From contig AP012044.1 in the NCBI GenBank assembly GCA_000283575.1, positions 1,984,001 to 2,048,000 of the forward strand: a stretch of DNA of 64,000 bases, written 5' to 3'. The position numbers and the translations under genes were made by a program. Source of the stretch: Oscillibacter valericigenes Sjm18-20. GTDB taxonomy: Bacteria > Bacillota > Clostridia > Oscillospirales > Oscillospiraceae. Positions within the stretch are counted from its first letter, which is position 1. Every line of letters begins with the position of its first letter. Of the stretch, positions 1 to 64,000 are shown piece after piece. Under the pieces are notes generated by a model. That model saw only the letters and a list, made by a program, of their open reading frames with translations, ran no database searches and was not told where the DNA came from.

Positions 1-1
1 T

Positions 2-862
2 TGGTCTGCCTCCGTGAAAATGGAAGCGCCAGCCATGAGCGTGGTGGGGGACCGGGCTGTGGCCTACGATGTGGGCGGCACGGAACTGTACGTATTGGAC
101 GAGAAAGGCCTCGTCTATCAGCTGAGCGCCGATCAGGCCGAGCCGTATATCGCCGCCACGCTGAACAGCGGCGGCGAACTGGCGGTGACCGCCCAAAAGC
201 GGCAGTTTAAGGCGTTCGTCTCCGTCTATGATGCGGAGGGGAATCTGCTGTTTACCTTCAAGTCGTCGGAACGCTTTGTTTCCAACGCCTATGCTACCGA
301 CGACGGAAAGTATCTGGCGGCGGTGACGCTGGGCCAGTCCGGCGGAGCGTTTGCCTCCAGCCTGGTGCTCTACGACCTGACGGCCATCGATCCGGTGGCG
401 TCTTGGGACGTAGGCAACGGCATGTGCTATGATGTGGGGATGGTGGGTGGAAGTCTTGGTATGGTCTGCGACGATGGGCTGTATTTCAGCTCGTCTGCCC
501 GGGAACTGTCGGCTACATATTCCTATAACGGGTCTTATCTGCGGGAGTATGATCTTCATGGAGAGAACTACGCGGTGCTGTTGTTAAACCGCTATCGGTC
601 CGGAAGTGTGGGACGTCTGGTAACGGTGGGAGCTGACGGACAGGAGATCGCGACGCTCAGCGTCAGCGACGAGATTTTGAGCATCTCTGCCTCCGGGCGG
701 TACATCGCGGTGCTGTACGCCGACAAGCTGGTGATCTACACGCCCCAGCTGGAGCAATACGCCTCTCTCACCGGCACGGATTACGCACGGGAGGCGCTGG
801 CGGGAGACGACGGGTCCGCCCTGCTTCTGGCAGCGGAACACGCCGTACGATTTTTGCCATGA
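2..862 (+). CDS. DUF5711-like beta-propeller protein, 5' truncated
   Basis: The reading frame is open from the left edge, so the true start and any N-terminal membrane anchor lie outside the window. About 286 residues are visible. The protein is made of short repeated beta-strand units (for example VAYDVGGTELYVLD and YIAVLYADKLVIYTPQ) that resemble WD40/PQQ-like propeller blades. This matches, as far as I recall, the DUF5711 family of Clostridia, which is membrane-anchored with an extracytoplasmic propeller. The gene is followed after 67 bases by cvpA on the same strand, a neighbour that fits an envelope role. No enzymatic motif is visible and the function is unknown. The family assignment is from memory of the fold pattern. 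Confidence 0.6.
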   Translation, partial: WSASVKMEAPAMSVVGDRAVAYDVGGTELYVLDEKGLVYQLSADQAEPYIAATLNSGGELAVTAQKRQFKAFVSVYDAEGNLLFTFKSSERFVSNAYATDDGKYLAAVTLGQSGGAFASSLVLYDLTAIDPVASWDVGNGMCYDVGMVGGSLGMVCDDGLYFSSSARELSATYSYNGSYLREYDLHGENYAVLLLNRYRSGSVGRLVTVGADGQEIATLSVSDEILSISASGRYIAVLYADKLVIYTPQLEQYASLTGTDYAREALAGDDGSALLLAAEHAVRFLP

Positions 863-929
863 ATGTGTATTTTTGGACGATATTTCAGATGAATTCACAA
901 ATAATTTACGACCGGGGAGGTAGGCAAAC

Positions 930-1724
930 TTGAAAACAGCTGTTATAATAGACTGTATTGTCGCGGCCGTACTGCTGGGGTTTATGATTTACGGCGCGTG
1001 GCGCGGTCTATTCCGGGCTGTGGTGGGATTGCTGATGGTGATCCTTGCTCTGACGGGAGCCACGTTTGCCGCGCGGGAGTTGACCCCAATGGCCACAGAG
1101 CTGATCCGGCCAGTTATAGAGACTTCCGTCACACAAAAGGTGGATGACGCGATAAACGGCGGCTCGTCCTCTGAGGACGGAGGCAGCGTAACCCCAGTGA
1201 AGCCGCAGATCGGCGCGGACACCTCGGAAGATCAGATGGCGTCCGCTTCCGTCGGCGCGGCAGTTTCGTCCGGAGATTCCACGCAGGACGGCGCCCAGAC
1301 CCGTCTGCAGGCGGGGGAGCTTCTGAAGCTGATGGGGTGGGATGACACACTGACACAGTCCCTGTCGGACAAAGTGGCGGAAAAGGTTCAGGAAACCGGT
1401 GTATCCCTTGCCATGGCGGTGGTGGACAGCGTAATGGAGTCCTTTGTGTATATACTTTTGTTCGCCCTGTCCTTTGTGGTGCTGATGCTGTTGCTCCATC
1501 TGGTGGCGAAGGCGCTGGATCTTGCGATGCAGCTGCCGGGCATCCATTTTCTGAACGGGCTTGGCGGCGCCCTGATGGGACTGATTCAGGGGGCGCTGCT
1601 GGTGTTTCTGGCGATCTGGCTTCTGCGCTGTCTGCATGTCTCTTTCGACGCGGAGATCGTCGCCCAGACCCGTTTGCTGAGCTTTTTTACAAGCCATAGT
1701 CCATTGGACCTGCTTTTCTATTGA
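930..1724 (+). CDS. CvpA family membrane protein
   Basis: This 264-residue integral membrane protein has the CvpA (colicin V production) family layout. Two hydrophobic helices lie at the N terminus (about residues 5-25 and 29-48), an acidic polar insertion covers about 55-150, and two or more helices follow (about 172-196 and 208-232). The start is a TTG at 930 behind a good ribosome site (GGGGAGG, 9-10 bases upstream). The Ser/Gly/Asp-rich insertion between the helix pairs is larger than in short CvpA proteins and is probably extracytoplasmic. CvpA homologues affect envelope homeostasis in several bacteria, but the molecular activity is not established. It sits between the DUF5711-like gene and the clpE-like gene on the same strand. 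Confidence 0.8.
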   Translation: MKTAVIIDCIVAAVLLGFMIYGAWRGLFRAVVGLLMVILALTGATFAARELTPMATELIRPVIETSVTQKVDDAINGGSSSEDGGSVTPVKPQIGADTSEDQMASASVGAAVSSGDSTQDGAQTRLQAGELLKLMGWDDTLTQSLSDKVAEKVQETGVSLAMAVVDSVMESFVYILLFALSFVVLMLLLHLVAKALDLAMQLPGIHFLNGLGGALMGLIQGALLVFLAIWLLRCLHVSFDAEIVAQTRLLSFFTSHSPLDLLFY

Positions 1725-1800
1725 TTTTATGCACTTTCCCGCGCAGCCGGAGCATCCGGCACGGCGTCCCGGACGCCCATTGTAATTCTGGAGGTATACG

Positions 1801-4119
1801 ATGCAACCGAAACTTTGCTCAAGATGCAAGAAAAACGTGGCCGTGGTTTTTATCTCCCGGCTGGACGGCGACAAAACCGTGAACGAAGGCCTGTGCCTGA
1901 AATGCGCAAGAGAGCTGGGTCTACCCCAGGTGGACGATATGATGAAGCGGATGGGGATTTCCGATGATGACCTGGATTCGCTGAACAGCGAAATGCTTCA
2001 GGCGTTTGACGGCGTGGAGAATGTGGAGGATCTGCCCAAGGAAGACGATTCCGACACGGAGGAGGAAGAGGGCAAGACCGCCACGTTCCCGTTCCTGAAC
2101 CGTCTGTTCAACGGCGAGTCCTCCTCCCGGAGAGATGAGCAGCCCGAGGGCGGTTCCGCCCGGGCGGAACGGGACAAGGAACGCAAAGGCGATAAAAAAC
2201 GCAAATATCTGGAGAGCTACTGCCTGAACCTGACAGAACGGGCAAAGGCCGGTAAGCTGGACCCGGTGATCGGCCGGGAACAGGAGATCGAGCGGGTCAT
2301 TCAGATCCTGAATCGCCGTCAGAAGAATAACCCCTGCCTGATCGGCGAGCCCGGCGTTGGCAAGACCGCAATCGCCGAGGGGCTTTCCCAGCGCATTTCC
2401 ACGGGGGATGTGCCCTTCAAGCTGCGGGAGAAGGAGGTCTATCTGCTGGATCTGACCGCTCTGGTGGCGGGCACCCAGTTCCGGGGCCAGTTTGAATCCC
2501 GGATGAAGGGCCTCATCGATGAAGTAAAGCGGCTGGGAAACATTATCCTCATGATCGACGAGGTCCACACCATTGTGGGTGCGGGAGACGCCGAGGGCAG
2601 CATGAACGCCGCAAACATTTTGAAGCCCGCCCTCTCCCGGGGCGAAATTCAGGTCATCGGCGCCACCACCTTTACGGAGTACCGCAAGTCCATCGAAAAG
2701 GATACCGCTCTGGAGCGGCGTTTCCAGCCGGTGACAGTGAACGAGCCGTCCATCGAGGACTCTATCCAGATTTTAAAAGGTCTGGCTCCGAAGTACGAGG
2801 CGTTTCACGGTGTGAAGCTCTCCGACGGAATCCTGCGTCAGGCGGTTCTGCTTTCCGAGCGGTACATTACCGATCGGTTCCTCCCGGATAAGGCCATTGA
2901 CCTGATCGACGAGGCGTGCTCCGACTTGAACCTGAAGGACCCGGATATCTCCCGCCGCATGGAGATCCAGCGGGAGCTGGACGACTATGAAAAGGAAAAC
3001 GCCATGCTGGAGGAGCTGGCCGCGGAAGACGGCGCAGAACCGGACTATGAGCGGATGGCGTTTTTAAAGAGCAAGCGGGCTCAGCTCAGCAAGGAGCTGC
3101 AGGGCCTTTTGGAGAAAGGCGCTCCTCAGCTTGCCATGGAGAATCTGGCGCATGTCATTGAGCTGTGGACAAAGATCCCTGCTTCCCGTATCCGGGAACA
3201 GGAGTTCCAGCGCCTGAGCCAGCTGGATATTCGCCTGGAATCCCACATCGTGGGTCAGGACGAGGCCGTGGAGGCTGTCACCGCCGCCGTGCGGCGGAAC
3301 CGGGTTGGCATCAGCCCCAAGCACAAGCCCGTCAGCTTTATTTTCGTCGGACCCACCGGCGTTGGCAAGACGGAACTGGTGAAGCAGTTGGCGAAGGATC
3401 TTTTCAACACGCCGGACGCCTTGATCCGGCTGGATATGTCTGAGTTTATGGAAAAGTACTCCGTCTCCCGCATTGTGGGGTCCCCCCCCGGCTATGTGGG
3501 CTATGACGAAGCGGGGCAGCTGACGGAAAAAATCCGCCGAAAGCCTTATGCTGTGATTTTGTTCGATGAAATTGAAAAGGCCCACCCGGACGTACTGAAC
3601 ATTTTGCTGCAAATTCTGGATGACGGAGAGATCACCGACTCCCATGGCCGGAAAGTCAACTTTGAAAACACCGTCATCGTTATGACCTCCAACGCCGGAA
3701 GTGCCACAAAAGAGGGAATGGTGGGCTTTGACCGTACCGCCGGGCAGCAGGACAAAGCAAAGGCCATGAAGGCTCTGGAGCAGTTTCTCCGCCCGGAGTT
3801 CATCAACCGCGTGGACGAGGTGATCTGCTTCAACCGGCTCAGTGAGGAGAATTTCCAGTCCATTGCCCGCATTATGCTGAAGGAGCTGTCCGTCTCCCTG
3901 AAGGAAAAGAATGTGACTCTGACCTATGACAACGAGCTGCTGGCGTATCTTACCCACAAGTCCTATTCCATGACCTATGGAGCCCGGAATTTGCGCCGTA
4001 CTATCCAGAAGGAGCTGGAGGACCCCATGGCGGCGCAGATGATCGATAGCTATGAGCACCCCGTATCCCAGATTCGGGCCACGGCGGAGAACGGGCAGGT
4101 AAAGATTTACGCTTTATAA
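1801..4119 (+). CDS. clpE: ClpE-like AAA+ unfoldase with N-terminal zinc finger
   Basis: A 772-residue Clp/Hsp100 ATPase. Residues 1-40 carry a four-cysteine zinc ribbon (C6, C9, C32, C35) in place of the usual Clp-N repeats, the signature that separates ClpE from ClpC. A first AAA+ module follows, with Walker A GEPGVGKT at about 182-189 and Walker B ILMIDEVH. Then come a short coiled middle region (about 400-450), a second AAA+ module with Walker A GPTGVGKT at about 517 and Walker [11 protein letters not shown], and a ClpB-D2-small C-terminal domain. It should unfold misfolded proteins for ClpP. The start is an ATG 9 bases after GGAGG. I see no tandem CtsR heptads upstream, so heat-shock control is unsupported. 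ClpC-type naming is the alternative. Confidence 0.88.
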
Positions 4120-4143
4120 GACCTGTAAAGGAAGGTGACTTTC

Positions 4144-4353
4144 GTGCTGTTTCGTAAAGACATCGATCCGAGGTGCGCGTACTGTCAGCGGGGCGCGCAG
4201 ATCAACGAGCGGGAGGTGGCCTGTGTGAAGCGGGGAATTGTGCCTGTGGAGAGCAGCTGCCGCAGCTTTCGGTACGACCCGCTGAAGCGGATACCGCCCC
4301 GGCCCGCCGTTTTGGATACAGCGCGTCTGAAGGAAGAGGATTTCTCGCTCTGA
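4144..4353 (+). CDS. small cysteine-containing conserved hypothetical protein
   Basis: A 69-residue basic protein that begins MLFRKDIDPRCAYC. It has a CxxC pair at residues 11 and 14 and two further cysteines (about 27 and 37), so a small zinc-binding fold is possible. I prefer the GTG at 4144 because AAGGAAGG lies 8 bases upstream; an in-frame GTG at 4135 lies inside that site. It starts 24 bases after clpE and ends 35 bases before the ferredoxin gene, so the three are probably cotranscribed. I recognise no characterised family member, and no function can be assigned. Confidence 0.65.
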   Translation: MLFRKDIDPRCAYCQRGAQINEREVACVKRGIVPVESSCRSFRYDPLKRIPPRPAVLDTARLKEEDFSL

Positions 4354-4388
4354 GAGCGGGTTAAAAAAGTAAAAGAGGGGAAACAGAT

Positions 4389-5210
4389 ATGGAGATCGGA
4401 AAAGTCCGGGCGGTTTATTACAGCGCAACCGGTACCACTGAGAAAGTGGTTACAGCTGTGGCCAGAACGCTGGCCTGCAAATTTGGGATGTCGCTGGAAA
4501 TGACGAACATCTCAACACCTGCGGAGCGTGAAAAGGAACTTTCCTTTACATCAACGGATCTGCTGGTGGTCGGTACACCCACCTATGCCGGGCGAATTCC
4601 AAATAAGATGCTGCCCTATTTCCAGACGAAGTTGACGGGAAACGGTGCGCTGGTGGTGCCGGTGGTACTGTTTGGCAACCGGAGCTTTGACAACTCTCTG
4701 GCGGAGCTGTGTACGGAACTGGAGGCCCACGGGTTCCACACGGTGGCTGCCGCCGCCTTTGTGGGGCAGCATGCCTTTGCCCCCCGGTTGGCTCCCGGCC
4801 GGCCTGACGGAGAGGATATTGCCCAGGCGGAGCGCTTCGCGGAGAAGGTCGCTGAAAAGGTGCAGGCCCTGACGGGGCTTTCCGCCTCTGTTCAGGTTCC
4901 CGGAGATCCTGCCGCACCCTATTACACGCCTATGGGTGTTGACGGTCAGCCCGCTAAATTTTTGAAGGCAAAGCCGCTGACTGTTATGGATAAATGCACC
5001 AAATGCGGACTGTGCGCCGCCGTTTGCCCCATGGGGTCCATCGACCCGGCGGACGTTTCCAGCGTCCCGGGCATTTGCATCAAGTGTCAGGCTTGTGTGG
5101 TCAAATGCCCCACCGGTGCAAAATATTTTGACGACCCGGCGTTCCTGTCTCACAAGGCCATGCTGGAGGCAAACTATACCCGCCGGGCAGAGAGCGAGTT
5201 GTTTTTGTAA
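4389..5210 (+). CDS. EFR1-type flavodoxin/ferredoxin fusion protein
   Basis: This 273-residue protein fuses an N-terminal flavodoxin-like domain (FMN-loop motif YSATGTTEK at about 11-19, TPTYAGRIP at about 62-70) to a C-terminal 2x[4Fe-4S] ferredoxin. The cluster motifs are CTKCGLCAAVCP (about 201-212) and CIKCQACVVKCP (about 220-231). The arrangement matches the EFR1 family of Clostridia. It probably carries low-potential electrons in the cytoplasm, but the partner enzyme is unknown and no redox operon surrounds it. The start is an ATG behind AGAGGGGAAACAGAT. A strong rho-independent terminator follows about 90 bases after the stop. Confidence 0.82.
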   Translation: MEIGKVRAVYYSATGTTEKVVTAVARTLACKFGMSLEMTNISTPAEREKELSFTSTDLLVVGTPTYAGRIPNKMLPYFQTKLTGNGALVVPVVLFGNRSFDNSLAELCTELEAHGFHTVAAAAFVGQHAFAPRLAPGRPDGEDIAQAERFAEKVAEKVQALTGLSASVQVPGDPAAPYYTPMGVDGQPAKFLKAKPLTVMDKCTKCGLCAAVCPMGSIDPADVSSVPGICIKCQACVVKCPTGAKYFDDPAFLSHKAMLEANYTRRAESELFL

Positions 5211-5299
5211 GACGGGAAATTTTCAGACCGCTGTACATGAGCAGAATTATGGCATTGGTCAGGCTGTTGGAAGGGTCCGCAGGACTTTCCGGCAGCCTG

Positions 5300-5336
5300 A
5301 GCCGAAGCCCGGGTTACCGGGCTTCGGCTTTTTTTG
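5300..5336 (+). terminator. rho-independent terminator after the EFR1 gene
   Basis: A 13-bp GC-rich stem (AGCCGAAGCCCGG pairing with CCGGGCTTCGGCT) encloses a four-base loop and is followed directly by a run of seven T. It ends the clpE to EFR1 transcription unit. Confidence 0.9.
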
Positions 5337-5444
5337 TGTTTATATACGCCATTCCGCCTCGCTTGAAGTGCGCGGCCTGATTTTGTGTCGGGTCAGGCTG
5401 TTTCCGCATAATCTAAGGGTGAAAACGGATTTGGAGGAGACGAC

Positions 5445-6515
5445 ATGGCAAGTGTGACAAATTTCTTTCTGGGTGCCAATGGCGGGGACGGATTTCAGAG
5501 CCTTTTTGACCGGCTGGCCGGAGAGCATACATATGACCTGATGATTTTAAAGGGTGGCCCCGGTGTTGGAAAGTCCACGTTTCTCAGCTCTGTGGGAGAG
5601 GCCATGGAGGAGGTGGGGGAGCGGGTGGAGTACCTGCGATGCAGCGGAAACCCGGACTCACTGGATGGCCTGGTGCTGCCGGATATGGCCTGCGCGGCGG
5701 TGGACGGCACGGCACCCCACACGCTGGAGCCGAACTACCCGGCGGCGGTGGACCGAATCGTGGATCTTGGACGGTTTTACGATCTGATGGCGGCAAAGGC
5801 TTCGCGGGACGAGATCGTAGCACTGATTCAAAAACATCGGCAAGCCAATGACCGGGCGTACCGGTGCCTGAAAGCGGCGCGGCAGGTGGAATTGGAAACG
5901 GTGGCGGCTGGTCAAAAGGCTTTTGATTTCCAGCGGGCGGATCGGAGGCTGGATGGTATAATTGCCCGGGAACTGCGGAAAAAGGGCGGGGAGCCGGGGC
6001 GCACGGACTATCGGTTTCTGGGCGGAATCACCTGCCGGGGGACGGTTTGGCGGTTTGACAGCGTGGATGCCCTGTGCACGAGAGTTTATGAGCTGACGGA
6101 CCGCTGGGAGCTGGCGGGGCCGCTGCTGGAGCGGCTGCGGAAGACCGCCGCGGACCGGGGCTGGAACGTGATTGCCTGTCCGTCACCGGAGGAGCCGGCG
6201 CGGCTGGAGCATTTGCTGATTCCCGGTCTGGAATTGGGATTCGTCACCTCCCGCCCGGGCATGGAATACGGGAAAAAACCCACCCGCCGTATTCGACTGG
6301 ACGCGCTGACCCACACGGAGGAGCAGGGAAGGGAGCGGCTCCTGAGGCGGATGGCCGCTTCGCTGCGGGAGGAGGCTGTATCTGCCCTATGGGACGCGAA
6401 GATTGCCCACGACGCTTTGGAGGCAGTGTACAATCCCTATGTGGACTTCGACGGTGTCCGCGCGCTGGCGGCCATCGAGACAGGGCGGCTGCTGAGCTGG
6501 CGGGACCGGCGGTAA
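5445..6515 (+). CDS. P-loop ATPase-like protein (PRK06851 type)
   Basis: A 356-residue cytoplasmic protein. A Walker A motif (GGPGVGKSTF) lies at about residues 37-46, next to a second conserved block, LRCSGNPDSLDGL (about 63-75). Overall it resembles the PRK06851 family of Clostridia/Bacilli, which appears to contain two related P-loop halves with the second degenerate. In the second half (after about residue 190) the segment FLGGITCRGTVWRFDSV shows no intact Walker motif. No function is established. The ATG at 5445 follows GGAGGAGAC. The gene stands alone between a terminator and the promoter of trmO. Confidence 0.72.
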   Translation: MASVTNFFLGANGGDGFQSLFDRLAGEHTYDLMILKGGPGVGKSTFLSSVGEAMEEVGERVEYLRCSGNPDSLDGLVLPDMACAAVDGTAPHTLEPNYPAAVDRIVDLGRFYDLMAAKASRDEIVALIQKHRQANDRAYRCLKAARQVELETVAAGQKAFDFQRADRRLDGIIARELRKKGGEPGRTDYRFLGGITCRGTVWRFDSVDALCTRVYELTDRWELAGPLLERLRKTAADRGWNVIACPSPEEPARLEHLLIPGLELGFVTSRPGMEYGKKPTRRIRLDALTHTEEQGRERLLRRMAASLREEAVSALWDAKIAHDALEAVYNPYVDFDGVRALAAIETGRLLSWRDRR

Positions 6516-6520
6516 AACTA

Positions 6521-6549
6521 TTGAAAAACAAGCGCGGGTCCATTATACT
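6521..6549 (+). promoter_or_regulatory. sigma-A promoter of trmO
   Basis: TTGAAA at 6521-6526 and TATACT at 6544-6549 are separated by 17 bases. The predicted start site is about 35 bases ahead of the GTG of trmO. Confidence 0.65.
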
Positions 6550-6592
6550 CAATTAAAGAAAATGATTTACTAAAAGAAAGGGAAGTGGTCCT

Positions 6593-7282
6593 GTGACCGA
6601 TGGCTTTTCCGTGAAATTCATCGCCCATATCCAAAGCGATTTTCAGACGAAATTCGGCATTCCCCGGCAGAGCGGACTGGTAGAGGAACTGGAGAGCCGG
6701 GTGGTTTTCGCGCCGGAGTTCCGAAATCCGGACGCACTGCGGGGAATCGAGGGCTTTTCCCATCTGTGGCTGATCTGGCAGTTTTCCGGCGCCGTACGGT
6801 CCACATGGTCCCCTACGGTACGTCCGCCCCGGCTGGGTGGAAATACCCGCATGGGCGTGTTCGCCACGCGGTCGCCCTTCCGGCCCAACCCCATCGGCCT
6901 TTCCTGCGTGAAGCTGCTGGAAGTGGAGGAGGACCGGGAGGTGGGAATGGTCCTACGCGTGGCGGGAGCCGATTTGATGGACGGCACGCCGATTCTGGAC
7001 ATCAAGCCGTACCTTCCCTACGTGGACGCGCATCCTGAGGCAAAGGGCGGCTTTGCTCCCACGGCGCCGGAGCGGAGACTGACGGTGGACTGCCCGGCGG
7101 CACTGCTGGAGGTTTTGCCGGAGGGGAGTCGGGCGGCGCTGCTGGGTGTTCTGGCGGAGGACCCGCGGCCCGCTTATCAGGATGACCGGTCGCGGGTGTA
7201 CGGTTTCGGTTTTGCCGGGACAGAGGTGAAATTTACCGTGGACGGTCAGCGGCTGACGGTTCTGTCCGTGACAAAAAATTAA
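6593..7282 (+). CDS. trmO: tRNA m6t6A37 methyltransferase TrmO (TsaA family)
   Basis: A 229-residue protein of the UPF0066/TsaA family. TrmO uses S-adenosylmethionine to N6-methylate t6A37 in threonine tRNAs that read ACY codons. Family hallmarks include GIEGFSHLWLIWQF (about 46-59), GVFATRSPFRPNPIGLS (about 85-101, the most conserved SAM-site block) and LDIKPYLPYVD (about 131-141). The GTG at 6593 fits a ribosome site (AAGGGAAGTGG) and the promoter at 6521. The threonyl-tRNA synthetase gene follows immediately under its own T-box, so two genes acting on tRNA-Thr are adjacent. Confidence 0.88.
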   Translation: MTDGFSVKFIAHIQSDFQTKFGIPRQSGLVEELESRVVFAPEFRNPDALRGIEGFSHLWLIWQFSGAVRSTWSPTVRPPRLGGNTRMGVFATRSPFRPNPIGLSCVKLLEVEEDREVGMVLRVAGADLMDGTPILDIKPYLPYVDAHPEAKGGFAPTAPERRLTVDCPAALLEVLPEGSRAALLGVLAEDPRPAYQDDRSRVYGFGFAGTEVKFTVDGQRLTVLSVTKN

Positions 7283-7296
7283 CAGCGCCGCGGCTC

Positions 7297-7325
7297 TTGA
7301 CAGCTTTGCTCCAAGGTGCTATATT
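7297..7325 (+). promoter_or_regulatory. sigma-A promoter of the thrS T-box leader
   Basis: TTGACA at 7297-7302 and TATATT at 7320-7325 have an exact 17-base spacer. The promoter lies just upstream of the T-box leader and downstream of the trmO stop. Confidence 0.85.
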
Positions 7326-7334
7326 TAACGATAA

Positions 7335-7592
7335 TCATACAAAAAGGCTTGGAAAAGGACATCGTTCGGGAAAGACATCAGAGAGGGGCCGCACTTGCTG
7401 TAAACGGCCCTTGCCGGAACCGAAGCGGCACCGCCTTGGAGCCGCCCGTCGAAAGGGAAGACCTGAGTAGAACGGGACGGGACCTCCCGTTATAGAGGAC
7501 ACGAGCGGCGCTTCAAAAGAGGCGCAAGCAGGGTGGAACCGTGGAATACGAATTCGTATCTCACCCCTGATTTTTCAGGGGTGAGATTTTTT
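7335..7592 (+). promoter_or_regulatory. T-box riboswitch, threonine-specific, controlling thrS
   Basis: The 5' leader contains the T-box core GGGTGGAACCGTG at 7531-7543. A terminator hairpin follows (TCTCACCCCTGA / CAGGGGTGAGA, 7559-7586) with a run of six T. Upstream lie a long Stem I region (about 7345-7470) and the Stem II/III region. In the Stem I internal loop the triplet ACC at 7430-7432, followed by G, is my candidate specifier codon and would read tRNA-Thr(GGU). Uncharged tRNA should stabilise the antiterminator and allow thrS transcription. The T-box and terminator are seen directly; the specifier position is inferred. Confidence 0.93.
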
Positions 7593-7656
7593 GCTGTCAA
7601 GAATCTCTTGCCGAGACCGCGCCCATGTCTCACCCCCATCATAAGGAGGAACAGAA

Positions 7657-9414
7657 ATGTCCGAAGAGAATCAGTACACGTTTGAAAACGCGGCCTACCG
7701 CAAAACCTATTGGCACACCTGCTCCCACGTTCTGGCCCAGGCTATGAAGCGCCTGCACCCGGAGGTGAAGCTGGCCATCGGCCCCTCGATCGACGAGGGC
7801 TTCTACTATGATATGGACTCCCCCTTCCCATTTACCCCGGAGGTACTGGAAGAAGTCGAGGCCGAGATGCGGAAGATATGCAAGGAGAAGCTGAAGCTGG
7901 AGCGGTTCGAACTGCCCCGGCCCGAGGCCATCAAGTTTATGGAGAATCAGGGCGAGCCCTATAAGGTGGAGCTGATCAACGATCTTCCGAAGGACGCCAC
8001 GATCTCCTTCTACAAACAGGGCGAGTTCACCGACCTGTGCGCCGGTCCCCATCTGGACTCCACTGGCCGCATCAAGGGCAACGGCATCAAGCTGACCGCC
8101 TGCAACGCCGCTTATTGGCGCGGCGATTCCAACCGCCAGACGCTTCAGCGCATCTATGGCATCGCCTTCCCCAAGAAGGAGGAACTGGATGCTTACCTCC
8201 AGCGCATCGAGGAGGCCAAGAAGCGGGACCACCGGAAGCTGGGCAAAGAGCTGGGTCTCTTTATGCTCACCGACGAGGGCCCCGGATTCCCCTTCTTCCT
8301 GCCCAAGGGCATGGTGCTGAAAAACACCCTGATCGACTACTGGCGCCAGGTCCACAAGCGCTACGGCTATGTGGAGATTTCCACTCCTGTTATTTTGAAC
8401 CGGCGGCTGTGGGAACGCTCCGGCCACTGGGATCACTATAAGCAGAATATGTACACCACCGTCATCGACGACGAGGATTACGCCATCAAACCGATGAACT
8501 GTCCCGGCGGCATGTTGGTGTATGCCAGTGAGCCCCACAGCTACCGCGATCTGCCTCTGCGGGTTGGCGAGCTGGGCCTGGTCCACCGCCATGAGCTCTC
8601 CGGTGCGCTCCACGGGCTGTTCCGGGTTCGCTGCTTTACGCAGGATGACGCCCATATTTTCATGACTTGGGGTCAGATGAAAGATGAGATCAAAAACGTG
8701 GTGAAGCTGTTCGACGAGGTGTATTCTACCTTCGGTCTGAGCTATGAGATCGAGCTTTCCACCATGCCCGAAGATCATATGGGCGACGAGAAGGACTGGG
8801 AATTCGCCCAGGAGACCCTCAAGGAAGCCATCGTGGAGATGGGCAAGAGCTATACCATCAACGAGGGTGACGGCGCATTTTACGGACCGAAGCTGGACTT
8901 CCATCTGGCGGACTCCCTGGGCCGGACCTGGCAGTGCGGCACCATCCAGCTGGATATGCAGCTGCCTGAGCGCTTTGAACTGGAATACGTGGGGGAGGAC
9001 GGCCAGAAGCACCGCCCCGTCATGATTCACCGGGTAGTCCTGGGTTCCATTGAACGCTTCATCGGCGTCATCACCGAGCATTTTGCCGGCGCGTTCCCCA
9101 CTTGGCTCAGCCCCGTGCAGGTCAAAATTCTGACCATCACCGAGCGGGCGGACGAGTACGCGAAAAAAGTCGCCGCCGCTCTGGACGCACAGGGCTTCCG
9201 GGTGGAAGTGGATCTGCGCAACGAGAAAATCGGCAAGAAGATCCGCGAGGCGCAGATGGAGAAAGATCCCTATATGCTGGTTCTGGGTGACAAGGAGGCC
9301 GAGAGCGGCCAGGTGGCCGTCCGTCACCGGGTCGACGGCGATCTGGGCGTTATGAGTCTGGACGCGTTCACCGCGCAGCTGAAGGAGTTGGTGGACAGCA
9401 AGTCCATCAAGTGA
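7657..9414 (+). CDS. thrS: threonyl-tRNA synthetase lacking the TGS domain
   Basis: A 585-residue class II synthetase that charges tRNA-Thr. The protein begins almost directly in the editing/second additional domain (CSHVLAQAMKRLHPEVKLAIGP, about 20-41). The catalytic core follows, with motif 2 region HRHELSGALHGLFRVRCFTQDDAHIF (about 309-334), the zinc ligand context MNCPGGM (about 278-284), and a C-terminal anticodon-binding domain (about 485-585). Typical ThrRS has about 640 residues with an N-terminal TGS domain of about 60. That domain is absent here, and the upstream DNA is T-box leader and terminator, not a frameshifted TGS. The ATG follows AAGGAGGAACAGAA. Expression is controlled by the T-box. 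Confidence 0.95.
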   Translation: MSEENQYTFENAAYRKTYWHTCSHVLAQAMKRLHPEVKLAIGPSIDEGFYYDMDSPFPFTPEVLEEVEAEMRKICKEKLKLERFELPRPEAIKFMENQGEPYKVELINDLPKDATISFYKQGEFTDLCAGPHLDSTGRIKGNGIKLTACNAAYWRGDSNRQTLQRIYGIAFPKKEELDAYLQRIEEAKKRDHRKLGKELGLFMLTDEGPGFPFFLPKGMVLKNTLIDYWRQVHKRYGYVEISTPVILNRRLWERSGHWDHYKQNMYTTVIDDEDYAIKPMNCPGGMLVYASEPHSYRDLPLRVGELGLVHRHELSGALHGLFRVRCFTQDDAHIFMTWGQMKDEIKNVVKLFDEVYSTFGLSYEIELSTMPEDHMGDEKDWEFAQETLKEAIVEMGKSYTINEGDGAFYGPKLDFHLADSLGRTWQCGTIQLDMQLPERFELEYVGEDGQKHRPVMIHRVVLGSIERFIGVITEHFAGAFPTWLSPVQVKILTITERADEYAKKVAAALDAQGFRVEVDLRNEKIGKKIREAQMEKDPYMLVLGDKEAESGQVAVRHRVDGDLGVMSLDAFTAQLKELVDSKSIK

Positions 9415-9426
9415 GCAAGCAGAGCA

Positions 9427-9460
9427 GAACGCCGCGCCCGCCGAACCGGGCGCGGCGTTC
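9427..9460 (+). other. GC-rich hairpin after thrS
   Basis: A 13-bp inverted repeat (GAACGCCGCGCCC / GGGCGCGGCGTTC) with an 8-base loop. There is no T-run on either side, so it is better read as a 3'-end stabilising hairpin or weak terminator than as a canonical one. Confidence 0.55.
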
Positions 9461-9569
9461 TGAAAAATATACACATTTGAGCGACGTTGTAAAAATTGCC
9501 GGAAACAAAAGAAAAAATTGCGTAAAAGCTGTTGCGTTTTCTAAAATGCGGAAAATTAAAGAAATCTCG

Positions 9570-9599
9570 TTGCAGTTGGACTTTACGCAGTAGTATACT
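9570..9599 (+). promoter_or_regulatory. sigma-A promoter of pyc
   Basis: TTGCAG at 9570-9575 and TATACT at 9594-9599, with an 18-base spacer, lie about 100 bases upstream of the pyc start. The remaining 9460-9690 interval is AT-rich with no other recognisable gene. Confidence 0.55.
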
Positions 9600-9696
9600 G
9601 AAAGGGTAAAAAACCGCGGCCACATACCAAGTCCGCGGCATTTTCGGAGAGTAAAAGCCGTCCCGCATATGGAGCGCGGGGAAAGGAAGGAAAACC

Positions 9697-12600
9697 GTGA
9701 GCAAAGAGTTTAAAAAGGTGCTGGTGGCAAATCGCGGCGAAATCGCCATGCGCGTGTTCCGCGCATGCCACGACTTGGGTTTGCAGACCATCGCTGTTTA
9801 TTCCAACGAGGATATGTACGGCCTGTTCCGCACGGCGGCGGACGAATCCTATCTCATCGGTGAAAACGAAAGCCCACTGGGGGCCTATCTGGACATCCCC
9901 CGCATGATTGCGCTTGCCAAAAAGCACGGCGCAGATGCGATTCATCCCGGCTACGGCTTTTTGAGCGAGAACGGTGATTTTGCCCGGGCCTGCGAGGAGG
10001 CGGGCATCAAATTTATCGGCCCCAGTTCCAAAGTCCTGGATATGATGGGGGATAAGCTGTCCGCCAAGGCTCTCGCCATCGAGTGCGGCGTTCCCACAAC
10101 CCCCGGCACCAAGGACCCCATTCCCGACCGTCAGGCGGCCCAGAAGCTGGCGATGGAGTTTGGCTTCCCGGTGATATTGAAAGCCGCCGCGGGCGGCGGC
10201 GGGCGCGGCATGCGCCGGTGCGACACCGTGGAAGAGGTGGGCGTCAATTACGATCTCGTGAAATCCGAGGCGAAAAAGGCCTTCGGAAATGACGATATTT
10301 TTATGGAGAAGTTTCTCGTCCAGCCCAAGCACATTGAGGTGCAGGTTCTGGGCGATGAATACGGCAACGTGGTCCATCTCTACGAACGGGATTGCTCCCT
10401 CCAGCGGAGGTACCAGAAGGTTGTGGAGTTCACCCCTGCTTTCTCCGTATCCAAAGAGATACGGGAAGAGCTGTACGAGGACGCGGTTAAAATTGCCAAG
10501 TACGTGGGCTATACCAATGCCGGAACGCTGGAATTTTTGGTTGACAACGAGGGACATCACTATTTCATTGAGATGAATCCCCGCATTCAGGTGGAGCACA
10601 CCGTCACCGAGATGGTCACCGGCGTAGACCTGGTTCGCTCCCAGATTCTGGTTGCCGAGGGCTGCCCTCTCAGCGACCCGCAGATCGGCATAAGAGAGCA
10701 GTCCGACGTCCACCAGAACGGCTACGCCATCCAGTGCCGCGTCACCACTGAGGACCCGGCCAATAACTTCGCCCCCGATACCGGTAAAATCACGGCCTAT
10801 CGCTCCGGCGGCGGCTTCGGCGTCCGGCTGGACGGAAACGCCTATGCGGGCGCCGTAATCTCTCCCTATTATGATTCACTGTTGGTAAAGGTCACCACAT
10901 GGGACTCCACTTTCAAGGGCGTATGCCGCAAGGCCATCCGCGCCGTGCGGGAGGTCCATGTCCGGGGCGTGAAGACCAACATCGCCTTTATTCTGAACAT
11001 CCTCCACGATGAGGTATTTCGGGCGGGGCGCTGCCATACGAAGTATATCGACGAGACTCCCGGCCTGTTTGAACTGGACGAGGGGCAGGACCGGGCCACG
11101 AAGATGCTCAAGTATATTGGCAATATCGTTGTGAAGGAGCAGGGGACGCATAAGCTCTATGATGACCCCCGGTTCCCGCCTGTTACCGGAAACCGGCCCG
11201 ACGGCTTGAAGCAGATGCTGGACGCGAAAGGCCCGGAGGCTGTTGCCAAATGGGTTTTGGACCAGAAGAAGCTGCTGATCTGCGACACCACCACACGGGA
11301 TGCCCACCAGTCTCTGCTCGCCACCCGCGTCCGGACAAGAGACATCATCAAGGGGATGGAAGCCACCTCTGAAATTGAAGCCGACGCTTTTTCTCTGGAG
11401 TGCTGGGGCGGCGCGACGTTCGATGTGGCTTACCGCTTCCTCCATGAATCGCCCTGGGAGCGGCTGGACATGATTCGCCAAAAGACCCCCAATCTGCTGC
11501 TGCAAATGCTGCTGCGGGGCGCCAACGCCGTGGGCTATACGAACTATCCGGACAATGTCATCCGGGAATTTGTGCGGCAGGCCGCCAAAAGCGGCATCGA
11601 CGTCTTCCGGGTGTTCGACTCTCTGAACTGGATTCCCGGCATGGAAGTCGCCATGGACGAGGTTTTGAAGCAGGGTAAGATCTGCCAGGCCACCGTCTGC
11701 TACACCGGCGACATTCTGGACCCGGCGAGGGACAAGTATACCCTGAAATATTATGTGAACATGGCGAAGGAGCTGGAAAAACGAGGCGCTCATATGCTGG
11801 CCATTAAGGATATGGCGGGCCTCTTAAAGCCCTACGCCGCGAAAAAACTGGTTTCTGAGCTGAAACAGGAGATCGGAATTCCCATCCAGCTTCACACCCA
11901 CAACACCTCCGGCAATCAGGTGGCTGCGGTTTTGATGGCGGCGGAGGCCGGAGTGGACGTAGTGGATCTGGCCATCTCCTCCATGAGCTCCCTCACCAGC
12001 CAGCCGTCGTTGAACGCCGTTGTTGCGGCGCTTCAGGGTACCGAGCGGGACACCGGAATGGATCTGGATCGGCTTCAAACCCTGACGGATTACTGGGAAG
12101 ATGTCCGCAAGCGGTACGACTCCTTTGAAGCGGGCATTAAATGCCCTGCCACCGATATTTACCGCTATGAGATTCCTGGCGGCCAGTATACGAATCTCAA
12201 GCCCCAGGTGGAATCCCTGGGTTTGGGCGACCGGTTCCGGGATGTGAAGGAGAACTACCGAAAGGTCAACGCCATGCTGGGCGACATTGTGAAGGTGACG
12301 CCGTCCAGTAAAATGGTGGGTGACATGGCGATTTTCATGACTCAAAATGGCCTGACACCGGAGAATATTGTGAAAAAGGGTGCAAATCTGGCCTTCCCGG
12401 ACAGCGCGGTCAGTTATTTCTCGGGAATGATGGGCCAGCCCGCATGGGGCTTCCCAAGGGATTTGCAGAAGGTGGTTTTGAAAGGGAAGCAGCCCGTCAC
12501 CTGCCGCCCCGGTGAGCTTTTGGAGCCGGTGGATTTTGAGGCGGTAAAGAAGGAAATGCTGGAATTTGATCCCGACCCCTCTGACCGGGCTGTGATTTCC

Positions 12601-13110
12601 TATTGCCTGTACCCCAAGGTTTATCGGGATTATAAGCGGGGACAGAAGGAGTACGGCTATGTCACCCGCCTCGGCAGTCACGTATTTTTCCACGGCCTGG
12701 CCGTAGGGGAGACCAATAAGGTGAACATTGCCGACGGCAAGACCTTGGTCATCAAGTATCTGGGCCTCGGCGAGGTGGACGGCGAGGGAATGCGCACCGT
12801 CAGTTTTGAGCTCAACGGCATCCGCCGGGATGTTCAGGTCCCCGACGCGGAGGCGCAGAAGAATATCGTAAAAGTTCCCATGGCCGACCCGGAGGACAAG
12901 AGTCAGGTGGGTGCGTCCATTCCCGGAGCGGTGAGCAAGGTTCAGGTAAAGGTGGGCGACGCCGTGGAGGTGAACCAGACCCTTATTACTATAGAAGCCA
13001 TGAAGATGGAAACCGCTATCACCGCCCGCATGGCGGGTACGGTGGAGTCCGTCCAGGTGGACGAAGGCGATACCGTCAAGGGCGGCCAATTGCTGCTCAC
13101 GATCCGTTAA
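9697..13110 (+). CDS. pyc: pyruvate carboxylase
   Basis: A 1137-residue single-chain biotin enzyme that makes oxaloacetate from pyruvate, bicarbonate and ATP. The biotin carboxylase domain covers about 1-460 (ATP-grasp loop KAAAGGGGRGMR; EMNPRIQVEHTVTE). The carboxyltransferase domain (about 530-1000) opens with the metal-site motif DTTTRDAHQSLLATRVR. A C-terminal biotinyl domain carries the biotinylation motif EAMKM, with the acceptor lysine at about residue 1103. Length is normal for the family. The start is a GTG behind GGAAAGGAAGG. The gene is monocistronic, with its own promoter and a terminator 40 bases after the stop. It is anaplerotic and supplies C4 acids for fermentation or biosynthesis. 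Confidence 0.96.
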   Translation: MSKEFKKVLVANRGEIAMRVFRACHDLGLQTIAVYSNEDMYGLFRTAADESYLIGENESPLGAYLDIPRMIALAKKHGADAIHPGYGFLSENGDFARACEEAGIKFIGPSSKVLDMMGDKLSAKALAIECGVPTTPGTKDPIPDRQAAQKLAMEFGFPVILKAAAGGGGRGMRRCDTVEEVGVNYDLVKSEAKKAFGNDDIFMEKFLVQPKHIEVQVLGDEYGNVVHLYERDCSLQRRYQKVVEFTPAFSVSKEIREELYEDAVKIAKYVGYTNAGTLEFLVDNEGHHYFIEMNPRIQVEHTVTEMVTGVDLVRSQILVAEGCPLSDPQIGIREQSDVHQNGYAIQCRVTTEDPANNFAPDTGKITAYRSGGGFGVRLDGNAYAGAVISPYYDSLLVKVTTWDSTFKGVCRKAIRAVREVHVRGVKTNIAFILNILHDEVFRAGRCHTKYIDETPGLFELDEGQDRATKMLKYIGNIVVKEQGTHKLYDDPRFPPVTGNRPDGLKQMLDAKGPEAVAKWVLDQKKLLICDTTTRDAHQSLLATRVRTRDIIKGMEATSEIEADAFSLECWGGATFDVAYRFLHESPWERLDMIRQKTPNLLLQMLLRGANAVGYTNYPDNVIREFVRQAAKSGIDVFRVFDSLNWIPGMEVAMDEVLKQGKICQATVCYTGDILDPARDKYTLKYYVNMAKELEKRGAHMLAIKDMAGLLKPYAAKKLVSELKQEIGIPIQLHTHNTSGNQVAAVLMAAEAGVDVVDLAISSMSSLTSQPSLNAVVAALQGTERDTGMDLDRLQTLTDYWEDVRKRYDSFEAGIKCPATDIYRYEIPGGQYTNLKPQVESLGLGDRFRDVKENYRKVNAMLGDIVKVTPSSKMVGDMAIFMTQNGLTPENIVKKGANLAFPDSAVSYFSGMMGQPAWGFPRDLQKVVLKGKQPVTCRPGELLEPVDFEAVKKEMLEFDPDPSDRAVISYCLYPKVYRDYKRGQKEYGYVTRLGSHVFFHGLAVGETNKVNIADGKTLVIKYLGLGEVDGEGMRTVSFELNGIRRDVQVPDAEAQKNIVKVPMADPEDKSQVGASIPGAVSKVQVKVGDAVEVNQTLITIEAMKMETAITARMAGTVESVQVDEGDTVKGGQLLLTIR

Positions 13111-13150
13111 GCGGTTAACTCTCGGAAATTGGGTTTGACTTAAAAAAATG

Positions 13151-13187
13151 AAACGGGACGCGGAGATGATTCTCTGCGTTCCGTTTT
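13151..13187 (+). terminator. terminator after pyc
   Basis: AAACGGGACGCGGAGA pairs with TCTCTGCGTTCCGTTTT (two G-T wobbles) around a TGAT loop, with T-rich sequence downstream. Confidence 0.75.
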
Positions 13188-13343
13188 GCTTCTATCTGAA
13201 TGGATGTACGCTTTTTATTATTTTTGGATTCAACTCAAAATTATTTTTGTGAATTTTCCCACAGTATCTAACAAAAAAACTGTCATTTTGCAATGTAAAA
13301 TTCATGAATTGAAAAATTTTTTGCATAAAACGACCAAAACATA

Positions 13344-13372
13344 TTGAAACTTCCTGACGAATAAGCTACAAT
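13344..13372 (+). promoter_or_regulatory. sigma-A promoter of the TAXI TRAP operon
   Basis: TTGAAA at 13344-13349 and TACAAT at 13367-13372 are separated by 17 bases. The preceding 13190-13343 stretch is markedly AT-rich and holds no gene. It may contain regulator sites, but no clear palindrome is evident. Confidence 0.7.
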
Positions 13373-13418
13373 AAGGCTTATCCCAATGCAAATTCGATGA
13401 AAGAAAAGGAGTATTGTG

Positions 13419-14456
13419 ATGAAAAAACTGATGTCTCTTCTCTTGGCAACACTGATGATGGCCTCTGTCCTGTCCGGCTGCGGCGGCGGGGGAGCCACTT
13501 CAGCACCGGCGGCCTCCGGCAGTGCGGCCTCCGGCAGCGCGGCTTCCGGCAGTGCGGCGTCTGGCGCATCGGACGACCTGTACTTCTCTACCGGCGGCTC
13601 TCAGGGTACTTACTATGCATTCGGCGGTGTGCTGAGCCAGTATGTAACTGGCAACACCGGACTGAAAGTCACCGCGATTGAGTCCGGCGGTTCCCAGAAC
13701 AACATTGAAAACATTCAGGACGGCGCAGCCCAGTTGGCCTTTGCTCAGTCCGACGTTATGTCCTATGCGTATCAGGGCACCAACCTGTTCGCTGACAGCG
13801 GTGCTGTCACCGACTTCTCCACCGTGGCCGACCTGTACATGGAGCAGGTTCAGATCGTCACCACCAACCCCGACATCAAGACGGTTGCCGATCTGAAGGG
13901 TAAGAACGTCTCCATCGGCGACGCCGGTTCCGGCGTGTATTACAACGCCATCGACATTCTGGGCGCTTATGGCCTGACTGAGCAGGACATCAACCCCACC
14001 TATCAGGGCTTCGGCGACAGCGCTGACGCCTTGCAAGACGGTAAGTTGGATGCGGCGTTCGTCGTGGCTGGCGCTCCCACCACCGCCATCACTTCTCTAG
14101 CTACCACCAAGAGCGTGTATCTGGTGAGCTTGGATGATGAGCACATTAACAAACTGCTCGAGACTTCACCCTACTACACCAAGTACACTATCCCCGCGGG
14201 CACGTATGAGGGCCTGGATACCGATACCACCACCGTGGCTGTCGGCGCTGTGGTCATTGCCCGCGACGATGTCAGCGAGGACGCCATCTATGATTTCGTC
14301 TCCACCATTTTTGAGAATCTGGAAGCCATCTCCGAACAGCACGCCAAGGGCAAAGAACTGAGCGTGGAGTTTGCGGCTTCCATTACTTCCGTGCCTTATC
14401 ATCCCGGCGCTGCCAGGTATTTCGCCGAGAAGGGCATCACCGTTCCCACGAAGTAA
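13419..14456 (+). CDS. TAXI family TRAP transporter substrate-binding lipoprotein
   Basis: A 345-residue secreted lipoprotein. The signal peptide ends in the lipobox LSGC (Cys near residue 20), followed by a Ser/Ala/Gly linker. The mature part has TAXI-family features: FSTGGSQGTYYAFGGVLSQYV near the start of the domain, SGGSQNNIENIQDGAAQLAFAQSD, and a C-terminal PYHPGAARYFAEKG. TAXI proteins deliver a ligand, often glutamate/2-oxoglutarate-like carboxylates, to a fused TRAP permease. The start is the ATG at 13419, with AGGAG 7 bases upstream; an overlapping in-frame GTG at 13416 is less likely. The permease gene follows after a hairpin. The ligand cannot be read from the sequence. Confidence 0.9.
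   Translation: MKKLMSLLLATLMMASVLSGCGGGGATSAPAASGSAASGSAASGSAASGASDDLYFSTGGSQGTYYAFGGVLSQYVTGNTGLKVTAIESGGSQNNIENIQDGAAQLAFAQSDVMSYAYQGTNLFADSGAVTDFSTVADLYMEQVQIVTTNPDIKTVADLKGKNVSIGDAGSGVYYNAIDILGAYGLTEQDINPTYQGFGDSADALQDGKLDAAFVVAGAPTTAITSLATTKSVYLVSLDDEHINKLLETSPYYTKYTIPAGTYEGLDTDTTTVAVGAVVIARDDVSEDAIYDFVSTIFENLEAISEQHAKGKELSVEFAASITSVPYHPGAARYFAEKGITVPTK
13511..13566 (+). repeat. 15-bp in-frame tandem repeat in the TAXI lipoprotein linker
   Basis: Nearly four copies of a 15-base unit (consensus GGCCTCCGGCAGTGC) encode the repeated pentapeptide ASGSA directly after the lipobox cysteine. The repeat probably acts as a flexible tether through the cell wall and could vary in copy number by slippage. 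Confidence 0.85.
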
Positions 14457-14480
14457 AGACCAATAACCTGCACCGTATGC

Positions 14481-14524
14481 AGACGGCTGCGGCGGGCGTT
14501 CCCGCTTGCCGCAGCCGTCTTCTG
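14481..14524 (+). terminator. intercistronic hairpin between TAXI binding protein and permease
   Basis: AGACGGCTGCGGC pairs with GCCGCAGCCGTCT, followed by a short T/C stretch. It lies inside the operon and probably acts as a partial terminator or 3' stabiliser, so that the binding protein is made in excess over the permease. This differential role is inferred. Confidence 0.6.
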
Positions 14525-14553
14525 TATCTACCTCAAGAGTTAAGGAGAAGCCT

Positions 14554-16569
14554 ATGAGTTTATTTAAAAACAAATCCGGGGACGATGATCAGGAACGTCC
14601 TTTGGAACAGACTTCCGCTGCGAACGCTTCCAATGATGTCGATGTCGGGACTGCGGCGGATGTCGAAGCCCTTATGAAAAAGTATGACCGGGAATCCAAT
14701 GTCCGGGTCTGGGAGGGTTTGCCCAAGCTGATGATCCGCTGGCTGATGGTCTTTTTCTCCGTGTACAGTATTTGGGTGACATTATTCAGCAATGCCATGC
14801 CGCAGAAGCGGTTAACCATATTCGTTGGGCTGATCGCCATTATGGGCTACCTGACTTATCCTGCAAAGAAGGGCAATGTGAGGGTTAACAGACTGCCCTG
14901 GTATGATGTGATCTTAATGCTGTGCGGCTCTGTGCCGTTCTTCTACTATGCAGCGAACGCTGTCCGAATTATTAAGCTCTCCGCCCGAATCGAGCCTTAT
15001 ATGATCGTGCTGGGCGTAATTGCAATTCTCTCACTGATGGAACTGTGCCGCCGCTGTGTTGGCCTGCCCATTTTATGTGTGTTGGCGGCTCTTCTGATCT
15101 ATACGTTTGTAAATATGTTCCAAACCCCCAATGCGACGGCTTTCATGGTGATCCGCCGGGTCATTTACACGCTGTTCTATACCACCTCCGGTGTTATGGC
15201 CACGCCCATCAACGTCTGCGCAAAATACATCGTAGTGTTTATTATTTTCGGCGCGTTTTTGGAACGGACGGGTATCGCAAACTTCTTTATCCAACTGGCT
15301 AACTCCTTTTGCGGTTCCGCTGCCGGCGGTCCCGCCAAGGTGGCGGTCATTTCTTCCGCACTGTGCGGCATGGTGTCCGGCTCTTCTGTAGGCAATACGG
15401 TCACCACCGGATCCGTCACCATTCCTATGATGAAAAAAACCGGCTATGAGCCGGAATTCGCCGGTGCGGTGGAGGCTGCGTCTTCCACCGGCGGTCAGAT
15501 CATGCCGCCGCTCATGGGCGCGGCCGCATTCCTGATGGCAGAGTACATGGGCGTGACTTACGGTGAGGTTGCCCTGCGGGCGATCCTGCCTGCCCTGCTG
15601 TATTTCGCCGGCATTTATATCGCCGTTCACCTGGAAGCGAAGCGTCTGGGACTGAAGGGCATTCCCAAAGACGAACTGCCCAAGCTCCGCATCCTGATCA
15701 AGAAAATTTATCTTCTGCTGCCGCTCATTATCCTGGTAGTGCTGGTGGCCAGCAATACCTATACCATGCAGTTCTCTGCCGCTATCGCCATCCTTATTGC
15801 CATTGGGGTCGGCTTGATCAACAAGGACGAGCGGCTGAACCTGACTAAGATCATTGACGCACTGGAGGTCGGTGGCAAGAATGTAATCACCGTGGCCGTG
15901 GCGTGCGCTATGGCCGGTATGATTGCCGGCTGCATCACCGTGACCGGCCTTGCGTCCAAGCTGCTGAGCGGAATCATGACGGCGTCCATGGGCATTCCGC
16001 TGATTGCATTGTTCCTGACGATGCTATGCTGCATTGTGCTGGGTATGGGTGTGCCGACCACGGCAAACTACTGCATTATGGCATCCACCTGCGCTCCGAT
16101 TCTGGTGCAGATGAGCTTCCCCATCATGGTGGCGCACTTCTTCGTGTTCTACTTCGGTATCGTGGCGGATATCACGCCTCCTGTGGCACTGGCGGCATAT
16201 GCCGGGGCGGCCATAGCAAAGGGCAACCCCATGAAGACCGGAGTAAACGCCACGCGGCTTGCCATTGCGGCGTTTATCGTGCCATATATCTTTGCGTTCA
16301 GCCCTGTTATGCTGGGCATTAACGCACAGTGGTATGACATGGTCCTCATTGTCATCACGTCCCTGCTCGGTATTTTTGGCGTGGCGGCGGGCCTTTGCGG
16401 GTTCCTGTATAAAAAGATCAACTGGTTGTTCCGTATCTTCTTTGTCATCGGCGGCCTGACGCTGCTGATTCCCGGAGCGTTGACGGATATTTTCGGATTT
16501 ACGATTCTGGCAGCGCTTTGCGTATTTCAGAAGTTCGCGGCGAAAAGAGAGCAAGCGACAAATCAGTAA
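14554..16569 (+). CDS. TRAP transporter fused permease subunit (4TM/12TM)
   Basis: A 671-residue polytopic membrane protein combining the DctQ-like and DctM-like TRAP permease parts in one chain, as is normal for TAXI-TRAP systems. A hydrophilic N-terminal tail of about 60 residues precedes many hydrophobic helices. The family motifs include CGMVSGSSVGNTVTTGSVTIPMMKKTGY (about 273-300), GGQIMPPLMGAAAFLMAEY, and GMGVPTTANYC in the C-terminal half. It should drive Na+- or H+-coupled uptake of the ligand bound by the upstream lipoprotein. The ATG at 14554 has TAAGGAG 7 bases upstream; upstream in-frame codons fall inside the terminator-like hairpin. Confidence 0.93.
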   Translation: MSLFKNKSGDDDQERPLEQTSAANASNDVDVGTAADVEALMKKYDRESNVRVWEGLPKLMIRWLMVFFSVYSIWVTLFSNAMPQKRLTIFVGLIAIMGYLTYPAKKGNVRVNRLPWYDVILMLCGSVPFFYYAANAVRIIKLSARIEPYMIVLGVIAILSLMELCRRCVGLPILCVLAALLIYTFVNMFQTPNATAFMVIRRVIYTLFYTTSGVMATPINVCAKYIVVFIIFGAFLERTGIANFFIQLANSFCGSAAGGPAKVAVISSALCGMVSGSSVGNTVTTGSVTIPMMKKTGYEPEFAGAVEAASSTGGQIMPPLMGAAAFLMAEYMGVTYGEVALRAILPALLYFAGIYIAVHLEAKRLGLKGIPKDELPKLRILIKKIYLLLPLIILVVLVASNTYTMQFSAAIAILIAIGVGLINKDERLNLTKIIDALEVGGKNVITVAVACAMAGMIAGCITVTGLASKLLSGIMTASMGIPLIALFLTMLCCIVLGMGVPTTANYCIMASTCAPILVQMSFPIMVAHFFVFYFGIVADITPPVALAAYAGAAIAKGNPMKTGVNATRLAIAAFIVPYIFAFSPVMLGINAQWYDMVLIVITSLLGIFGVAAGLCGFLYKKINWLFRIFFVIGGLTLLIPGALTDIFGFTILAALCVFQKFAAKREQATNQ

Positions 16570-16667
16570 TAACAAATTTTGCCTCTGGAAGCCCTGCCAA
16601 GATAGAATCACTCCAGATTGTGTAGGCAGCATAAAAGCCCCTGAGTTAGAAATATTGAGCTTTAAGA

Positions 16668-16704
16668 GGAGTGGCGCAGCGTCAGCGGCGCCACTCCCGT
16701 TTTT
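16668..16704 (+). terminator. terminator of the TAXI TRAP operon
   Basis: AGGAGTGGCGC / GCGCCACTCCC with a loop of about 9 bases is followed by CGTTTTT. Confidence 0.88.
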
Positions 16705-17072
16705 CTGGATGCGCTGATGGTTGTAAAAGTGAATGAAGCGGTCAATCCTTTCGTTTGATTCGGCTTATATTCCAGGCTTATGGCGGATGGTATCCAGTAC
16801 CAGACTACCAGCTTGCCGTACACTGGTTTTGCAGGCACCTGTTCACCGCGCGAAAAAGAGGGAAATTTTGAAAAAAAAAGAAACTTTTTTACCCAACCTT
16901 ACGTCATTCTATAATATGAGCAAGTAAATAGGCCCCAGGCAAATCGCCTTTCGAAGTCGGAGAAACAACAAAACTGTAACTGTTTTGTTGTTGATTTGCA
17001 TATTAAACTGTATTAATCTGGTTAGTACAGTTAATTTTTGGCACAGGGGGCCCTGTGGGAAAGGAACAGTAC
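16705..17072 (+). promoter_or_regulatory. intergenic region with a -10 element and an operator-like inverted repeat
   Basis: No gene is visible here. A TATAAT at 16910-16915 (weak -35 about 17 bases upstream) could start the macAB-like operon. A perfect inverted repeat, ACAACAAAAC (16965-16974) / GTTTTGTTGT (16982-16991) with a 7-base spacer, lies downstream of it and ahead of the first gene. It is a candidate operator or leader hairpin, since exporter operons of this type are often controlled by drug- or peptide-responsive regulators. Confidence 0.45.
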
Positions 17073-18788
17073 ATGTCAGAAGTGAAAGACCCGGTCAGGG
17101 GTGGGGAGACCGCGTCGGAGTCCGACGGAGCATCTGCTGCTGTCGAAGCGGGAGTTGTGCCTGCGGCGGCGGCTCCGGCAGAAATAGGAAAACCAAAACG
17201 CCCACCTATGACGCCGAAGAAAAAGAAAAAAATAATCCGCTGGTGCATTATCGGCGGCGTGACGCTGATTGTTGTGATCGTGCTGGCAAAGGTACTGGGG
17301 GGAAGCGCCGAGCCGGAGGCCCAGGTGGTAGAGGATACGGTGGCGTACAATTCCATCACCTCCACCGTTGAGGGCAGTGGCATTACCAAGGCCAAGGAGA
17401 GCAAAACCATTACTTTGACTACTTCCGGTACCGTGCAGGAGGTCTTCGTCACCGAAGGCCAGCAGGTCGCAGCCGGAACACCCCTCTTCGTCATCGACTC
17501 CGAGACGGCCCGTACCGCTGTGGAAAAGGCCCGGAAGGACGTAAATGGCTATCAGAAGCAGTTGGACACCATGAACAAGGATATCGCGGGGCTGAATCTA
17601 ACCCCTCCCTTTGCCGGAAAACTGATGGATACGGAAAAGCTGAACGTGGGCGAGGAGATCAGCAAGGATACGAAGGTGGCCACGCTGGTGGACGACCGTA
17701 CAATGAAACTCCAGCAGTATTACAGTTACGCCTATAAGGGCGACATCCGTACGGGGCAGACCGCCAACGTCTCCATTCCCGCGCTGATGGGGAGTGTGAC
17801 CGGTACCGTCTCCGCAGTACATATGGTGGACCGCATTTCCACGGAGGGATCCCAGCTGTTTGAGGTGGAGTTTTCCATCAAAAATCCCGGTACGCTGACC
17901 AAGGACATGGTGGCCTCCGCCGTTCTCACGGTGGGCGGCGAAAGCGTGTATCCATACGAATCCGGCACGCTGGACTATAACCGAACCATTGACTTGAAGA
18001 CCACCGTCGGCGGTACGATTCTCTCCACCAGTTTGCTGGATTATATGGACGTGACGCCCGGGCAGGTGCTGGTGAAAATCGACGGTGAGGACAGTGATAA
18101 TGAGCTGTTTACTCTGGAACAAAATCTGGCGGACGCTCAGAAGACTCTGGAAACTGCTCAGGAGAATATGGACAATTGCAGTGCCGTGGCCCCGATCGAC
18201 GGAACGGTCATGGGCCTTGCCCTTACCGCCGGAGAGGATGTGGCGGCCAACACCACGGTGATCTCCATTGCGGATACCTCCACCATTTTGATTGACGCCA
18301 CGGTGGACGAGCGGAATATCAGCTATGTACAGGCGGGGATGCCTGTGGATCTGGACCAGTGGGGAACCCCGTTCATGGGAACGGTGGAGTCTGTCAGCCT
18401 CAACAGCAAGGTGACAAACGGCGTGGCGGCGTACCCGATGGTGATTTCCGTGGACAATTCCGACGGCTCACTGATGAGCGGCAGCAATGTCACCTATTCT
18501 CTGGTTGCCAGTCAGAATGACAACTGTCTGACGCTGCCGATTCAAAGCGTGAAGAATGCCCAGTTTACGGACGGTTCCTCCGGCTATGTGGTCTTCGTCA
18601 AGGCGGACAAGGCCCCGGAAAACACTGCGGAGCTTGCCGTTCCCGTTGATGGTGTGCCGGATGGGTACTACCCTGTCCCGGTGGAGATTGGCATTTCCGA
18701 CAACTACAATGTGGAGATTAAGTCCGGTGTGGAAGAGGGAACCACTGTGTTCACTACCACCCAGATGGAAAACTCCTATGGATGGTAA
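17073..18788 (+). CDS. MacA-like membrane fusion (HlyD family) adaptor
   Basis: A 571-residue adaptor of an ABC export system. A polar N-terminal tail of about 50 residues ends in Lys-rich sequence, then one transmembrane helix (about 56-75). A first lipoyl/barrel-sandwich segment follows (TSGTVQEVFVTEGQQVAAGTPLFVID, about 115-140). A second, separate segment lies at about 310-400 (GGTILSTSLLDYMDVTPGQVLVKID, a short coiled hairpin, SAVAPIDGTVMGLALTAGEDV), with beta-barrel and membrane-proximal domains to the end. Two barrel-sandwich units in one chain make it longer than ordinary MacA (about 370 residues). The start is the ATG at 17073 with AAAGGA 7 bases upstream. The ATPase and permease genes follow directly. 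Confidence 0.85.
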   Translation: MSEVKDPVRGGETASESDGASAAVEAGVVPAAAAPAEIGKPKRPPMTPKKKKKIIRWCIIGGVTLIVVIVLAKVLGGSAEPEAQVVEDTVAYNSITSTVEGSGITKAKESKTITLTTSGTVQEVFVTEGQQVAAGTPLFVIDSETARTAVEKARKDVNGYQKQLDTMNKDIAGLNLTPPFAGKLMDTEKLNVGEEISKDTKVATLVDDRTMKLQQYYSYAYKGDIRTGQTANVSIPALMGSVTGTVSAVHMVDRISTEGSQLFEVEFSIKNPGTLTKDMVASAVLTVGGESVYPYESGTLDYNRTIDLKTTVGGTILSTSLLDYMDVTPGQVLVKIDGEDSDNELFTLEQNLADAQKTLETAQENMDNCSAVAPIDGTVMGLALTAGEDVAANTTVISIADTSTILIDATVDERNISYVQAGMPVDLDQWGTPFMGTVESVSLNSKVTNGVAAYPMVISVDNSDGSLMSGSNVTYSLVASQNDNCLTLPIQSVKNAQFTDGSSGYVVFVKADKAPENTAELAVPVDGVPDGYYPVPVEIGISDNYNVEIKSGVEEGTTVFTTTQMENSYGW

Positions 18789-18793
18789 GGCCC

Positions 18794-19489
18794 ATGTTAA
18801 TCGAATTAAAGGATATCTATAAGATCTATGGCGAGGGGCTGGAGAGCGAGGTCCGGGCGCTGGACGGCATCTCACTGAATATTGACCGGGGAGAGTTTGT
18901 GGCCATCGTGGGACAGTCTGGATCAGGAAAGTCCACCATGATGAACGTGCTGGGCTGTCTGGATATCCCCACCCGGGGGGACTATCTGCTGGACGGGGTG
19001 AACGTGAAAGAGCTGAGTGACAAGGAGCTGAGCCACATCCGCAACAAGCAGATCGGCTTCATCTTCCAGCAGTACAATCTGGTACAGAATCTGAACGTTC
19101 TTGAAAATGTGGAGCTTCCCCTGATCTATCAGGGCATCGGCGTGGAAAAACGCCGGGAGCTTGCTATGGAGGCGCTGGAAAGGGTGGGCCTTGAAAACCG
19201 CGTCAAGCACAAGCCGACGGAGATGTCCGGCGGACAGCAGCAGCGGGTGGCCATTGCCCGGGCAATCTCCACCAAACCGCCCATCGTCATGGCCGACGAG
19301 CCCACTGGCGCATTGGACTCTCATACCGGTCACGATGTGCTGAAATTTCTTCAGCAACTGAACAAGGATGGCAGCACCGTGATTCTCATCACTCACGACA
19401 ACGGCATTGCCGCTACCGCCCGCCGGGTGGTGCGGCTGGCTGATGGGAAGAAGATCGAAGACCATCCCCAGGAGGTGGATTGGCTATGA
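18794..19489 (+). CDS. ABC transporter ATP-binding protein, MacB/LolD type
   Basis: A 231-residue nucleotide-binding protein with Walker A GQSGSGKST (about 37-45), Q-loop FIFQQYNLV, signature MSGGQQQRVAIARA (about 138-151), Walker B IVMADEPTGALD (about 159-170) and H-loop ITHDN. The sequence places it in the MacB/LolD/FtsE-like group that works with FtsX-type permeases. I chose the ATG at 18794, as MLIELKDIYKIYG is the normal family start. An in-frame ATG at 18782 would overlap the end of the adaptor gene. It energises the exporter formed with the flanking genes. Confidence 0.92.
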   Translation: MLIELKDIYKIYGEGLESEVRALDGISLNIDRGEFVAIVGQSGSGKSTMMNVLGCLDIPTRGDYLLDGVNVKELSDKELSHIRNKQIGFIFQQYNLVQNLNVLENVELPLIYQGIGVEKRRELAMEALERVGLENRVKHKPTEMSGGQQQRVAIARAISTKPPIVMADEPTGALDSHTGHDVLKFLQQLNKDGSTVILITHDNGIAATARRVVRLADGKKIEDHPQEVDWL

Positions 19490-20763
19490 AAATCGGACAG
19501 GCGCTGAAAATGGCGCTGAAATCCATCCTGGGCAACAAGGGCCGGTCCGCCCTGACCATGCTGGGCATTATCATCGGCATTGCGTCCGTCATGACCATTG
19601 TCTCCGTCATCAACGGCGCCAACAAGAAGAGCATGGAGATGATGGCGGCCATGGGTACCAACAAGATTACCGTGTATGCCAGCTACAACAATGGGCAGGA
19701 CGTGTTTCAGGATCTGTACGACTTCTGCCAGCAGTTGAATGATTATGTGGACGGCGTAACGCCAAACAGCCAGTTTGACGCCACTGTGGTATACGGGACG
19801 AAGAACAGCAGCAAAATGGGCGGCGACGGTGGCATGTCTTATTCTATGGGCGGCGTGACTGTGACGAGTGACGATGGTGGAGGCGGCAGTCAGAACACGG
19901 AAATGCCCCCAACACTGTACTTCGGCAGCGACCAGTATTCCGTGTGCAATAATTTCCAGATTGAAAAAGGGCGGGATCTGTCTTTGCTGGACGTCAAGGA
20001 CTATAAGCAGGTCTGCGTCTTGGGAGCGAGGGCGGCCCAGACGTTTTTCAACTACACAGACCCCGTGGGAAGGGAGATGCAGGTCAACGGCCTGCCCTAC
20101 ACCGTGGTGGGCGTTTATAAAGAAAAGGATCCGGACAGCCAGTGGTCCATGGATAACATCATCGTCTTCCCCTATACGGTCAGCCGGACTCTGGCACCGG
20201 ATACCCAGATGAGTGAGTTTTCCGTGAAGGCGAAAAGCGCCGACGCGGCGGTGGAGGCCACCTCCCGCATCATCGCGTTCTTGACGGGGCTCATGGGCCA
20301 GAATCAGGAAAAGGGCTGGGATCAGGTCCAGAATGAAAATCAGTGGCAGCAGAGCAGCAACGATTACGCCACGATGATGAGTCTGGTGATGGGCGGCATT
20401 GCCGCCATCAGCCTGTTGGTGGGCGGCATCGGCATCATGAACATCATGCTGGTCACCGTCACCGAGCGGACGCGGGAAATCGGCATCCGCCGGGCCATCG
20501 GCGCGGAGCGCAGCTCCATTGTCACCCAGTTCCTGATTGAGGCTGCCATGATCTGCGGAATCGGCGGCATCATCGGTATAATCATCGGTACGCTGGGAAG
20601 CCGGATTGCCGGAAGGCTTCTCATGCAAATGGATATCTGGCCGTCGCTGAACATCACCATAGGGGCCTTTGCCCTGTCTGTGGCGCTGGGAATCCTGTTC
20701 GGCATTTATCCGGCGGCGAAAGCCTCCAAGCTCCAGCCTGTGGAAGCGCTGCGGGCCGAATAA
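19486..20763 (+). CDS. MacB-like ABC transporter permease
   Basis: A 425-residue FtsX/MacB permease. An N-terminal transmembrane helix (ALTMLGIIIGIASVMTIVSVI, about 23-43) is followed by a large extracytoplasmic MacB_PCD domain (about 45-290). Three helices form the C-terminal FtsX module (about 300-325, 350-380, 388-410), with the conserved segment TERTREIGIRRAIGA between the first two. The ATG overlaps the stop of the ATPase gene (ATGA) and has GGAGG 9 bases upstream, so the two genes are translationally coupled. With the adaptor it should export peptides, lipoproteins or toxic compounds across the membrane and wall. The cargo is unknown. Confidence 0.92.
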   Translation: MKIGQALKMALKSILGNKGRSALTMLGIIIGIASVMTIVSVINGANKKSMEMMAAMGTNKITVYASYNNGQDVFQDLYDFCQQLNDYVDGVTPNSQFDATVVYGTKNSSKMGGDGGMSYSMGGVTVTSDDGGGGSQNTEMPPTLYFGSDQYSVCNNFQIEKGRDLSLLDVKDYKQVCVLGARAAQTFFNYTDPVGREMQVNGLPYTVVGVYKEKDPDSQWSMDNIIVFPYTVSRTLAPDTQMSEFSVKAKSADAAVEATSRIIAFLTGLMGQNQEKGWDQVQNENQWQQSSNDYATMMSLVMGGIAAISLLVGGIGIMNIMLVTVTERTREIGIRRAIGAERSSIVTQFLIEAAMICGIGGIIGIIIGTLGSRIAGRLLMQMDIWPSLNITIGAFALSVALGILFGIYPAAKASKLQPVEALRAE

Positions 20764-20780
20764 AAAGAGGGAGAAGCAGA

Positions 20781-23096
20781 ATGAAGAAACGAATCTTACC
20801 TTTATTGGTGGCGCTATGTATGACCGCGTCGCTGCTGACGCTGCCCGCGGGTGCGGCGGTGTCGGGGTTCACTGACGTCAGCGATCATTCCACCGCCGTG
20901 GCGGCGGAGTGTCTCCGCCTGCTGGGAGCCATGGACGGCTACGCCGGCGGAGCCTTCCGTCCGGAGGGACAGGTGACCCGCGCCCAGTTTTGCAAGATGG
21001 CGACCTACGTTATCAAGGACGGGGAGAGCCAGCTGAGCCGCTATCGCACCGTCACCGTCTTTCCGGACGTGAAGCCCTCCTATTGGGCCGCGGCCTACAT
21101 CAATCTGGCCTCCGACTCCAGTCGGGGTGCCGCCAGCGACGACAAGACGGACTACTCGATCATCAAGGGCTACGTGGACGGAAAGTTCCATCCCGAGCGC
21201 GTGGTGACCTTTGGTCAGGCAGTCACCATTTTGATGAGGCTTTTGGGCTATACCGACGGGGATATGGGCGGCATCTGGCCGGATGGATATATAGCCGCGG
21301 CTTCTACCGTGGGGCTCACCGACGGAATGGAGACCGCTGCCTCCGCCGCCCTCACCCGGGGACAGGCCGCGCGGCTGTTTGTAAACCTGCTTCGCAGCAA
21401 TACAAAGGCCAGCGCGAATTACGGCGAGTCCATCGCATCCAGTTCCGTTGAGGGAATGCTGACCACCTCCAGCGCCACCGCGCCCGACGGCAGTGATACC
21501 GCCATGCAGTTGGGCACTACCACGTCCTATGCCATGGCGGACGGGAAGACCTCCACCGGCGCGCTGAACGGCATGAAGGGGACCCTTCTTCTGAACAAGG
21601 CGGGGAAAGTTATGACCTTCGTCCCGGAGATCACCGGCACCAGCCGCACCGTCACTTTTGCCTCCGGAACCACGGAGAAGCTCACTACCACCTCCGGCGA
21701 GAGCTTTACCATTAAGAGCGACACGGCCATGGTGGTAAACGGGGAGCAGAAGACGTGGGCCACAGGCTACACATGGCTGAATCCCGGTATGTCCCTGACA
21801 CTTTATATCGGCGGCAGCGGCACTGTGGAATACATTTTCGCCGGGGCCAGCACTACGTCCTCCGCAGCCGTGGTGGTTTACACCAGGGGATCCACTGAGG
21901 GCTTCAGCGACCTTGCCGGCGGCAATACCCGCTATTCCATTTATAAGAACGGCGGGACGGCTTCGGCTGGCGATATGCGGCCCTATGACGTGGCGATTTA
22001 CAGTCCGGCCACCAACTCCATCCGGGTTTGCGATACCCGCATTACCGGCGTGTACGAAAACGCCTCTCCCAATCTGAGCAATCCCACCTCCATCACGGTG
22101 ATGGGTCACCAGTTCACCGTCCTCTCCACGGCGGCAGATACCATGTCCAAGCTAAAGCTGGGCAAGACTATCACGCTGCTGCTCACCGAGGACAATCAGG
22201 TGGCCGGCGCCGTTGAGGCCGGTACCTCCGGAGTTGCGGGCAATGCCGTGGGCATTGTGAGTAAAGTCACCACGACCTCCGCTACCATCAATCTCCTCTG
22301 CGGACTGACGATCACAGGGACCGTGTCTTTGTCCGATGCCGAGGTCAGCCGTCTGAATGGTCAGCTGGCCGCGGTGAGCTCCAGCAGCAAGGGGACAATC
22401 GGCCTGGCCCGCCTGACGGGCAGCGTTACCGGTGATTTGGACGTGTCCGCGGAGAAGATGGGATCCAAGCTTCTGGCGGACAATGTGATGATTTATCAGT
22501 CCATTTCTTCGGGCGTTGAGGCAATCAGTCTCAGCCAGATTCCCAGCGCTCGCATTCCGGCCTCCGGTGTAATGTACGTCCGGACTAACTGGGCCGGAAA
22601 AGTCGACCTGATGGTATTGTCCAATGTCACCGGAAGCGACTATAAGTTTGGCCGTCTGCACTACACCATGGGCGAAGTAACGCCGGTCTACGATCACGAT
22701 GACAACCTGACCAACACAAAGTCCGGCTCCGACAAGCTTTCCGTTATTACGGGCAACGGCACACAGCTGGGTCCCTTCGGTATAGGCTACTACTCGGTGG
22801 TGGACGACGCAGAGGTTCACGACGGCGACTATGTGGGCGTGATTCTGAATAAGCAGGAAACGATGATTGAGACAATTCTGGTTCTCAACAAGTACAGCAG
22901 CATCTCCAATAACGCCTGGAGCAGCGCATCCTCCGTTACCATCGGCGGACGGAGCTACACTGTGCCTTCCGATGTTCTATGCTACAACAAGGCCAGCAGT
23001 AAGTGGGTCACGCTGGACGAGGCCCGTTCCTTTGCGACCTCTTCCACGATCTACACGGATCAGTCTGGCTACGTCCGCGTGGTAGAAGTCCAGTAA
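20781..23096 (+). CDS. secreted S-layer homology (SLH) domain protein
   Basis: A 771-residue surface protein with a classic signal peptide (MKKRILPLLVALCMTASLLT, cleavage near AGAA at residue 25). Three SLH repeats follow (about 27-85, 88-150, 155-205), with recognisable cores such as GYAGGAFRPEGQVTRAQFCKM and GYVDGKFHPERVVTFGQAV. The remaining 550 residues are Ser/Thr/Gly-rich beta-type sequence with no catalytic motif. SLH domains bind pyruvylated secondary wall polymer, so it is probably anchored to the wall as an S-layer or accessory protein. It starts 17 bases after the permease stop, which makes it the fourth gene of the exporter operon. That placement is unusual and suggests a functional link. 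Confidence 0.9.
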   Translation: MKKRILPLLVALCMTASLLTLPAGAAVSGFTDVSDHSTAVAAECLRLLGAMDGYAGGAFRPEGQVTRAQFCKMATYVIKDGESQLSRYRTVTVFPDVKPSYWAAAYINLASDSSRGAASDDKTDYSIIKGYVDGKFHPERVVTFGQAVTILMRLLGYTDGDMGGIWPDGYIAAASTVGLTDGMETAASAALTRGQAARLFVNLLRSNTKASANYGESIASSSVEGMLTTSSATAPDGSDTAMQLGTTTSYAMADGKTSTGALNGMKGTLLLNKAGKVMTFVPEITGTSRTVTFASGTTEKLTTTSGESFTIKSDTAMVVNGEQKTWATGYTWLNPGMSLTLYIGGSGTVEYIFAGASTTSSAAVVVYTRGSTEGFSDLAGGNTRYSIYKNGGTASAGDMRPYDVAIYSPATNSIRVCDTRITGVYENASPNLSNPTSITVMGHQFTVLSTAADTMSKLKLGKTITLLLTEDNQVAGAVEAGTSGVAGNAVGIVSKVTTTSATINLLCGLTITGTVSLSDAEVSRLNGQLAAVSSSSKGTIGLARLTGSVTGDLDVSAEKMGSKLLADNVMIYQSISSGVEAISLSQIPSARIPASGVMYVRTNWAGKVDLMVLSNVTGSDYKFGRLHYTMGEVTPVYDHDDNLTNTKSGSDKLSVITGNGTQLGPFGIGYYSVVDDAEVHDGDYVGVILNKQETMIETILVLNKYSSISNNAWSSASSVTIGGRSYTVPSDVLCYNKASSKWVTLDEARSFATSSTIYTDQSGYVRVVEVQ

Positions 23097-23102
23097 TAAA
23101 AG

Positions 23103-23165
23103 CAAAAAGCATACGTGAAAGGCGGCCATCTGCGGGCGGCTCCTTTCACGTATCGCTTTTTGCAG
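23103..23165 (+). terminator. terminator of the exporter/SLH operon
   Basis: A long stem (AAAAAGC ATACGTGAAAGG pairing with CCTTTCACGTAT CGCTTTTT) with a GC-rich upper part ends in a T-run and is flanked by A-rich sequence on the other side. Confidence 0.85.
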
Positions 23166-23192
23166 ATGGAAAAGTTTACATAAAAATTGGGA

Positions 23193-23222
23193 TTGACCAA
23201 AACGGTCAGTCTTTGGTATAAT
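23193..23222 (+). promoter_or_regulatory. strong sigma-A promoter ahead of the candidate ncRNA
   Basis: TTGACC at 23193-23198 and a perfect TATAAT at 23217-23222 are separated by 18 bases. The predicted start is about 23229, roughly 290 bases upstream of the next coding start, so either a long leader or a separate RNA is made. Confidence 0.8.
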
Positions 23223-23228
23223 GACTCT

Positions 23229-23407
23229 AAGGAAGCCATTATATGGATTTTTCTGCTATACCCCCAATGGCGCGATGCGCCTGTGGTACATGCCGAACAA
23301 AGGCTGTTTAAGCAGGCCCGCCTTTGCCATGATGGGAATATACGGCACCAGCGCATTGCGAACGGTCTGAGGGGAAAGAAAAGCTGCGGGAGTGTGAAAG
23401 CGTCCTT
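23229..23407 (+). ncRNA. candidate 6S-like regulatory RNA
   Basis: Directly at the predicted transcription start, a rod-like fold of about 179 bases can be drawn by hand. Its ends pair (AAGGAAGC 23229-23236 with GCGTCCTT 23400-23407, one mismatch). Inside these, TTTTCT pairs with AGAAAA and CCCC with GGGG. An asymmetric bubble follows, then a long stem (CGCGATGCGCC...TGTGG, 23270-23286, with CACCAGCGCATTGCG, 23346-23360) and a terminal AAAGGC/GCCTTT hairpin. Paired ends, a central bubble and a length near 180-190 are 6S RNA features. No protein frame with a ribosome site is present. The family assignment is inferred; a structured 5' leader of the GH25 gene is the alternative. Confidence 0.45.
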
Positions 23408-23521
23408 GCGGCGCAGTAATAAAAATGGGAAAGCAGCTTTGAGCTGATAAGGACTATCGGCCCAAAGCCTATTTTTTGGAAAATAGTTCGACATTTTTCG
23501 ACGATTAGGAAGGGAGAACCT

Positions 23522-25156
23522 ATGGCGAGATTTCGTGTTTTCCGTACCGCCGCTGTACTGGCACTGTCTGCGGCGCTGCTGATGCAGCCGATTGCTGCCG
23601 CCGCGTTTACGGACACCGATGGAAATTGGGCGGAGAGCGCCATTGAGAAATGGAGCGAGAAGTACGGGGTGCTCAACGGCTATGAAGACGGCTCGTTTCA
23701 TCCGGACGACCCCATCACCCGGGGCGCGTTCGCGGGTATTTTAAACCGCTTTTTGCAGTATCAGACCTCTTCGCCCTCCGGTACTTTCAACGATACCGAC
23801 GGCGCATATTGGGAGGACGCGATCCTGCGCCTCCATGCCGCGGGCGTGTACTTGGGCACCGACGGCGCGGCGCGGCTCACCGCCGACATCACCCGTCAGC
23901 AGGCCATTACCATGGTGGGTCGGGCTTTTAAGCTGCCGGAATCCTCGGCGGCTTTGACCTATGCCGATGGGACCGGGATTGAGACCTATGCAGCCGGATA
24001 TCTCGAAACCATGGCGGAGCGGGGATATATCACCGATGTCGGGACGGACAACCGGTTCCGCCCCACGGAGCCCATCACCCGGGCAGAGCTGGTGAATCTG
24101 CTGAACAATATGATTGACACGCTCATCCAGCAGAGCGGGGACTACTCAGCCAGTACAGCGGGGACGCTGATGGTGAACGCTGCGAACGGCGTGACGCTGA
24201 AAGGTATGACCATCAACGGCGATCTTATCATCGCTCCCGGTGTCACAGGCGGCGTGGTGCTGCAGGACGTAACGCTGAGCGGAACGATTTGCAATCTGGG
24301 CAATGCTCCGGTGGAACAGTATGCTACCACGCCGGTGGATGTTCCCGGAACGACTACCACCACGACAGAGAATGTTCCGGCCCTGAACTGGACCTACATC
24401 ACCGGGCCGGACGGCAAGCGGATTCCCTATTTCGCGGGCGTGCCGGTGAGCACCTTCGGCAGCGGCAGCTTCTACTGGAACGCTGCCGGACGGCTGGAAT
24501 ACAGCGGAACGGATTTCACTACCCGCTTCGGCATCGACGTTTCCGCCTATCAAAATCGCGCGATCTCCGACAAGACCATTGACTGGGACGCGGCGAAAAA
24601 TGACGGTGTGGAGTTTGCCTTCGTCCGCATCGGCCTTCGGGGCACCAGCACCGGCGGGCTGAACGCCGACGGATTTTACGCGCAGAATATTGACGGTGCC
24701 ATGGCCGCAGGAATCGACACCGGCGTTTACTTCTTCTCCCAGGCGATCACTGTGGCGGAGGCGATTGAAGAGGCCAATTACGTGATCTCCCTGTTGGGCG
24801 GGCGGACGCTTACCGGCCCGGTGGCCTATGACTGGGAGATGCACGACAGCACCTATCGGGTGTACGGAACCAGTTCTGCCATGGCCACCGCGTGCGCCAA
24901 AGCATTTTGTGAGACCATTGAGGCGGCGGGCTACAGGGCCATGATCTACACCAGCAGCTACGTAGCCTATAACAAGTTCGACCTGTCCGTCCTGTCCAAT
25001 TACCCCATGTGGTATCCGGAGTACAAATCCGCCGATTCCTCTGCGCTGTATCCCCAGCTCTACTACCGGCCCGACTACTGGCAGTTTACCAGCAAGGGAA
25101 GCGTTGCGGGCCTCAGCAGCAATGTGGACTGCAATCTGCAATTCATCCCAAATTAA
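23522..25156 (+). CDS. SLH-anchored GH25 lysozyme (cell wall hydrolase)
   Basis: A 544-residue secreted protein. The signal peptide (about 1-28) is followed by three SLH repeats (about 28-85, 88-140, 150-205), a Thr-rich linker region, and a C-terminal glycoside hydrolase family 25 domain (about 337-544). That domain shows the expected active-site strands FGIDVSAYQ and AYDWEM, with the catalytic Asp/Glu pair in DWE, and FAFVRIG. GH25 enzymes cut the beta-1,4 bond between MurNAc and GlcNAc. With SLH anchoring it probably remodels peptidoglycan from the wall surface. The ATG at 23522 follows GGAAGGGAGAACCT. The candidate 6S-like RNA lies between its promoter-proximal region and the start. Confidence 0.9.
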   Translation: MARFRVFRTAAVLALSAALLMQPIAAAAFTDTDGNWAESAIEKWSEKYGVLNGYEDGSFHPDDPITRGAFAGILNRFLQYQTSSPSGTFNDTDGAYWEDAILRLHAAGVYLGTDGAARLTADITRQQAITMVGRAFKLPESSAALTYADGTGIETYAAGYLETMAERGYITDVGTDNRFRPTEPITRAELVNLLNNMIDTLIQQSGDYSASTAGTLMVNAANGVTLKGMTINGDLIIAPGVTGGVVLQDVTLSGTICNLGNAPVEQYATTPVDVPGTTTTTTENVPALNWTYITGPDGKRIPYFAGVPVSTFGSGSFYWNAAGRLEYSGTDFTTRFGIDVSAYQNRAISDKTIDWDAAKNDGVEFAFVRIGLRGTSTGGLNADGFYAQNIDGAMAAGIDTGVYFFSQAITVAEAIEEANYVISLLGGRTLTGPVAYDWEMHDSTYRVYGTSSAMATACAKAFCETIEAAGYRAMIYTSSYVAYNKFDLSVLSNYPMWYPEYKSADSSALYPQLYYRPDYWQFTSKGSVAGLSSNVDCNLQFIPN

Positions 25157-25182
25157 GATCGCCCGCATTTTGCGCGGGGCCC

Positions 25183-25209
25183 GGAGGGGCGGTCATTGGC
25201 CGCCCCTCC
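25183..25209 (+). terminator. hairpin between convergent genes
   Basis: GGAGGGGCGG / CCGCCCCTCC with a 7-base loop is followed by only three T. It is a probable weak terminator for the GH25 gene, facing the DUF6179 gene on the other strand. Confidence 0.6.
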
Positions 25210-25231
25210 TTTCACAACGTTTGGAGGGAAT

Positions 25232-26104
25232 TCAAATCTCGAGAAATATGTGCTCCAGCGTCCCTCCGGTCAGCGCTGCCCGGAGGCGGGGCCGCAGACC
25301 TGAGGCCAGACCGTTCAGGTATCGGACGGTCTGCTGGTTTTGAATGCCGAGGCCGGCGCAAAGCGCATCCGCGCCGACGGACAGCGCGGCGTTGCACTCT
25401 GCTTCCGTCAGGGGAGCAAAGCGCATTTCCAATTTGCGCCGCAGGGGAGGGGAGACGGAGAGAAGCTGTGGGTCCTCTCCCAGCAGGGCTAGTCCCAGTG
25501 TGTTGACCGCTACCGGCTCAAAGAGATTGATTAGCAGCCGCCGGTAATCCGGACAACTCCGTGCCACTACGGCGCGGGCCGCCGGCTGGTCGAACCGACG
25601 CAGAAATTCCTGTTCCAGACACAACCTGCGAAGCCATTCATTCAAATAGTCCACGCCGCTCAAGGTCTCCGGTACAGGCTGAGAAAGTTGGTAGTCTATG
25701 TCGCAGGGAATCTCCTGAGCAAAGAAGCGAACGTTATACCGCTTCCCAAAACCCCCGATGCTCCGCAGGGTATCTGTGAGCGAACGGTTTTCCATCTCAG
25801 GCAGCGTGAGACACGCGGTCCTCCAGAGCTGTTTGCTCAGCTCTATCTTTCGAAAAAGCCGATGTTGGCCCAGACGAAACCGCTGGTTCAGGTCGGCGGA
25901 GAGGAGTACCTTGGGGTCCCTGTCTGCGCCCAGAGTCAGACGGATGGACTCCACCAGCGCCGCCGCCGTCTCCGCCGGGAGGGAGGAACTCTCCGGCGCA
26001 TACAGCCCCGCCTGCCGCCGGAGAAGCCGCCAGAGAGCTTCCTGTGCCAGAAGGTCTTGCTCAACAGTCAGTGCGGGGGAACGCCGCATCCCTTCAGAGT
26101 TCAT
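25232..26104 (-). CDS. DUF6179 family protein
   Basis: A 290-residue soluble protein, mostly alpha-helical by composition, with many Leu/Arg heptad-like stretches and no signal peptide or enzymatic motif. It resembles the DUF6179 family, which in Oscillospiraceae and Lachnospiraceae is encoded beside DUF6323, the arrangement seen here (the two genes overlap by 11 bases). The ATG at 26104 is preceded by GGAGG at 6 bases; upstream in-frame codons read through the partner gene. Function is unknown. The conserved pairing suggests the two products act together, perhaps in sporulation, but nothing in this sequence proves that. Confidence 0.75.
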   Translation of the reverse strand: MNSEGMRRSPALTVEQDLLAQEALWRLLRRQAGLYAPESSSLPAETAAALVESIRLTLGADRDPKVLLSADLNQRFRLGQHRLFRKIELSKQLWRTACLTLPEMENRSLTDTLRSIGGFGKRYNVRFFAQEIPCDIDYQLSQPVPETLSGVDYLNEWLRRLCLEQEFLRRFDQPAARAVVARSCPDYRRLLINLFEPVAVNTLGLALLGEDPQLLSVSPPLRRKLEMRFAPLTEAECNAALSVGADALCAGLGIQNQQTVRYLNGLASGLRPRLRAALTGGTLEHIFLEI

Positions 26105-26543
26105 CTTCCGCCTCCCATCCATGCTCCAAGTCGGGATGGAGGAACCACTCCGGCGGCGTGGACTCCAGCGCATCCAAAGACCCGCCCGCCCCGCCGCTAA
26201 ACCGCGCCTCCATCCCAAAAATCAGATCGTCGTCGCCAAGGCGGTCTCCAGTCTCATTTTTCAACTCGTAGAAAATCGTCTGGAGCCGTGCCAGAGTGTC
26301 CGTCCAATCCTCCGGCTGGATAAAAGGCGAGTCGCAGAACGCCAGCACCAGCTTTTTCAACAGCCCGCCGCCGAATTCAATCCGGCCCGTCTCACGCAGA
26401 GATTCCTCCTGCCTGTGCGCCAGCATGTCCGCCTGCGCGGGAGAGAGATTCAGACCGAATTTCCGGGAAACGCAGTTGCTTTCCGCAAGCTCCTCCCCGG
26501 TCACGATCAGATGCACGGGAAGAACTGCCCCCTCAAAGTCCAT
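26094..26543 (-). CDS. DUF6323 family protein
   Basis: A 149-residue acidic protein beginning MDFEGAVLP, with the conserved-looking block NCVSRKFGLNLSPAQADMLAHRQEESL (about 21-47). It matches DUF6323 by sequence pattern and by its position just upstream of DUF6179. I chose the ATG at 26543 because GAGGTG lies 6-7 bases upstream; earlier in-frame starts (26570, 26549) overlap or precede that ribosome site. The gene is divergent from mrnC. Function is unknown. Confidence 0.75.
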   Translation of the reverse strand: MDFEGAVLPVHLIVTGEELAESNCVSRKFGLNLSPAQADMLAHRQEESLRETGRIEFGGGLLKKLVLAFCDSPFIQPEDWTDTLARLQTIFYELKNETGDRLGDDDLIFGMEARFSGGAGGSLDALESTPPEWFLHPDLEHGWEAEDEL

Positions 26544-26593
26544 TTTCATCACCTCGTATATTCTATACACCTCTGGCGATTTTGGAACAAGAC

Positions 26594-26622
26594 TTGAATT
26601 TTTCTCCGATTTGTGGTAATAT
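26594..26622 (+). promoter_or_regulatory. sigma-A promoter of mrnC-rqcH
   Basis: TTGAAT at 26594-26599 and TAATAT at 26617-26622 have a 17-base spacer. They lie in the divergent region between DUF6323 and mrnC. Confidence 0.6.
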
Positions 26623-26645
26623 CATTGCAGAATTAAGCAAGAGAT

Positions 26646-26672
26646 TTGCAAATTTGCAAATCTTTTTTACTT
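26646..26672 (+). promoter_or_regulatory. 22-bp perfect palindrome with T-run in the mrnC leader
   Basis: The stretch AGATTTGCAAA/TTTGCAAATCT is a perfect self-complementary palindrome about 17-40 bases after the predicted transcription start, followed by six T. As RNA it forms an intrinsic-terminator-like hairpin ahead of the mrnC ribosome site; as DNA it could be an operator. Confidence 0.6.
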
Positions 26673-26684
26673 TGAGGAGAACCG

Positions 26685-27092
26685 ATGGAAGATTACTTTG
26701 ATATTCATATGACTGCCGATCAGCTCCGCTGCGTCAGCAGCATTGGGCTGGCCCACGTGGGCGATGCGGTGTTTGAACTGCTGGTTCGCTCCTGGCTCTG
26801 CGCCGGGGGAAAAGCCACCGGAAAGGGAATGCACCGTGCCGCCGTGGCCATCGTCTGTGCCGAGTCTCAGGCAAAGCGGGCGGAAAAACTCCGGCCGCTT
26901 TTGACGGAGGAGGAGGCCGGGGTATTTCGCCGGGGTCGCAACGCCAACGTCCACACCGTCCCCAGCCACGCCAGCCGCGCACAGTACGCGGAGGCGACGG
27001 CGCTGGAAGCGCTGCTGGGCTGGCTGTATCTGTCCGGACGAAGGGACCGGGTCAGTGAGCTGTTCAGCGTGATGATGGAAGGGGAGAATTGA
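26685..27092 (+). CDS. mrnC: Mini-ribonuclease III
   Basis: A 135-residue RNase III-like catalytic domain without the double-stranded-RNA-binding domain. This is the Mini-III architecture that matures 23S rRNA in Firmicutes. The signature SIGLAHVGDAVFELLVR (about 19-35) contains the catalytic Asp, and the second acidic cluster is in YAEATALEALLGWLYL (about 101-116). The ATG follows GAGGAGAACCG. rqcH starts two bases after its stop, so the two are cotranscribed, linking rRNA maturation and ribosome rescue genes. Confidence 0.92.
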   Translation: MEDYFDIHMTADQLRCVSSIGLAHVGDAVFELLVRSWLCAGGKATGKGMHRAAVAIVCAESQAKRAEKLRPLLTEEEAGVFRRGRNANVHTVPSHASRAQYAEATALEALLGWLYLSGRRDRVSELFSVMMEGEN

Positions 27093-27093
27093 C

Positions 27094-28839
27094 ATGGCCC
27101 TGGACGCGGTTTGCTTACAGGCGGTGGCGGAGGAGCTGCGCCCACAGCTTTTGGGCCTGCGCATCGATAAGGTGCAGCAGCCCGCCAGAGATCAGGTCAT
27201 TTTGCTGCTACGGGGTGGATTGCGCCTGCTGCTGAACGCCGGGGCCAGCAATCCCCGCATCCATTTGACCGGACAGCTCCGAGACAATCCGGCGGAGCCG
27301 CCCATGTTCTGTATGCTTTTGCGAAAGCATCTGGTGGGTGCGCGGGTGGCCGCGCTGACCCAGCCGGGGCTGGAGCGTCTGGTGGAGATGGAACTGGACG
27401 TCACCGACGATTTTGGACAGCCGGGAAAGCGGACGCTGGTGCTGGAGGCCATGGGCCGCCACTCCAACCTGATCCTGCTGGACGGGGAGCGGCGGGTGAT
27501 CGAGTGCCTGCGCCGGGTGGATGCGGAGATGTCCGCCCAGCGGCCCGTTCTTCCGGGGCTTTTTTACCAGTACCCGCCCGCTCACGGGAAGACGTACCTG
27601 TCCGATGTGACAGAGGAAATTTTTTTCACCCAACTGACTGCTGCCAATCCGGAGCGGCAGCTGGACACATTTTTGCTGGACAGCTTTTTCGGCATCTCGC
27701 CGCTGCTTGCGCGGGAATTGACGTTTCGGGCGACAGGGGAGACGGACAGCCGCATTTTTTCGCTGGACGACGCCGGAAAGCAAAGGTTTTGGGGCGAAAT
27801 AGAGGAATTACAAAATCATGTAAAGGAAAATGATTTTACACCAATTTCCCTCTGGCGGGACGGCAAGCCGCTGGAGTTTTCCTGTATCCCGATTACGCAA
27901 TACGGCGCAGCGGCGGAGAGCCGGACGTATCCCAGCTTCTCTGCGCTGATGGATGATTTTTACGAGTCCCGGGAGCGGCAGGAGCGCATCCGCCAGAGAG
28001 GGGCCGATCTTATCCGCACCGCTTCCAGCGCCCGTGACCGCCTGCGGCGGAAGCTGGCCATGCAGGAGAAGGACTACGCCGCCACTCAAAACCGGGACAG
28101 CCTGCGACTCAGCGGTGAGCTTATCACCGCCAACCTCTACCGCATGGAGTCGGGCTGGCAGAAGGTGACCTGCGAAAATTATTACGACGGCAACCGGGAG
28201 ATCACGATTCCTCTGGACCCGCTGCTGACGCCCCAGGAGAACGCGGCAAAGTATTTTAAGCGGTATACCAAGGCAAAGACCGCCGAAAAGTACCTGAAGG
28301 AGCAGATGGAGATCGCCCGGCGGGACGCCGCGTATCTGGACAGCGTGCTGGAGGAGATCACGGAGGCGGAGACCGAACAGGATTTCAATGATATCCGCTC
28401 CGAGCTAAAGGATGCCGGTTTTCTCCGTCAGAAGGGTCGGGAGAAGAAGGGTCTGCAGCGCCCGGCCAAGCCACGGGAGTTTCGCACCACGGCAGGACTC
28501 CGTGTTCTGGTGGGCCGGAATAACCGTCAGAATGATAAACTGACCCGGGACGCGGACCATCGGGACATCTGGTTCCACACCCAGAAGATCCACGGCTCCC
28601 ACGCAATCCTCTGTACCGGCGGCGGGACACCGGACCAGGATAGCATTGTGGAGGCGGCAAAAATCGCCGCATGGTATTCGCAGGCAAGGGAGAGCGGCAA
28701 TGTGCCGGTGGATTTCACGCAGGTAAAAAACGTGAAAAAGCCTGCCGGAGCACGGCCGGGCATGGTGATCTATACCACCTGCGAGACGGTGAACATTACG
28801 CCGGAGGAGGAGATTGTAAAACGGCTGAGCGTGAAATAA
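27094..28839 (+). CDS. rqcH: ribosome-associated quality control protein RqcH (NFACT family)
   Basis: A 581-residue NFACT protein, about the usual length. The NFACT-N region covers about 1-210, with conserved LRIDKVQQP and IHLT; helix-hairpin-helix and coiled-coil segments (about 280-430, Arg/Glu-rich) follow. The C-terminal NFACT-R domain contains GRNNRQNDKLTRDADHRDIWFHTQKIHGSHAIL (about 465-497). RqcH binds the 50S subunit carrying stalled peptidyl-tRNA and recruits tRNA-Ala to add alanine tails for degradation. Older annotations call it a fibronectin/fibrinogen-binding protein. The ATG follows GGGGAGAATTGAC within the mrnC end. Confidence 0.93.
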   Translation: MALDAVCLQAVAEELRPQLLGLRIDKVQQPARDQVILLLRGGLRLLLNAGASNPRIHLTGQLRDNPAEPPMFCMLLRKHLVGARVAALTQPGLERLVEMELDVTDDFGQPGKRTLVLEAMGRHSNLILLDGERRVIECLRRVDAEMSAQRPVLPGLFYQYPPAHGKTYLSDVTEEIFFTQLTAANPERQLDTFLLDSFFGISPLLARELTFRATGETDSRIFSLDDAGKQRFWGEIEELQNHVKENDFTPISLWRDGKPLEFSCIPITQYGAAAESRTYPSFSALMDDFYESRERQERIRQRGADLIRTASSARDRLRRKLAMQEKDYAATQNRDSLRLSGELITANLYRMESGWQKVTCENYYDGNREITIPLDPLLTPQENAAKYFKRYTKAKTAEKYLKEQMEIARRDAAYLDSVLEEITEAETEQDFNDIRSELKDAGFLRQKGREKKGLQRPAKPREFRTTAGLRVLVGRNNRQNDKLTRDADHRDIWFHTQKIHGSHAILCTGGGTPDQDSIVEAAKIAAWYSQARESGNVPVDFTQVKNVKKPAGARPGMVIYTTCETVNITPEEEIVKRLSVK

Positions 28840-28971
28840 CCCGCATGGGGATTTTCCCGCGCGGCGCGAGACGTAGGGCTCGGCTCTGCGGAGGAAGAAT
28901 CTTTTAACCGCCGAGTGAATTAAAAGGAGAACTATTGCTGCTCTTATCTTTGTATGTTCAGCCGGGGGAGA

Positions 28972-29012
28972 TAAATTAAGAGGAATGGCAAATTGCCATT
29001 CCTCTTAATTTA
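28972..29012 (+). terminator. bidirectional terminator between rqcH and pcrA
   Basis: A perfect 19-bp inverted repeat (left arm begins TAAATTAAGAGG, loop AAT) has A- and T-rich ends, so it can terminate transcription from both converging genes. The 28840-28971 stretch before it contains no gene I can support. Confidence 0.88.
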
Positions 29013-29067
29013 TCCAGCAAATGTTTTCTTGTACCATGGACTTCCGCGCGGGAGTACCGCCGCCGCG

Positions 29068-31581
29068 TCAGATTTTTTTCATATGCGCCCCTGCGGATTT
29101 CAACATCAGCTTTTTAGTGCCCTTTGTTTCAAAGGCCACTTCGATCAGCGCGTCGCCGCCCATGGGTTTCACGGACAGCACCGTGCCCTTGCCGAAAGCG
29201 GTGTGTTCTACCGCGTCGCCTTGAGCCACCTGCATCAGCGGTTCGGATGCGGGCTTTGCTGTCGTCGGCTTTTTAACTGCGAAACGGGGCTCCGCGGCGC
29301 TGTCGCGATAAGTACGTACCTTGCTGCTGCTCCGGTTTGTACCAAAACCGCCGGAGGAATTCCCGGCGGAACCACCGAATTGCCCGGGAAAACCGCGTTC
29401 AGGACCGTCGGATGAGCCGCCGAAGCTGTCCCCGCTCCCGCCGTCGTCCTCACCGTAAGCGATATAGGCCTCTGGCTTTCCGGACCACTCGTAGTTTTCC
29501 TCCGGCAGCTCGTCCAAAAAACGGGAGGGCCGGTTGGCGCTGGTGCGGCCATACAGCATACGCTGGCGGGCGTTGGTCAGAGTCAGACGCTCCTTGGCCC
29601 GGGTCATGGCCACGTAGCACAGCCGCCGCTCCTCTTCCAGCTCGTCCTCGTCGAACATGGAATTCATGCCGGGGAAAATGCCGTCCTCCATGCCCACCAC
29701 GTAAACGCTGGGGAACTCAAGACCCTTTGCAGAGTGGATGGTCATGAGGGTCACGCAGTCATCGCTGCCGTCCATGGAGTCAAGGTCTGTGTACAGTGCG
29801 ATCTCATTCAAAAAACCGGACAGGGTAGGGTCCTCCGGGTTGCCGGACAGAAAGCCGGCAATGCTGGACTTCAATTCCTGCACGTTTTCGAGCCGCCCCC
29901 GGCTCTCCATGTCGTTTTTCTCCTCCAGCGCGCGGACATAGCCGGTCTGGTCGCACACTGCGTCGTAAAACTCCGGCAATGCCAGCGTACCGCCCAGCTT
30001 TCGCAGGCCGTCCACCAGATCCGCAAATTTCAGCAGCTTTGCCGCAGGGACTTTCAATTCCGGAAACAGGTCTGCGTTGCGCATGACCTCGTAAAGTGAA
30101 ATTCCTTGCTGGCTGGCAACAGTGCTGACTTTCTGCATACTGGTGCCGCCAATGCCGCGCCCTGGCGTATTGACGATGCGCCTTAGGCGCAGATCGTCCA
30201 ACGGATTGTTCAGCACACAGAGGTAGGCCAGCATATCCTTCACTTCCGCACGGTCATAGAACTTGGTTCCGCCCACAACCTTATAGGGCATTCCGTTGCG
30301 CCGCAGGGCATATTCCAGCGCGTTGGACTGGGCATTCATGCGGTAGAGCACCGCACAGTCGGAAAATCTCCGTCCCCGGTTCACCTGCATCAGGATGTTG
30401 CCCACCACGAAGTTGGCCTCGTCCGCCTCGCTGTAATTCGTGCGGATAGAGACTTTGTCGCCGCTGCCGTTGTCCGTCCAGAGGGTCTTGCCCTTCCGGC
30501 CCTGATTGTTTTTGATAACGGCGTTGGCCGCGTCCAGAATGTTCTGGGTGGAGCGGTAATTCTGCTCCAGCCGGATAGTGCGGGCGTTTGCATACTGTTT
30601 TTCAAAGTTCAGGATGTTCTCGATATTCGCGCCCCGGAAGCGGTAGATGGACTGGTCGTCATCACCCACCACGCAGAGATTTTTGCGCCCGCCCGCCAGC
30701 AGAGAGGTCAAAAGATACTGCAAGTGGTTGGTGTCCTGATACTCGTCCACCAGCACGTAGCGGAACTTATGCTGATAATACTCCCGTACCTCCGCGTCCT
30801 TTTGCAGCAGCTCCACGGTGTGGAAAATGATGTCGTCAAAGTCCAGAGCGTTGGCGGCGCGGAGCTTTTCCGTGTATTTTGCGTAGACCTTTGCAATACG
30901 GGCCATCTTCCAGTCGCCTGAGTCCTGATACTGCCGGGCAAAGTCCTCCGGCGTTTCATAGCGGTCCCGGGATTTGCTGATGATGCCCAGCAGTTCCTTG
31001 GGAGGAAAGGCCTTTTCGTCGTAGTTCAGCTCCTTGACGATGTCCTTCAGAACTCGTTTGGAGTCGTCGGTGTCGTAGATGGTAAAGTCCTTCTGAAAGC
31101 CGATCCGCTCGATGTCCCGCCGCAGAATGCGGACGCAGGCGGAGTGGAACGTGGAGGCCCAGATGTCGTTTGCCACCGGACCCAGGCGGGCCGCTAGACG
31201 GTCTTTAAGCTCGCCTGCTGCCTTGTTGGTAAAGGTAATGGCGATAATTTCCCAGGGCCGGGGCACGTCCACGGCGCACAGCCGGATGGCCCGCCGCCGG
31301 TCTTCCGGCTCCGGATCGTTCGGAAAGTTTTCCAGGAACCGGAGGTCCTCTTCCGCGGCGTACTCCGGCACCTCGTCGGAGTCGCTGCCCCGGCCGTAGG
31401 TCAAAAGGTTATACACCCGCTGGATGAGAACGGTGGTCTTACCGGACCCGGCTCCCGCCAGCAGAAGGAGAGGACCCTCGGTGGTCATGGCGGCCTGCCG
31501 CTGCATGGGGTTCAGCCGCTGGAAGTCCCGCGCGATGACGGCTTTCCGGGCGGCGAGGAAGCGCTTGTTGAAGTCAGTCAT
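29068..31581 (-). CDS. pcrA: ATP-dependent DNA helicase PcrA/UvrD
   Basis: An 837-residue superfamily 1A helicase that moves 3' to 5' in repair and transcription-coupled processes. Motifs in order: Q-motif LNPMQRQAA, Walker A LAGAGSGKT (about 41-49), motif Ia ITFTNKAAGELKDR, motif II LVDEYQDTN (about 271-279), motif III VVGDDDQSIYRFRGA, motif IV LEQNYRST, motif V TIHSAKGLEFPSVYVVG and motif VI VAMTRAKERL. A long Ser/Gly-rich linker (about 690-760) leads to a C-terminal Tudor-like domain (AVEHTAFGKGTVLSV), the RNA polymerase-binding element typical of PcrA. An insertion of about 40 residues follows motif I. It has its own promoter and is monocistronic. Confidence 0.95.
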   Translation of the reverse strand: MTDFNKRFLAARKAVIARDFQRLNPMQRQAAMTTEGPLLLLAGAGSGKTTVLIQRVYNLLTYGRGSDSDEVPEYAAEEDLRFLENFPNDPEPEDRRRAIRLCAVDVPRPWEIIAITFTNKAAGELKDRLAARLGPVANDIWASTFHSACVRILRRDIERIGFQKDFTIYDTDDSKRVLKDIVKELNYDEKAFPPKELLGIISKSRDRYETPEDFARQYQDSGDWKMARIAKVYAKYTEKLRAANALDFDDIIFHTVELLQKDAEVREYYQHKFRYVLVDEYQDTNHLQYLLTSLLAGGRKNLCVVGDDDQSIYRFRGANIENILNFEKQYANARTIRLEQNYRSTQNILDAANAVIKNNQGRKGKTLWTDNGSGDKVSIRTNYSEADEANFVVGNILMQVNRGRRFSDCAVLYRMNAQSNALEYALRRNGMPYKVVGGTKFYDRAEVKDMLAYLCVLNNPLDDLRLRRIVNTPGRGIGGTSMQKVSTVASQQGISLYEVMRNADLFPELKVPAAKLLKFADLVDGLRKLGGTLALPEFYDAVCDQTGYVRALEEKNDMESRGRLENVQELKSSIAGFLSGNPEDPTLSGFLNEIALYTDLDSMDGSDDCVTLMTIHSAKGLEFPSVYVVGMEDGIFPGMNSMFDEDELEEERRLCYVAMTRAKERLTLTNARQRMLYGRTSANRPSRFLDELPEENYEWSGKPEAYIAYGEDDGGSGDSFGGSSDGPERGFPGQFGGSAGNSSGGFGTNRSSSKVRTYRDSAAEPRFAVKKPTTAKPASEPLMQVAQGDAVEHTAFGKGTVLSVKPMGGDALIEVAFETKGTKKLMLKSAGAHMKKI

Positions 31582-31613
31582 ATGTTCACCAGTTTTCTAT
31601 AATCTCAAAGACT

Positions 31614-31642
31614 ATTTTAGGACAAAAACCGGTTGGGGTCAA
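31614..31642 (-). promoter_or_regulatory. sigma-A promoter of pcrA
   Basis: On the minus strand TTGACC (31642-31637) and TAAAAT (31619-31614) are 17 bases apart, about 30 bases upstream of the pcrA start. Confidence 0.75.
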
Positions 31643-31708
31643 CCGTGGGTTTCCTTTCCCGACTCTTGTTCAACACGGGGGATTCGGAAATAAAATTCAG
31701 ATTTTTGG

Positions 31709-31737
31709 TTGACGCTGCTTTACCGGAATGATATGCT
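31709..31737 (+). promoter_or_regulatory. sigma-A promoter of the CDP-alcohol phosphotransferase gene
   Basis: TTGACG (31709-31714) and TATGCT (31732-31737) with a 17-base spacer lie 28 bases ahead of the GTG start. Confidence 0.6.
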
Positions 31738-31764
31738 GAAGAAAAATGGGCGGGAGGGGAAGCC

Positions 31765-32352
31765 GTGCGCAATTTCCGGGTAAGATCGCTTTTCCAAGGT
31801 CCTGCCGACTATCTGACCGTAGGCAGAATCTTGCTGTCCCTGCCGCTGCCTTGGACTGCGCCGCTGTCTCCGGCATTTTATACGCTGTATACGCTGGCAG
31901 GCATCACGGACATGCTGGACGGTCCCGTGGCCCGAAAAACCCACACCGTGAGCCGGAATGGCGCCATGCTGGACAGTATCGCGGACGCCGTTTTCCTGGC
32001 GGCCACGCTGATCGCCCTGCTGCCGGTGCTGGTGGAGCGTTTCCCGGCATGGGTGCTCTGGCCGGTTATAATAGCGGCGGCGTTGCGGTGTGGGGCCTAC
32101 GGAGTGGGCTTTTACAAATACCGCCGCTTTATCGCGTATCACACGCGGCTGAACAAGCTCACGGGGGCCGTGCTGTATTGCGTACCCTATTTCATGCTGT
32201 TTTGGCGGGACATGGGAACTCTTTGCGCGGTGCTGTGCGTTCCGGTGTGCGTCTCCGCCGGGGAGGAATTACTCATTCAGCTGCTGAGTAAACAACTTGA
32301 TCTGGATATCCAAAGCGTGTTTGATTTGAAGAGGAGGGATTCCCATGTATGA
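31765..32352 (+). CDS. CDP-alcohol phosphatidyltransferase family membrane protein
   Basis: A 195-residue integral membrane enzyme. It carries the full signature D-x2-D-G-x2-A-R-x8-G-x3-D-x3-D (DMLDGPVARKTHTVSRNGAMLDSIAD, residues about 51-75, quoted here only as the motif). All the catalytic Asp residues are present. About five hydrophobic helices surround it. It should transfer a phosphatidyl group from CDP-diacylglycerol to an alcohol (glycerol phosphate, inositol or serine); the acceptor is not evident. The GTG at 31765 follows GGGAGGGG. The 8-base overlap with the next gene shows cotranscription with the MBL hydrolase. Confidence 0.88.
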   Translation: MRNFRVRSLFQGPADYLTVGRILLSLPLPWTAPLSPAFYTLYTLAGITDMLDGPVARKTHTVSRNGAMLDSIADAVFLAATLIALLPVLVERFPAWVLWPVIIAAALRCGAYGVGFYKYRRFIAYHTRLNKLTGAVLYCVPYFMLFWRDMGTLCAVLCVPVCVSAGEELLIQLLSKQLDLDIQSVFDLKRRDSHV

Positions 32353-33223
32353 ATTGAAACAGGTTGCCCCACGCACTTATTATATTCAGTGCCCCGCTAA
32401 GATCGGTGTCTGGAAGCTCAGCGACACCGACACGGTTTTGATCGACAGCGGCAATGACAAGGATGCGGGCCGAAAGGTGCAAAAGCTCGTGGAGGCCCAG
32501 GGCTGGACGCTGCGGTGTATTCTGAACACCCATGCCAACGCCGATCACAACGGCGGCAATAACCTGCTCCAGTCCCGGCTGGGCGCCCGCGTCTATGCGC
32601 CGGGGATCGACGCGGCCATTACCTCCTACCCCATTCTGGAACCCGCATTTCTATACGGCGGGTACCCCTGTAAGGAGCTTCGGAACAAGTTTCTGCTGGC
32701 CCAGCCCAGCGCATGTCAGCCGCTGACGGCGGAAAATCTGCCGGAGGGACTGGAGATGCTTCCCCTGCCTGGCCACTTTTTCGATATGTGCGGCTTTAAA
32801 ACCGCAGATGGCATATGGTTTTTGGCGGACTGCCTGTCAGGCGCCAACATCGTGGAGAAGTACCATGTGAATTTTATCTACGATGTGGCGGGATATCTTC
32901 AGACGCTGGACCGGATCGAAACTCTGGAGGGCAGGCTGTTCATCCCCGCCCACGCCGAGCCGACGGAGGACATCCGCCCTCTGGCGGAGCTGAATCGGGC
33001 CAAGGTGCTGGAGATCTGCGAGCTGGTGCTGGATTTATGCAGGGAACCGCTCTGCTTTGAGGAGCTTTTGCAAAAAATCTTTCAGCATTATCAGCTGACC
33101 ATGGATTTTAACCAGTATGTTCTGGTGGGAAGCACCGTCCGGTCCTACCTCTCCTATCTGCACGACAAGGGGAGCCTGTCCGCGGAGTTCTCAGAGTGCA
33201 GACTGCTCTGGCGCAAGGCCTGA
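32345..33223 (+). CDS. MBL-fold metallo-hydrolase
   Basis: A 292-residue metallo-beta-lactamase-fold protein. The zinc motif is NTHANADHNGG (about 61-71: H63, D67, H68); the first His-x-His position is replaced by Asn (H63-A-N65), a variant seen in some MBL subfamilies. Further ligands are in GHFFDMCG (about 146-153), the metal-bridging Asp in FLADCLSG, and PAHAEP (about 205-210). A C-terminal helical winged-helix-like segment (about 220-290) is present. The substrate is unknown, and no glyoxalase or RNase-specific feature is clear. It overlaps the phosphatidyltransferase gene by 8 bases. Confidence 0.85.
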   Translation: MYELKQVAPRTYYIQCPAKIGVWKLSDTDTVLIDSGNDKDAGRKVQKLVEAQGWTLRCILNTHANADHNGGNNLLQSRLGARVYAPGIDAAITSYPILEPAFLYGGYPCKELRNKFLLAQPSACQPLTAENLPEGLEMLPLPGHFFDMCGFKTADGIWFLADCLSGANIVEKYHVNFIYDVAGYLQTLDRIETLEGRLFIPAHAEPTEDIRPLAELNRAKVLEICELVLDLCREPLCFEELLQKIFQHYQLTMDFNQYVLVGSTVRSYLSYLHDKGSLSAEFSECRLLWRKA

Positions 33224-33268
33224 GTATATGCACAGCCGAAAAAGTCCACAGGTTCTCTCATAATTCGC

Positions 33269-33302
33269 CGCGGGCGGCACGGGAAATCCCGTGCCGCCCG
33301 CG
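33269..33302 (+). terminator. strong hairpin between convergent genes
   Basis: A perfect 15-bp GC-rich stem (CGCGGGCGGCACGGG / CCCGTGCCGCCCGCG) has a short AAAT-type loop and no long T-run. It separates the MBL hydrolase from the converging HAD gene and probably serves both. Confidence 0.6.
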
Positions 33303-33332
33303 TATCACTTCTAAACGCTCAAAATTGCCTGT

Positions 33333-33971
33333 TCACTTTTTCAGCGGATAAAGCAGGTCTTCAAAGCTCTTGATATAAACGTCGCAAAAGCCCCTCATCT
33401 CCGCCTCGTCCGAGGCAAAATAATTGTCGTAGACGCCCACCACCCGCATTTTCGCGGCTCTGGCTCCCTTGCACGCGGCGATGCTGTCATCAAAGATCGT
33501 GCAGTCTTCCGGCCGGACGCCGCATTCCTTCGCTGCGTATAGCCAGATGGCCGGATTTTGCTTTTCAAGTCCCAGATCGTGGGCAAACACGATGCGCTCA
33601 AAATATTTTTCCAGCTCCAGATGCCCCAGCGCGGTGTGGCAGTGGGTGGGTACGCTGCTGGTGACCACCGCCATCCTCCGCCCCTCCGCTTTGCACTGGC
33701 GCAGATATGCCCGGACGCCGGGTTTGATGGGGACATGTTCATAGAGATCTCCGGCCAGTTCCATCCACTCCGCGATGATCTCCTCGGTGGACTCGCTGAG
33801 ATGGCAGAACTCCTTTGTGAACACCGCTGCTTTGGGCATGATGGTGTGGGCCACGCCCTCGTAGTAGGCGTGGGTGTAAGGCAGGCCCCGCCGAGCCAGA
33901 AACTCACGATCTACATCCTTCCAGATACGGTTGGAGTCGGTCAGCGTACCGTCCATGTCAAATAAAAACAT
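33333..33971 (-). CDS. HAD superfamily phosphatase (beta-phosphoglucomutase/PGP-like)
   Basis: A 212-residue haloacid-dehalogenase-type hydrolase. Motif I is DMDGTLTDS at the N terminus (nucleophile D5 and acid/base D7 with the chosen start). Motif II lies in VVTSSVP (about 98-104), the motif III Lys is in the LEKQNP region (about 134-139), and motif IV is FDDSIAAC (about 159-166). A helical cap (about 18-85) makes it a C1-cap enzyme, so small phosphorylated metabolites are likely substrates. I place the start at 33971, where GGAGG is 7 bases upstream; the ATG at 33977 is too close to it. It overlaps or abuts the AAG gene and is its operon partner. Confidence 0.88.
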   Translation of the reverse strand: MFLFDMDGTLTDSNRIWKDVDREFLARRGLPYTHAYYEGVAHTIMPKAAVFTKEFCHLSESTEEIIAEWMELAGDLYEHVPIKPGVRAYLRQCKAEGRRMAVVTSSVPTHCHTALGHLELEKYFERIVFAHDLGLEKQNPAIWLYAAKECGVRPEDCTIFDDSIAACKGARAAKMRVVGVYDNYFASDEAEMRGFCDVYIKSFEDLLYPLKK

Positions 33972-33973
33972 AT

Positions 33974-34600
33974 TCATTCCTCCGTTTCCAGCCAGAACCG
34001 CCAGGGAAAATCCTTCGCTTCCTCCGCATAATCAACGCCCACCCGCGGCCCTGCGCAGATGTGCTCCCGCTTTGCGGGCGGACGGGGGAGGCCCAGGTCA
34101 GCAGGGCTTTCGCAGAGAAACAGGACGTCTCCCGTCAGATCCAAGCCGTTTTCCGCGGTGGTAAGCAAAAGACCTTTACAGAGCTTGCCCGGCCCGTTCA
34201 GAAAGTTTTTTCTTTGATAGGCTGTGAGTTTTCCACCGCCTTTTTCCCCAAACCGCAGGCGGCGGATGACCTCCCCGCCGGAGAGACATTCCAGCCCACG
34301 GATCAGGACGGCGGACGGCTCGCCGTCCGGTTCCGTCACAAGGTTCAAACAGTGGTACATTCCATAGATAAAGTAGATATAGGCGTGGCCCGGCGGGCCG
34401 AACATAACGGCGTTCCGGGCGGTTCGGTGGTAGCCGTAGGCATGGCAGGCCTTATCGCAGCGGCCCACATATGCCTCTGTCTCCGTGATGCGGCAGACCA
34501 GAGGCTGACCGCCATAGACCCGCACCAGGGTCTTGCCCAGCAGACTGCGGGCGATTTCCACCGTGTCGCCCAGATAATATTTCCGGGGAAGACTTGCCAT
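33974..34600 (-). CDS. DNA-3-methyladenine glycosylase (AAG/MPG family)
   Basis: A 208-residue alkyladenine DNA glycosylase, close to the bacterial family length. It removes 3-methyladenine, hypoxanthine and related lesions. Conserved blocks are ARSLLGKTLVR, ITETEAYVG (about 39-47, containing the catalytic Glu), ARNAVMFGPPGHAYIYFIYGMYHCLN (about 61-86) and GPGKLCKG (about 136-143). The ATG at 34600 is preceded by a GAGGTGCGAAA ribosome site. The HAD gene starts at its stop codon. No damage-inducible operator is visible. Confidence 0.92.
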   Translation of the reverse strand: MASLPRKYYLGDTVEIARSLLGKTLVRVYGGQPLVCRITETEAYVGRCDKACHAYGYHRTARNAVMFGPPGHAYIYFIYGMYHCLNLVTEPDGEPSAVLIRGLECLSGGEVIRRLRFGEKGGGKLTAYQRKNFLNGPGKLCKGLLLTTAENGLDLTGDVLFLCESPADLGLPRPPAKREHICAGPRVGVDYAEEAKDFPWRFWLETEE

Positions 34601-34714
34601 TTTCGCACCTCGATGTTAAAATAAAAGTTTGACGGTACTTTTTTTATTAGACGGATGCGCCGTCATAACAGAATACATCTATTCTATCATTTTCTGAGAG
34701 TGGGAGCAAGAGTC

Positions 34715-35677
34715 ATGCAGAAAACCAGATTTGTCCGCCAGAATGTCTTTCCGGTGCTGGCGGCCCTCATTTGGGGAACGGGCTTCGTGGCGCAGAGTGT
34801 GGGCGCTGATCACGTGGGGCCGTTTACCTTCAACGCGGCCCGATCGGCCATTGCGTTCGTTTTTTTATTAGGTTTGTGCGCGGTATTTCGTTTCCGGCGG
34901 AAGAAGGACTTTGACGCACAGGCAAAGCCGCGGCCCAATTACCGCCGGGATCTGTTGTTGGGCGGCCTGTGCTGCGGCTTGGCGCTGACACTGGGGAGTA
35001 ATCTTCAGCAGAAGGGCATTGAGACCACCACCTCCGGCAAAGCGGGTTTTATTACGGCGCTTTATATCATAATTGTTCCCATTCTGGGCATGTTTCTGAA
35101 AAAGAAAGTTGAAAAAACGGTCTGGGTTGGTGTGGTGCTGGCCGTGGCGGGGCTTTACTTTCTATGCATCCAGCAGGACTTTTCCATTTCCAGGGGTGAT
35201 TTTTATATCGCTCTGTGCTCCCTCTGCCTATCCATCCACATTCTGGCCATTGACTATTTTACGCAGAGGGTGGACGGTGTGGAACTGTCCTGCGCACAGT
35301 TCCTGGTGGTCACGTTTTTATCCTCCATCGGGATGTTTGCGACGGAGCGGCCCTCCTGGGAGGCGCTGCGCCAGTGCGCGGGGCCGATTTTGTACGTGGG
35401 CATTTTCTCCAGCGGCGTGGCGTACACGCTGCAAATACTTGCGCAGCGGGATTCCAATCCCACGGTGGTGTCCCTGCTGCTGAGTCTGGAGTCCGTTTTT
35501 GCCACGCTGGCGGGAGCTCTGCTGCTGGGGGACCGCATGAGCGGCAGGGAGTATTTCGGCTGCACGTTGATGTTGGCGGCGGTGGTACTGGCGCAGATCC
35601 CGGTGGGAGAGAAAAAAGCCGCGCCGGATACGGAGGAGGAGAGGGAATGCGAAAAGACGGTTCCTCCGCAAATCTGA
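34715..35677 (+). CDS. EamA/DMT superfamily transporter
   Basis: A 320-residue inner membrane protein with about ten hydrophobic helices in two EamA repeats (about 15-145 and 155-290). Family hallmarks include AALIWGTGFVAQSVG near the start of repeat one and LLSLESVFATLAGALLLGD in repeat two, where the conserved Glu-Pro-type motif is ESVFA. It probably exports amino acids or other metabolites, but the substrate is unknown. The ATG at 34715 with GGGAG 8 bases upstream is preferred over a longer frame from 34655. It is divergent from the AAG/HAD pair, and the 115-base gap holds the facing promoters, which I could not resolve cleanly. Confidence 0.88.
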   Translation: MQKTRFVRQNVFPVLAALIWGTGFVAQSVGADHVGPFTFNAARSAIAFVFLLGLCAVFRFRRKKDFDAQAKPRPNYRRDLLLGGLCCGLALTLGSNLQQKGIETTTSGKAGFITALYIIIVPILGMFLKKKVEKTVWVGVVLAVAGLYFLCIQQDFSISRGDFYIALCSLCLSIHILAIDYFTQRVDGVELSCAQFLVVTFLSSIGMFATERPSWEALRQCAGPILYVGIFSSGVAYTLQILAQRDSNPTVVSLLLSLESVFATLAGALLLGDRMSGREYFGCTLMLAAVVLAQIPVGEKKAAPDTEEERECEKTVPPQI

Positions 35678-35869
35678 CCGGCCCTGTGCTTTACGCTTTT
35701 CAGCGGAGATGATTCGTCCGGTACATTACGGATGGAAACCTCCGGCTGCCTTTAAAGCTGGAGTGTCCGGGGCAGTGCAGTCTCGCTTTACAATCTAACG
35801 GAGGTGTGATATGATGCGACCGTTGCAATTTGCGGCCCTCAGGGCCTTGAAGGAGGAGCGATCTCCACC

Positions 35870-36592
35870 ATGAGCAATCAAAAAGCAAAGAAAAATAAAC
35901 AGACCGCCGCAGGACGAGAGGCGGAAATCGCCAGCGCAAGGATCTTCGGCAAGCAGGTCTCCAAAAAGAAGGCCCGGGCGCTTCTGATTGTGACACTGAT
36001 TGCCTGCGCCCTGCCTATGATTCTGGGCGCCCGTCGATGGAGCGGCATACCGGAAATTGTACCCAGCGGCCTGATTGGCAGCAACGGTCAGGACGACTCC
36101 ATTCCACGCTGGGTGGTGGCCTATGGCCTGCCGGGATTCATATGCCTGATGGACCTGATCGCCCACGGGCAGCTTATGGCAAACCAAAAGCGTATGACAA
36201 TCCCGAAGCCTGCTGTCCGGCTGCTGGGAAGATGGGGCTTTCCCGTGATATCTGTTCTTTTTTGCAGCGGTATGATTTTGCAGTCCTCCGGCGGCGACCT
36301 GACGCTGCCTTTCATTACCCCGTGCGTCCTGGGCCTGCTTTTGATGATGCTGGGCGGCCATATGTGGGACTGCCCACGGGATGCCCGGATCGCCCTGCGG
36401 TTTTCCTCGACCGAGCACAGCGACGAATCGTGGAAGGCCGTTCATCTGTTTGCAAGCCGCGTCTGGATGACGGCTGGTTTGCTGGTGATTGCCGGAGTCA
36501 TGATGACCTCTACCTCCACCGTGTTCACAGCCGTACTGATCGTGGCGGCGCTGCTGGCCCCTATGGCTTATGCCGTGCGGCGCGGAGCTTAG
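35870..36592 (+). CDS. multi-pass membrane protein, possibly DUF1648/SdpI-related
   Basis: A 240-residue protein with a basic N terminus (Lys/Arg-rich, about 1-40) and about five hydrophobic helices (about 40-58, 87-105, 122-140, 147-162, 198-235). The segment after the first helix (WSGIPEIVPSGLIGSNGQ) resembles the helix-loop motif of DUF1648/SdpI-family proteins, which include immunity proteins against secreted toxins. The match is partial and function is not assigned. The ATG follows AAGGAGGAG. No toxin gene is visible beside it. The 35678-35869 gap contains no gene I can support. Confidence 0.55.
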   Translation: MSNQKAKKNKQTAAGREAEIASARIFGKQVSKKKARALLIVTLIACALPMILGARRWSGIPEIVPSGLIGSNGQDDSIPRWVVAYGLPGFICLMDLIAHGQLMANQKRMTIPKPAVRLLGRWGFPVISVLFCSGMILQSSGGDLTLPFITPCVLGLLLMMLGGHMWDCPRDARIALRFSSTEHSDESWKAVHLFASRVWMTAGLLVIAGVMMTSTSTVFTAVLIVAALLAPMAYAVRRGA

Positions 36593-36714
36593 TACGACCT
36601 TTGTGAATGCCCACTGGAAAGCGCCGCCAAGGAGAACGGCGCTTTCTGTCGTTTTTCTCCATTTTTTTGACGATGATTCCAAAAAAAGTACCGTTATTTC
36701 TACAAATAGTTTTA

Positions 36715-36743
36715 TTGACGGTCAAAAAAGCAAATGGTAATAT
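36715..36743 (+). promoter_or_regulatory. sigma-A promoter of the FadR-family regulator
   Basis: TTGACG (36715-36720) and TAATAT (36738-36743) have an exact 17-base spacer. The -10 element lies inside the operator palindrome described next. Confidence 0.75.
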
Positions 36744-36753
36744 GGTATTACCA
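36735..36753 (+). promoter_or_regulatory. FadR/GntR operator overlapping the regulator's own promoter
   Basis: The palindrome TGGTAATA-TGG-TATTACCA includes the FadR-subfamily consensus TGGTnnnACCA (TGGTATTACCA, 36743-36753). It covers the -10 region, so the regulator should repress itself. The same 11-mer in inverted orientation occurs upstream of lplA at 37583. Confidence 0.75.
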
Positions 36754-36771
36754 AACAAGGGAGGCACAGCT

Positions 36772-37464
36772 ATGCAGCTGGAGAAGATTCAATATGCACC
36801 ACCTAAAATTCCGGAGCTTGTTATGAAGGCACTGATTGCCGCCATTGAAAGCGGTCAAATCCGGGTTGGTGAGGAGTTGCCATCGGAACGTGATTTGGCG
36901 GAGACACTGGGCGTGGGCCGGGGTTCCCTTCGGGAGTGTCTTGCCATTTTAGAGTTTTTGGGCGCTATAGAGAACCGGGGGAACCGGAAAGTGGTCGTGC
37001 GGGATGCGGATTACATTCAAAAGGCGAGTTCCTTTGTCCGCGTGTCCAACCAGACGGACACCCAGAGGGATTTCAATGAGTTTCGCCGTATCAATGAGGT
37101 GGCGATTGTAGAGTTGGCTTGCCAGCGGGCCACGGCAGACGACCTGGCCGCCATCTATGAGGCGATTCGACATCTGGAGGCCACGCCGGACGACTATATG
37201 ACTGACGTGGAATTTCACGATGCGCTGGCTGTTGCCAGTCACAATGTCATGCTGGCGGCGACCATTCACCTGGTAAACAGCATGATCGCCGATGTGCGGC
37301 GGCGGTTTTTCGGTTTACAGGATTATCAGCAGCGTACGCAGGATTCTCACCGTGCCATCTATCAGGCGGTGGCGGACCGGGACGCGGTTCGCGCGAAGAG
37401 GGAGATGATTAGCCACCTGGCCATTGTGGAGGAGTTTTCGGAAAAATATCCAGAACGAGATTGA
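36772..37464 (+). CDS. FadR/GntR-family transcriptional regulator (FCD domain)
   Basis: A 230-residue regulator. An N-terminal winged helix-turn-helix (about 12-75) contains GEELPSERDLAETLGVGRGSLRECLAILEFLGAI, the standard GntR signature with the FadR-type recognition helix. A C-terminal all-helical FCD domain (about 90-220) has potential metal/ligand residues at FHDALAVASHN and the DSHRAIYQAVADRD region. FCD regulators usually bind small organic acids such as pyruvate, lactate, glycolate or gluconate. The ATG has GGGAGG 7 bases upstream. Its position beside lplA and a 2-oxoacid/acetoin dehydrogenase operon with a shared operator makes that operon the likely target. Confidence 0.92.
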   Translation: MQLEKIQYAPPKIPELVMKALIAAIESGQIRVGEELPSERDLAETLGVGRGSLRECLAILEFLGAIENRGNRKVVVRDADYIQKASSFVRVSNQTDTQRDFNEFRRINEVAIVELACQRATADDLAAIYEAIRHLEATPDDYMTDVEFHDALAVASHNVMLAATIHLVNSMIADVRRRFFGLQDYQQRTQDSHRAIYQAVADRDAVRAKREMISHLAIVEEFSEKYPERD

Positions 37465-37511
37465 ACAAGAATAAACCTTTTGTGCAATTAAACAATAAAG
37501 TAGCAAAAAAA

Positions 37512-37528
37512 TTGGCACATAGTTCGCA
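37512..37528 (+). promoter_or_regulatory. possible sigma-54 type -24/-12 element
   Basis: TTGGCACATAGTTCGCA has the invariant GG (37514-37515) and GC (37526-37527) with exactly 10 bases between them, and one mismatch to TGGCAC-N5-TTGC. It lies 120 bases upstream of lplA. No sigma-54 activator gene is in the window, so this is only a candidate; sigma-54 control of acetoin operons is known from other Firmicutes. Confidence 0.3.
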
Positions 37529-37582
37529 TTTCTGAGCTTGACTACGGGAGAGCGGGATGGTATCTTAATATTATAATCTAGA

Positions 37583-37593
37583 TGGTAATACCA
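37583..37593 (+). promoter_or_regulatory. second FadR-family operator, upstream of lplA
   Basis: TGGTAATACCA is the exact reverse complement of the 11-mer at 36743-36753. It lies about 50 bases ahead of the lplA start, downstream of a possible TTGACT (37538)/TATCTT (37561) promoter, where bound repressor would block the operon. A small hairpin CCGACG-AC-CGTCGG (37607-37620) follows. Confidence 0.7.
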
Positions 37594-37631
37594 ACATACC
37601 ATTAGACCGACGACCGTCGGTTGGTCAGACC

Positions 37632-38657
37632 ATGACTATGAAAAGGAGTGTTTTTACTATTAGCAGTCTGACGAATTATCTGGAAACAGGATCACAGAAT
37701 CCCTGTTATAATTTGGCGTTTGAAGAGACCGTACTGGCCCGCAGGACGGTGGGGGACTATCTGCTTTTGTGGCAGAACGACAACACCATTGTCATTGGCC
37801 AGAACCAGAATGCCGAAGCGGAGATCAACCGCGCCTTTGTGGAGGAGCACCATATCCATGTGGTCCGCCGCACGACCGGAGGCGGTGCGGTATATCACGA
37901 TCTTGGAAATCTCAACTATTCCTTCATCACCGATGCCGGAAACGCTGAGCGCTTGGCTATGGAGCGATTTACAAAGCCCGTCGTGGAGGCGCTGAAGGGT
38001 TTGGGACTGAATGCGGAGGCCTCCGGTCGGAACGATATACTGGTGGAGGGCCGCAAGGTTTCCGGAACTGCCCAGCGGCTGATGAAAGGCCGTATCCTTC
38101 ATCATGGAACGCTGCTGTTTGACGCAAATCCCGGCATGGTGGCCGGAGCTTTGAATGTAGACCCTAAAAAATTCCAGTCTAAGGGCGCCAAATCCGTCCG
38201 CAGCCGGATCGGGAATATCCGGGAGTTTCTGCCTGAGAAAATGGGCATGACGGATTTCTGGAATTATTTGAAGACCGCACTGGCAGGCGGGGGTTTAACA
38301 GCTGACTCCCTCACGCAGGAGGAGCTGGCCGCCGTCGAGGAATTGAAGCGTACCAAGTACGACACGTGGGAGTGGAACTTCGGACGTTCTCCCAGATATG
38401 ATTTTACCGATAGGCGACGGTTTGACGGCGGAACGCTGGAACCGCAGATTGCCGTGGACAAGGGCCATATCACGCAGATCGTGTTTTACGGCGATTTTCT
38501 TTCGGTCTGCCCGCTGGACGAGTTGACGGAAGCGCTGAAGGGCTGTGTTTTCCGGCGGGAGGACGTGGCGGCGGTGCTGGACCGTTACCCGTTGGCGGAG
38601 TTGTTCGGCGGAATTCAAAAGAGCGAGATTTTGGATACGATGTTCCGCGCGGAGTGA
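37632..38657 (+). CDS. lplA: lipoate-protein ligase A
   Basis: A 341-residue LplA-type ligase (full length, with the C-terminal accessory domain) that activates lipoate with ATP and attaches it to lipoyl domains. Motifs include NPCYNLAFEE, VIGQNQNAEAEIN, RRTTGGGAVYHDLGNLNYSF (about 75-94), the catalytic Lys block ASGRNDILVEGRKVSGTAQR (about 134-153) and HHGTLL. It is the first gene of the operon that encodes E1 subunits, and its lipoyl-domain substrates (E2 and E3) are encoded 10-12 kb downstream. The start is odd: the ATG at 37632 lacks an upstream ribosome site, whereas AAAAGGAG lies inside the frame at 37641-37648. Confidence 0.93.
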   Translation: MTMKRSVFTISSLTNYLETGSQNPCYNLAFEETVLARRTVGDYLLLWQNDNTIVIGQNQNAEAEINRAFVEEHHIHVVRRTTGGGAVYHDLGNLNYSFITDAGNAERLAMERFTKPVVEALKGLGLNAEASGRNDILVEGRKVSGTAQRLMKGRILHHGTLLFDANPGMVAGALNVDPKKFQSKGAKSVRSRIGNIREFLPEKMGMTDFWNYLKTALAGGGLTADSLTQEELAAVEELKRTKYDTWEWNFGRSPRYDFTDRRRFDGGTLEPQIAVDKGHITQIVFYGDFLSVCPLDELTEALKGCVFRREDVAAVLDRYPLAELFGGIQKSEILDTMFRAE

Positions 38658-38676
38658 GTTAGAAAGGAGCAGTTCC

Positions 38677-39675
38677 TTGAAAACGGAAGAAACGAGCTGC
38701 GGAGCGGGCTGGTACCGCGAGGCATACCGGCGGATGGCGCTGATCCGAGCCTTTGAAACAAAGGCCGCCGAGTGCTTTACCCGCAGCGAGCTGGCGGGAA
38801 ATATTCACCTGTATATGGGTCAGGAAGCCAGCGGCGTGGGCACATGCCTGGCGCTGAAGGATACGGATTACATCACATCCACTCATCGTGGACATGGGCA
38901 CTGCCTTGCGAAGGGAGCCAGTGTGGACCGGTCCCTGGCGGAGCTGTTTGGCAAGGAGACCGGCTATTGCCGGGGCCGGGGCGGGTCCATGCACATTGTG
39001 GACGTGAACCGGGGTATCCTGGGGGCCAACGGCATCGTGGGCGCGGGTATCCCGCTGGCGGCGGGCAGCGCACTGGCATCCAAGATCAAAGGAGACGGTG
39101 CGGTGACTGTGGCGTTTTTTGGGGACGGGGCTTCCAATCAGGGGACCTTTCATGAGACGCTGAACATGGCGGCCGCCTGGAAGCTGCCCGTTGTCTTCCT
39201 GCTTGAAAACAACTGCTACGGGGTCTCCACGGAGATTCACCGTATTACCAATACCAACCGTCTTGCGGTCCGGGCTGAGGCATATGGCATCCCCGGAGTT
39301 ACCGTGGACGGTACGGATGTAGAAGCCGTTTTCCACATCGTCGCCGGGGCGGTGGAACGCGCCCGTTCCGGCGACGGCCCCTCTCTTGTTGAGACGATGG
39401 TCTATCGATATCAGGGCCACTATTGCGGAGACCCCGCTGCCTATCGTCCCAAAGAGTACCTGACGGAGGGAAAGTCCAGGGACCCCATCGATAAGGCCCG
39501 GGCGCATCTCTTGAAGCTGGGCGTGAAGGAGACGGAGATCGGGGCCATCGACCGGAGCGTTGCGGCGGAGATTGAAAGCGCATATCAATTTGCGAAGAAC
39601 TCCCCAGACCCGGACCCTGCGGCGGTTATCGACAACGTCTATTCCTCCGACAACGAAAGGAGCGTGCTGAGATGA
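38677..39675 (+). CDS. thiamine-dependent dehydrogenase E1 alpha subunit (copy 1)
   Basis: A 332-residue TPP-dependent E1-alpha of the pyruvate/acetoin dehydrogenase type. The TPP-binding motif starts at GDGASNQGTFHETLNMAAAWKLP, with the Mg-binding Asn in ENNCYG. Other conserved blocks are STHRGHGHCLAKG (about 68-80) and GRGGSMHI. It decarboxylates a 2-oxoacid or cleaves acetoin and passes the acyl group to an E2 lipoyl arm. The start is a TTG at 38677 with AAAGGAG 8 bases upstream; the longer in-frame extension overlaps lplA and lacks a ribosome site. The stop overlaps the E1-beta start (ATGA). It is a paralogue of the gene at 45470. Confidence 0.92.
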   Translation: MKTEETSCGAGWYREAYRRMALIRAFETKAAECFTRSELAGNIHLYMGQEASGVGTCLALKDTDYITSTHRGHGHCLAKGASVDRSLAELFGKETGYCRGRGGSMHIVDVNRGILGANGIVGAGIPLAAGSALASKIKGDGAVTVAFFGDGASNQGTFHETLNMAAAWKLPVVFLLENNCYGVSTEIHRITNTNRLAVRAEAYGIPGVTVDGTDVEAVFHIVAGAVERARSGDGPSLVETMVYRYQGHYCGDPAAYRPKEYLTEGKSRDPIDKARAHLLKLGVKETEIGAIDRSVAAEIESAYQFAKNSPDPDPAAVIDNVYSSDNERSVLR

Positions 39676-40646
39676 AGCTCACCGTCAGCAAGGCCATCGG
39701 CCAGGCGCTTCACGAGGAGATGGAGCGGGACAAAAATGTAATTTTACTGGGCGAAGACGTGGGCGTTATGGGCAATGTCTTCGCCATAACCAGAGGCTTT
39801 CGGGACGAGTTCGGTCCCGACCGGGTCATCGATACTCCCATCAGCGAATCCGGCTTCACCGGAATTGCCGTAGGTGCGGCTATGAGAGGTCTGCGGCCCG
39901 TGGTGGAGTGGATGTACGACGACTTTATCACGGTGTGCCTTGACCCGGTAATGAATCAGGCGGCAAAGCTGCGGTACATGACCGGGGGGCAGGTAAAAAT
40001 CCCCATGGTCTTTCGGGCGCCCATGGGCGCGGGGCGGCGAAACGCCGGACAGCATTCCCAGTGTCTGGAGGCGCTGTTTACCCACATTCCCGGACTGAAG
40101 GTGGTTTGTCCATCCACGGCGGCGGACGCCAAGGGCCTTTTGAAGGCTGCGATCCGGGATGACGACCCTGTGGTGTTTCTGGAACACAAACTGCTTTACG
40201 CCAGAAAGGAAGAACTGCCCGACAGCGAGTATATCGTCCCTCTGGGCAAGGCTGATATCAAGCGTCCCGGCAAAGACGTGACGATTCTCACATGGTCCCG
40301 TCAGGTCTTTTTTGCGCTGGAAGCCGCCGAGACTCTGGCGGCGGAGGGCATTGACGCGGAGGTCGTGGACCTTCGGACGCTGGTGCCTCTGGACTGGGAG
40401 GCGATAAAAGCCTCCGTCTGCAAAACTCACAACGTAATCGTTGTGGAGGAGGGCGTAAAGCGCGGCGGCGTGGGCGCGGAGCTGTCTGCGCAGATTACGG
40501 AGGAACTGTTTGACGAGCTGGATTCCCCTGTGGGCCGCGTGGCGGGGCTGAACGTGGTTTCCCCCTTTTCCCCGGTGCTGGAGGATGCGGAATTTCCCCA
40601 TCCAGAGGATATTGCAGCCGGCGTGAAAAAAACGCTGGGCCGCTGA
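39672..40646 (+). CDS. thiamine-dependent dehydrogenase E1 beta subunit (copy 1)
   Basis: A 324-residue E1-beta with the transketolase pyrimidine-binding domain (about 1-180; LGEDVGVMGNVFAITRG, DTPISESGFTGIAVGAAM) and the transketolase C-terminal domain (about 195-320; VEEGVKRGGVGAELSAQI). With the upstream E1-alpha it forms the alpha2-beta2 E1. The start overlaps the alpha stop by four bases, so translation is coupled. AcoB and PdhB are about the same length, so the substrate (acetoin, pyruvate or another 2-oxoacid) cannot be set from the subunit alone. It is a paralogue of the gene at 46478. Confidence 0.93.
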   Translation: MKLTVSKAIGQALHEEMERDKNVILLGEDVGVMGNVFAITRGFRDEFGPDRVIDTPISESGFTGIAVGAAMRGLRPVVEWMYDDFITVCLDPVMNQAAKLRYMTGGQVKIPMVFRAPMGAGRRNAGQHSQCLEALFTHIPGLKVVCPSTAADAKGLLKAAIRDDDPVVFLEHKLLYARKEELPDSEYIVPLGKADIKRPGKDVTILTWSRQVFFALEAAETLAAEGIDAEVVDLRTLVPLDWEAIKASVCKTHNVIVVEEGVKRGGVGAELSAQITEELFDELDSPVGRVAGLNVVSPFSPVLEDAEFPHPEDIAAGVKKTLGR

Positions 40647-40658
40647 GGGGGAACGCAT

Positions 40659-41150
40659 ATGGCTGAGAAAATGAGACTTCACGCGTCACCCTATGCAAAA
40701 AAAACGGCGAGGGAGCTGGGTGTGGTATTAGGGACCCTGACCGGTACCGGTCCCGGTGGACGGATTGTCTGGCGGGATGTGGAGGCCGCGTCAAAGACGG
40801 CGGAAAAGCCATCCGGCGGCATGATAGCCGGATATTACACCACGGCAGATGTGAGTGAGCTGCTAATGGCGCTGAAAACTCTGAGCGGAGCGCTGACTTT
40901 TCCCGCCTTCGCGGAGCGGGCCGCAGCCCGGCTAAACGTGCCGGTCCGGTTTTCCGGAAACGGCGTGGAGGGCGCGCTCCCCGCGCTGATATCCGGCGAG
41001 ACCATTGCAATGGCGGTGGGGCACCCCACGGATGGACATGTGCGTATATATATGGTTTATGATTCCGCCGCGGTGAGCGATGAAATGGCGGCGGATATGC
41101 TGCGGTCCATGAGTCGGCTGCTGGAAAAGCCGCTGACCATGCTGGTGTGA
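40659..41150 (+). CDS. small degenerate E2-like protein (PSBD plus truncated acyltransferase fold)
   Basis: A 163-residue protein that starts directly with a peripheral subunit-binding domain (about 7-43: ASPYAKKTARELGVVLGTLTGTGPGGRI, then the DVEAA end). The following segment (about 55-163) resembles pieces of an E2 acyltransferase domain and ends LLEKPLTMLV, parallel to LLENPYMLLV of the full E2 at 47480. It has no lipoyl domain. The active-site DHRVVDG of E2 is replaced by DSAAVSDE, so the catalytic His and Asp are lost. It cannot be a working transacylase. The PSBD should still bind E1 or E3, so an adaptor, regulatory or assembly role is plausible. The ATG follows GAGGGGGAACGCAT. Confidence 0.8.
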   Translation: MAEKMRLHASPYAKKTARELGVVLGTLTGTGPGGRIVWRDVEAASKTAEKPSGGMIAGYYTTADVSELLMALKTLSGALTFPAFAERAAARLNVPVRFSGNGVEGALPALISGETIAMAVGHPTDGHVRIYMVYDSAAVSDEMAADMLRSMSRLLEKPLTMLV

Positions 41151-41159
41151 GAACAAAGA

Positions 41160-41182
41160 GGGAACGCGCAAAGTGCGTTCCC
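41160..41182 (+). terminator. hairpin between the copy-1 dehydrogenase operon and the converging MBL gene
   Basis: GGGAACGCGC / GTGCGTTCCC (one mismatch) with an AAA loop lies 10 bases after the stop of the E2-like gene. There is no clear T-run, so termination strength is uncertain. Confidence 0.5.
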
Positions 41183-41189
41183 GGAGGAT

Positions 41190-41903
41190 TTATTCAAAGA
41201 TTTCTCGCTGGAGCGGCTCCAGAAACAACCGCAGATCCTCCACATGGACTCGTTCCGCGGCTTTGAGCACCGCCCGGCGATAACCGAAAATATCGTCTGA
41301 TGCAAAGGGCAGGTGATACACAGCCAGACGGCGGGGACGAATGAACTGCTCAATAAACCGCCGCCCTTTCTCTAACGTAATCCATGGAAAATCCAGCAGA
41401 GCCAGGTCCACCGGGCCGGTTTCCTGCAAGAACTCCCGCAGGGCGGGGCTGGCCACGGCGCAGTCCCCGGGAATCAGGACCCGGAAGCCGCTCCGGTCCA
41501 GAAGGCATCCATAATGAGCCACTTTTGCGTATTGTTCCCCCTCGTGGGGCAGGCGGATGAACTGTATGGACAGTTCCGGCAGGAATAGCTGCTCCCGCGG
41601 ACGGGAGAGCAGAAGCTGATTTTCAAACCGACGTTCCGGCAGAATCGCCTCCGCAAAAGGCCATCGTTCCAACGCCTGCCGGGTTAGACGCTGAGAGAAG
41701 TGGTCCGGGTGGCAGTGGGTGTAAAAAATCAGATTTGGCTCTGCAAAATCCGGATGGGCGGCCACAGCTGCCTTTAGTCCGGGATAGAGCGTGGAAAACC
41801 CGGAGACGGCTTTATCATGCAGAGCGTCCACCCACAGGCGGATGCCGCCGAGATGCAGGGCCGCGCCGGCATTGGCGCTGAGTGTGATCTGACATATCGA
41901 CAT
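41190..41903 (-). CDS. MBL-fold hydrolase (UlaG/RNase-Z-like beta-lactamase fold)
   Basis: A 237-residue MBL-fold protein with a canonical zinc motif THCHPDHF (about 62-69: H63, H65, D67, H68). A metal-bridging Asp is likely in LIPGDCAVA (about 140-148), and a terminal His in YHLPFAS (about 196-202). It resembles the UlaG-like group of cytoplasmic MBL enzymes in lacking a signal peptide. The ATG at 41903 has AAAGGAG about 10 bases upstream; a longer in-frame start at 41942 lacks one. It faces the copy-1 dehydrogenase operon. Substrate unknown; placement in the island hints at a thioester or lactone hydrolase, which is inference only. Confidence 0.8.
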   Translation of the reverse strand: MSICQITLSANAGAALHLGGIRLWVDALHDKAVSGFSTLYPGLKAAVAAHPDFAEPNLIFYTHCHPDHFSQRLTRQALERWPFAEAILPERRFENQLLLSRPREQLFLPELSIQFIRLPHEGEQYAKVAHYGCLLDRSGFRVLIPGDCAVASPALREFLQETGPVDLALLDFPWITLEKGRRFIEQFIRPRRLAVYHLPFASDDIFGYRRAVLKAAERVHVEDLRLFLEPLQREIFE

Positions 41904-41984
41904 GTCGCAGGTGCTCCTTTGGGTAAGAGTTGAATAAATTTTCATTTTAAATATCTGAGATAACTTATTGTCAGTATAACACAT

Positions 41985-42291
41985 CTTTTAAAGAAAGCCA
42001 AAAAAATTTGGATTTTTTGAAGAGCTTATAAGTTTCATAAAGAATTCTTCAATAATTTAAATCGTTAAATTAAAATTTGGTGTTTTAACAATCGAAAAAC
42101 CGCAATTGATATTTGATTTTTAAAGAATTTATTTGTCCACGTTAACAGAAAATTCATATTTTTCTGTGGAGCGGATCTGACGGAAGAATGGTATCCTGCG
42201 CCACATTCGGAGAGCACGGTTGATTATCCGAAAACAGGTGCATGAATATTCCAACGGGAAGACCGCAGCATCAACAGGAGGGATTGATTGA
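41985..42291 (+). promoter_or_regulatory. AT-rich control region upstream of the DctQMP TRAP operon
   Basis: No gene is present. The stretch is much more AT-rich than its surroundings and contains imperfect inverted repeats (for example GTTAAA near 42064 with TTTTAAC near 42087). No clean sigma-A hexamer pair or TGGTnnnACCA operator is found, so the regulator of the TRAP genes is not evident. The ribosome site AGGAGG precedes the first gene. Confidence 0.4.
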
Positions 42292-42816
42292 ATGAGAGTC
42301 TACAAAAAGATCATGGACGTCATTGCCGGAATTGAGAAGGTCGTTCTCAGTGCGGTTCTGGTTTTTGTCACCGTGATCACCTTCGCAAATGTCTTGGTCC
42401 GCAAACTGAGCGACAGCCAGTTTGCCTGGACGGAAGAGCTGGTTATCAACCTGTTCGTTCTGATGATCATGCTGGGCTGTGCATTGGGTGCACGGGAGGG
42501 CAGTCTGATTAGCCTGTCCCTGATTTTTGACCGCCTGAAGGGCGGCGGGAAAAAGGTGTTCGTGCTGATTATCACAGCGGCTAACACCGTCTTCTGGGTT
42601 ATTTTGTTAAAGACCGGCATCGATAAGGTCCTGACTCAGATTGCCAACGGCAAGCACACCTTCTCCCTCAACTGGCCCGAGTGGGTATTCACCATCTTTC
42701 TGCCCATCGGCTGCGTATTTTTGATCCTGCACACAATTGAATTCTGCATCGATACACTGACCGATAACGTACTCTCCGTGAAACCAGATGAGAAAGAGGA
42801 AGGAGGAAACGACTAA
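42292..42816 (+). CDS. TRAP transporter small permease (DctQ type)
   Basis: A 174-residue membrane protein with four hydrophobic helices (about 17-37, 50-70, 88-108, 129-150), as in the DctQ family. The characteristic block FAWTEELVINLFVLMIMLGCALGARE lies at about 44-69. It is the small membrane subunit that pairs with DctM. Its stop overlaps the large permease ATG (TAATG). It belongs to the DctQ-DctM-DctP order here, with the binding protein last. Confidence 0.92.
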   Translation: MRVYKKIMDVIAGIEKVVLSAVLVFVTVITFANVLVRKLSDSQFAWTEELVINLFVLMIMLGCALGAREGSLISLSLIFDRLKGGGKKVFVLIITAANTVFWVILLKTGIDKVLTQIANGKHTFSLNWPEWVFTIFLPIGCVFLILHTIEFCIDTLTDNVLSVKPDEKEEGGND

Positions 42817-44135
42817 TGATAAACCTGATTCTATTTGGTTCCTTCTTCATTATGCTGTTTCTGAACATCCCCATTTGCGCAAGTCTTGGACTGTCGTCCA
42901 TTCTGGCGATGATCTACTCCGGGGATAAACTCTCCGTGGTTCCCACCAATATTTACAACGGCATGGCAAAGTTCCTGCTGCTGGCCATCCCGTTCTTCGT
43001 CCTCTCCGGCAACATCATGGCAAAGGCCGGAATCTCTACCCGTCTGGTGCAGTTTATTGATGACTGCATTGGCCACCGCCGCGGCGGTATCGCCATCGTG
43101 TGTGTTATCGTAGCCTGTTTCTTTGGCGCGATTTCCGGCTCCGGCCCGGCCACTGTGGCGGCTTTGGGTATCATCCTGATTCCCGCTATGATTAACCGCG
43201 GCGGCTTCTCCGCACCCTTCTCCTCCGCCCTGATGGCGACGGCTTCTTCTATTGCTATCGTCATTCCGCCTTCCATCGCGTTTGTGGTGTATGCATCTCT
43301 GGTCAGCGATACCTCTGTGGGTGACATGTTCATGGGTGGTATCCTTCCCGGTATTATGATGGGTCTTGCTTTGGTGGTCATTATCATGATCGAGGTTCGC
43401 CGCAAGGGCCTGACAGTCTCCCGGGAGCGGGCTACCTGGGGCCAGAGATGGAAGTCTTTTCGCAGCGCATTTTGGGGCTTTCTGATGCCCGTCATTATTC
43501 TTGGCGGCATCTATGGCGGTTTCTTCACTCCTACCGAGGCGGCAGCTGTCTCCGTAGTATACGGTCTGATCGTTGGTGTGTTTATTTACCGTGAGGTTAA
43601 ACTTCGGGATCTGTACGACCTGTTGGTCGATTCCGGCAAGACCACCGGTGGCATCATGCTTATCATCGGTGGTGCCACTCTGTTCTCCTATATCTGCACG
43701 GTCCACGGTATTTCCGGTGCGGCTCAGCAGCTGCTGCTGAGTATCTCTGCCAACAAGTACGTGTTCCTGCTAATTGTCAACGTGATCTTCCTGATTGCCG
43801 GCTGTTTTGTAGACGCCAACTCCGCCATGTACATCTTCATTCCGATCATGTGGCCTGTGGCAAAGCAGCTGGGCATCGATCCGGTTCACTTCGGTGTACT
43901 GTCCACTGTGAACTTGGCTATTGGTCAGGTGACACCCCCCGTGGGCGTGAATCTGTTCGTGGCCATTGGCGTCAGCGACAAGCTGAAGGATATCAGGGAT
44001 AAGACAAGGGTCACGATTGAATCGATGTCCAGAGCTGTATGGCCCATGATTATCGCCTGCATCATCACGCTGCTGATCGTCACCTATATTCCTTTCTTCT
44101 CCACTGTGTTCCTAGGCACCGCGTCTGCGGCCTGA
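42816..44135 (+). CDS. TRAP transporter large permease (DctM type)
   Basis: A 439-residue polytopic protein with about 12 helices. DctM hallmarks include LAIPFFVLSGNIMAKAGIS (about 49-67), CFFGAISGSGPATVAALGIILIPAM (about 103-127), IPPSIAFVVYASLVSDTSVGDMFMGGILPGI, and ITPPVG-type GQVTPPVGVNLFVA (about 370-383). It forms the ion-coupled channel with the DctQ subunit. The overlap with the upstream stop indicates coupled translation. Elevator-type secondary uptake of an organic acid is the family role. Confidence 0.94.
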   Translation: MINLILFGSFFIMLFLNIPICASLGLSSILAMIYSGDKLSVVPTNIYNGMAKFLLLAIPFFVLSGNIMAKAGISTRLVQFIDDCIGHRRGGIAIVCVIVACFFGAISGSGPATVAALGIILIPAMINRGGFSAPFSSALMATASSIAIVIPPSIAFVVYASLVSDTSVGDMFMGGILPGIMMGLALVVIIMIEVRRKGLTVSRERATWGQRWKSFRSAFWGFLMPVIILGGIYGGFFTPTEAAAVSVVYGLIVGVFIYREVKLRDLYDLLVDSGKTTGGIMLIIGGATLFSYICTVHGISGAAQQLLLSISANKYVFLLIVNVIFLIAGCFVDANSAMYIFIPIMWPVAKQLGIDPVHFGVLSTVNLAIGQVTPPVGVNLFVAIGVSDKLKDIRDKTRVTIESMSRAVWPMIIACIITLLIVTYIPFFSTVFLGTASAA

Positions 44136-44214
44136 TTCAAGGATCTGCCATCACGCAAGTGATTTCAGATAACGCAACTTGATTACGCAACCAAAATTTT
44201 AAGGAGGAAAAACA

Positions 44215-45279
44215 ATGAAAAAGTTTCTTGCATTGGCCATGGCCCTGTCTATGACCGCGACGCTGCTGGCCGGTTGCGGCGGCAATTCGGCTGCATCTTC
44301 TTCCGCTGCTTCCAGCGGTTCTTCATCCAGCGCTGCCGCTTCCAGCGGCGCGACCACCTTTGATAAGAAGACCTGGAAGTTTGCCTGCTCCGCCACGGAG
44401 AACACCTGCTGGGCGGACATGGGCCGTGACTTCGGTCAGATGGTTTCCGACGCCACCGGCGGCGCCGTCACGGTGGAGGTTTACGCTGCCGACCAGCTGA
44501 CTGCTGGCAACCAGTCCGAGGGCATTCAGGCCGTTATCGACGGCACCACGGAGCTGTCCGCCCACTCCAATCTGATCTATTCCGCGTTTGACTCACGCCT
44601 GAATGTGGTCTCCCTGCCCTTCCTGTTTGACTCCTTTGACGATGTGGATGCAAAGCTGGACGGCGCCGGCGGCGAGGCCCTTGGCGAGGTCGTCGAGAGC
44701 ATGGGACTGCACCTGCTGGGCATCGGTGAGAACGGCTTCCGTCATCCCACCAACAGCGTCCGTCCCATCACCTGCTTGGCAGACATGAAGGGCCTGAAGC
44801 TCCGTGTCGCCGGCTCCGACCTGCTGAACGCCGAGTACACCAAGTGGGGCGCCAACTGGGCTAACGCCAACTGGTCCGAGGTTTACACCGGACTGCAGAC
44901 CGGTACTTATGACGGTCAGGAGAACCCCCTGCCCACCGCTGACGGCGCTTCGATTTCCGAGGTTCAGAAGTATGTCACCTATTGGACCGGCGTGTATGAC
45001 TGCATCTTCTTCTGCATGAACGCAGATCTGTATAATTCCCTGTCTCCCGAGCTGCAGGCGATCGTTGACGAGTGCGGCCAGAAGGCGGCCCAGAATCAGC
45101 GCGCACTGGAGCGCGAGCAGGATCAGACCATCCTGAAGAAGTGGGAAGATGCCGGTATCACCGTCACCGAGCTGACTCCCGAAGCTGCCGAGGAGTTTAA
45201 GCAGGCTTCTCAGCCCTGCTATGACGAGTTCGCCGACAAGCTGACTCCCGAACTGATCGCTGCCTTTACGAAGGACTAA
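44215..45279 (+). CDS. TRAP transporter substrate-binding lipoprotein (DctP family)
   Basis: A 354-residue lipoprotein. The signal peptide and lipobox LLAGC put the Cys at about residue 20, followed by a Ser/Ala linker (about 23-42). The DctP domain contains LPFLFDSFDDVDAKLDG (about 136-152), the ligand-binding Arg region MKGLKLRVAGSDLLNAEYTKWGANW (about 191-215), and the GLQTGTYDGQENPLPT block (about 223-238). The conserved Arg that contacts carboxylates is present (KLRVAGS), which favours an organic acid ligand. Position between two E1 operons suggests it imports their substrate or a precursor. The ATG follows AAGGAGG. Confidence 0.92.
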   Translation: MKKFLALAMALSMTATLLAGCGGNSAASSSAASSGSSSSAAASSGATTFDKKTWKFACSATENTCWADMGRDFGQMVSDATGGAVTVEVYAADQLTAGNQSEGIQAVIDGTTELSAHSNLIYSAFDSRLNVVSLPFLFDSFDDVDAKLDGAGGEALGEVVESMGLHLLGIGENGFRHPTNSVRPITCLADMKGLKLRVAGSDLLNAEYTKWGANWANANWSEVYTGLQTGTYDGQENPLPTADGASISEVQKYVTYWTGVYDCIFFCMNADLYNSLSPELQAIVDECGQKAAQNQRALEREQDQTILKKWEDAGITVTELTPEAAEEFKQASQPCYDEFADKLTPELIAAFTKD

Positions 45280-45332
45280 GCATTCGGTCTCTGGAAAAGG
45301 TTACAATTTTTAAGTTGCGTTAACTGGGAAAG

Positions 45333-45364
45333 CGTGGCTGCAGTTGACTGTCGCCACGTTTTTT
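45333..45364 (+). terminator. terminator of the DctQMP operon
   Basis: CGTGGC-TG-CAGT pairs with ACTG-TC-GCCACG around a TG loop, followed by seven T. It isolates the TRAP operon from the aco genes. Confidence 0.85.
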
Positions 45365-45469
45365 CAGAACCGCACGAGTGAAAAATTTGACAATTTTATA
45401 AAAAACTACCCAAAAAATTCATATTTATTATAAAAAACCGATAAAAGTCGGCAGAAGGGAGTTTTTCCT

Positions 45470-46465
45470 ATGGCAACCACAAAGGCTGCACAGGCAGCAT
45501 ACACCCGGGAACAGGCCAGGAAATTTTACGAGACCATGTCTACGATTCGCCATTTCGAGGAGAGCATCAAGCATGACTCTCTGGCCGGCGAGATTCCCGG
45601 TTTCGTGCATCTGTATATCGGCGAGGAGGCAATTGCCACCGGCGTGTGCGCCGCTTTGCGGAAGGACGATATGATCGAGTCCACGCACCGCGGCCATGGC
45701 CACTGTATTGCCAAGGGCGCAGATGTGAACCGGATGATGGCTGAGATTTTCGGAAAGAAGACCGGCCTGTGCCAGGGCCGTGGCGGCTCCATGCATATCG
45801 CGGATTTCTCCATCGGAATGCTGGGCGCCAACGGCGTGGTGGGCGGCGGTTATAACCTGGCCACGGGCGCGGCGCTTGCCAACAAGATGGTTCTGAAGAA
45901 TGACAAGGTCTCCGTGGTCTTCTTTGGCGACGGAGCCTCCAACCGTGGTACTTTTCACGAGGCCATGAACGTGGCTTCCGCGTGGCACCTGCCCGTCATT
46001 TTCGTCAATGAGATGAACTGCTGGGCGTCCACCACACCGTATCGTACCACCTGCAACACCGAAAATATCTCCGACCGCGCATATGGATACCATGTGCCCG
46101 GCGTTGTGGTTGACGGCCAGGATGTGTTTGCCGTCTATGAAGCTGCCAAGACGGCTGTGGAGCGCGCCCGCAAGGGGGAGGGCCCCACGTTTATCGAGGC
46201 GAAGACCTACCGGATTGAGGGTCACTATGTGGGCGACCCCGAACTGTATCGTGAGAAAGAAGAGACGCAGAAGATTTTCCACGACACGGATCCTCTGAAG
46301 ATGTTCCGCGAAAAAGCGGCGAAGCTGAAAGTCATGACCGCCGCGGACTGCGGTGCTGTCGACGAAGCCTGCGCCAAAAAGATCAAGGCAGCCAAGAAGT
46401 TCGCCATGGAGTCCGAGTATCCCGATTCCAGCGAATACTTGAAGTACGTCTACGTGGATGACTAA
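45470..46465 (+). CDS. acoA: acetoin dehydrogenase-type E1 alpha subunit (copy 2)
   Basis: A 331-residue TPP-dependent E1-alpha. The TPP motif runs from GDGASNRGTFHEAMN (about 164-178) to NEMNCW (about 183-188). STHRGHGHCIAKGADVNRM (about 69-87) and GRGGSMHIADFSIG are conserved. It heads the order alpha, beta, E2, E3 with a lipoyl-bearing E3, the arrangement of the acoABCL operon of Clostridium magnum. Acetoin cleavage to acetaldehyde plus acetyl-CoA is therefore the best guess; a pyruvate or branched-chain dehydrogenase is the alternative. The ATG follows AGAAGGGAG. The leader (45365-45469) is AT-rich and contains TTGACA at 45387. Confidence 0.88.
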   Translation: MATTKAAQAAYTREQARKFYETMSTIRHFEESIKHDSLAGEIPGFVHLYIGEEAIATGVCAALRKDDMIESTHRGHGHCIAKGADVNRMMAEIFGKKTGLCQGRGGSMHIADFSIGMLGANGVVGGGYNLATGAALANKMVLKNDKVSVVFFGDGASNRGTFHEAMNVASAWHLPVIFVNEMNCWASTTPYRTTCNTENISDRAYGYHVPGVVVDGQDVFAVYEAAKTAVERARKGEGPTFIEAKTYRIEGHYVGDPELYREKEETQKIFHDTDPLKMFREKAAKLKVMTAADCGAVDEACAKKIKAAKKFAMESEYPDSSEYLKYVYVDD

Positions 46466-46477
46466 GGAGGAATAAAC

Positions 46478-47452
46478 ATGCGTAAATTGACGTTTGCTCA
46501 GGCCACTTGCGAGGCAATGGCCGAGACTATGGAAAAGGATTCCGCCATATTTGCAATGGGTGAGGATCTGGCCCGTCAGGGCGGAATCTTCGGCCAGTTC
46601 AAGGGATTGCCGCAGCAGTTCCCGGGCCGTATTTTGGATACCCCCATTTCCGAGACCTTCATCATCGGCGGCGGCGTGGGTGCGGCTCTGGCCGGTGCCC
46701 GTCCTGTGGTGGATATGCACTTTGCGGATTTCATCGGCGTCCCCATGGATGAGATCTTCAACCAGATGGCAAAGGCCCGTTACATGTTCGGCGGCCAGGC
46801 CAAGGTGCCTCTGGTTCTGCGCGCGCCGGACGGCATGACCTTCCAAGGTGCCGCACAGCACTCCCAGTGCGTGGAGGCCTGGTTCCCCCACATTCCCGGC
46901 ATCAAGGTGGTGGCCCCCTCCAATCCCTATGACGCCAAGATGGTGCTGATTGCCGCCATCGAGTCCGACGACCCTGTGCTGTACTTCGAGAACAAGATCC
47001 TCTACAAGGAAAAAGGCGAGCTGCCCGAGGCAGCGGACCAGAAGCCGTATAAGCTGGGAACCGCGCGGGTAGAGCGCGAGGGCACCGACGTAACCATCGT
47101 CTCTTACTCCATCGGAATGAAGAACGCCCGCGGTGCCGCAGACCTGCTGGCCAAGGACGGCATCAAGGCCGAGGTTGTGGACCTCATCACCCTGTCCCCA
47201 TGGGATAAGGAGACGGTGCTGAACTCCGTGAAGAAAACCCATCGTCTTTGCATTGTCCACGAGGCCGTCAAGCAGAGCGGCTTCGGCGCCGAGATTGCCG
47301 CCACCGTCGCCGAAGAGGCCATGGAATATATGGACGCTCCGATCCTGCGGTACGGTGCTCCGTTCTGCCCCATTCCCTTCGCCCCCACGCTGGAGAAAAT
47401 GGTGCGAGTGAATCCGGAGGACCTGTACAAGGGCATCAAGGGCATGTTTTAA
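46478..47452 (+). CDS. acoB: acetoin dehydrogenase-type E1 beta subunit (copy 2)
   Basis: A 324-residue E1-beta with a transketolase pyrimidine domain (about 1-175; MGEDLARQGGIFGQFKGLPQQF, DTPISETFIIGGGVGAALAGARPVVDMHF) and a C-terminal domain (about 195-320; VHEAVKQSGFGAEIAATV). It pairs with the upstream alpha subunit, 12 bases away, and has AAGGAGG before the ATG. It is a paralogue of the gene at 39672 (same length, clearly alignable) but differs in many active-site-adjacent residues, so the two E1 enzymes may have different substrates. Confidence 0.9.
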   Translation: MRKLTFAQATCEAMAETMEKDSAIFAMGEDLARQGGIFGQFKGLPQQFPGRILDTPISETFIIGGGVGAALAGARPVVDMHFADFIGVPMDEIFNQMAKARYMFGGQAKVPLVLRAPDGMTFQGAAQHSQCVEAWFPHIPGIKVVAPSNPYDAKMVLIAAIESDDPVLYFENKILYKEKGELPEAADQKPYKLGTARVEREGTDVTIVSYSIGMKNARGAADLLAKDGIKAEVVDLITLSPWDKETVLNSVKKTHRLCIVHEAVKQSGFGAEIAATVAEEAMEYMDAPILRYGAPFCPIPFAPTLEKMVRVNPEDLYKGIKGMF

Positions 47453-47479
47453 TGCCTGTTGAAAAGGAGATTTTCAAAT

Positions 47480-48820
47480 ATGGCAACTGAAGTATTGATG
47501 CCGAAAATGGGTCTGACTATGACCGAAGGCACCATTGAAGAGTGGAAAAAGAAGGAGGGCGACGCGGTCAAGGCGGGCGACGTGCTGTTCTCCGTGGCTA
47601 CCGATAAACTGACCAACGACGTGGAGTGCGACACCGACGGAACCCTCCTGAAAATCCTCTTTGGCGAGGGAGAGACCGTTGCCTGCAAGACCGTTATTGC
47701 TTGGATCGGCGCCTCCGGCGAAGCGATTCCCGGCGCTTCTGCCGCTTGTGCATCCGTTCCCGCCGCAGCCCCGGCCGCCGGGACTGCTCCGGAGGCCGCT
47801 GCATCCGCCGCTGGTGCGAGCCGCGCGCCCGGCGAGTATGTTCTGGCCACCCCCCGTGCCAAGAAGCTGGCAAAGGACAAGGGCTATGACCTTTCACGGA
47901 TTCCCGGGACAGGACCCAAGGGCACCGTGGTGGCGAAGGACGTGGAGTCCTTCATGGCCGGTCCCAAGACCAGCCCCATGGCCGCAAAGCTGGCCGCCGA
48001 GCTGGGCGTGGATGTGAGCAACCTGAACATCAATGGCCGGGTGATGAAGGCCGACGTGCTGACTGCCGCCGGAAAGACTGCGGCTGCTCCCGCAGCAGAA
48101 GCCGCCGCGGAAGCGCTCGTTCCGGGCAGCAACGACGAAGCGCCCAGGAAGGTAAGCCCGCTGCGCCGCAGTATCGCCGCCAACATGACAGAATCCTGGC
48201 ACACCGCTCCCCGTGTTACCTACACGCGCCCGGTGGAAGCAACGGCCATGAAAGACCTGCGCGCCAAACTGAAGGACGACCTGAAGGCAAAAGGCGTCAA
48301 GCTGACCTACAACCACATCCTGATGATGGTCGTCACCAGGGCTCTGACGGAGTTCCCTGATATCAACTCCAGCTTCGTGGACAACATGCTGACCCATCAT
48401 CCCCATGTCAACATCGGCCTGGCAGTGGCCAAGGGAGACGGCCTGATCGTTCCCAACGTGAAAAATGCCGAGACCAAGTCTCTGGCGGAGATCGCCGTCG
48501 AGACGGAGAGACTGATCGCGGATACCCGTGACGGCAAGGTTCAGATGGAGGACATCACCGGCGGAACGTTTACCATTTCCTCTCTCGGTCCCTATGGAAT
48601 CACCAGCTTCTCCCCCATCATCAATCAGCCTGAGCTGGGGATTCTGGGTGTTTGTGATATGGTGGATACCCCGGTGGTCCGCGACGGCCAAATTGTCATC
48701 CGCACCATGATGAACCTGTCCCTGACTGCCGACCACCGCGTGGTGGATGGCGTCATGGCCTCCAAGTTCCTCAAGCGCATCGCCGAGCTGCTGGAAAATC
48801 CGTATATGCTGCTGGTCTGA
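47480..48820 (+). CDS. acoC: dihydrolipoamide acyltransferase E2
   Basis: A 446-residue E2. The lipoyl domain is about 1-77 with the lipoyl-lysine at K43 in ATDKLTND, followed by an Ala/Pro hinge (about 82-118). A peripheral subunit-binding domain lies at about 121-156 (ATPRAKKLAKDKG...GTGPKGTVVAKDVE). A second, weaker PSBD-like segment lies at about 165-195 (SPMAAKLAAELGVDVSNL). The catalytic domain (about 222-446) contains the active-site DHRVVDG (H419, D423). It accepts an acyl group from E1 and passes it to CoA. AAAAGGAG precedes the ATG at 47480. It is cotranscribed with acoAB and separated from the E3 gene by a structured 210-base gap. Confidence 0.93.
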   Translation: MATEVLMPKMGLTMTEGTIEEWKKKEGDAVKAGDVLFSVATDKLTNDVECDTDGTLLKILFGEGETVACKTVIAWIGASGEAIPGASAACASVPAAAPAAGTAPEAAASAAGASRAPGEYVLATPRAKKLAKDKGYDLSRIPGTGPKGTVVAKDVESFMAGPKTSPMAAKLAAELGVDVSNLNINGRVMKADVLTAAGKTAAAPAAEAAAEALVPGSNDEAPRKVSPLRRSIAANMTESWHTAPRVTYTRPVEATAMKDLRAKLKDDLKAKGVKLTYNHILMMVVTRALTEFPDINSSFVDNMLTHHPHVNIGLAVAKGDGLIVPNVKNAETKSLAEIAVETERLIADTRDGKVQMEDITGGTFTISSLGPYGITSFSPIINQPELGILGVCDMVDTPVVRDGQIVIRTMMNLSLTADHRVVDGVMASKFLKRIAELLENPYMLLV

Positions 48821-48825
48821 CGATC

Positions 48826-48999
48826 TCGAGGGAAGTTGACTCCCCCTCGATCTCCCCCATCGCCAGTCTGCGGACTGGCGCGTGCACCTTGGTCGCACGG
48901 GTCAGGGGATTTCTGGAAGGCATATGTCCTGCCAGAAATGATTCGATTTTTTCTCTGCGGGGCGGAGAAATCAGGGGGCCTGGCTGAGGCTGGGCCCCC
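48826..48999 (+). other. run of five to six hairpins between E2 and E3 genes
   Basis: The 210-base intercistronic gap has no coding frame but a series of stems. These are TCGAGGG/CCCTCGA (48826-48850), the perfect CGCCAGTC/GACTGGCG with a TGCG loop (48861-48880), GTGCACC/GGTCGCAC (48882-48897), ATTTCTGG/CCAGAAAT (48909-48939, followed 6 bases later by six T), TCTC/GAGA (48951-48967) and GGGGGCC/GGCCCCC (48974-48999). It could set the E2:E3 ratio by attenuation or RNA processing, or encode a small RNA. The sequence pattern is certain; the role is inferred. Confidence 0.6.
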
Positions 49000-49030
49000 G
49001 CCCGATTGAAGAAAGAAGGACAATTTTACT

Positions 49031-50755
49031 ATGGTAACTGAAGTTCTGATGCCAAAAATGGGCCTGACCATGACGGAGGGCACCATTGAGGAATGGAAAA
49101 AGAAGGAGGGCGACGCCGTCAAGGTGGGCGACGTTCTGTACTCCGTGGCTACCGATAAGCTGACCAACGATGTGGAGTGCGACACCGAGGGTACCCTGCT
49201 GAAGATCCTGTCCGGCGAGGGAGAAACCGTAGCCTGCAAGACCGTGGTGGCCTATATTGGCCAGCCCGGAGAGGCGGTCCCCGCCGGCGGAGCTGCCGCT
49301 CCCGCGGCGGCACTCACAGCCGCGGCTCCGGCTGCTGCCCCCGTCGCAGCCGGCAGCAAGACCGTTGTGGTGGTGGGCGGCGGCCCCGGCGGCTATGTTG
49401 CCGCCATCCGAGCTGCGCAGCTGGGCGCCAAAGTCACGGTGATCGAGCAAGAACACCTGGGTGGCACTTGCCTGAATATCGGCTGCATTCCCACCAAGTG
49501 CCTGCTGCACAGCGCGGAGCTGATCTCCCAGATCAAGGATCAGGGCGCCGATATCGGCGTGAAGGTCGACGGCGTCGCCGTGGACTTCCCTCAGGTTATC
49601 CGGCATAAAAACGCCGTCTCCAAGCAGCTTACCTCAGGCGTGGCGGGCCTTTTGAAGCTCAACAAGGTGGCCAAAATCGACGGCGAGGCCGCGTTTACCG
49701 CACCCGGGACTCTGAGCGTAAAGAAGACGGACGGTTCTATAGAGAACATGACCGCCGATGCCATCATTGTGGCCACCGGCTCCGTCAATTTTGCGCCTCC
49801 CATTCCCGGCCTGAAGGAGAACCCCAACTGCATTGATTCCACCGGCGCACTGAGCCTTTCCGAGCTGCCCAAGTCCATGGTGGTCATCGGCGGCGGCGTC
49901 ATCGGTCTTGAACTGGCTTGCGCCTATGCGGCGTTCGGTACGAAAATCACTGTCGTTGAGGCGCTGGACCACATGCTGCCCATGCTGGACGGCGACCTCA
50001 CCGCGATCGGCGAGGCCCACATGAAGAGGATGGGCATGGAGTTTCATCTGGAATGCCCTGTGCAGGCTGTGGAGTCCTCTCCCGTGGGCGCGAAGGTGGT
50101 CTGCAAGAACAGGGCGGGCGAGACCGTCAGCTTTGAGGCGGAAAAGGTCCTGGTGGCGATCGGCCGCCGCGCCAACACCGCATCCCTAAATCTGGAGGCC
50201 GGCGGACTGAACAACGACCGGGGCCGCATCCTTGTCAACGATAAGATGGAGACCAGCGTTCCCGGCATATACGCCATCGGAGACTGCGTCATGGGCCATG
50301 CCCAGCTGGCGCACACCGCCTCTGCCATGGGCGAGGTGGCTGCCGAGAATATCTGCGGCGTTCCCGCTGTATATGACGAGAAGACCAACCCCACCTGCGT
50401 ATACATGGAGCCGGAGGCTGCCGGCGTGGGGCTCACCGAGGAGCAGTGCAAGGCCAAGGGGATGAAATACAAGGTCGGCAAGTTCCCCATGAGCGCCAAC
50501 GGGAAGGCTCTGATCCTCAACGGCGGCGAGGGCCTGGTCAAAATCATAGCCGACGCCAAGTACGGCGAGGTGCTGGGTATGCACATCATCGGGCCCCGTG
50601 CCACGGACCTGATCGCCGAGGGCGCGCTGGCCATCCGTCTGGAAGCCACGGTAGACGAGCTGATCTCCACCATCCACTCTCACCCCACCGTCACCGAGAC
50701 CCTGCGCGAGGCGGCTTTGAATGTGGAAAAAAGATCCATTCACATGAAAAATTAA
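49031..50755 (+). CDS. lpdA: dihydrolipoamide dehydrogenase E3 with N-terminal lipoyl domain
   Basis: A 574-residue E3, about 100 residues longer than ordinary LpdA. It starts with a lipoyl domain (about 1-77, K43 in ATDKLTND) nearly identical to that of the E2, and an Ala/Pro hinge. The flavoprotein fold follows: FAD motif VVVGGGPGGYVAA (about 113-125), redox-active cysteines C147 and C152 in GGTCLNIGCIPTKC, NAD motif VVIGGGVIGLELA (about 280-292), and the C-terminal His-Glu pair in HSHPTVTETLREAA. It reoxidises the dihydrolipoyl arms with NAD+. Lipoyl-E3 fusions are known from clostridial acetoin dehydrogenase systems. GAAAGAAGGAC precedes the ATG. Confidence 0.95.
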   Translation: MVTEVLMPKMGLTMTEGTIEEWKKKEGDAVKVGDVLYSVATDKLTNDVECDTEGTLLKILSGEGETVACKTVVAYIGQPGEAVPAGGAAAPAAALTAAAPAAAPVAAGSKTVVVVGGGPGGYVAAIRAAQLGAKVTVIEQEHLGGTCLNIGCIPTKCLLHSAELISQIKDQGADIGVKVDGVAVDFPQVIRHKNAVSKQLTSGVAGLLKLNKVAKIDGEAAFTAPGTLSVKKTDGSIENMTADAIIVATGSVNFAPPIPGLKENPNCIDSTGALSLSELPKSMVVIGGGVIGLELACAYAAFGTKITVVEALDHMLPMLDGDLTAIGEAHMKRMGMEFHLECPVQAVESSPVGAKVVCKNRAGETVSFEAEKVLVAIGRRANTASLNLEAGGLNNDRGRILVNDKMETSVPGIYAIGDCVMGHAQLAHTASAMGEVAAENICGVPAVYDEKTNPTCVYMEPEAAGVGLTEEQCKAKGMKYKVGKFPMSANGKALILNGGEGLVKIIADAKYGEVLGMHIIGPRATDLIAEGALAIRLEATVDELISTIHSHPTVTETLREAALNVEKRSIHMKN

Positions 50756-50780
50756 AGATTCTCTCTCTTTCATAAGAATC

Positions 50781-50811
50781 GCGGCCCGTCGTACAAAGTA
50801 CGGCGGGCCGC
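50781..50811 (+). terminator. hairpin after the aco operon
   Basis: GCGGCCCGTCGTAC / GTACGGCGGGCCGC (one wobble) with an AAA loop lies between the E3 gene and the converging DUF4830 gene. No T-run is present, so it is a moderate-confidence terminator. Confidence 0.6.
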
Positions 50812-50880
50812 AGGGCCTATAAAGAGGTTTGAGAGCGCAATTTTCTCCCGGGTAGTGGTTGCCGTCAGGACCGACGAAGC

Positions 50881-51342
50881 TCATTCTGGAAAGGTGAGCC
50901 CCGCCTGAAAGCCGTCCGCACCGGTGACGATGATATCTCCCGCCGCCGGGATACCCTCGCAGAGATACAGATTTGCCTGTACGCCGTCGGGGTGCCCCGG
51001 ATAGTTTAAAACGGTGTAGGTGTAGCGGGTGACCTGGCGGCCCTTCAGATCTTCAAGATCAAAGCCCTGTTCTTTTTGGAGCTTGTTATAGGCGGTGTAG
51101 TCCTCCGTCAGAGGGTCGGGCAGCTGAAGCTGCAGGGTTGCCACCGGATCGGGAGAGACCTCCCAGCCCAGATCTTTTAAGTAGTCCGCCCGTGACTCCT
51201 CCGTGTCTAGCCGCCCCACGCCATTTTCAGCCGATTTATGTAGAAAGCCGCTGAGAATTACCAGCAGGATTGCCACCGCGACAATCAGTACCGCTACCAA
51301 AAGCGCCTTTTTCTTCCGCAGGCGCGTTGTCCAGATGAACAT
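50881..51342 (-). CDS. DUF4830-like membrane-anchored protein
   Basis: A 153-residue protein with an N-terminal transmembrane helix (KKKALLVAVLIVAVAILLVI, about 10-29) and an extracytoplasmic domain of about 120 residues containing the Tyr-rich block RQVTRYTYTVLNYPGHPDGVQANLYL. It resembles the DUF4830 family of Clostridia. I placed the start at the ATG at 51342; an ATG three codons earlier (51351) is equally possible. Function is unknown. It is divergent from the pseudouridine synthase gene. Confidence 0.7.
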   Translation of the reverse strand: MFIWTTRLRKKKALLVAVLIVAVAILLVILSGFLHKSAENGVGRLDTEESRADYLKDLGWEVSPDPVATLQLQLPDPLTEDYTAYNKLQKEQGFDLEDLKGRQVTRYTYTVLNYPGHPDGVQANLYLCEGIPAAGDIIVTGADGFQAGLTFPE

Positions 51343-51499
51343 GAAAACCATCCCTTTCTCCCTGCGCGGCACCATTTTCGGCGGCGCGGAACCATAACAT
51401 TTTGGACAAACTTTTCGACTCTCCCGCCATTTCCTTATTCCATTCGCATTACAGATATGCTAAAATTGAAAAGAATACTATGAGAAAAGGAGGGGCGCC

Positions 51500-52234
51500 G
51501 TGAAGATACAAAGACTGGACAGGCTGCTTTCCGGAACGGGCAGATGGTCCCGGCGGGAAGTCAAGCTGCTGGTAAGACAGGGCCGGGTTTTGGCGGACGG
51601 CGCGCCTGCGCCGTCGCCGGAGGCGAAGTATGACCCGGAGGCCGTGACGCTGACGGTGGATGGGGAGACCATCCTCTGGCGGGAGAACACATGGGTAATG
51701 ATGAACAAGCCTGCGGGCGTCCTCTCCGCAACAGAGGACGGAAAAGGGAAGACGGTTCTGGACCTGCTGCCTGCGGAGCTGCAAAAGCTGGAGCTCTTTC
51801 CGGTGGGACGGCTGGATAAGGATACGGAAGGGCTTTTGCTCCTGACGGACGACGGCCAGACTGCCCACCAGCTGCTGTCCCCGAAATACCATGTGGACAA
51901 GGTGTATTATGCCAGGGTAAACGGTTGCCTTGAGGAGTCCGACTGCCGGGCATTCACGGCCGGGATGACGCTGGCGGACGGTCTTGTATGCCGCCCCGCC
52001 GGGTTGGAGATCTTATCCGCTGGGTTAGAGAGCGAATGCATGGTGACGGTGCAGGAGGGAAAGTTCCACCAGGTGAAGCGGATGCTGGCGATGCGGGGAA
52101 AGCCCGTGACTTACCTGAAACGGGTGTCCATGGGCAAATTGCCTCTGGATGCCGCGCTGGGTGTCGGGGATTTCCGGTATTTGATAGAGAAAGAGCTAAA
52201 TGTACTGCGGAACAGCATGGCCGGAATTTCATAA
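51500..52234 (+). CDS. pseudouridine synthase, RsuA/RluB family
   Basis: A 244-residue rRNA pseudouridine synthase. An S4 RNA-binding domain (about 1-50: RLDRLLSGTGRWSRREVKLLVRQGRV) precedes the catalytic domain with PVGRLDKDTEGLLLLTDDG (catalytic D106). The short length and order match RsuA, which modifies 16S U516; RluB/RluE-type 23S targets cannot be excluded. The start is a GTG with AAAGGAGG 6 bases upstream. It lies apart from the dehydrogenase operon and is an ordinary housekeeping gene. Confidence 0.88.
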   Translation: MKIQRLDRLLSGTGRWSRREVKLLVRQGRVLADGAPAPSPEAKYDPEAVTLTVDGETILWRENTWVMMNKPAGVLSATEDGKGKTVLDLLPAELQKLELFPVGRLDKDTEGLLLLTDDGQTAHQLLSPKYHVDKVYYARVNGCLEESDCRAFTAGMTLADGLVCRPAGLEILSAGLESECMVTVQEGKFHQVKRMLAMRGKPVTYLKRVSMGKLPLDAALGVGDFRYLIEKELNVLRNSMAGIS

Positions 52235-52291
52235 AGGCTTAATATTTTACAAAAAGCGACTTATTTTTTTGTTGAAAAAAGAAAAAATGTC

Positions 52292-52320
52292 TTGCATTTT
52301 CACAAAAATGTCGATATAAT
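52292..52320 (+). promoter_or_regulatory. sigma-A promoter of the PucR/CdaR-like regulator
   Basis: TTGCAT (52292-52297) and a perfect TATAAT (52315-52320) with a 17-base spacer lie 59 bases ahead of the ATG. Confidence 0.8.
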
Positions 52321-52378
52321 GTAGACATTGACAAAATGCACAAAGCAAAATGACGAATGTGCGCTAGGAGGGCCGGCA

Positions 52379-53470
52379 ATGTCGGGAAGAATTTTTCAGA
52401 ACGTAGTCCTGCAACTTAAGGAAAATACGGACCGGACAGTGGGCGTGATCGACGGTGAGGGAATCGTGATCGCGTGTAGCGAACTTTCCATGATTGGACA
52501 GCGGTGGGCGGAGTTCGTCCCCGCGATTAATACTGCCGGGGGAAGCATCATCGCTTCATCCGGGAAGACTTTTAAGGCGCTGAACGGCTGGGGCAACCAG
52601 TTCGACTATGCCGCGTTTGCTTTTGGCGACAACGACATCAGCAAGACGGTCTGTTCACTGGCGACGGTGGCGCTGAACTCTGCCAAGTCCTATTATGAGG
52701 AAAAGCATGACCGCGGTTCTTTCATCAAGGATATCATCACCGACAATATCATGCTGGGCGATATTTATATGCGGGCGAAAGAACTGCGGGTTGCCAGCGA
52801 CGTGGCCAGGGGCGTATTTGTGATCCGTTCCCTGAAGAAGACGGAATCCGTTCCCACGGATGCTATCCAGACCCTTTACCCCGACCGGCAGAATGATTTT
52901 GTTCTCTCCGTGGGGGAGGGGAACGTGGTTTTGATCTGCCAACTGTCCGAGGGGGCCGGTATTCGGGAGTTGAACAAGATTGCGTCTTCCATTGAAGAGG
53001 CCCTTCGGGTCAACAGTGAGTCCACCGTGGTGGTGGGCATCGGCACCGTGGCGACGCACCTGCGCGATCTGGCCAAGTCCTATAAGGAGGCGCAGATTGC
53101 CATTGAGGTGGGTAAGGTCTTCGACACGGAGAAGTATGTGATCAACTACGAGAATCTGGGTATCGGCCGCTTGATCTATCAGCTGCCCACCACCCTTTGC
53201 GAGATGTTTTTACAGGAGGTTTTCAAGAAGAACCCCATTGACGCACTGGATAAGGAGACGCTGTTTACCATCCACAAGTTCTTTGAGAACAATCTGAATG
53301 TCTCCGAGACGGCCAGAAAGCTGTTCGTTCACCGGAATACGCTGGTATACCGTCTGGAAAAGATCAAGAAGCTCACGGGTCTTGACCTCCGGGAATTTGA
53401 TGACGTCATTACCTTTAAGGTGGCGCTGATGGTTAAGAAATATCTGACCTCCCGCGGCATCGACGCCTGA
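52379..53470 (+). CDS. PucR/CdaR-like transcriptional regulator
   Basis: A 363-residue regulator. The N-terminal part (about 1-120: VGVIDGEGIVIACSE, VFAFGDNDISKTVCSLA-like) resembles the sugar-diacid/PAS-like sensory domain of CdaR. A central GGDEF-like CdaR region (about 160-265) follows. The C-terminal PucR helix-turn-helix (about 300-355) contains NLNVSETARKLFVHRNTLVYRLEKIKKLTGLDL. Such proteins activate catabolic genes in response to organic acids or purine breakdown products. ATG at 52379 with AGGAGG 7 bases upstream; the longer frame from 52328 overlaps the promoter. Being next to the aco/TRAP island, it is a candidate second regulator of it. Confidence 0.85.
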   Translation: MSGRIFQNVVLQLKENTDRTVGVIDGEGIVIACSELSMIGQRWAEFVPAINTAGGSIIASSGKTFKALNGWGNQFDYAAFAFGDNDISKTVCSLATVALNSAKSYYEEKHDRGSFIKDIITDNIMLGDIYMRAKELRVASDVARGVFVIRSLKKTESVPTDAIQTLYPDRQNDFVLSVGEGNVVLICQLSEGAGIRELNKIASSIEEALRVNSESTVVVGIGTVATHLRDLAKSYKEAQIAIEVGKVFDTEKYVINYENLGIGRLIYQLPTTLCEMFLQEVFKKNPIDALDKETLFTIHKFFENNLNVSETARKLFVHRNTLVYRLEKIKKLTGLDLREFDDVITFKVALMVKKYLTSRGIDA

Positions 53471-53483
53471 TAGAAAATTGAGA

Positions 53484-53514
53484 AGAGAGCGGACATGGGT
53501 CCGCTCTCTTTTTG
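53484..53514 (+). terminator. terminator after the PucR/CdaR-like gene
   Basis: AGAGAGCGGAC / GTCCGCTCTCT with a short ATGG loop is followed by five T. Confidence 0.92.
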
Positions 53515-53681
53515 TCCGGATGGACGGAGCTGATTTCTCATTGAATGGAGGATGCTTTTTTACGCGCGGGCGGTGAAAGACTGACCATTTCGGGGCGGTG
53601 GGCGATTTGGAATCTTCGCCGACAACTCCGGCGGCGGTTATACATTTACGGTGCGGCTCAGGCTATTCAAAAATTTTAGAG

Positions 53682-53711
53682 TTGGACAAAGTGGAACGGA
53701 TATGCTATAAT
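53682..53711 (+). promoter_or_regulatory. extended -10 promoter of the WecG/TagA gene
   Basis: TTGGAC (53682-53687), an 18-base spacer and TATAAT (53706-53711) preceded by TGC form an extended -10 promoter. The 53515-53681 stretch upstream has no gene. Confidence 0.75.
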
Positions 53712-53751
53712 GCAAGACTGTATGAGTGTGCGAAAGGTACGAGGTGTTTCC

Positions 53752-54486
53752 ATGCGGATCGATGTGTTGGGCGTTGGCTTTGACAATGTGACCATGGCGG
53801 AGGCTGTGGTGGCGGGGCAGCGCTTTTTGAATACAGAGGGGGCGCATTATGTTGCGACTCCAAACCCGGAGATCGTGGAGGTCTGCCGGGAGGACCCGGT
53901 GGCGAGTGCCGCCGTCAACGGTGCGGATCTGGTCCTGCCGGACGGCATCGGCGTGATCAAAGGCGCGGCAATGCTGGGGACTCCGCTGAAAGAAAAAACG
54001 CCGGGTATTGAATTTGCCGGGCACATGATGGAGAAAATGGCAGAGGAGGGAAAGTCCCTTTATCTGCTGGGGGCAAAGCCCGGCGTTGCGGAGGCGGCGG
54101 GTGTCCGGCTGGCCGCGAAATATCCCGGCCTGAGGATTGCCGGGACCCACGATGGGTACTTTAAGGAGGACGCTCCGGTGGTGGATGCCATCCGGCTCAG
54201 TGGGGCGGATTGTGTATTCGTGTGTCTGGGAGCGCCGAAGCAGGAGCTGTGGATGGCGAAAAACGGGGAGGTCACCGGAGCCCGCCTGCTGTGCGGTCTG
54301 GGCGGAAGTCTGGACGTATTCGCGGGAAAGGTGGAGCGGGCACCGGAGTTCTGGTCGCGCCATGGGTTGGAGTGGTTTTACAGACTGTGCAGGGAGCCCC
54401 GCCGCATCGGACGGATGATGAAGCTGCCGCTGTTTCTGGTCCACGTGAAGAGAGAGAAGAGACGGCGAAAACGAGCGAAAATCTGA
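53752..54486 (+). CDS. WecG/TagA/CpsF family glycosyltransferase
   Basis: A 244-residue GT26 enzyme. Conserved blocks are YVATPNPEIVEVCREDP (about 32-48), ADLVLPDGIGVIKGA (about 57-71, containing the catalytic Asp), LYLLGAKPGVAEAAG, and CVFVCLGAPKQELWM (about 158-172). TagA adds ManNAc to lipid-linked GlcNAc in the wall teichoic acid linkage unit, so the gene probably serves wall polymer synthesis, consistent with the SLH-anchored proteins elsewhere in the window. The ATG at 53752 has GAGG 7 bases upstream; an in-frame ATG at 53710 sits inside the promoter. No other teichoic-acid gene is adjacent. Confidence 0.9.
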   Translation: MRIDVLGVGFDNVTMAEAVVAGQRFLNTEGAHYVATPNPEIVEVCREDPVASAAVNGADLVLPDGIGVIKGAAMLGTPLKEKTPGIEFAGHMMEKMAEEGKSLYLLGAKPGVAEAAGVRLAAKYPGLRIAGTHDGYFKEDAPVVDAIRLSGADCVFVCLGAPKQELWMAKNGEVTGARLLCGLGGSLDVFAGKVERAPEFWSRHGLEWFYRLCREPRRIGRMMKLPLFLVHVKREKRRRKRAKI

Positions 54487-54666
54487 TAGGTACCCACGGA
54501 TTCGGAGAGGCTGCTGAGGTCGGCATACCGGGGGGATGGTTGAAAACGCAGGGCCCCCAGATCGAATTTCCCTGGTACGGAAATCCCTTTGCGAAAAAAG
54601 AATATTCACAGCGAAGGTCTGTAAGAGGGCGGGATACCTGTAAAGCCTGTCCACTTTTCACTTCGG

Positions 54667-54690
54667 CAAAACGGGACGCCCCGCGTCCCG
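54667..54690 (-). terminator. minus-strand terminator of the small Cys/Gly-repeat gene
   Basis: Read on the minus strand, CGGGACGC / GCGTCCCG with a three-base loop is followed by TTTT, just downstream of the 54709 stop. Confidence 0.65.
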
Positions 54691-54708
54691 CTTGCCCGTG
54701 GAGGTGGA

Positions 54709-54891
54709 TCAGCAGCAGCCGTCGTTGCAGCCGCAACCATTTCCGCAGCCATTTCCGCAGCCGTTTCCGCAGCTGTTGCCGCAGCTGTTGTTGCCGCAGA
54801 AGCCGCTTCCGCCGCAGCAGCACAGGATCAAAATGACAATGATGATGAGCCACAGGCAGGAGCAGTTGCTATTCCCCGAGTTAAAGCACAT
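54709..54891 (-). CDS. tiny Cys/Gly-rich repeat membrane protein
   Basis: A 60-residue protein. It has a short polar Cys-containing start (MCFNSGNSNC), one transmembrane helix (LWLIIIVILILCC, about 13-25) and a C-terminal tail of repeated CGNG/CGNS units (about 30-60) with about 14 cysteines in all. The ATG has GAGGTGACAAATCC upstream (8-base spacing), and a minus-strand terminator follows 20 bases after the stop, so it is a real gene. The look is similar to small Cys/Gly-rich sporulation-associated proteins of Firmicutes, but I know of no characterised match. The 12-base DNA repeat encoding the tail could vary by slippage. Confidence 0.7.
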   Translation of the reverse strand: MCFNSGNSNCSCLWLIIIVILILCCCGGSGFCGNNSCGNSCGNGCGNGCGNGCGCNDGCC

Positions 54892-55005
54892 GGATTTGTC
54901 ACCTCACTTCAAGTCTTTAAGATAGTTTATGTGTCAATGGACGGATGGGAAACTTGGCCAATAAAATTTTTAAACACAGCGAGATCGCAGGAGGTATCAC
55001 AGGGT

Positions 55006-56178
55006 ATGTCCAAATACAATAATCAGGAGACCGCCAACTGGGACGCGAAACAGGTTCGCCGGGAGAATATCCAACCTCTTCCGCTCGGAGCGGAAAAAGC
55101 CGCGCCGCCTCACCACCGCCGCCGTCGCCGCAGGCGATTTCTCAGCGGATGGAAATATGTGCTGTTTGTGCTGCTGGCCTCCGTGCTGGTAGCAGGCGTG
55201 GGCTGGTTGCTCGTCAATGACTTCTGCGCGTTCAGCAAGGCGGATGTTACTACGACCATTCAGGTCACGGCGAGTGACAATCTGAAAAGTGTCGCCGACA
55301 AGCTCCACGATGCGGGGCTGATCCAATACAAGTGGTTTTTCAGATTTTTCGGGGGCCTTGCCGATGCCAACGACAAGATCGGTATCGGAAGTTATGAGCT
55401 GAACAGCGAGATGGACTATATGGCGCTGATTAACGCGATGCACAACTCCTCCGGCGGCATGAACACGGATACGGTCCGCGTGACGATTCCGGAAGGCTAT
55501 ACCGTCCGGCAGATTATTGCCCTTCTGGCCAAAAACGGCGTCAATACCGAGGCAAACCTGACCCAGGCGGCCCAGACTGCCACGTTCAACTATGACTTTA
55601 TCGACAACTCCTCCGAAGACATCTCCCGTTTGGAGGGCTATCTGTTCCCGGACACCTATGATTTTTATGTGAACGAGAAGCCCGAAAGCGCCCTGCGCCG
55701 CCTGATTGCCAACTTCACAACGAAGATGGACGACGATATGATGGCTCAGGTGGAGACGTCCGGACACAGCCTGAAGGAAATCGTTACGATTGCGTCTCTG
55801 ATCGAGAAGGAGACGGCAGGCAGCGATCAGAAGGCCATTGCCTCCGTCATCTATAACCGGATGGCGGACACCGGGAGCCATGGCACCTATGGGATGTTGC
55901 AGGTGGACGCATCCTTGCTGTATGCTCTGCCGGACCACGAGGGCGCCATCACCAATGATGACAAAAAGGTGGATTCCAAGTACAATCTTTATAAGTATGC
56001 GGGTCTGCCTCCCACGCCCATTGCCAACCCGGGCCTCACTTCCCTGGAGGCGGCGCTGGAACCCGAGTCCACAGACTATTATTTCTATGCTCTTTGTAAG
56101 GACGGAACCCACCACTTCTCCGCTACGCTTCAGGAGCACAACAACTTTATCAACAGTGACCAGTATGCTGGAAACTAA
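55006..56178 (+). CDS. mltG: endolytic transglycosylase MltG (YceG family)
   Basis: A 390-residue membrane-anchored lytic transglycosylase. A basic cytoplasmic tail contains a poly-Arg stretch at about 38-44. One transmembrane helix (about 49-70) leads to an extracytoplasmic LysM-like/YceG domain. The catalytic Glu is in ASLIEKETAG (about 263-272); SRLEGYLFPDTYDF (about 207-220) and the C-terminal YAGLPPTPIANPG are strong family motifs. MltG cuts nascent glycan strands and sets their length together with class A PBPs, one of which is encoded 6 kb downstream. The ATG at 55006 follows CAGGAGG. Its end overlaps the U32 gene by 14 bases. Confidence 0.92.
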   Translation: MSKYNNQETANWDAKQVRRENIQPLPLGAEKAAPPHHRRRRRRRFLSGWKYVLFVLLASVLVAGVGWLLVNDFCAFSKADVTTTIQVTASDNLKSVADKLHDAGLIQYKWFFRFFGGLADANDKIGIGSYELNSEMDYMALINAMHNSSGGMNTDTVRVTIPEGYTVRQIIALLAKNGVNTEANLTQAAQTATFNYDFIDNSSEDISRLEGYLFPDTYDFYVNEKPESALRRLIANFTTKMDDDMMAQVETSGHSLKEIVTIASLIEKETAGSDQKAIASVIYNRMADTGSHGTYGMLQVDASLLYALPDHEGAITNDDKKVDSKYNLYKYAGLPPTPIANPGLTSLEAALEPESTDYYFYALCKDGTHHFSATLQEHNNFINSDQYAGN

Positions 56179-57391
56179 GCTGCCGGAGCTGCTTTGCCCC
56201 GCGGGAGACATGGAGCGGCTAAAAATGGCGGTGGCCTACGGTGCGGATGCAGTATATCTGGCGGGGACCAGCTTTGGGATGCGCTCCTTTGCCGGGAACT
56301 TCTCCGACGAGGAACTGCCCAAGGCGGTGGAATACGCCCACAGCCGCGGCGTCAAGATCCACTGCACGGTAAACACCATGCCCCGAAACGATGAGGCCGC
56401 CCACCTTCCGGCGCATCTGGAAAAGCTCCAGAGCGCCGGGGTGGACGCGCTGATCGTGGCGGATTTAGGAGTTTTTACTCTGGCGGGAAAATACGCGCCC
56501 CGCTGCCAGCGCCACATCTCCACCCAGGCCAGTATTGCCAACTACGAGTGCGCCCGGGCCTGGCACGATCAGGGGGCTCGGCGGGTAATTCTGGCCCGGG
56601 AACTGAGTCTGGACGAAATCCGGGAGATTCGGGCCAAAACCCCGTCGTCCCTTGAAATCGAGTGCTTTGTCCATGGGGCCATGTGCGTCAGTTATTCGGG
56701 CCGCTGCCTTCTGAGCAACTACATGACCGGGCGGGACTCCAACCGGGGCGCCTGTGCCCAGCCCTGCCGGTATCAGTATGCTCTGATGGAAGAAAAGCGT
56801 CCCGGCGAGTACTTTCCGGTATTCGAGGACGAAAAGGGTACGTATATCATGAACTCCCGGGATATGTGTATGATTGACCATCTGGATGAGCTGTGCAGTG
56901 CCGGGATCAGCAGCCTGAAGATCGAGGGGCGAGCAAAGTCCGCTTATTATGCGGCGATCGTCACGGGAGCTTACCGCCACTGCCTGGACGCCGCGGGGGC
57001 CGGAAAACCGCTTGACCCCTTGTGGCGGGACGAGGTGGAGCACGTCAGTCACCGCCGCTATTCCACCGGCTTTTTTTACGGTCAGCCGGGACAGTATCTG
57101 GAAGATTCCCGCTACATCAGAAGATGGCAAGTGGAAGCACTTGTCATGAATTGCGACAAAAATGGAAACGCCACACTGTCTCTGCGAAACAAGATGTACA
57201 CCGGGGAGGAAGTGGAGGTTGTCGGGCCGGATTGCCGCCCCTTTCCCATGACCGTTCCGGAGCTGCGGAAGCCGGACGGCGGGGTAGTTACAGAGATCAA
57301 AACGCCACAGACCGTATTTCAGATGAAGCTGCCCCATCCGGTGCCGTCGCTGTCGCTGGTGCGGCATGCCGTGGAGTTGTCCGCCAGATAA
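56165..57391 (+). CDS. trhP: U32 peptidase family protein, TrhP/YrrO-like tRNA hydroxylation factor
   Basis: A 408-residue member of family U32. Family motifs are LLCPAGDMERLKMAVAYGADAVYLAG (about 8-33), VSTQAS-type HISTQASIANYE (about 116-127), the long signature SYSGRCLLSNYMTGRDSNRGACAQPCRY (about 178-205), and SLKIEGR (about 252-258). Four conserved Cys near the signature suggest an iron-sulfur cluster. TrhP makes 5-hydroxyuridine at wobble U34 of tRNA from prephenate-derived chemistry; older names call such proteins collagenase-like proteases. The mltG-U32 overlap repeats the yrrL/yrrN/yrrO neighbourhood of Bacillus subtilis. The start ATG lies within the mltG 3' end. Confidence 0.88.
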   Translation: MLETKLPELLCPAGDMERLKMAVAYGADAVYLAGTSFGMRSFAGNFSDEELPKAVEYAHSRGVKIHCTVNTMPRNDEAAHLPAHLEKLQSAGVDALIVADLGVFTLAGKYAPRCQRHISTQASIANYECARAWHDQGARRVILARELSLDEIREIRAKTPSSLEIECFVHGAMCVSYSGRCLLSNYMTGRDSNRGACAQPCRYQYALMEEKRPGEYFPVFEDEKGTYIMNSRDMCMIDHLDELCSAGISSLKIEGRAKSAYYAAIVTGAYRHCLDAAGAGKPLDPLWRDEVEHVSHRRYSTGFFYGQPGQYLEDSRYIRRWQVEALVMNCDKNGNATLSLRNKMYTGEEVEVVGPDCRPFPMTVPELRKPDGGVVTEIKTPQTVFQMKLPHPVPSLSLVRHAVELSAR

Positions 57392-57420
57392 CAGGACCCT
57401 GACAAATAAGGAGAAAGATA

Positions 57421-58818
57421 ATGAATGCAGATGTTGTAATTGTAGGCGCAGGTCCCGCCGGTATTTTTACCGCGCTGGAAATGCTGAAGAAGGGCAGCAA
57501 GCAGAAGATTGTTATGGTGGAGAAGGGGCAGAGTGTGGAAAAGCGCCACTGCCCCAAGGACAAAACGGGACACTGCATGAACTGCAAGCCCTACTGCCAT
57601 ATTACCACCGGTTTTTCCGGCGCGGGGGCTTTTTCCGACGGAAAGCTTTCCCTTTCCTGTGAGGTGGGCGGTGATCTTCCGACCCTGATTGGGGAGAATC
57701 TGGCCCAGGAGACCATCAACTATGCCGATCAGATCTATCTGGACTTCGGCGCCGACGATCATATCGAGGGCCTAGGAAACGATACCGAGCGCAAGGAGAT
57801 CCGCAAACACGCCATTCAGGCCGGTCTGAAGCTGGTGGACTGCCCCATCCGCCATCTGGGTACGGAGAAGGCGCAGAGTTTGTATCTCGCCATCGAAAAA
57901 TATTTGCTGGAGCAGGGCGTAGAGATTTTATTTGGCTATGAGTGCTCCAACATCCTTCTGGAAAACGACTTATGCAGGGGCGTCTCCATTTCCGATGGAA
58001 AGATCGAACAGGAGATCTATGCGAAGCATACCGTAGTGGCCACAGGCCGCCGCGGTGCGGACTGGTTGGAAAAGCTCTGCGCCGAACACAACATCGCCCA
58101 CGCACCCGGCACGGTGGACATCGGTGTCCGGGTGGAGGTCCGCAACGAGGTCATGGAAATGGTGAATCGGGTGCTGTATGAGTCCAAGCTGATTGGCTAT
58201 CCCCGTCCGTTCAAGAATAAGGTTCGGACCTTCTGCCAGAACCCCGGAGGCTTCGTCTCACAGGAGAACTATGACAAGAATCTGGCGGTGGTCAACGGCC
58301 ACAGCTATAAGGATCTGAAGACGGATAACACGAATCTGGCAATTCTTTGCTCCCATAATTTCAGCGTTCCCTTCAATCAGCCCATCGCCTATGCGCAGAA
58401 GGTGGGCGAGCTGACCAATATGCTGGGAGACGGACATATTCTGGTCCAGCGCTTCGGAGATATTCTGGACGGCAAGCGGACATGGCAGAAAGAACTGGCC
58501 CAGTCCAACATCCGTCCCACTTTGCCGGATGCCGTGGCGGGGGATATTACCGCCGCCATGCCCTATCGCTCCATGGTGAACATTATCGGCTTCATTCAGG
58601 CCATGGACCATGTGGTTCCCGGTTTTGCCTCCACGGAGACGCTGTTGTACTCCCCGGAACTGAAATTTTATTCCAACCGGGTGAAAATGGATTCTGACTT
58701 CAATACCAGCCTCAGAGGGCTTCACTGTCTGGGTGATTCCTCCGGCTGGACCCGGGGATTAATGATGGCCTCGGTCATGGGGACTCTCATGGGCCGGAAG
58801 ATCGCGGAAGAGGGCTGA
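57421..58818 (+). CDS. FAD-dependent oxidoreductase, COG2509 family
   Basis: A 465-residue flavoprotein. The FAD-binding Rossmann motif VVIVGAGPAGIFTALEM (about 5-21) is at the N terminus. A Cys-rich segment with four closely spaced cysteines (HCPKDKTGHCMNCKPYC, about 43-59) could hold an iron-sulfur cluster or a redox site. A conserved C-terminal block contains GLHCLGDSSGWTRGLMMASVMG (about 435-456). The family belongs to COG2509, uncharacterised FAD-dependent dehydrogenases widespread in Clostridia. Substrate and partner are unknown. The ATG at 57421 has AAGGAG 6 bases upstream, and the gene follows the U32 gene after 29 bases. Confidence 0.85.
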   Translation: MNADVVIVGAGPAGIFTALEMLKKGSKQKIVMVEKGQSVEKRHCPKDKTGHCMNCKPYCHITTGFSGAGAFSDGKLSLSCEVGGDLPTLIGENLAQETINYADQIYLDFGADDHIEGLGNDTERKEIRKHAIQAGLKLVDCPIRHLGTEKAQSLYLAIEKYLLEQGVEILFGYECSNILLENDLCRGVSISDGKIEQEIYAKHTVVATGRRGADWLEKLCAEHNIAHAPGTVDIGVRVEVRNEVMEMVNRVLYESKLIGYPRPFKNKVRTFCQNPGGFVSQENYDKNLAVVNGHSYKDLKTDNTNLAILCSHNFSVPFNQPIAYAQKVGELTNMLGDGHILVQRFGDILDGKRTWQKELAQSNIRPTLPDAVAGDITAAMPYRSMVNIIGFIQAMDHVVPGFASTETLLYSPELKFYSNRVKMDSDFNTSLRGLHCLGDSSGWTRGLMMASVMGTLMGRKIAEEG

Positions 58819-58872
58819 GGCCTTTGTCGGGAGCCATGCTTTTTCAGCGGGCCATTTTCTGAAATTTCCCCA

Positions 58873-58901
58873 TTGCGCGGAGATAGAAACTGTGGTACAG
58901 T
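58873..58901 (+). promoter_or_regulatory. sigma-A promoter of the 85-residue protein gene
   Basis: TTGCGC (58873-58878) and TACAGT (58896-58901) have a 17-base spacer, 34 bases before the ATG. Confidence 0.55.
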
Positions 58902-58934
58902 CAGATAAAATGTCACGGAAAGAGGGCAGGCGTT

Positions 58935-59192
58935 ATGAAACTGAGAAACATTAAAGACGTAAAGAAATTTATCAGCGTGTTGGATACCTGCAAACGCGAT
59001 GTGTATCTGAAATCTCTTCAGGGAGACGTGTTTAATTTGAAGTCCTCTCTGTCCCAGTATATCGCCATCGGGCGGCTGCTGGAGGAGAACGGCGACAGTC
59101 TGGAGTTGTTTGCCGACGATCCGGCGGACGAGGCGTTGCTGATCGGTTTCCTCGGGGAGCTGGAGAAAGAGGAAGCAGAGGACGGAAAGTAA
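58935..59192 (+). CDS. small conserved hypothetical protein
   Basis: An 85-residue, mostly helical acidic protein (pattern KKFISVLDTCKRDVYLKSL, then LGELEKEEAEDGK at the end). It has one Cys and no membrane segment or signal peptide. GAAAGAGGGCAGG precedes the ATG, a promoter lies upstream and a perfect-repeat terminator lies 32 bases after the stop, so it is a stand-alone transcription unit. I do not recognise the family. Expression as a separate unit between a flavoprotein and spoIIGA argues that it is a genuine gene. Confidence 0.65.
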   Translation: MKLRNIKDVKKFISVLDTCKRDVYLKSLQGDVFNLKSSLSQYIAIGRLLEENGDSLELFADDPADEALLIGFLGELEKEEAEDGK

Positions 59193-59223
59193 ATCATTCA
59201 TGCCTGAATGAGCCGGAAATATG

Positions 59224-59266
59224 CAGCAAAAGGGTACGGAACAAATTGTTCCGTACCCTTTTGCTG
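59224..59266 (+). terminator. perfect 20-bp inverted-repeat terminator
   Basis: CAGCAAAAGGGTACGGAACA pairs perfectly with its reverse complement around an AAT loop. Its arms include AAAA/TTTT, so it can act in both directions. Confidence 0.85.
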
Positions 59267-59279
59267 TATAAAAATTCAA

Positions 59280-59368
59280 TTCGACGGTATGCGCCTGCTT
59301 TTTTTATGCAATCAAGTCTGAATTTCACTTTGATTGCGACCTGATTTTTGCACCGGCTGTCCTATAAT
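59280..59368 (+). promoter_or_regulatory. spoIIGA-sigE promoter region with long spacer and 0A-box-like site
   Basis: TATAAT at 59363-59368 lacks a -35 hexamer at 17 bases, but TTGCGA lies 23 bases upstream (59334-59339). TTCGACG (59280-59286) matches the Spo0A box (TTCGACA) in 6 of 7 bases, near position -95. The B. subtilis spoIIG promoter has the same unusual long spacing and Spo0A sites. The layout is observed; Spo0A control is inferred. Confidence 0.5.
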
Positions 59369-59536
59369 GGTGACTGCTCAGTAAAACGAAAAGTGAGGTT
59401 CATCTGTGCCGCCGTGTGCTTTAAAGGGCGTTTTTTGACGGAAACGCAGGGTACCGGCGCTGCGCAACCCTGTGCGGCCGGCGAAGAAAGCCGGCGGTGT
59501 CACTGCGGTCAAAATCCGGAGAAGGAGGCGGCGGAA

Positions 59537-60406
59537 ATGACAGTGGTATACATAGACAGCGTGTTTGTGTTGAATGCGTTGGTGGATTATCTGTTGGTAT
59601 ACGCCGCCGCCCAATTGGCGGGGGCCAGGCTTCAAAGGCTACGATTCCTCTTGGCGGCGCTGCTGGGGGGAACCTATGCCGTGGCGGTATTCCTACCGGA
59701 GCTAGGGTGGCTGTCCACGCCGCCGGTGAAGGCGGCGGCGGGAGTTTTGATGGCCTTGGCAGCTTACGGCGGCGAGCCCCGGTTTCTTCGGTTGACGCTG
59801 CTGTTGTTTCTTGTGTCCTGCGGCTTTGCCGGGTGTGTGCTGGCGCTGGGGCTGGCCGCAGGGCGGGGGATACCCGTGGAAAACGGTGTCTTCTACACAA
59901 ATGTGGACGCAAAGATTCTGCTGATCTCCGCCGCCTCGGCGTATCTGGTGCTGACGGTGGTATTCCGCGCCAGCGCCCGCCGCAGCGGGGCAAGGGGATA
60001 CCTGATTCCGGTGACGGTGGCCTTTTGCGGTTGCCGCGCGGCCCTGACGGCCCTGTGCGACACAGGCAATACCCTCCGGGACCCTGCTACGGGGAGACCG
60101 GTGCTGGTGGCCTCGGCGGAAAAACTCAAGACGCTCTGGCCGCCGGAGCTCGGTTCACTGCTGACGCCGTCCGCCCTACGGGCCCCTTCTGAGACCATGG
60201 AACGTCTGGCGTCGTCCGGCTTGGATGCGGCGAGGTTTCGCCTGCTTCCATATAGCGCGGTAGGGGTGGAGAGCGGACTTATGCTGGCAGTCCGTCTGGA
60301 TTGGGCCAGCGTCAACGGGAAGAGACGGGAACGATTGTTGCTGGCACTGTCACCCACCCCGGTGGGAGACGGCTGCGACGCCCTCTGGGGCGAGCTTGAA
60401 GAATAA
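59537..60406 (+). CDS. spoIIGA: sporulation sigma-E processing peptidase SpoIIGA
   Basis: A 289-residue membrane protease. The N-terminal half has five hydrophobic helices (about 1-150). The C-terminal domain carries the aspartic-protease-like catalytic motif LCDTGNTLRDP (about 173-183), the D-T/S-G active site of SpoIIGA. It cleaves the pro-sequence of sigma-E in the mother cell after septation. The ATG at 59537 has AAGGAGG 9 bases upstream; the longer frame from 59348 runs through the promoter. sigE follows after 39 bases, the universal spoIIGA-sigE order, which is firm evidence that the organism is (or derives from) an endospore former. Confidence 0.93.
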   Translation: MTVVYIDSVFVLNALVDYLLVYAAAQLAGARLQRLRFLLAALLGGTYAVAVFLPELGWLSTPPVKAAAGVLMALAAYGGEPRFLRLTLLLFLVSCGFAGCVLALGLAAGRGIPVENGVFYTNVDAKILLISAASAYLVLTVVFRASARRSGARGYLIPVTVAFCGCRAALTALCDTGNTLRDPATGRPVLVASAEKLKTLWPPELGSLLTPSALRAPSETMERLASSGLDAARFRLLPYSAVGVESGLMLAVRLDWASVNGKRRERLLLALSPTPVGDGCDALWGELEE

Positions 60407-60445
60407 GAAACCGCGACGGTAAAGACGAAAGGGAGGACCGAGAAC

Positions 60446-61150
60446 ATGCCTCATTGGCTGGAAAAACTTCTAAATTTGCTCCGCCGTCTGGGTTTGCTGC
60501 CCCGGACACCGGTTCACTATATCGGCGGAAGCGACACCCTGCCTCCGCCCCTGACCCGCGAGCGGGAGGCAGAGCTACTGCTGCGCATCGGCGAGACCGA
60601 CGCACGTCAGGAGCTGATCGAGCACAATCTTCGCCTTGTGGTTTACATAGCCCGCCGTTTTGAAAATACCAAGATTAATATTGAAGACCTGATTTCCATT
60701 GGCACCATCGGTTTAATCAAAGCGGTGGAAACCTATAAGCCCGATAAAAATATCAAGCTGGCGACTTACGCCAGCCGTTGTATCGAAAACGAAATTTTAA
60801 TGTACCTTCGCAAAAACGCGGGCCGTAAAGGCGAGGTCTCCTTTGACGAGCCGTTAAATACGGATTGGGATGGCAATGAGCTTCTCCTCTCCGACGTTCT
60901 GGGTACCGATGCGGACGTGGTCATGCGCCCGATCGAGGACGACGTGGACCGAAGTCTCTTGTCTGCTGCTTTAAAAATCCTCTCTCCCCGGGAAAAGGAA
61001 ATCATCACGTTGCGTTTCGGGCTAAACGGCGGTAAGGAGCGCACTCAAAAAGAGGTGGCCGACCACCTCGGTATTTCCCAGTCCTATATCTCCCGCCTGG
61101 AAAAACGCATTATTCAGAGATTGAAAAAAGAAATTCTTCGCCTTAGTTAG
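60446..61150 (+). CDS. sigE: RNA polymerase sporulation sigma factor SigE (pro-sigma-E)
   Basis: A 234-residue sigma-70 family protein that aligns closely with B. subtilis sigma-E. A pro-peptide of about 24 residues ([20 protein letters not shown]...) ends at the cleavage context [13 protein letters not shown] (about 24-36). Region 2 follows ([15 protein letters not shown]...[36 protein letters not shown]), then [28 protein letters not shown], and region 4 with helix-turn-helix [23 protein letters not shown]. It drives the early mother-cell programme. GGGAGG precedes the ATG. A hairpin (61206-61231) follows the stop. Confidence 0.95.
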
Positions 61151-61203
61151 AAAACTAATACAAAGGGATTTCACTTTACTCATAGTTGCTTTCAATATTT
61201 ACA

Positions 61204-61231
61204 ACGCCCGACTGCGAAGCGGCCGGGCGTA
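61204..61231 (+). other. hairpin downstream of sigE
   Basis: ACGCCCG / CGGGCGT with an inner GC loop region is followed by TAAAAT, not a T-run. It is a weak terminator candidate for sigE. Confidence 0.45.
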
Positions 61232-61244
61232 AAATATGAAAAAA

Positions 61245-61575
61245 AGAGACTGCCTCATAGCAGCCCGGACTTCCTTATTTCCCTATTTTCCATCACGGCC
61301 CGCACCCCCCCAATACTATGCATTTGCAGATGAAGGGGGGTGAATGAGGAATAGGATACTTGCCAAGACAATGGCCCCGCCCGGCCGTGTAGACCCCGTT
61401 ATAACCTGCACCTTTACGGACAGGTGGGTTGCCTCCAGCACGCTTTATCGCTTCCAACTTCCAGCCGCAAACGGCAGCCGGGAGGCCTGCGAACCACGGA
61501 CTGATCCGGCATCCCTTATAACGAAATGTGGGTTAAAAAAAGGTCTATCACGCACCGCGCAGGGTCTCAAATAAA
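61245..61575. ncRNA. highly structured intergenic locus, candidate noncoding RNA (family and strand unresolved)
   Basis: A 330-base stretch without a convincing gene contains nested long-range pairs: CACCCCCC (61302-61309) with GGGGGGTG (61334-61341); GTG-TAGACC (about 61387-61395) with GGTCTA-T-CAC (61541-61550); CGTTATAA (61397-61404) with TTATAACG (61516-61523); and GCCTCC (61431) with GGAGGC (61481). On the minus strand its ends (CCCTGC and GCGGGG) also pair and enclose an asymmetric T-rich bubble, a 6S-like layout directly downstream of DUF1292. A 76-codon frame here lacks family features. Existence of structure is seen; RNA identity and direction are inferred. Confidence 0.5.
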
Positions 61576-61599
61576 GATGATTGCAATCTGGAAGAGTTG

Positions 61600-61896
61600 T
61601 CAGGAGTTTTCGTCCTCTTCGTCTTCAAACAGAGCTTCCATAAACAGGTCGTACACTGTATTCAGTTCCTCGTCAGAGTCCAGCGTGGAGAGCATTTCTT
61701 CTCCGTTTTCCGTAACGGATTTCAAGATTACCAGCCCGGTGTCCGGGTCCTCCTCGTCGGAGTCCTCGGTCTCGGCAGGGAAGAAAGCCATGTATTTCTG
61801 GCCGTTGTGCTCCAGTGCGTCCACGAATTCCAATTCAATATCGTTACCATTCTCATCCGTGATCGTGATAAATGTGGGGCCGAGATCCTCGCTCAT
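61600..61896 (-). CDS. DUF1292 family protein (YrzB-like)
   Basis: A 98-residue acidic protein starting MSEDLGPTFITITDENGNDIELEFVD, with the central block HNGQKYMAFFPAE and a very acidic C terminus (FEDEEDENS). It matches DUF1292, whose B. subtilis member YrzB lies in the yrr/yrz region that also contains mltG and trhP. The ATG follows AAAGGAGG. Function is unknown. The gap 61897-62183 holds the divergent promoters. Confidence 0.88.
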   Translation of the reverse strand: MSEDLGPTFITITDENGNDIELEFVDALEHNGQKYMAFFPAETEDSDEEDPDTGLVILKSVTENGEEMLSTLDSDEELNTVYDLFMEALFEDEEDENS

Positions 61897-62076
61897 GGGA
61901 ACGCCTCCTTTGCTGTCTTCATTGGGTATATTGTAACCGCTCCGGCGGGAAAATGCAAGCGTGTCAGACTTGGAAATGATGGAAAATTAAAATTAAGCAG
62001 CAAAAAATTTTTGAAATTTACAAAATATTCGTATAATTTGGGAACTTTTTCAAAGGAAAATGCGACAATTTGGGTG

Positions 62077-62107
62077 TTGACAGGAATGGTAAAATAAAAG
62101 ATATTAT
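62077..62107 (+). promoter_or_regulatory. promoter of the penicillin-binding protein gene
   Basis: A perfect TTGACA (62077-62082) is followed after 17-19 bases by GATATT/TATTAT (62100-62107). A second AT-rich pair (TTGAAA 62011, TATAAT 62032) has a 15-base spacer and is less likely. Confidence 0.55.
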
Positions 62108-62183
62108 GGTGCATTATGTGCAGTCATTTGGCCTGGGAGCAAAATGATGATGCCCCAAATTTTGGAAAAGGAGGTGCCCTGCA

Positions 62184-64000
62184 TTGGAACAGCACGGCAG
62201 ACACGAGCAAACCCCGCAGCCTCATGAGCACCGACGTCGTCAGAGCACCAGAAGAAATACCACAGGTACGATTTGGTTTGTGGTTCGGACTCTTCTTTTG
62301 ATTGGCATTTTGTCCAGCGCGATGATCGCCGGCATTTTCATGTATTACGTGAAGACAACGCTGACACCGACGCTGAATGTGAACGCCGACGATTACACCA
62401 TGAATCTCAGCTCCGTCATCATGTACCAAAACAAGGAGACAAACGAGTGGGAAAAGCTCCAGATGATCTACGGCGACGAAAACCGCATCTGGGTGGATTA
62501 TGACCAGATCCCGGACGCCATGTGGCAGGCGGCGGTGTCTATCGAGGATCAGCGCTTTTTCAAGCACCACGGCGTGGACTGGAAGCGGACCGCCGGAGCC
62601 ACGGCGAACCTGTTCCTGCACACCAGCAGTACCTACGGCGGGTCCACCATCACCCAGCAGCTTCTGAAAAATATGACCAAAGACGACGACAACACGGTAA
62701 ACCGCAAGGTTCGGGAGATTTTCCGGGCGCTGGAGTTTGAAAAGAAGTATTCCAAAGAGGAGATCCTGGAGCTCTATCTCAACACCATTTATCTGGGACA
62801 GACCTGCTACGGCGTCCAGACCGCGGCGCAGTATTACTTCGGCAAGGACGTGTCGGAGTTGTCGGTGGCGGAGTGCGCCAGCATCATTGCTATCACCAAT
62901 AACCCCTCGCTGTACGGCCCCATGTCCACCGTCACCATCACGAATTCGGATACCGGCGTAAAAAAGACGGCGCGGGAGATGAATAAGGACCGCCAGCGGA
63001 ACATCCTGAGCAAGATGCTGAAGCTGGGGTATATTGACGAGGACACCTATCAGAAGGCGCTGAATGAGGAGCTGCAGTTTACCGACGGCTCCGTCTCCGC
63101 CCAGGAACTGGTGGCCGCCGACAATGCCGAGAAAAATGAAGTAGCAACCACCGGCATCAGATCTCACTTTGTGGATCAGGTGATTATGGATGTCTCCAAC
63201 GACCTTGCAAAGGAGCTTGGCATTTCGTCCAAGGAGGCGCGCATCAAGTTGAATAACGGCGGATACACAATTTATTCCACCGTGGACCCGCATATCCAGG
63301 AGATTGCCGAGTCTGTGTATGAGGACCGATCAAATCTGGACGTGACTTCCTCCAGCGGCCAGAAGCTCCAGTCCGGCATTACCATCGTGGACCCCTCTAC
63401 CGGCAATGTGGTGGCCATGGTGGGCGAGGTGGGCAAGAAGGTTCGGAATCTGGGCTGGAATTATGCCGTCGGTAACCGCCAGTGCGGCTCCGCCATCAAG
63501 CCTGTTACGGTCTATTCCCCGGCCTTGGACGCCGGGGTTATCACCATGGCGTCCACCTTTGACGATTACCCTGTCAAGCTGCTGTACGATAAGCCGTGGC
63601 CGAAGAATTCGCCCCAGGGCTACAAGGGTTGGACAACCCTTGCCAAAGGCGTTGCAAACTCCGTCAACACTGTGGCCGTGCAGGTCATTGAAAAGCTGGG
63701 CGTTCAGAACTCCTTCACCTTTGCCACGGAGAAGATGAATCTGGATCTGGTGGCCGACGATATCAATACGGCATCCCTGGGTTTGGGCGGTTTGACCAAC
63801 GGCGTTTCTACCGAGGAGATGGCCGCAGCCTTCGCGGTGTTCCCAAACGACGGCGTATACAACTCGCCCCGACTGTACACAAAGGTGGATGATGCCAACG
63901 GCAACACGATTCTAGATAACGAGACGGACACGCACGTGGCCGTGAAGGAGACCACCGCGTATTTCATGAATCAGCTCCTGCAGGGCGTTATGAGCAACGG
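62184..64000 (+). CDS. class A penicillin-binding protein (PBP1A type), 3' truncated
   Basis: The frame starts at a TTG at 62184 with GGAGGTG 7 bases upstream and stays open to the window edge (605 codons visible). A His/Arg-rich cytoplasmic tail and one transmembrane helix (about 38-58) precede the GT51 transglycosylase domain, with catalytic Glu in SIEDQRFFKHHGVDW (about 119-133), TYGGSTITQQLLKN and the RKVREI motif. The transpeptidase domain begins near residue 390. SxxK is present as SAIK (about residue 436) and SxN as SVN (about residue 494); KTG would lie beyond the edge. It polymerises and cross-links peptidoglycan together with MltG encoded upstream. Confidence 0.93.
   Translation, partial: MEQHGRHEQTPQPHEHRRRQSTRRNTTGTIWFVVRTLLLIGILSSAMIAGIFMYYVKTTLTPTLNVNADDYTMNLSSVIMYQNKETNEWEKLQMIYGDENRIWVDYDQIPDAMWQAAVSIEDQRFFKHHGVDWKRTAGATANLFLHTSSTYGGSTITQQLLKNMTKDDDNTVNRKVREIFRALEFEKKYSKEEILELYLNTIYLGQTCYGVQTAAQYYFGKDVSELSVAECASIIAITNNPSLYGPMSTVTITNSDTGVKKTAREMNKDRQRNILSKMLKLGYIDEDTYQKALNEELQFTDGSVSAQELVAADNAEKNEVATTGIRSHFVDQVIMDVSNDLAKELGISSKEARIKLNNGGYTIYSTVDPHIQEIAESVYEDRSNLDVTSSSGQKLQSGITIVDPSTGNVVAMVGEVGKKVRNLGWNYAVGNRQCGSAIKPVTVYSPALDAGVITMASTFDDYPVKLLYDKPWPKNSPQGYKGWTTLAKGVANSVNTVAVQVIEKLGVQNSFTFATEKMNLDLVADDINTASLGLGGLTNGVSTEEMAAAFAVFPNDGVYNSPRLYTKVDDANGNTILDNETDTHVAVKETTAYFMNQLLQGVMSN

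Follow-up and report, generated by a model that had tools for sequence, protein, structure and literature searches.

A shrunken E2 without the catalytic motif behind an E1 gene pair of Oscillibacter valericigenes: sequence evidence for descent from a full E2 and a possible role as adaptor

Introduction

What is an E2-like protein for when its catalytic motif is missing, and where does it come from? The question is raised by a gene placed behind the first of two E1 gene pairs of the gut bacterium Oscillibacter valericigenes (genome of 4,470,622 bases in 2 contigs), within a 64,000-nucleotide stretch of DNA that was analysed as a whole and is called here the window. A preliminary description presented the product, named mini-E2 in this work, as a catalytically dead protein of 163 residues with an E1/E3-binding domain (PSBD), no lipoyl domain and a shrunken acyltransferase (CAT) segment, selected rather than decaying. 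The open reading frame, Pfam searches and HHalign comparisons confirmed that size and layout.

Architecture of mini-E2 and its surroundings

The reading frame starts with ATG and comprises 163 codons with zero internal stops; a purine-rich, ribosome-site-like AGGGGG ends 7 nucleotides ahead of the start. The gap between the E1b stop (40646) and the ATG is of 12 bases only, so there is no space for a missed lipoyl domain, and the possibility that one was overlooked through a wrong start was ruled out. In Pfam searches with E values up to 0.1 the sole match was E3_binding (PF02817, residues 8-42, E 1.1e-13), a looser listing gaining one row at E 0.17, and neither lipoyl PF00364 nor acyltransferase PF00198 was matched in the window protein. 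At the same threshold PF00198 matched none of the five mini-E2 orthologues, and the alignment placed DHRxxDG in none of them, the window protein having DSAAVSD where E2-1, the full E2 of the relatives, has DHRLLDG. The loss of this motif bears out the term 'catalytically dead', in so far as activity may be read from a motif.

The features of the locus are collected in Table 1. The convergent neighbour of 264 residues we take to be an MBL-fold protein, and the next three genes are presumably those of TRAP transporter components DctQ, DctM and DctP. The solved structures that both E1 betas resemble are those of pyruvate and other 2-oxoacid dehydrogenases. Terminator-like sites across the region numbered 12, against 13.7 expected from shuffles.

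Table 1. Features of the mini-E2 locus (window positions) and of the reduced proteins of another Clostridia family (L109, L111)
Feature	Position	Strand	Remarks
lplA, lipoate-protein ligase	37632..38657	+	First in run
E1 alpha, copy 1	38677..39675	+	Start inferred from O. ruminantium orthologue
E1 beta, copy 1	39672..40646	+	89-94% identity in 4 other mini-E2 genomes
mini-E2 gene	40659..41150	+	163 aa; PSBD and condensed CAT domain without catalytic motif
PSBD (PF02817), mini-E2 residues 8-42	40680..40784	+	Most constrained part
Condensed CAT domain, mini-E2 residues 56-163	40824..41147	+	Modelled fold matches E2 catalytic domains
Lost-motif position in mini-E2	41061..41084	+	DSAAVSDE vs DHRLLDG of E2-1
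8-pair hairpin between two convergent genes	41160..41182	.	Terminator-like on - strand
Convergent neighbour, 264 aa	41190..41984	-	ORF
Three genes, presumably of a TRAP transporter	42292..45279	+	ORFs
E1 alpha and beta, copy 2	45470..47452	+	Sequence matches
E2-2, a full E2 with lipoyl domain, two PSBDs and a DHRVVDG-bearing CAT	47480..48820	+	Proposed shared core
Lipoyl domain fused to E3 (dihydrolipoyl dehydrogenase)	49031..50755	+	Sequence matches
Reduced lipoyl-PSBD protein	L109:3540-4379	+	Start approximate
Reduced lipoyl-PSBD protein	L111:3675-4590	-	Start approximate

Distribution in Oscillibacter and loss of the lipoyl domain

Mini-E2 was found in 5 of 86 Oscillibacter genomes: O. valericigenes (the window), O. 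ruminantium, G484, G471 and G035. Orthologues of the E1b copy 1 gene (E1b1, at least 69% identity to the window) are present in 28 of the 86, and those of at least 89% identity belong to five genomes that are exactly the mini-E2 carriers, which form a clade (UFBoot 92). Among the other 23 genomes, more distant relatives, E1b1 is followed in 20 by a full E2 with DHRxxDG (E2-1, of 413-423 residues, one of 527), the contig ending first in the remaining three.

The layout of PSBD and condensed CAT domain without lipoyl domain is common to O. ruminantium and the window protein, so that it is not peculiar to one genome, and three of the five orthologues keep an N-terminal lipoyl domain, which makes a later loss the probable reason for its absence from O. 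valericigenes and O. ruminantium. The lipoyl domain of these three longer orthologues is 71-79% identical to the lipoyl domains of E2-2 and the lipoyl-E3 fusion and 54-57% to that of E2-1, as if it had been exchanged or homogenised inside the cluster, and the three longer proteins would hence be mosaics. In the poorly resolved lipoyl tree, mini-E2 and E2-2 form no clade. Within the window, the identity between the E2-2 lipoyl domain and that of the lipoyl-E3 fusion is itself 89%, which suggests that exchange or homogenisation inside the cluster may have occurred between them.

Descent from a full-length E2

The profile of the five orthologues, compared by HHalign with 19 full E2-1 sequences, scored 50.6 over the last 62 columns, the maximum in 200 column-shuffled sets being 27.7. 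Judged by this comparison, the remainder of mini-E2 outside the PSBD is acyltransferase-derived. Relative to a full E2, mini-E2 has been shortened by 74-76 internal residues, by a hairpin of 13 residues and by much of its N-terminal arm; in all five carriers the catalytic heart, formed by part of the N-terminal arm, 72-76 internal residues and DHRxxDG, is lost. In a tree built on PSBD and CAT columns, whose long branches are a caveat and which includes no eukaryotic sequence, a split with UFBoot 100 separates mini-E2 together with E2-1 from the rest. The same split receives UFBoot 71 on the PSBD columns alone, where the five mini-E2s form no clade. An origin from E2-2 was ruled out for PSBD and CAT by the tree.

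A structure model, built from the sequences of two orthologues and of modest to low confidence, has a mean pLDDT of 65.7, with residues 1-28 and 48-53 below 50. Alignment, trees and model agree on a shrunken E2, and common descent with the E2 acyltransferase was found. Since mini-E2 groups with E2-1 and occupies the gene slot after E1b1, it is, as far as sequence and position can tell, the E2-1 orthologue with the catalytic part taken out.

Selection on the mini-E2 gene

For the pair O. valericigenes and O. ruminantium, the NG86 omega of the whole mini-E2 is 0.206 (bootstrap 95% 0.123-0.325); it is lowest in residues 1-46 (0.069), reaches 0.69 in the 12-residue linker and stands at 0.257 in residues 56-163. 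Eleven neighbouring genes give 0.041-0.113 for the same pair. All ten pairs of the five carriers give 0.19-0.35 for the CAT part, at pairwise dS of about 0.8-2.3 that is partly saturated. The mini-E2 gene is under purifying selection, looser than that of its neighbours. The omega of 0.26 for CAT, higher than in all 11 neighbours, and that of 0.69 for the linker also fit relaxed constraint.

The preliminary description had regarded homologues that carry both DHRxxDG and an undamaged lipoyl domain, or an omega near 1, as signs of decay. The former exist in the 20 distant relatives mentioned above; omega is however about 0.2 and the frame is open in five species, which rules out a pseudogene and upholds the claim that the gene is selected. 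A milder version, in which mini-E2 would be a slowly decaying remnant of E2-1, translated and functionless, draws on those full-length homologues, on the succession of domain losses and on the excess of omega over the neighbours, but is very improbable in view of the upper (97.5%) bound of 0.325 and of the open frames; of 2000 copies simulated neutrally, with 0.88 substitutions per site and no indels, only 6 stayed stop-free.

Change of gene order

In the relatives with sufficient contig, the E1-1 module owns a full E2 and a lipoyl-E3. A second cluster, composed of transporter genes, E1a2, E1b2, E2-2 with two PSBDs and a lipoyl-E3, lies at a separate place in G018, G412 and G458. The E1-1 module adjoins this second E1-E2-E3 cluster in four of the five carriers (the window, O. 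ruminantium, G484 and G471), where it is without an E3 of its own and has the shrunken E2 replacing the full core. The fifth genome, G035, is in too many fragments for the merger of modules to be visible: a different gene lies beyond mini-E2, and a contig break separates the E1a-E1b pair from it. Conservation of the order lplA-E1a-E1b-mini-E2 had been put forward as a check; E1a-E1b-mini-E2 holds in four of the five carriers, but lplA was not found ahead of E1a1 in G484. G020, G022, G460, G438 and G006, by contrast, have the transporter genes beside the E1-1 module, and therefore either module could be the mover. E2-2 is the sole PF00198 match in G484 and G035 (genomes 88% and 71% complete), so that E1-1 has no other visible core there; each of the other three carriers, O. 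valericigenes, O. ruminantium and G471, encodes an additional full E2 at another place. For both lplA and the DctM-like gene of G412 the match is split in two (L124:426-1420 and 3183-4477), and these genes may be interrupted or misassembled.

A putative adaptor between two complexes

We propose, with a probability of about 0.57, that mini-E2 is an adaptor docking a second E1 on the shared E2-2 core after stepwise reduction of E2-1. In the model, the E2-1 of an E1a-E1b-E2-E3 module would have been reduced stepwise after that module had come to lie beside the genes of the second complex. The condensed CAT domain would dock on the core made by E2-2; much of the N-terminal arm of CAT is gone, and therefore docking need not use the normal trimer contacts. 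The PSBD would hold E1 copy 1 (or E3), and a single E2 core and a single lipoyl-E3, with their lipoyl arms, would be common to the two E1 enzymes, the arms of E2-2 and E3 serving E1-1 in the species whose mini-E2 has no lipoyl domain. On this view the eukaryotic E3BP/protein X would have an independently evolved counterpart in bacteria, one that probably serves E1 and not E3. Recruitment of E1 copy 1 or E3 to the E2-2 core, as the preliminary description had suggested, is the best-fitting reading, its basis being the evolution of the gene order. Against the adaptor it counts that: (i) the PSBD of mini-E2 does not separate E1 from E3 as partner; (ii) two PSBDs are already present in E2-2, and (iii) the structure model is of low confidence and three carriers have the second full E2 mentioned above.

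The partner could instead be E3, mini-E2 being an E3-recruiting subunit like the E3BP of animals and fungi and leaving the PSBDs of E2-2 to the two E1s. The architecture is of the same kind as that of fungal protein X, and the E1-1 module is without its own E3 wherever mini-E2 is present and the region is covered; in four of the five carriers, however, the gene stands behind an E1a-E1b pair and not behind an E3. A further argument came from an arginine beside the PSBD loop glycine, called universally preserved in PMC10156792, which all five mini-E2s keep and which is absent from PSBD1 of E2-2 in four of the five carriers (T replaces R in the window). Yet the arginine is equally absent, with T or I at the site, from E2-2 in all five examined genomes without mini-E2, while G035, with mini-E2, keeps it; its loss therefore does not track the adaptor, and a division of labour through the missing PSBD1 arginine was dropped. 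On balance we consider recruitment of E3 unlikely.

A PSBD decoy is less probable still; acting as a free regulator, it would compete with E2-2 for E1 or E3 and tune their stoichiometry without docking to the core. The lipoyl domain is absent in two species and the PSBD is the most conserved part, as a decoy would have it, but a decoy does not need the CAT remnant, which is selected in five species and keeps an E2-like C-terminal end.

Comparison with known systems

The CAT domain of animal E3BP (PDHX) is kept at nearly full length. Its 6h60 chain has 233 residues, as against about 108 kept in mini-E2. The closest known kind is the eukaryotic E3BP/protein X, from which mini-E2 differs, on sequence grounds, in its derivation from a bacterial E2. 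According to PMC10156792, fungal protein X (e.g. that of Neurospora crassa) consists of lipoyl domain, PSBD and a reduced CAT domain, and its core has the fold of the E2 domain from which it descends; like mini-E2 it is an E2 paralogue with a PSBD and an inactive core condensed from the CAT fold. Some Eurotiomycetes protein X sequences are without lipoyl domain according to PMC7494870, as are the two Oscillibacter species, so that the earlier statement that no protein of exactly such layout was described proved too strong. The fungal protein is eukaryotic, whereas mini-E2 groups with an Oscillibacter E2 and is encoded in an E1 operon. Two marks of E3BP listed in PMC10156792 are found in mini-E2: an order of domains as expected of an E2 homologue (criterion i) and, as homology and motif loss indicate, a presumably inactive acetyltransferase-homologous domain (criterion iii). 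Orthology to eukaryotic E3BP was not found, mini-E2 grouping, in the above tree without eukaryotic sequences, with E2-1 of its own genus (UFBoot 100) and occupying the same gene slot. In PMC10156792, of 2023, E3BP is argued to be a eukaryotic gene, and the reason for which an E2 gene becomes a dead subunit is raised as a question; a literature search of partial coverage found no bacterial E3BP.

Other systems resemble the proposed adaptor in part. The hybrid PDH-ODH complex of Corynebacterium glutamicum, as described in PMC7568260 and PMC10415282, is bacterial too and carries two different E1 enzymes on one E2-E3, but there the second E1, OdhA, performs the acyl transfer itself, while in Oscillibacter a separate dead E2 would be the anchor. 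MRPS36 of the eukaryotic 2-oxoglutarate dehydrogenase complex is likewise a small adaptor taking over a PSBD function; it is eukaryotic only according to PMC9974300, and is likened to mini-E2 by description, not by sequence.

Oscillibacter displays the stages together: an intact E2 in sister species, a core-less form with lipoyl domain and a core-less form without it. The origin of dead core subunits thereby becomes testable in a simple bacterial system, which suggests a route by which a multienzyme complex gains a second substrate.

A similar arrangement in another Clostridia family

Another Clostridia family, covered with 16 genomes, has in two of them (G819 and G513) a gene after E1a-E1b that encodes a protein of lipoyl domain, PSBD and about 110 further residues, ending in AEKPWLAAVK. 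The genes ahead of this run are presumably those of an aldehyde dehydrogenase and of succinyl-CoA synthetase subunits. As with mini-E2, it is the third gene of an E1a-E1b run, joins lipoyl domain and PSBD to a short C-terminal domain and has a full E2 elsewhere, here together with a fused E1 in both genomes. Unlike that of mini-E2, the C-terminal part gave no significant HHalign match to CAT, its scores against three E2 sets and mini-E2 being 11.7-16.5 where the shuffled 95% level, from a control against E2-1 only, is 17.4. The case hints at repeated evolution without proving it. That bacteria evolved E3BP-like dead E2s independently and more than once, in Oscillibacter and in this second family, and use them to attach a further E1, specific for its own substrate, to an E2-E3 core already present, the E2 that once belonged to the second complex now acting as its clip for docking, is a tentative suggestion to which we give somewhat less than even odds.

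Also seen were full E2s that have one or two PSBDs and no lipoyl domain, at L033 (G796), L114 (G844), L115 (G809) and L116 (G772); in G796 and G772 the neighbouring E3 carries a lipoyl domain.
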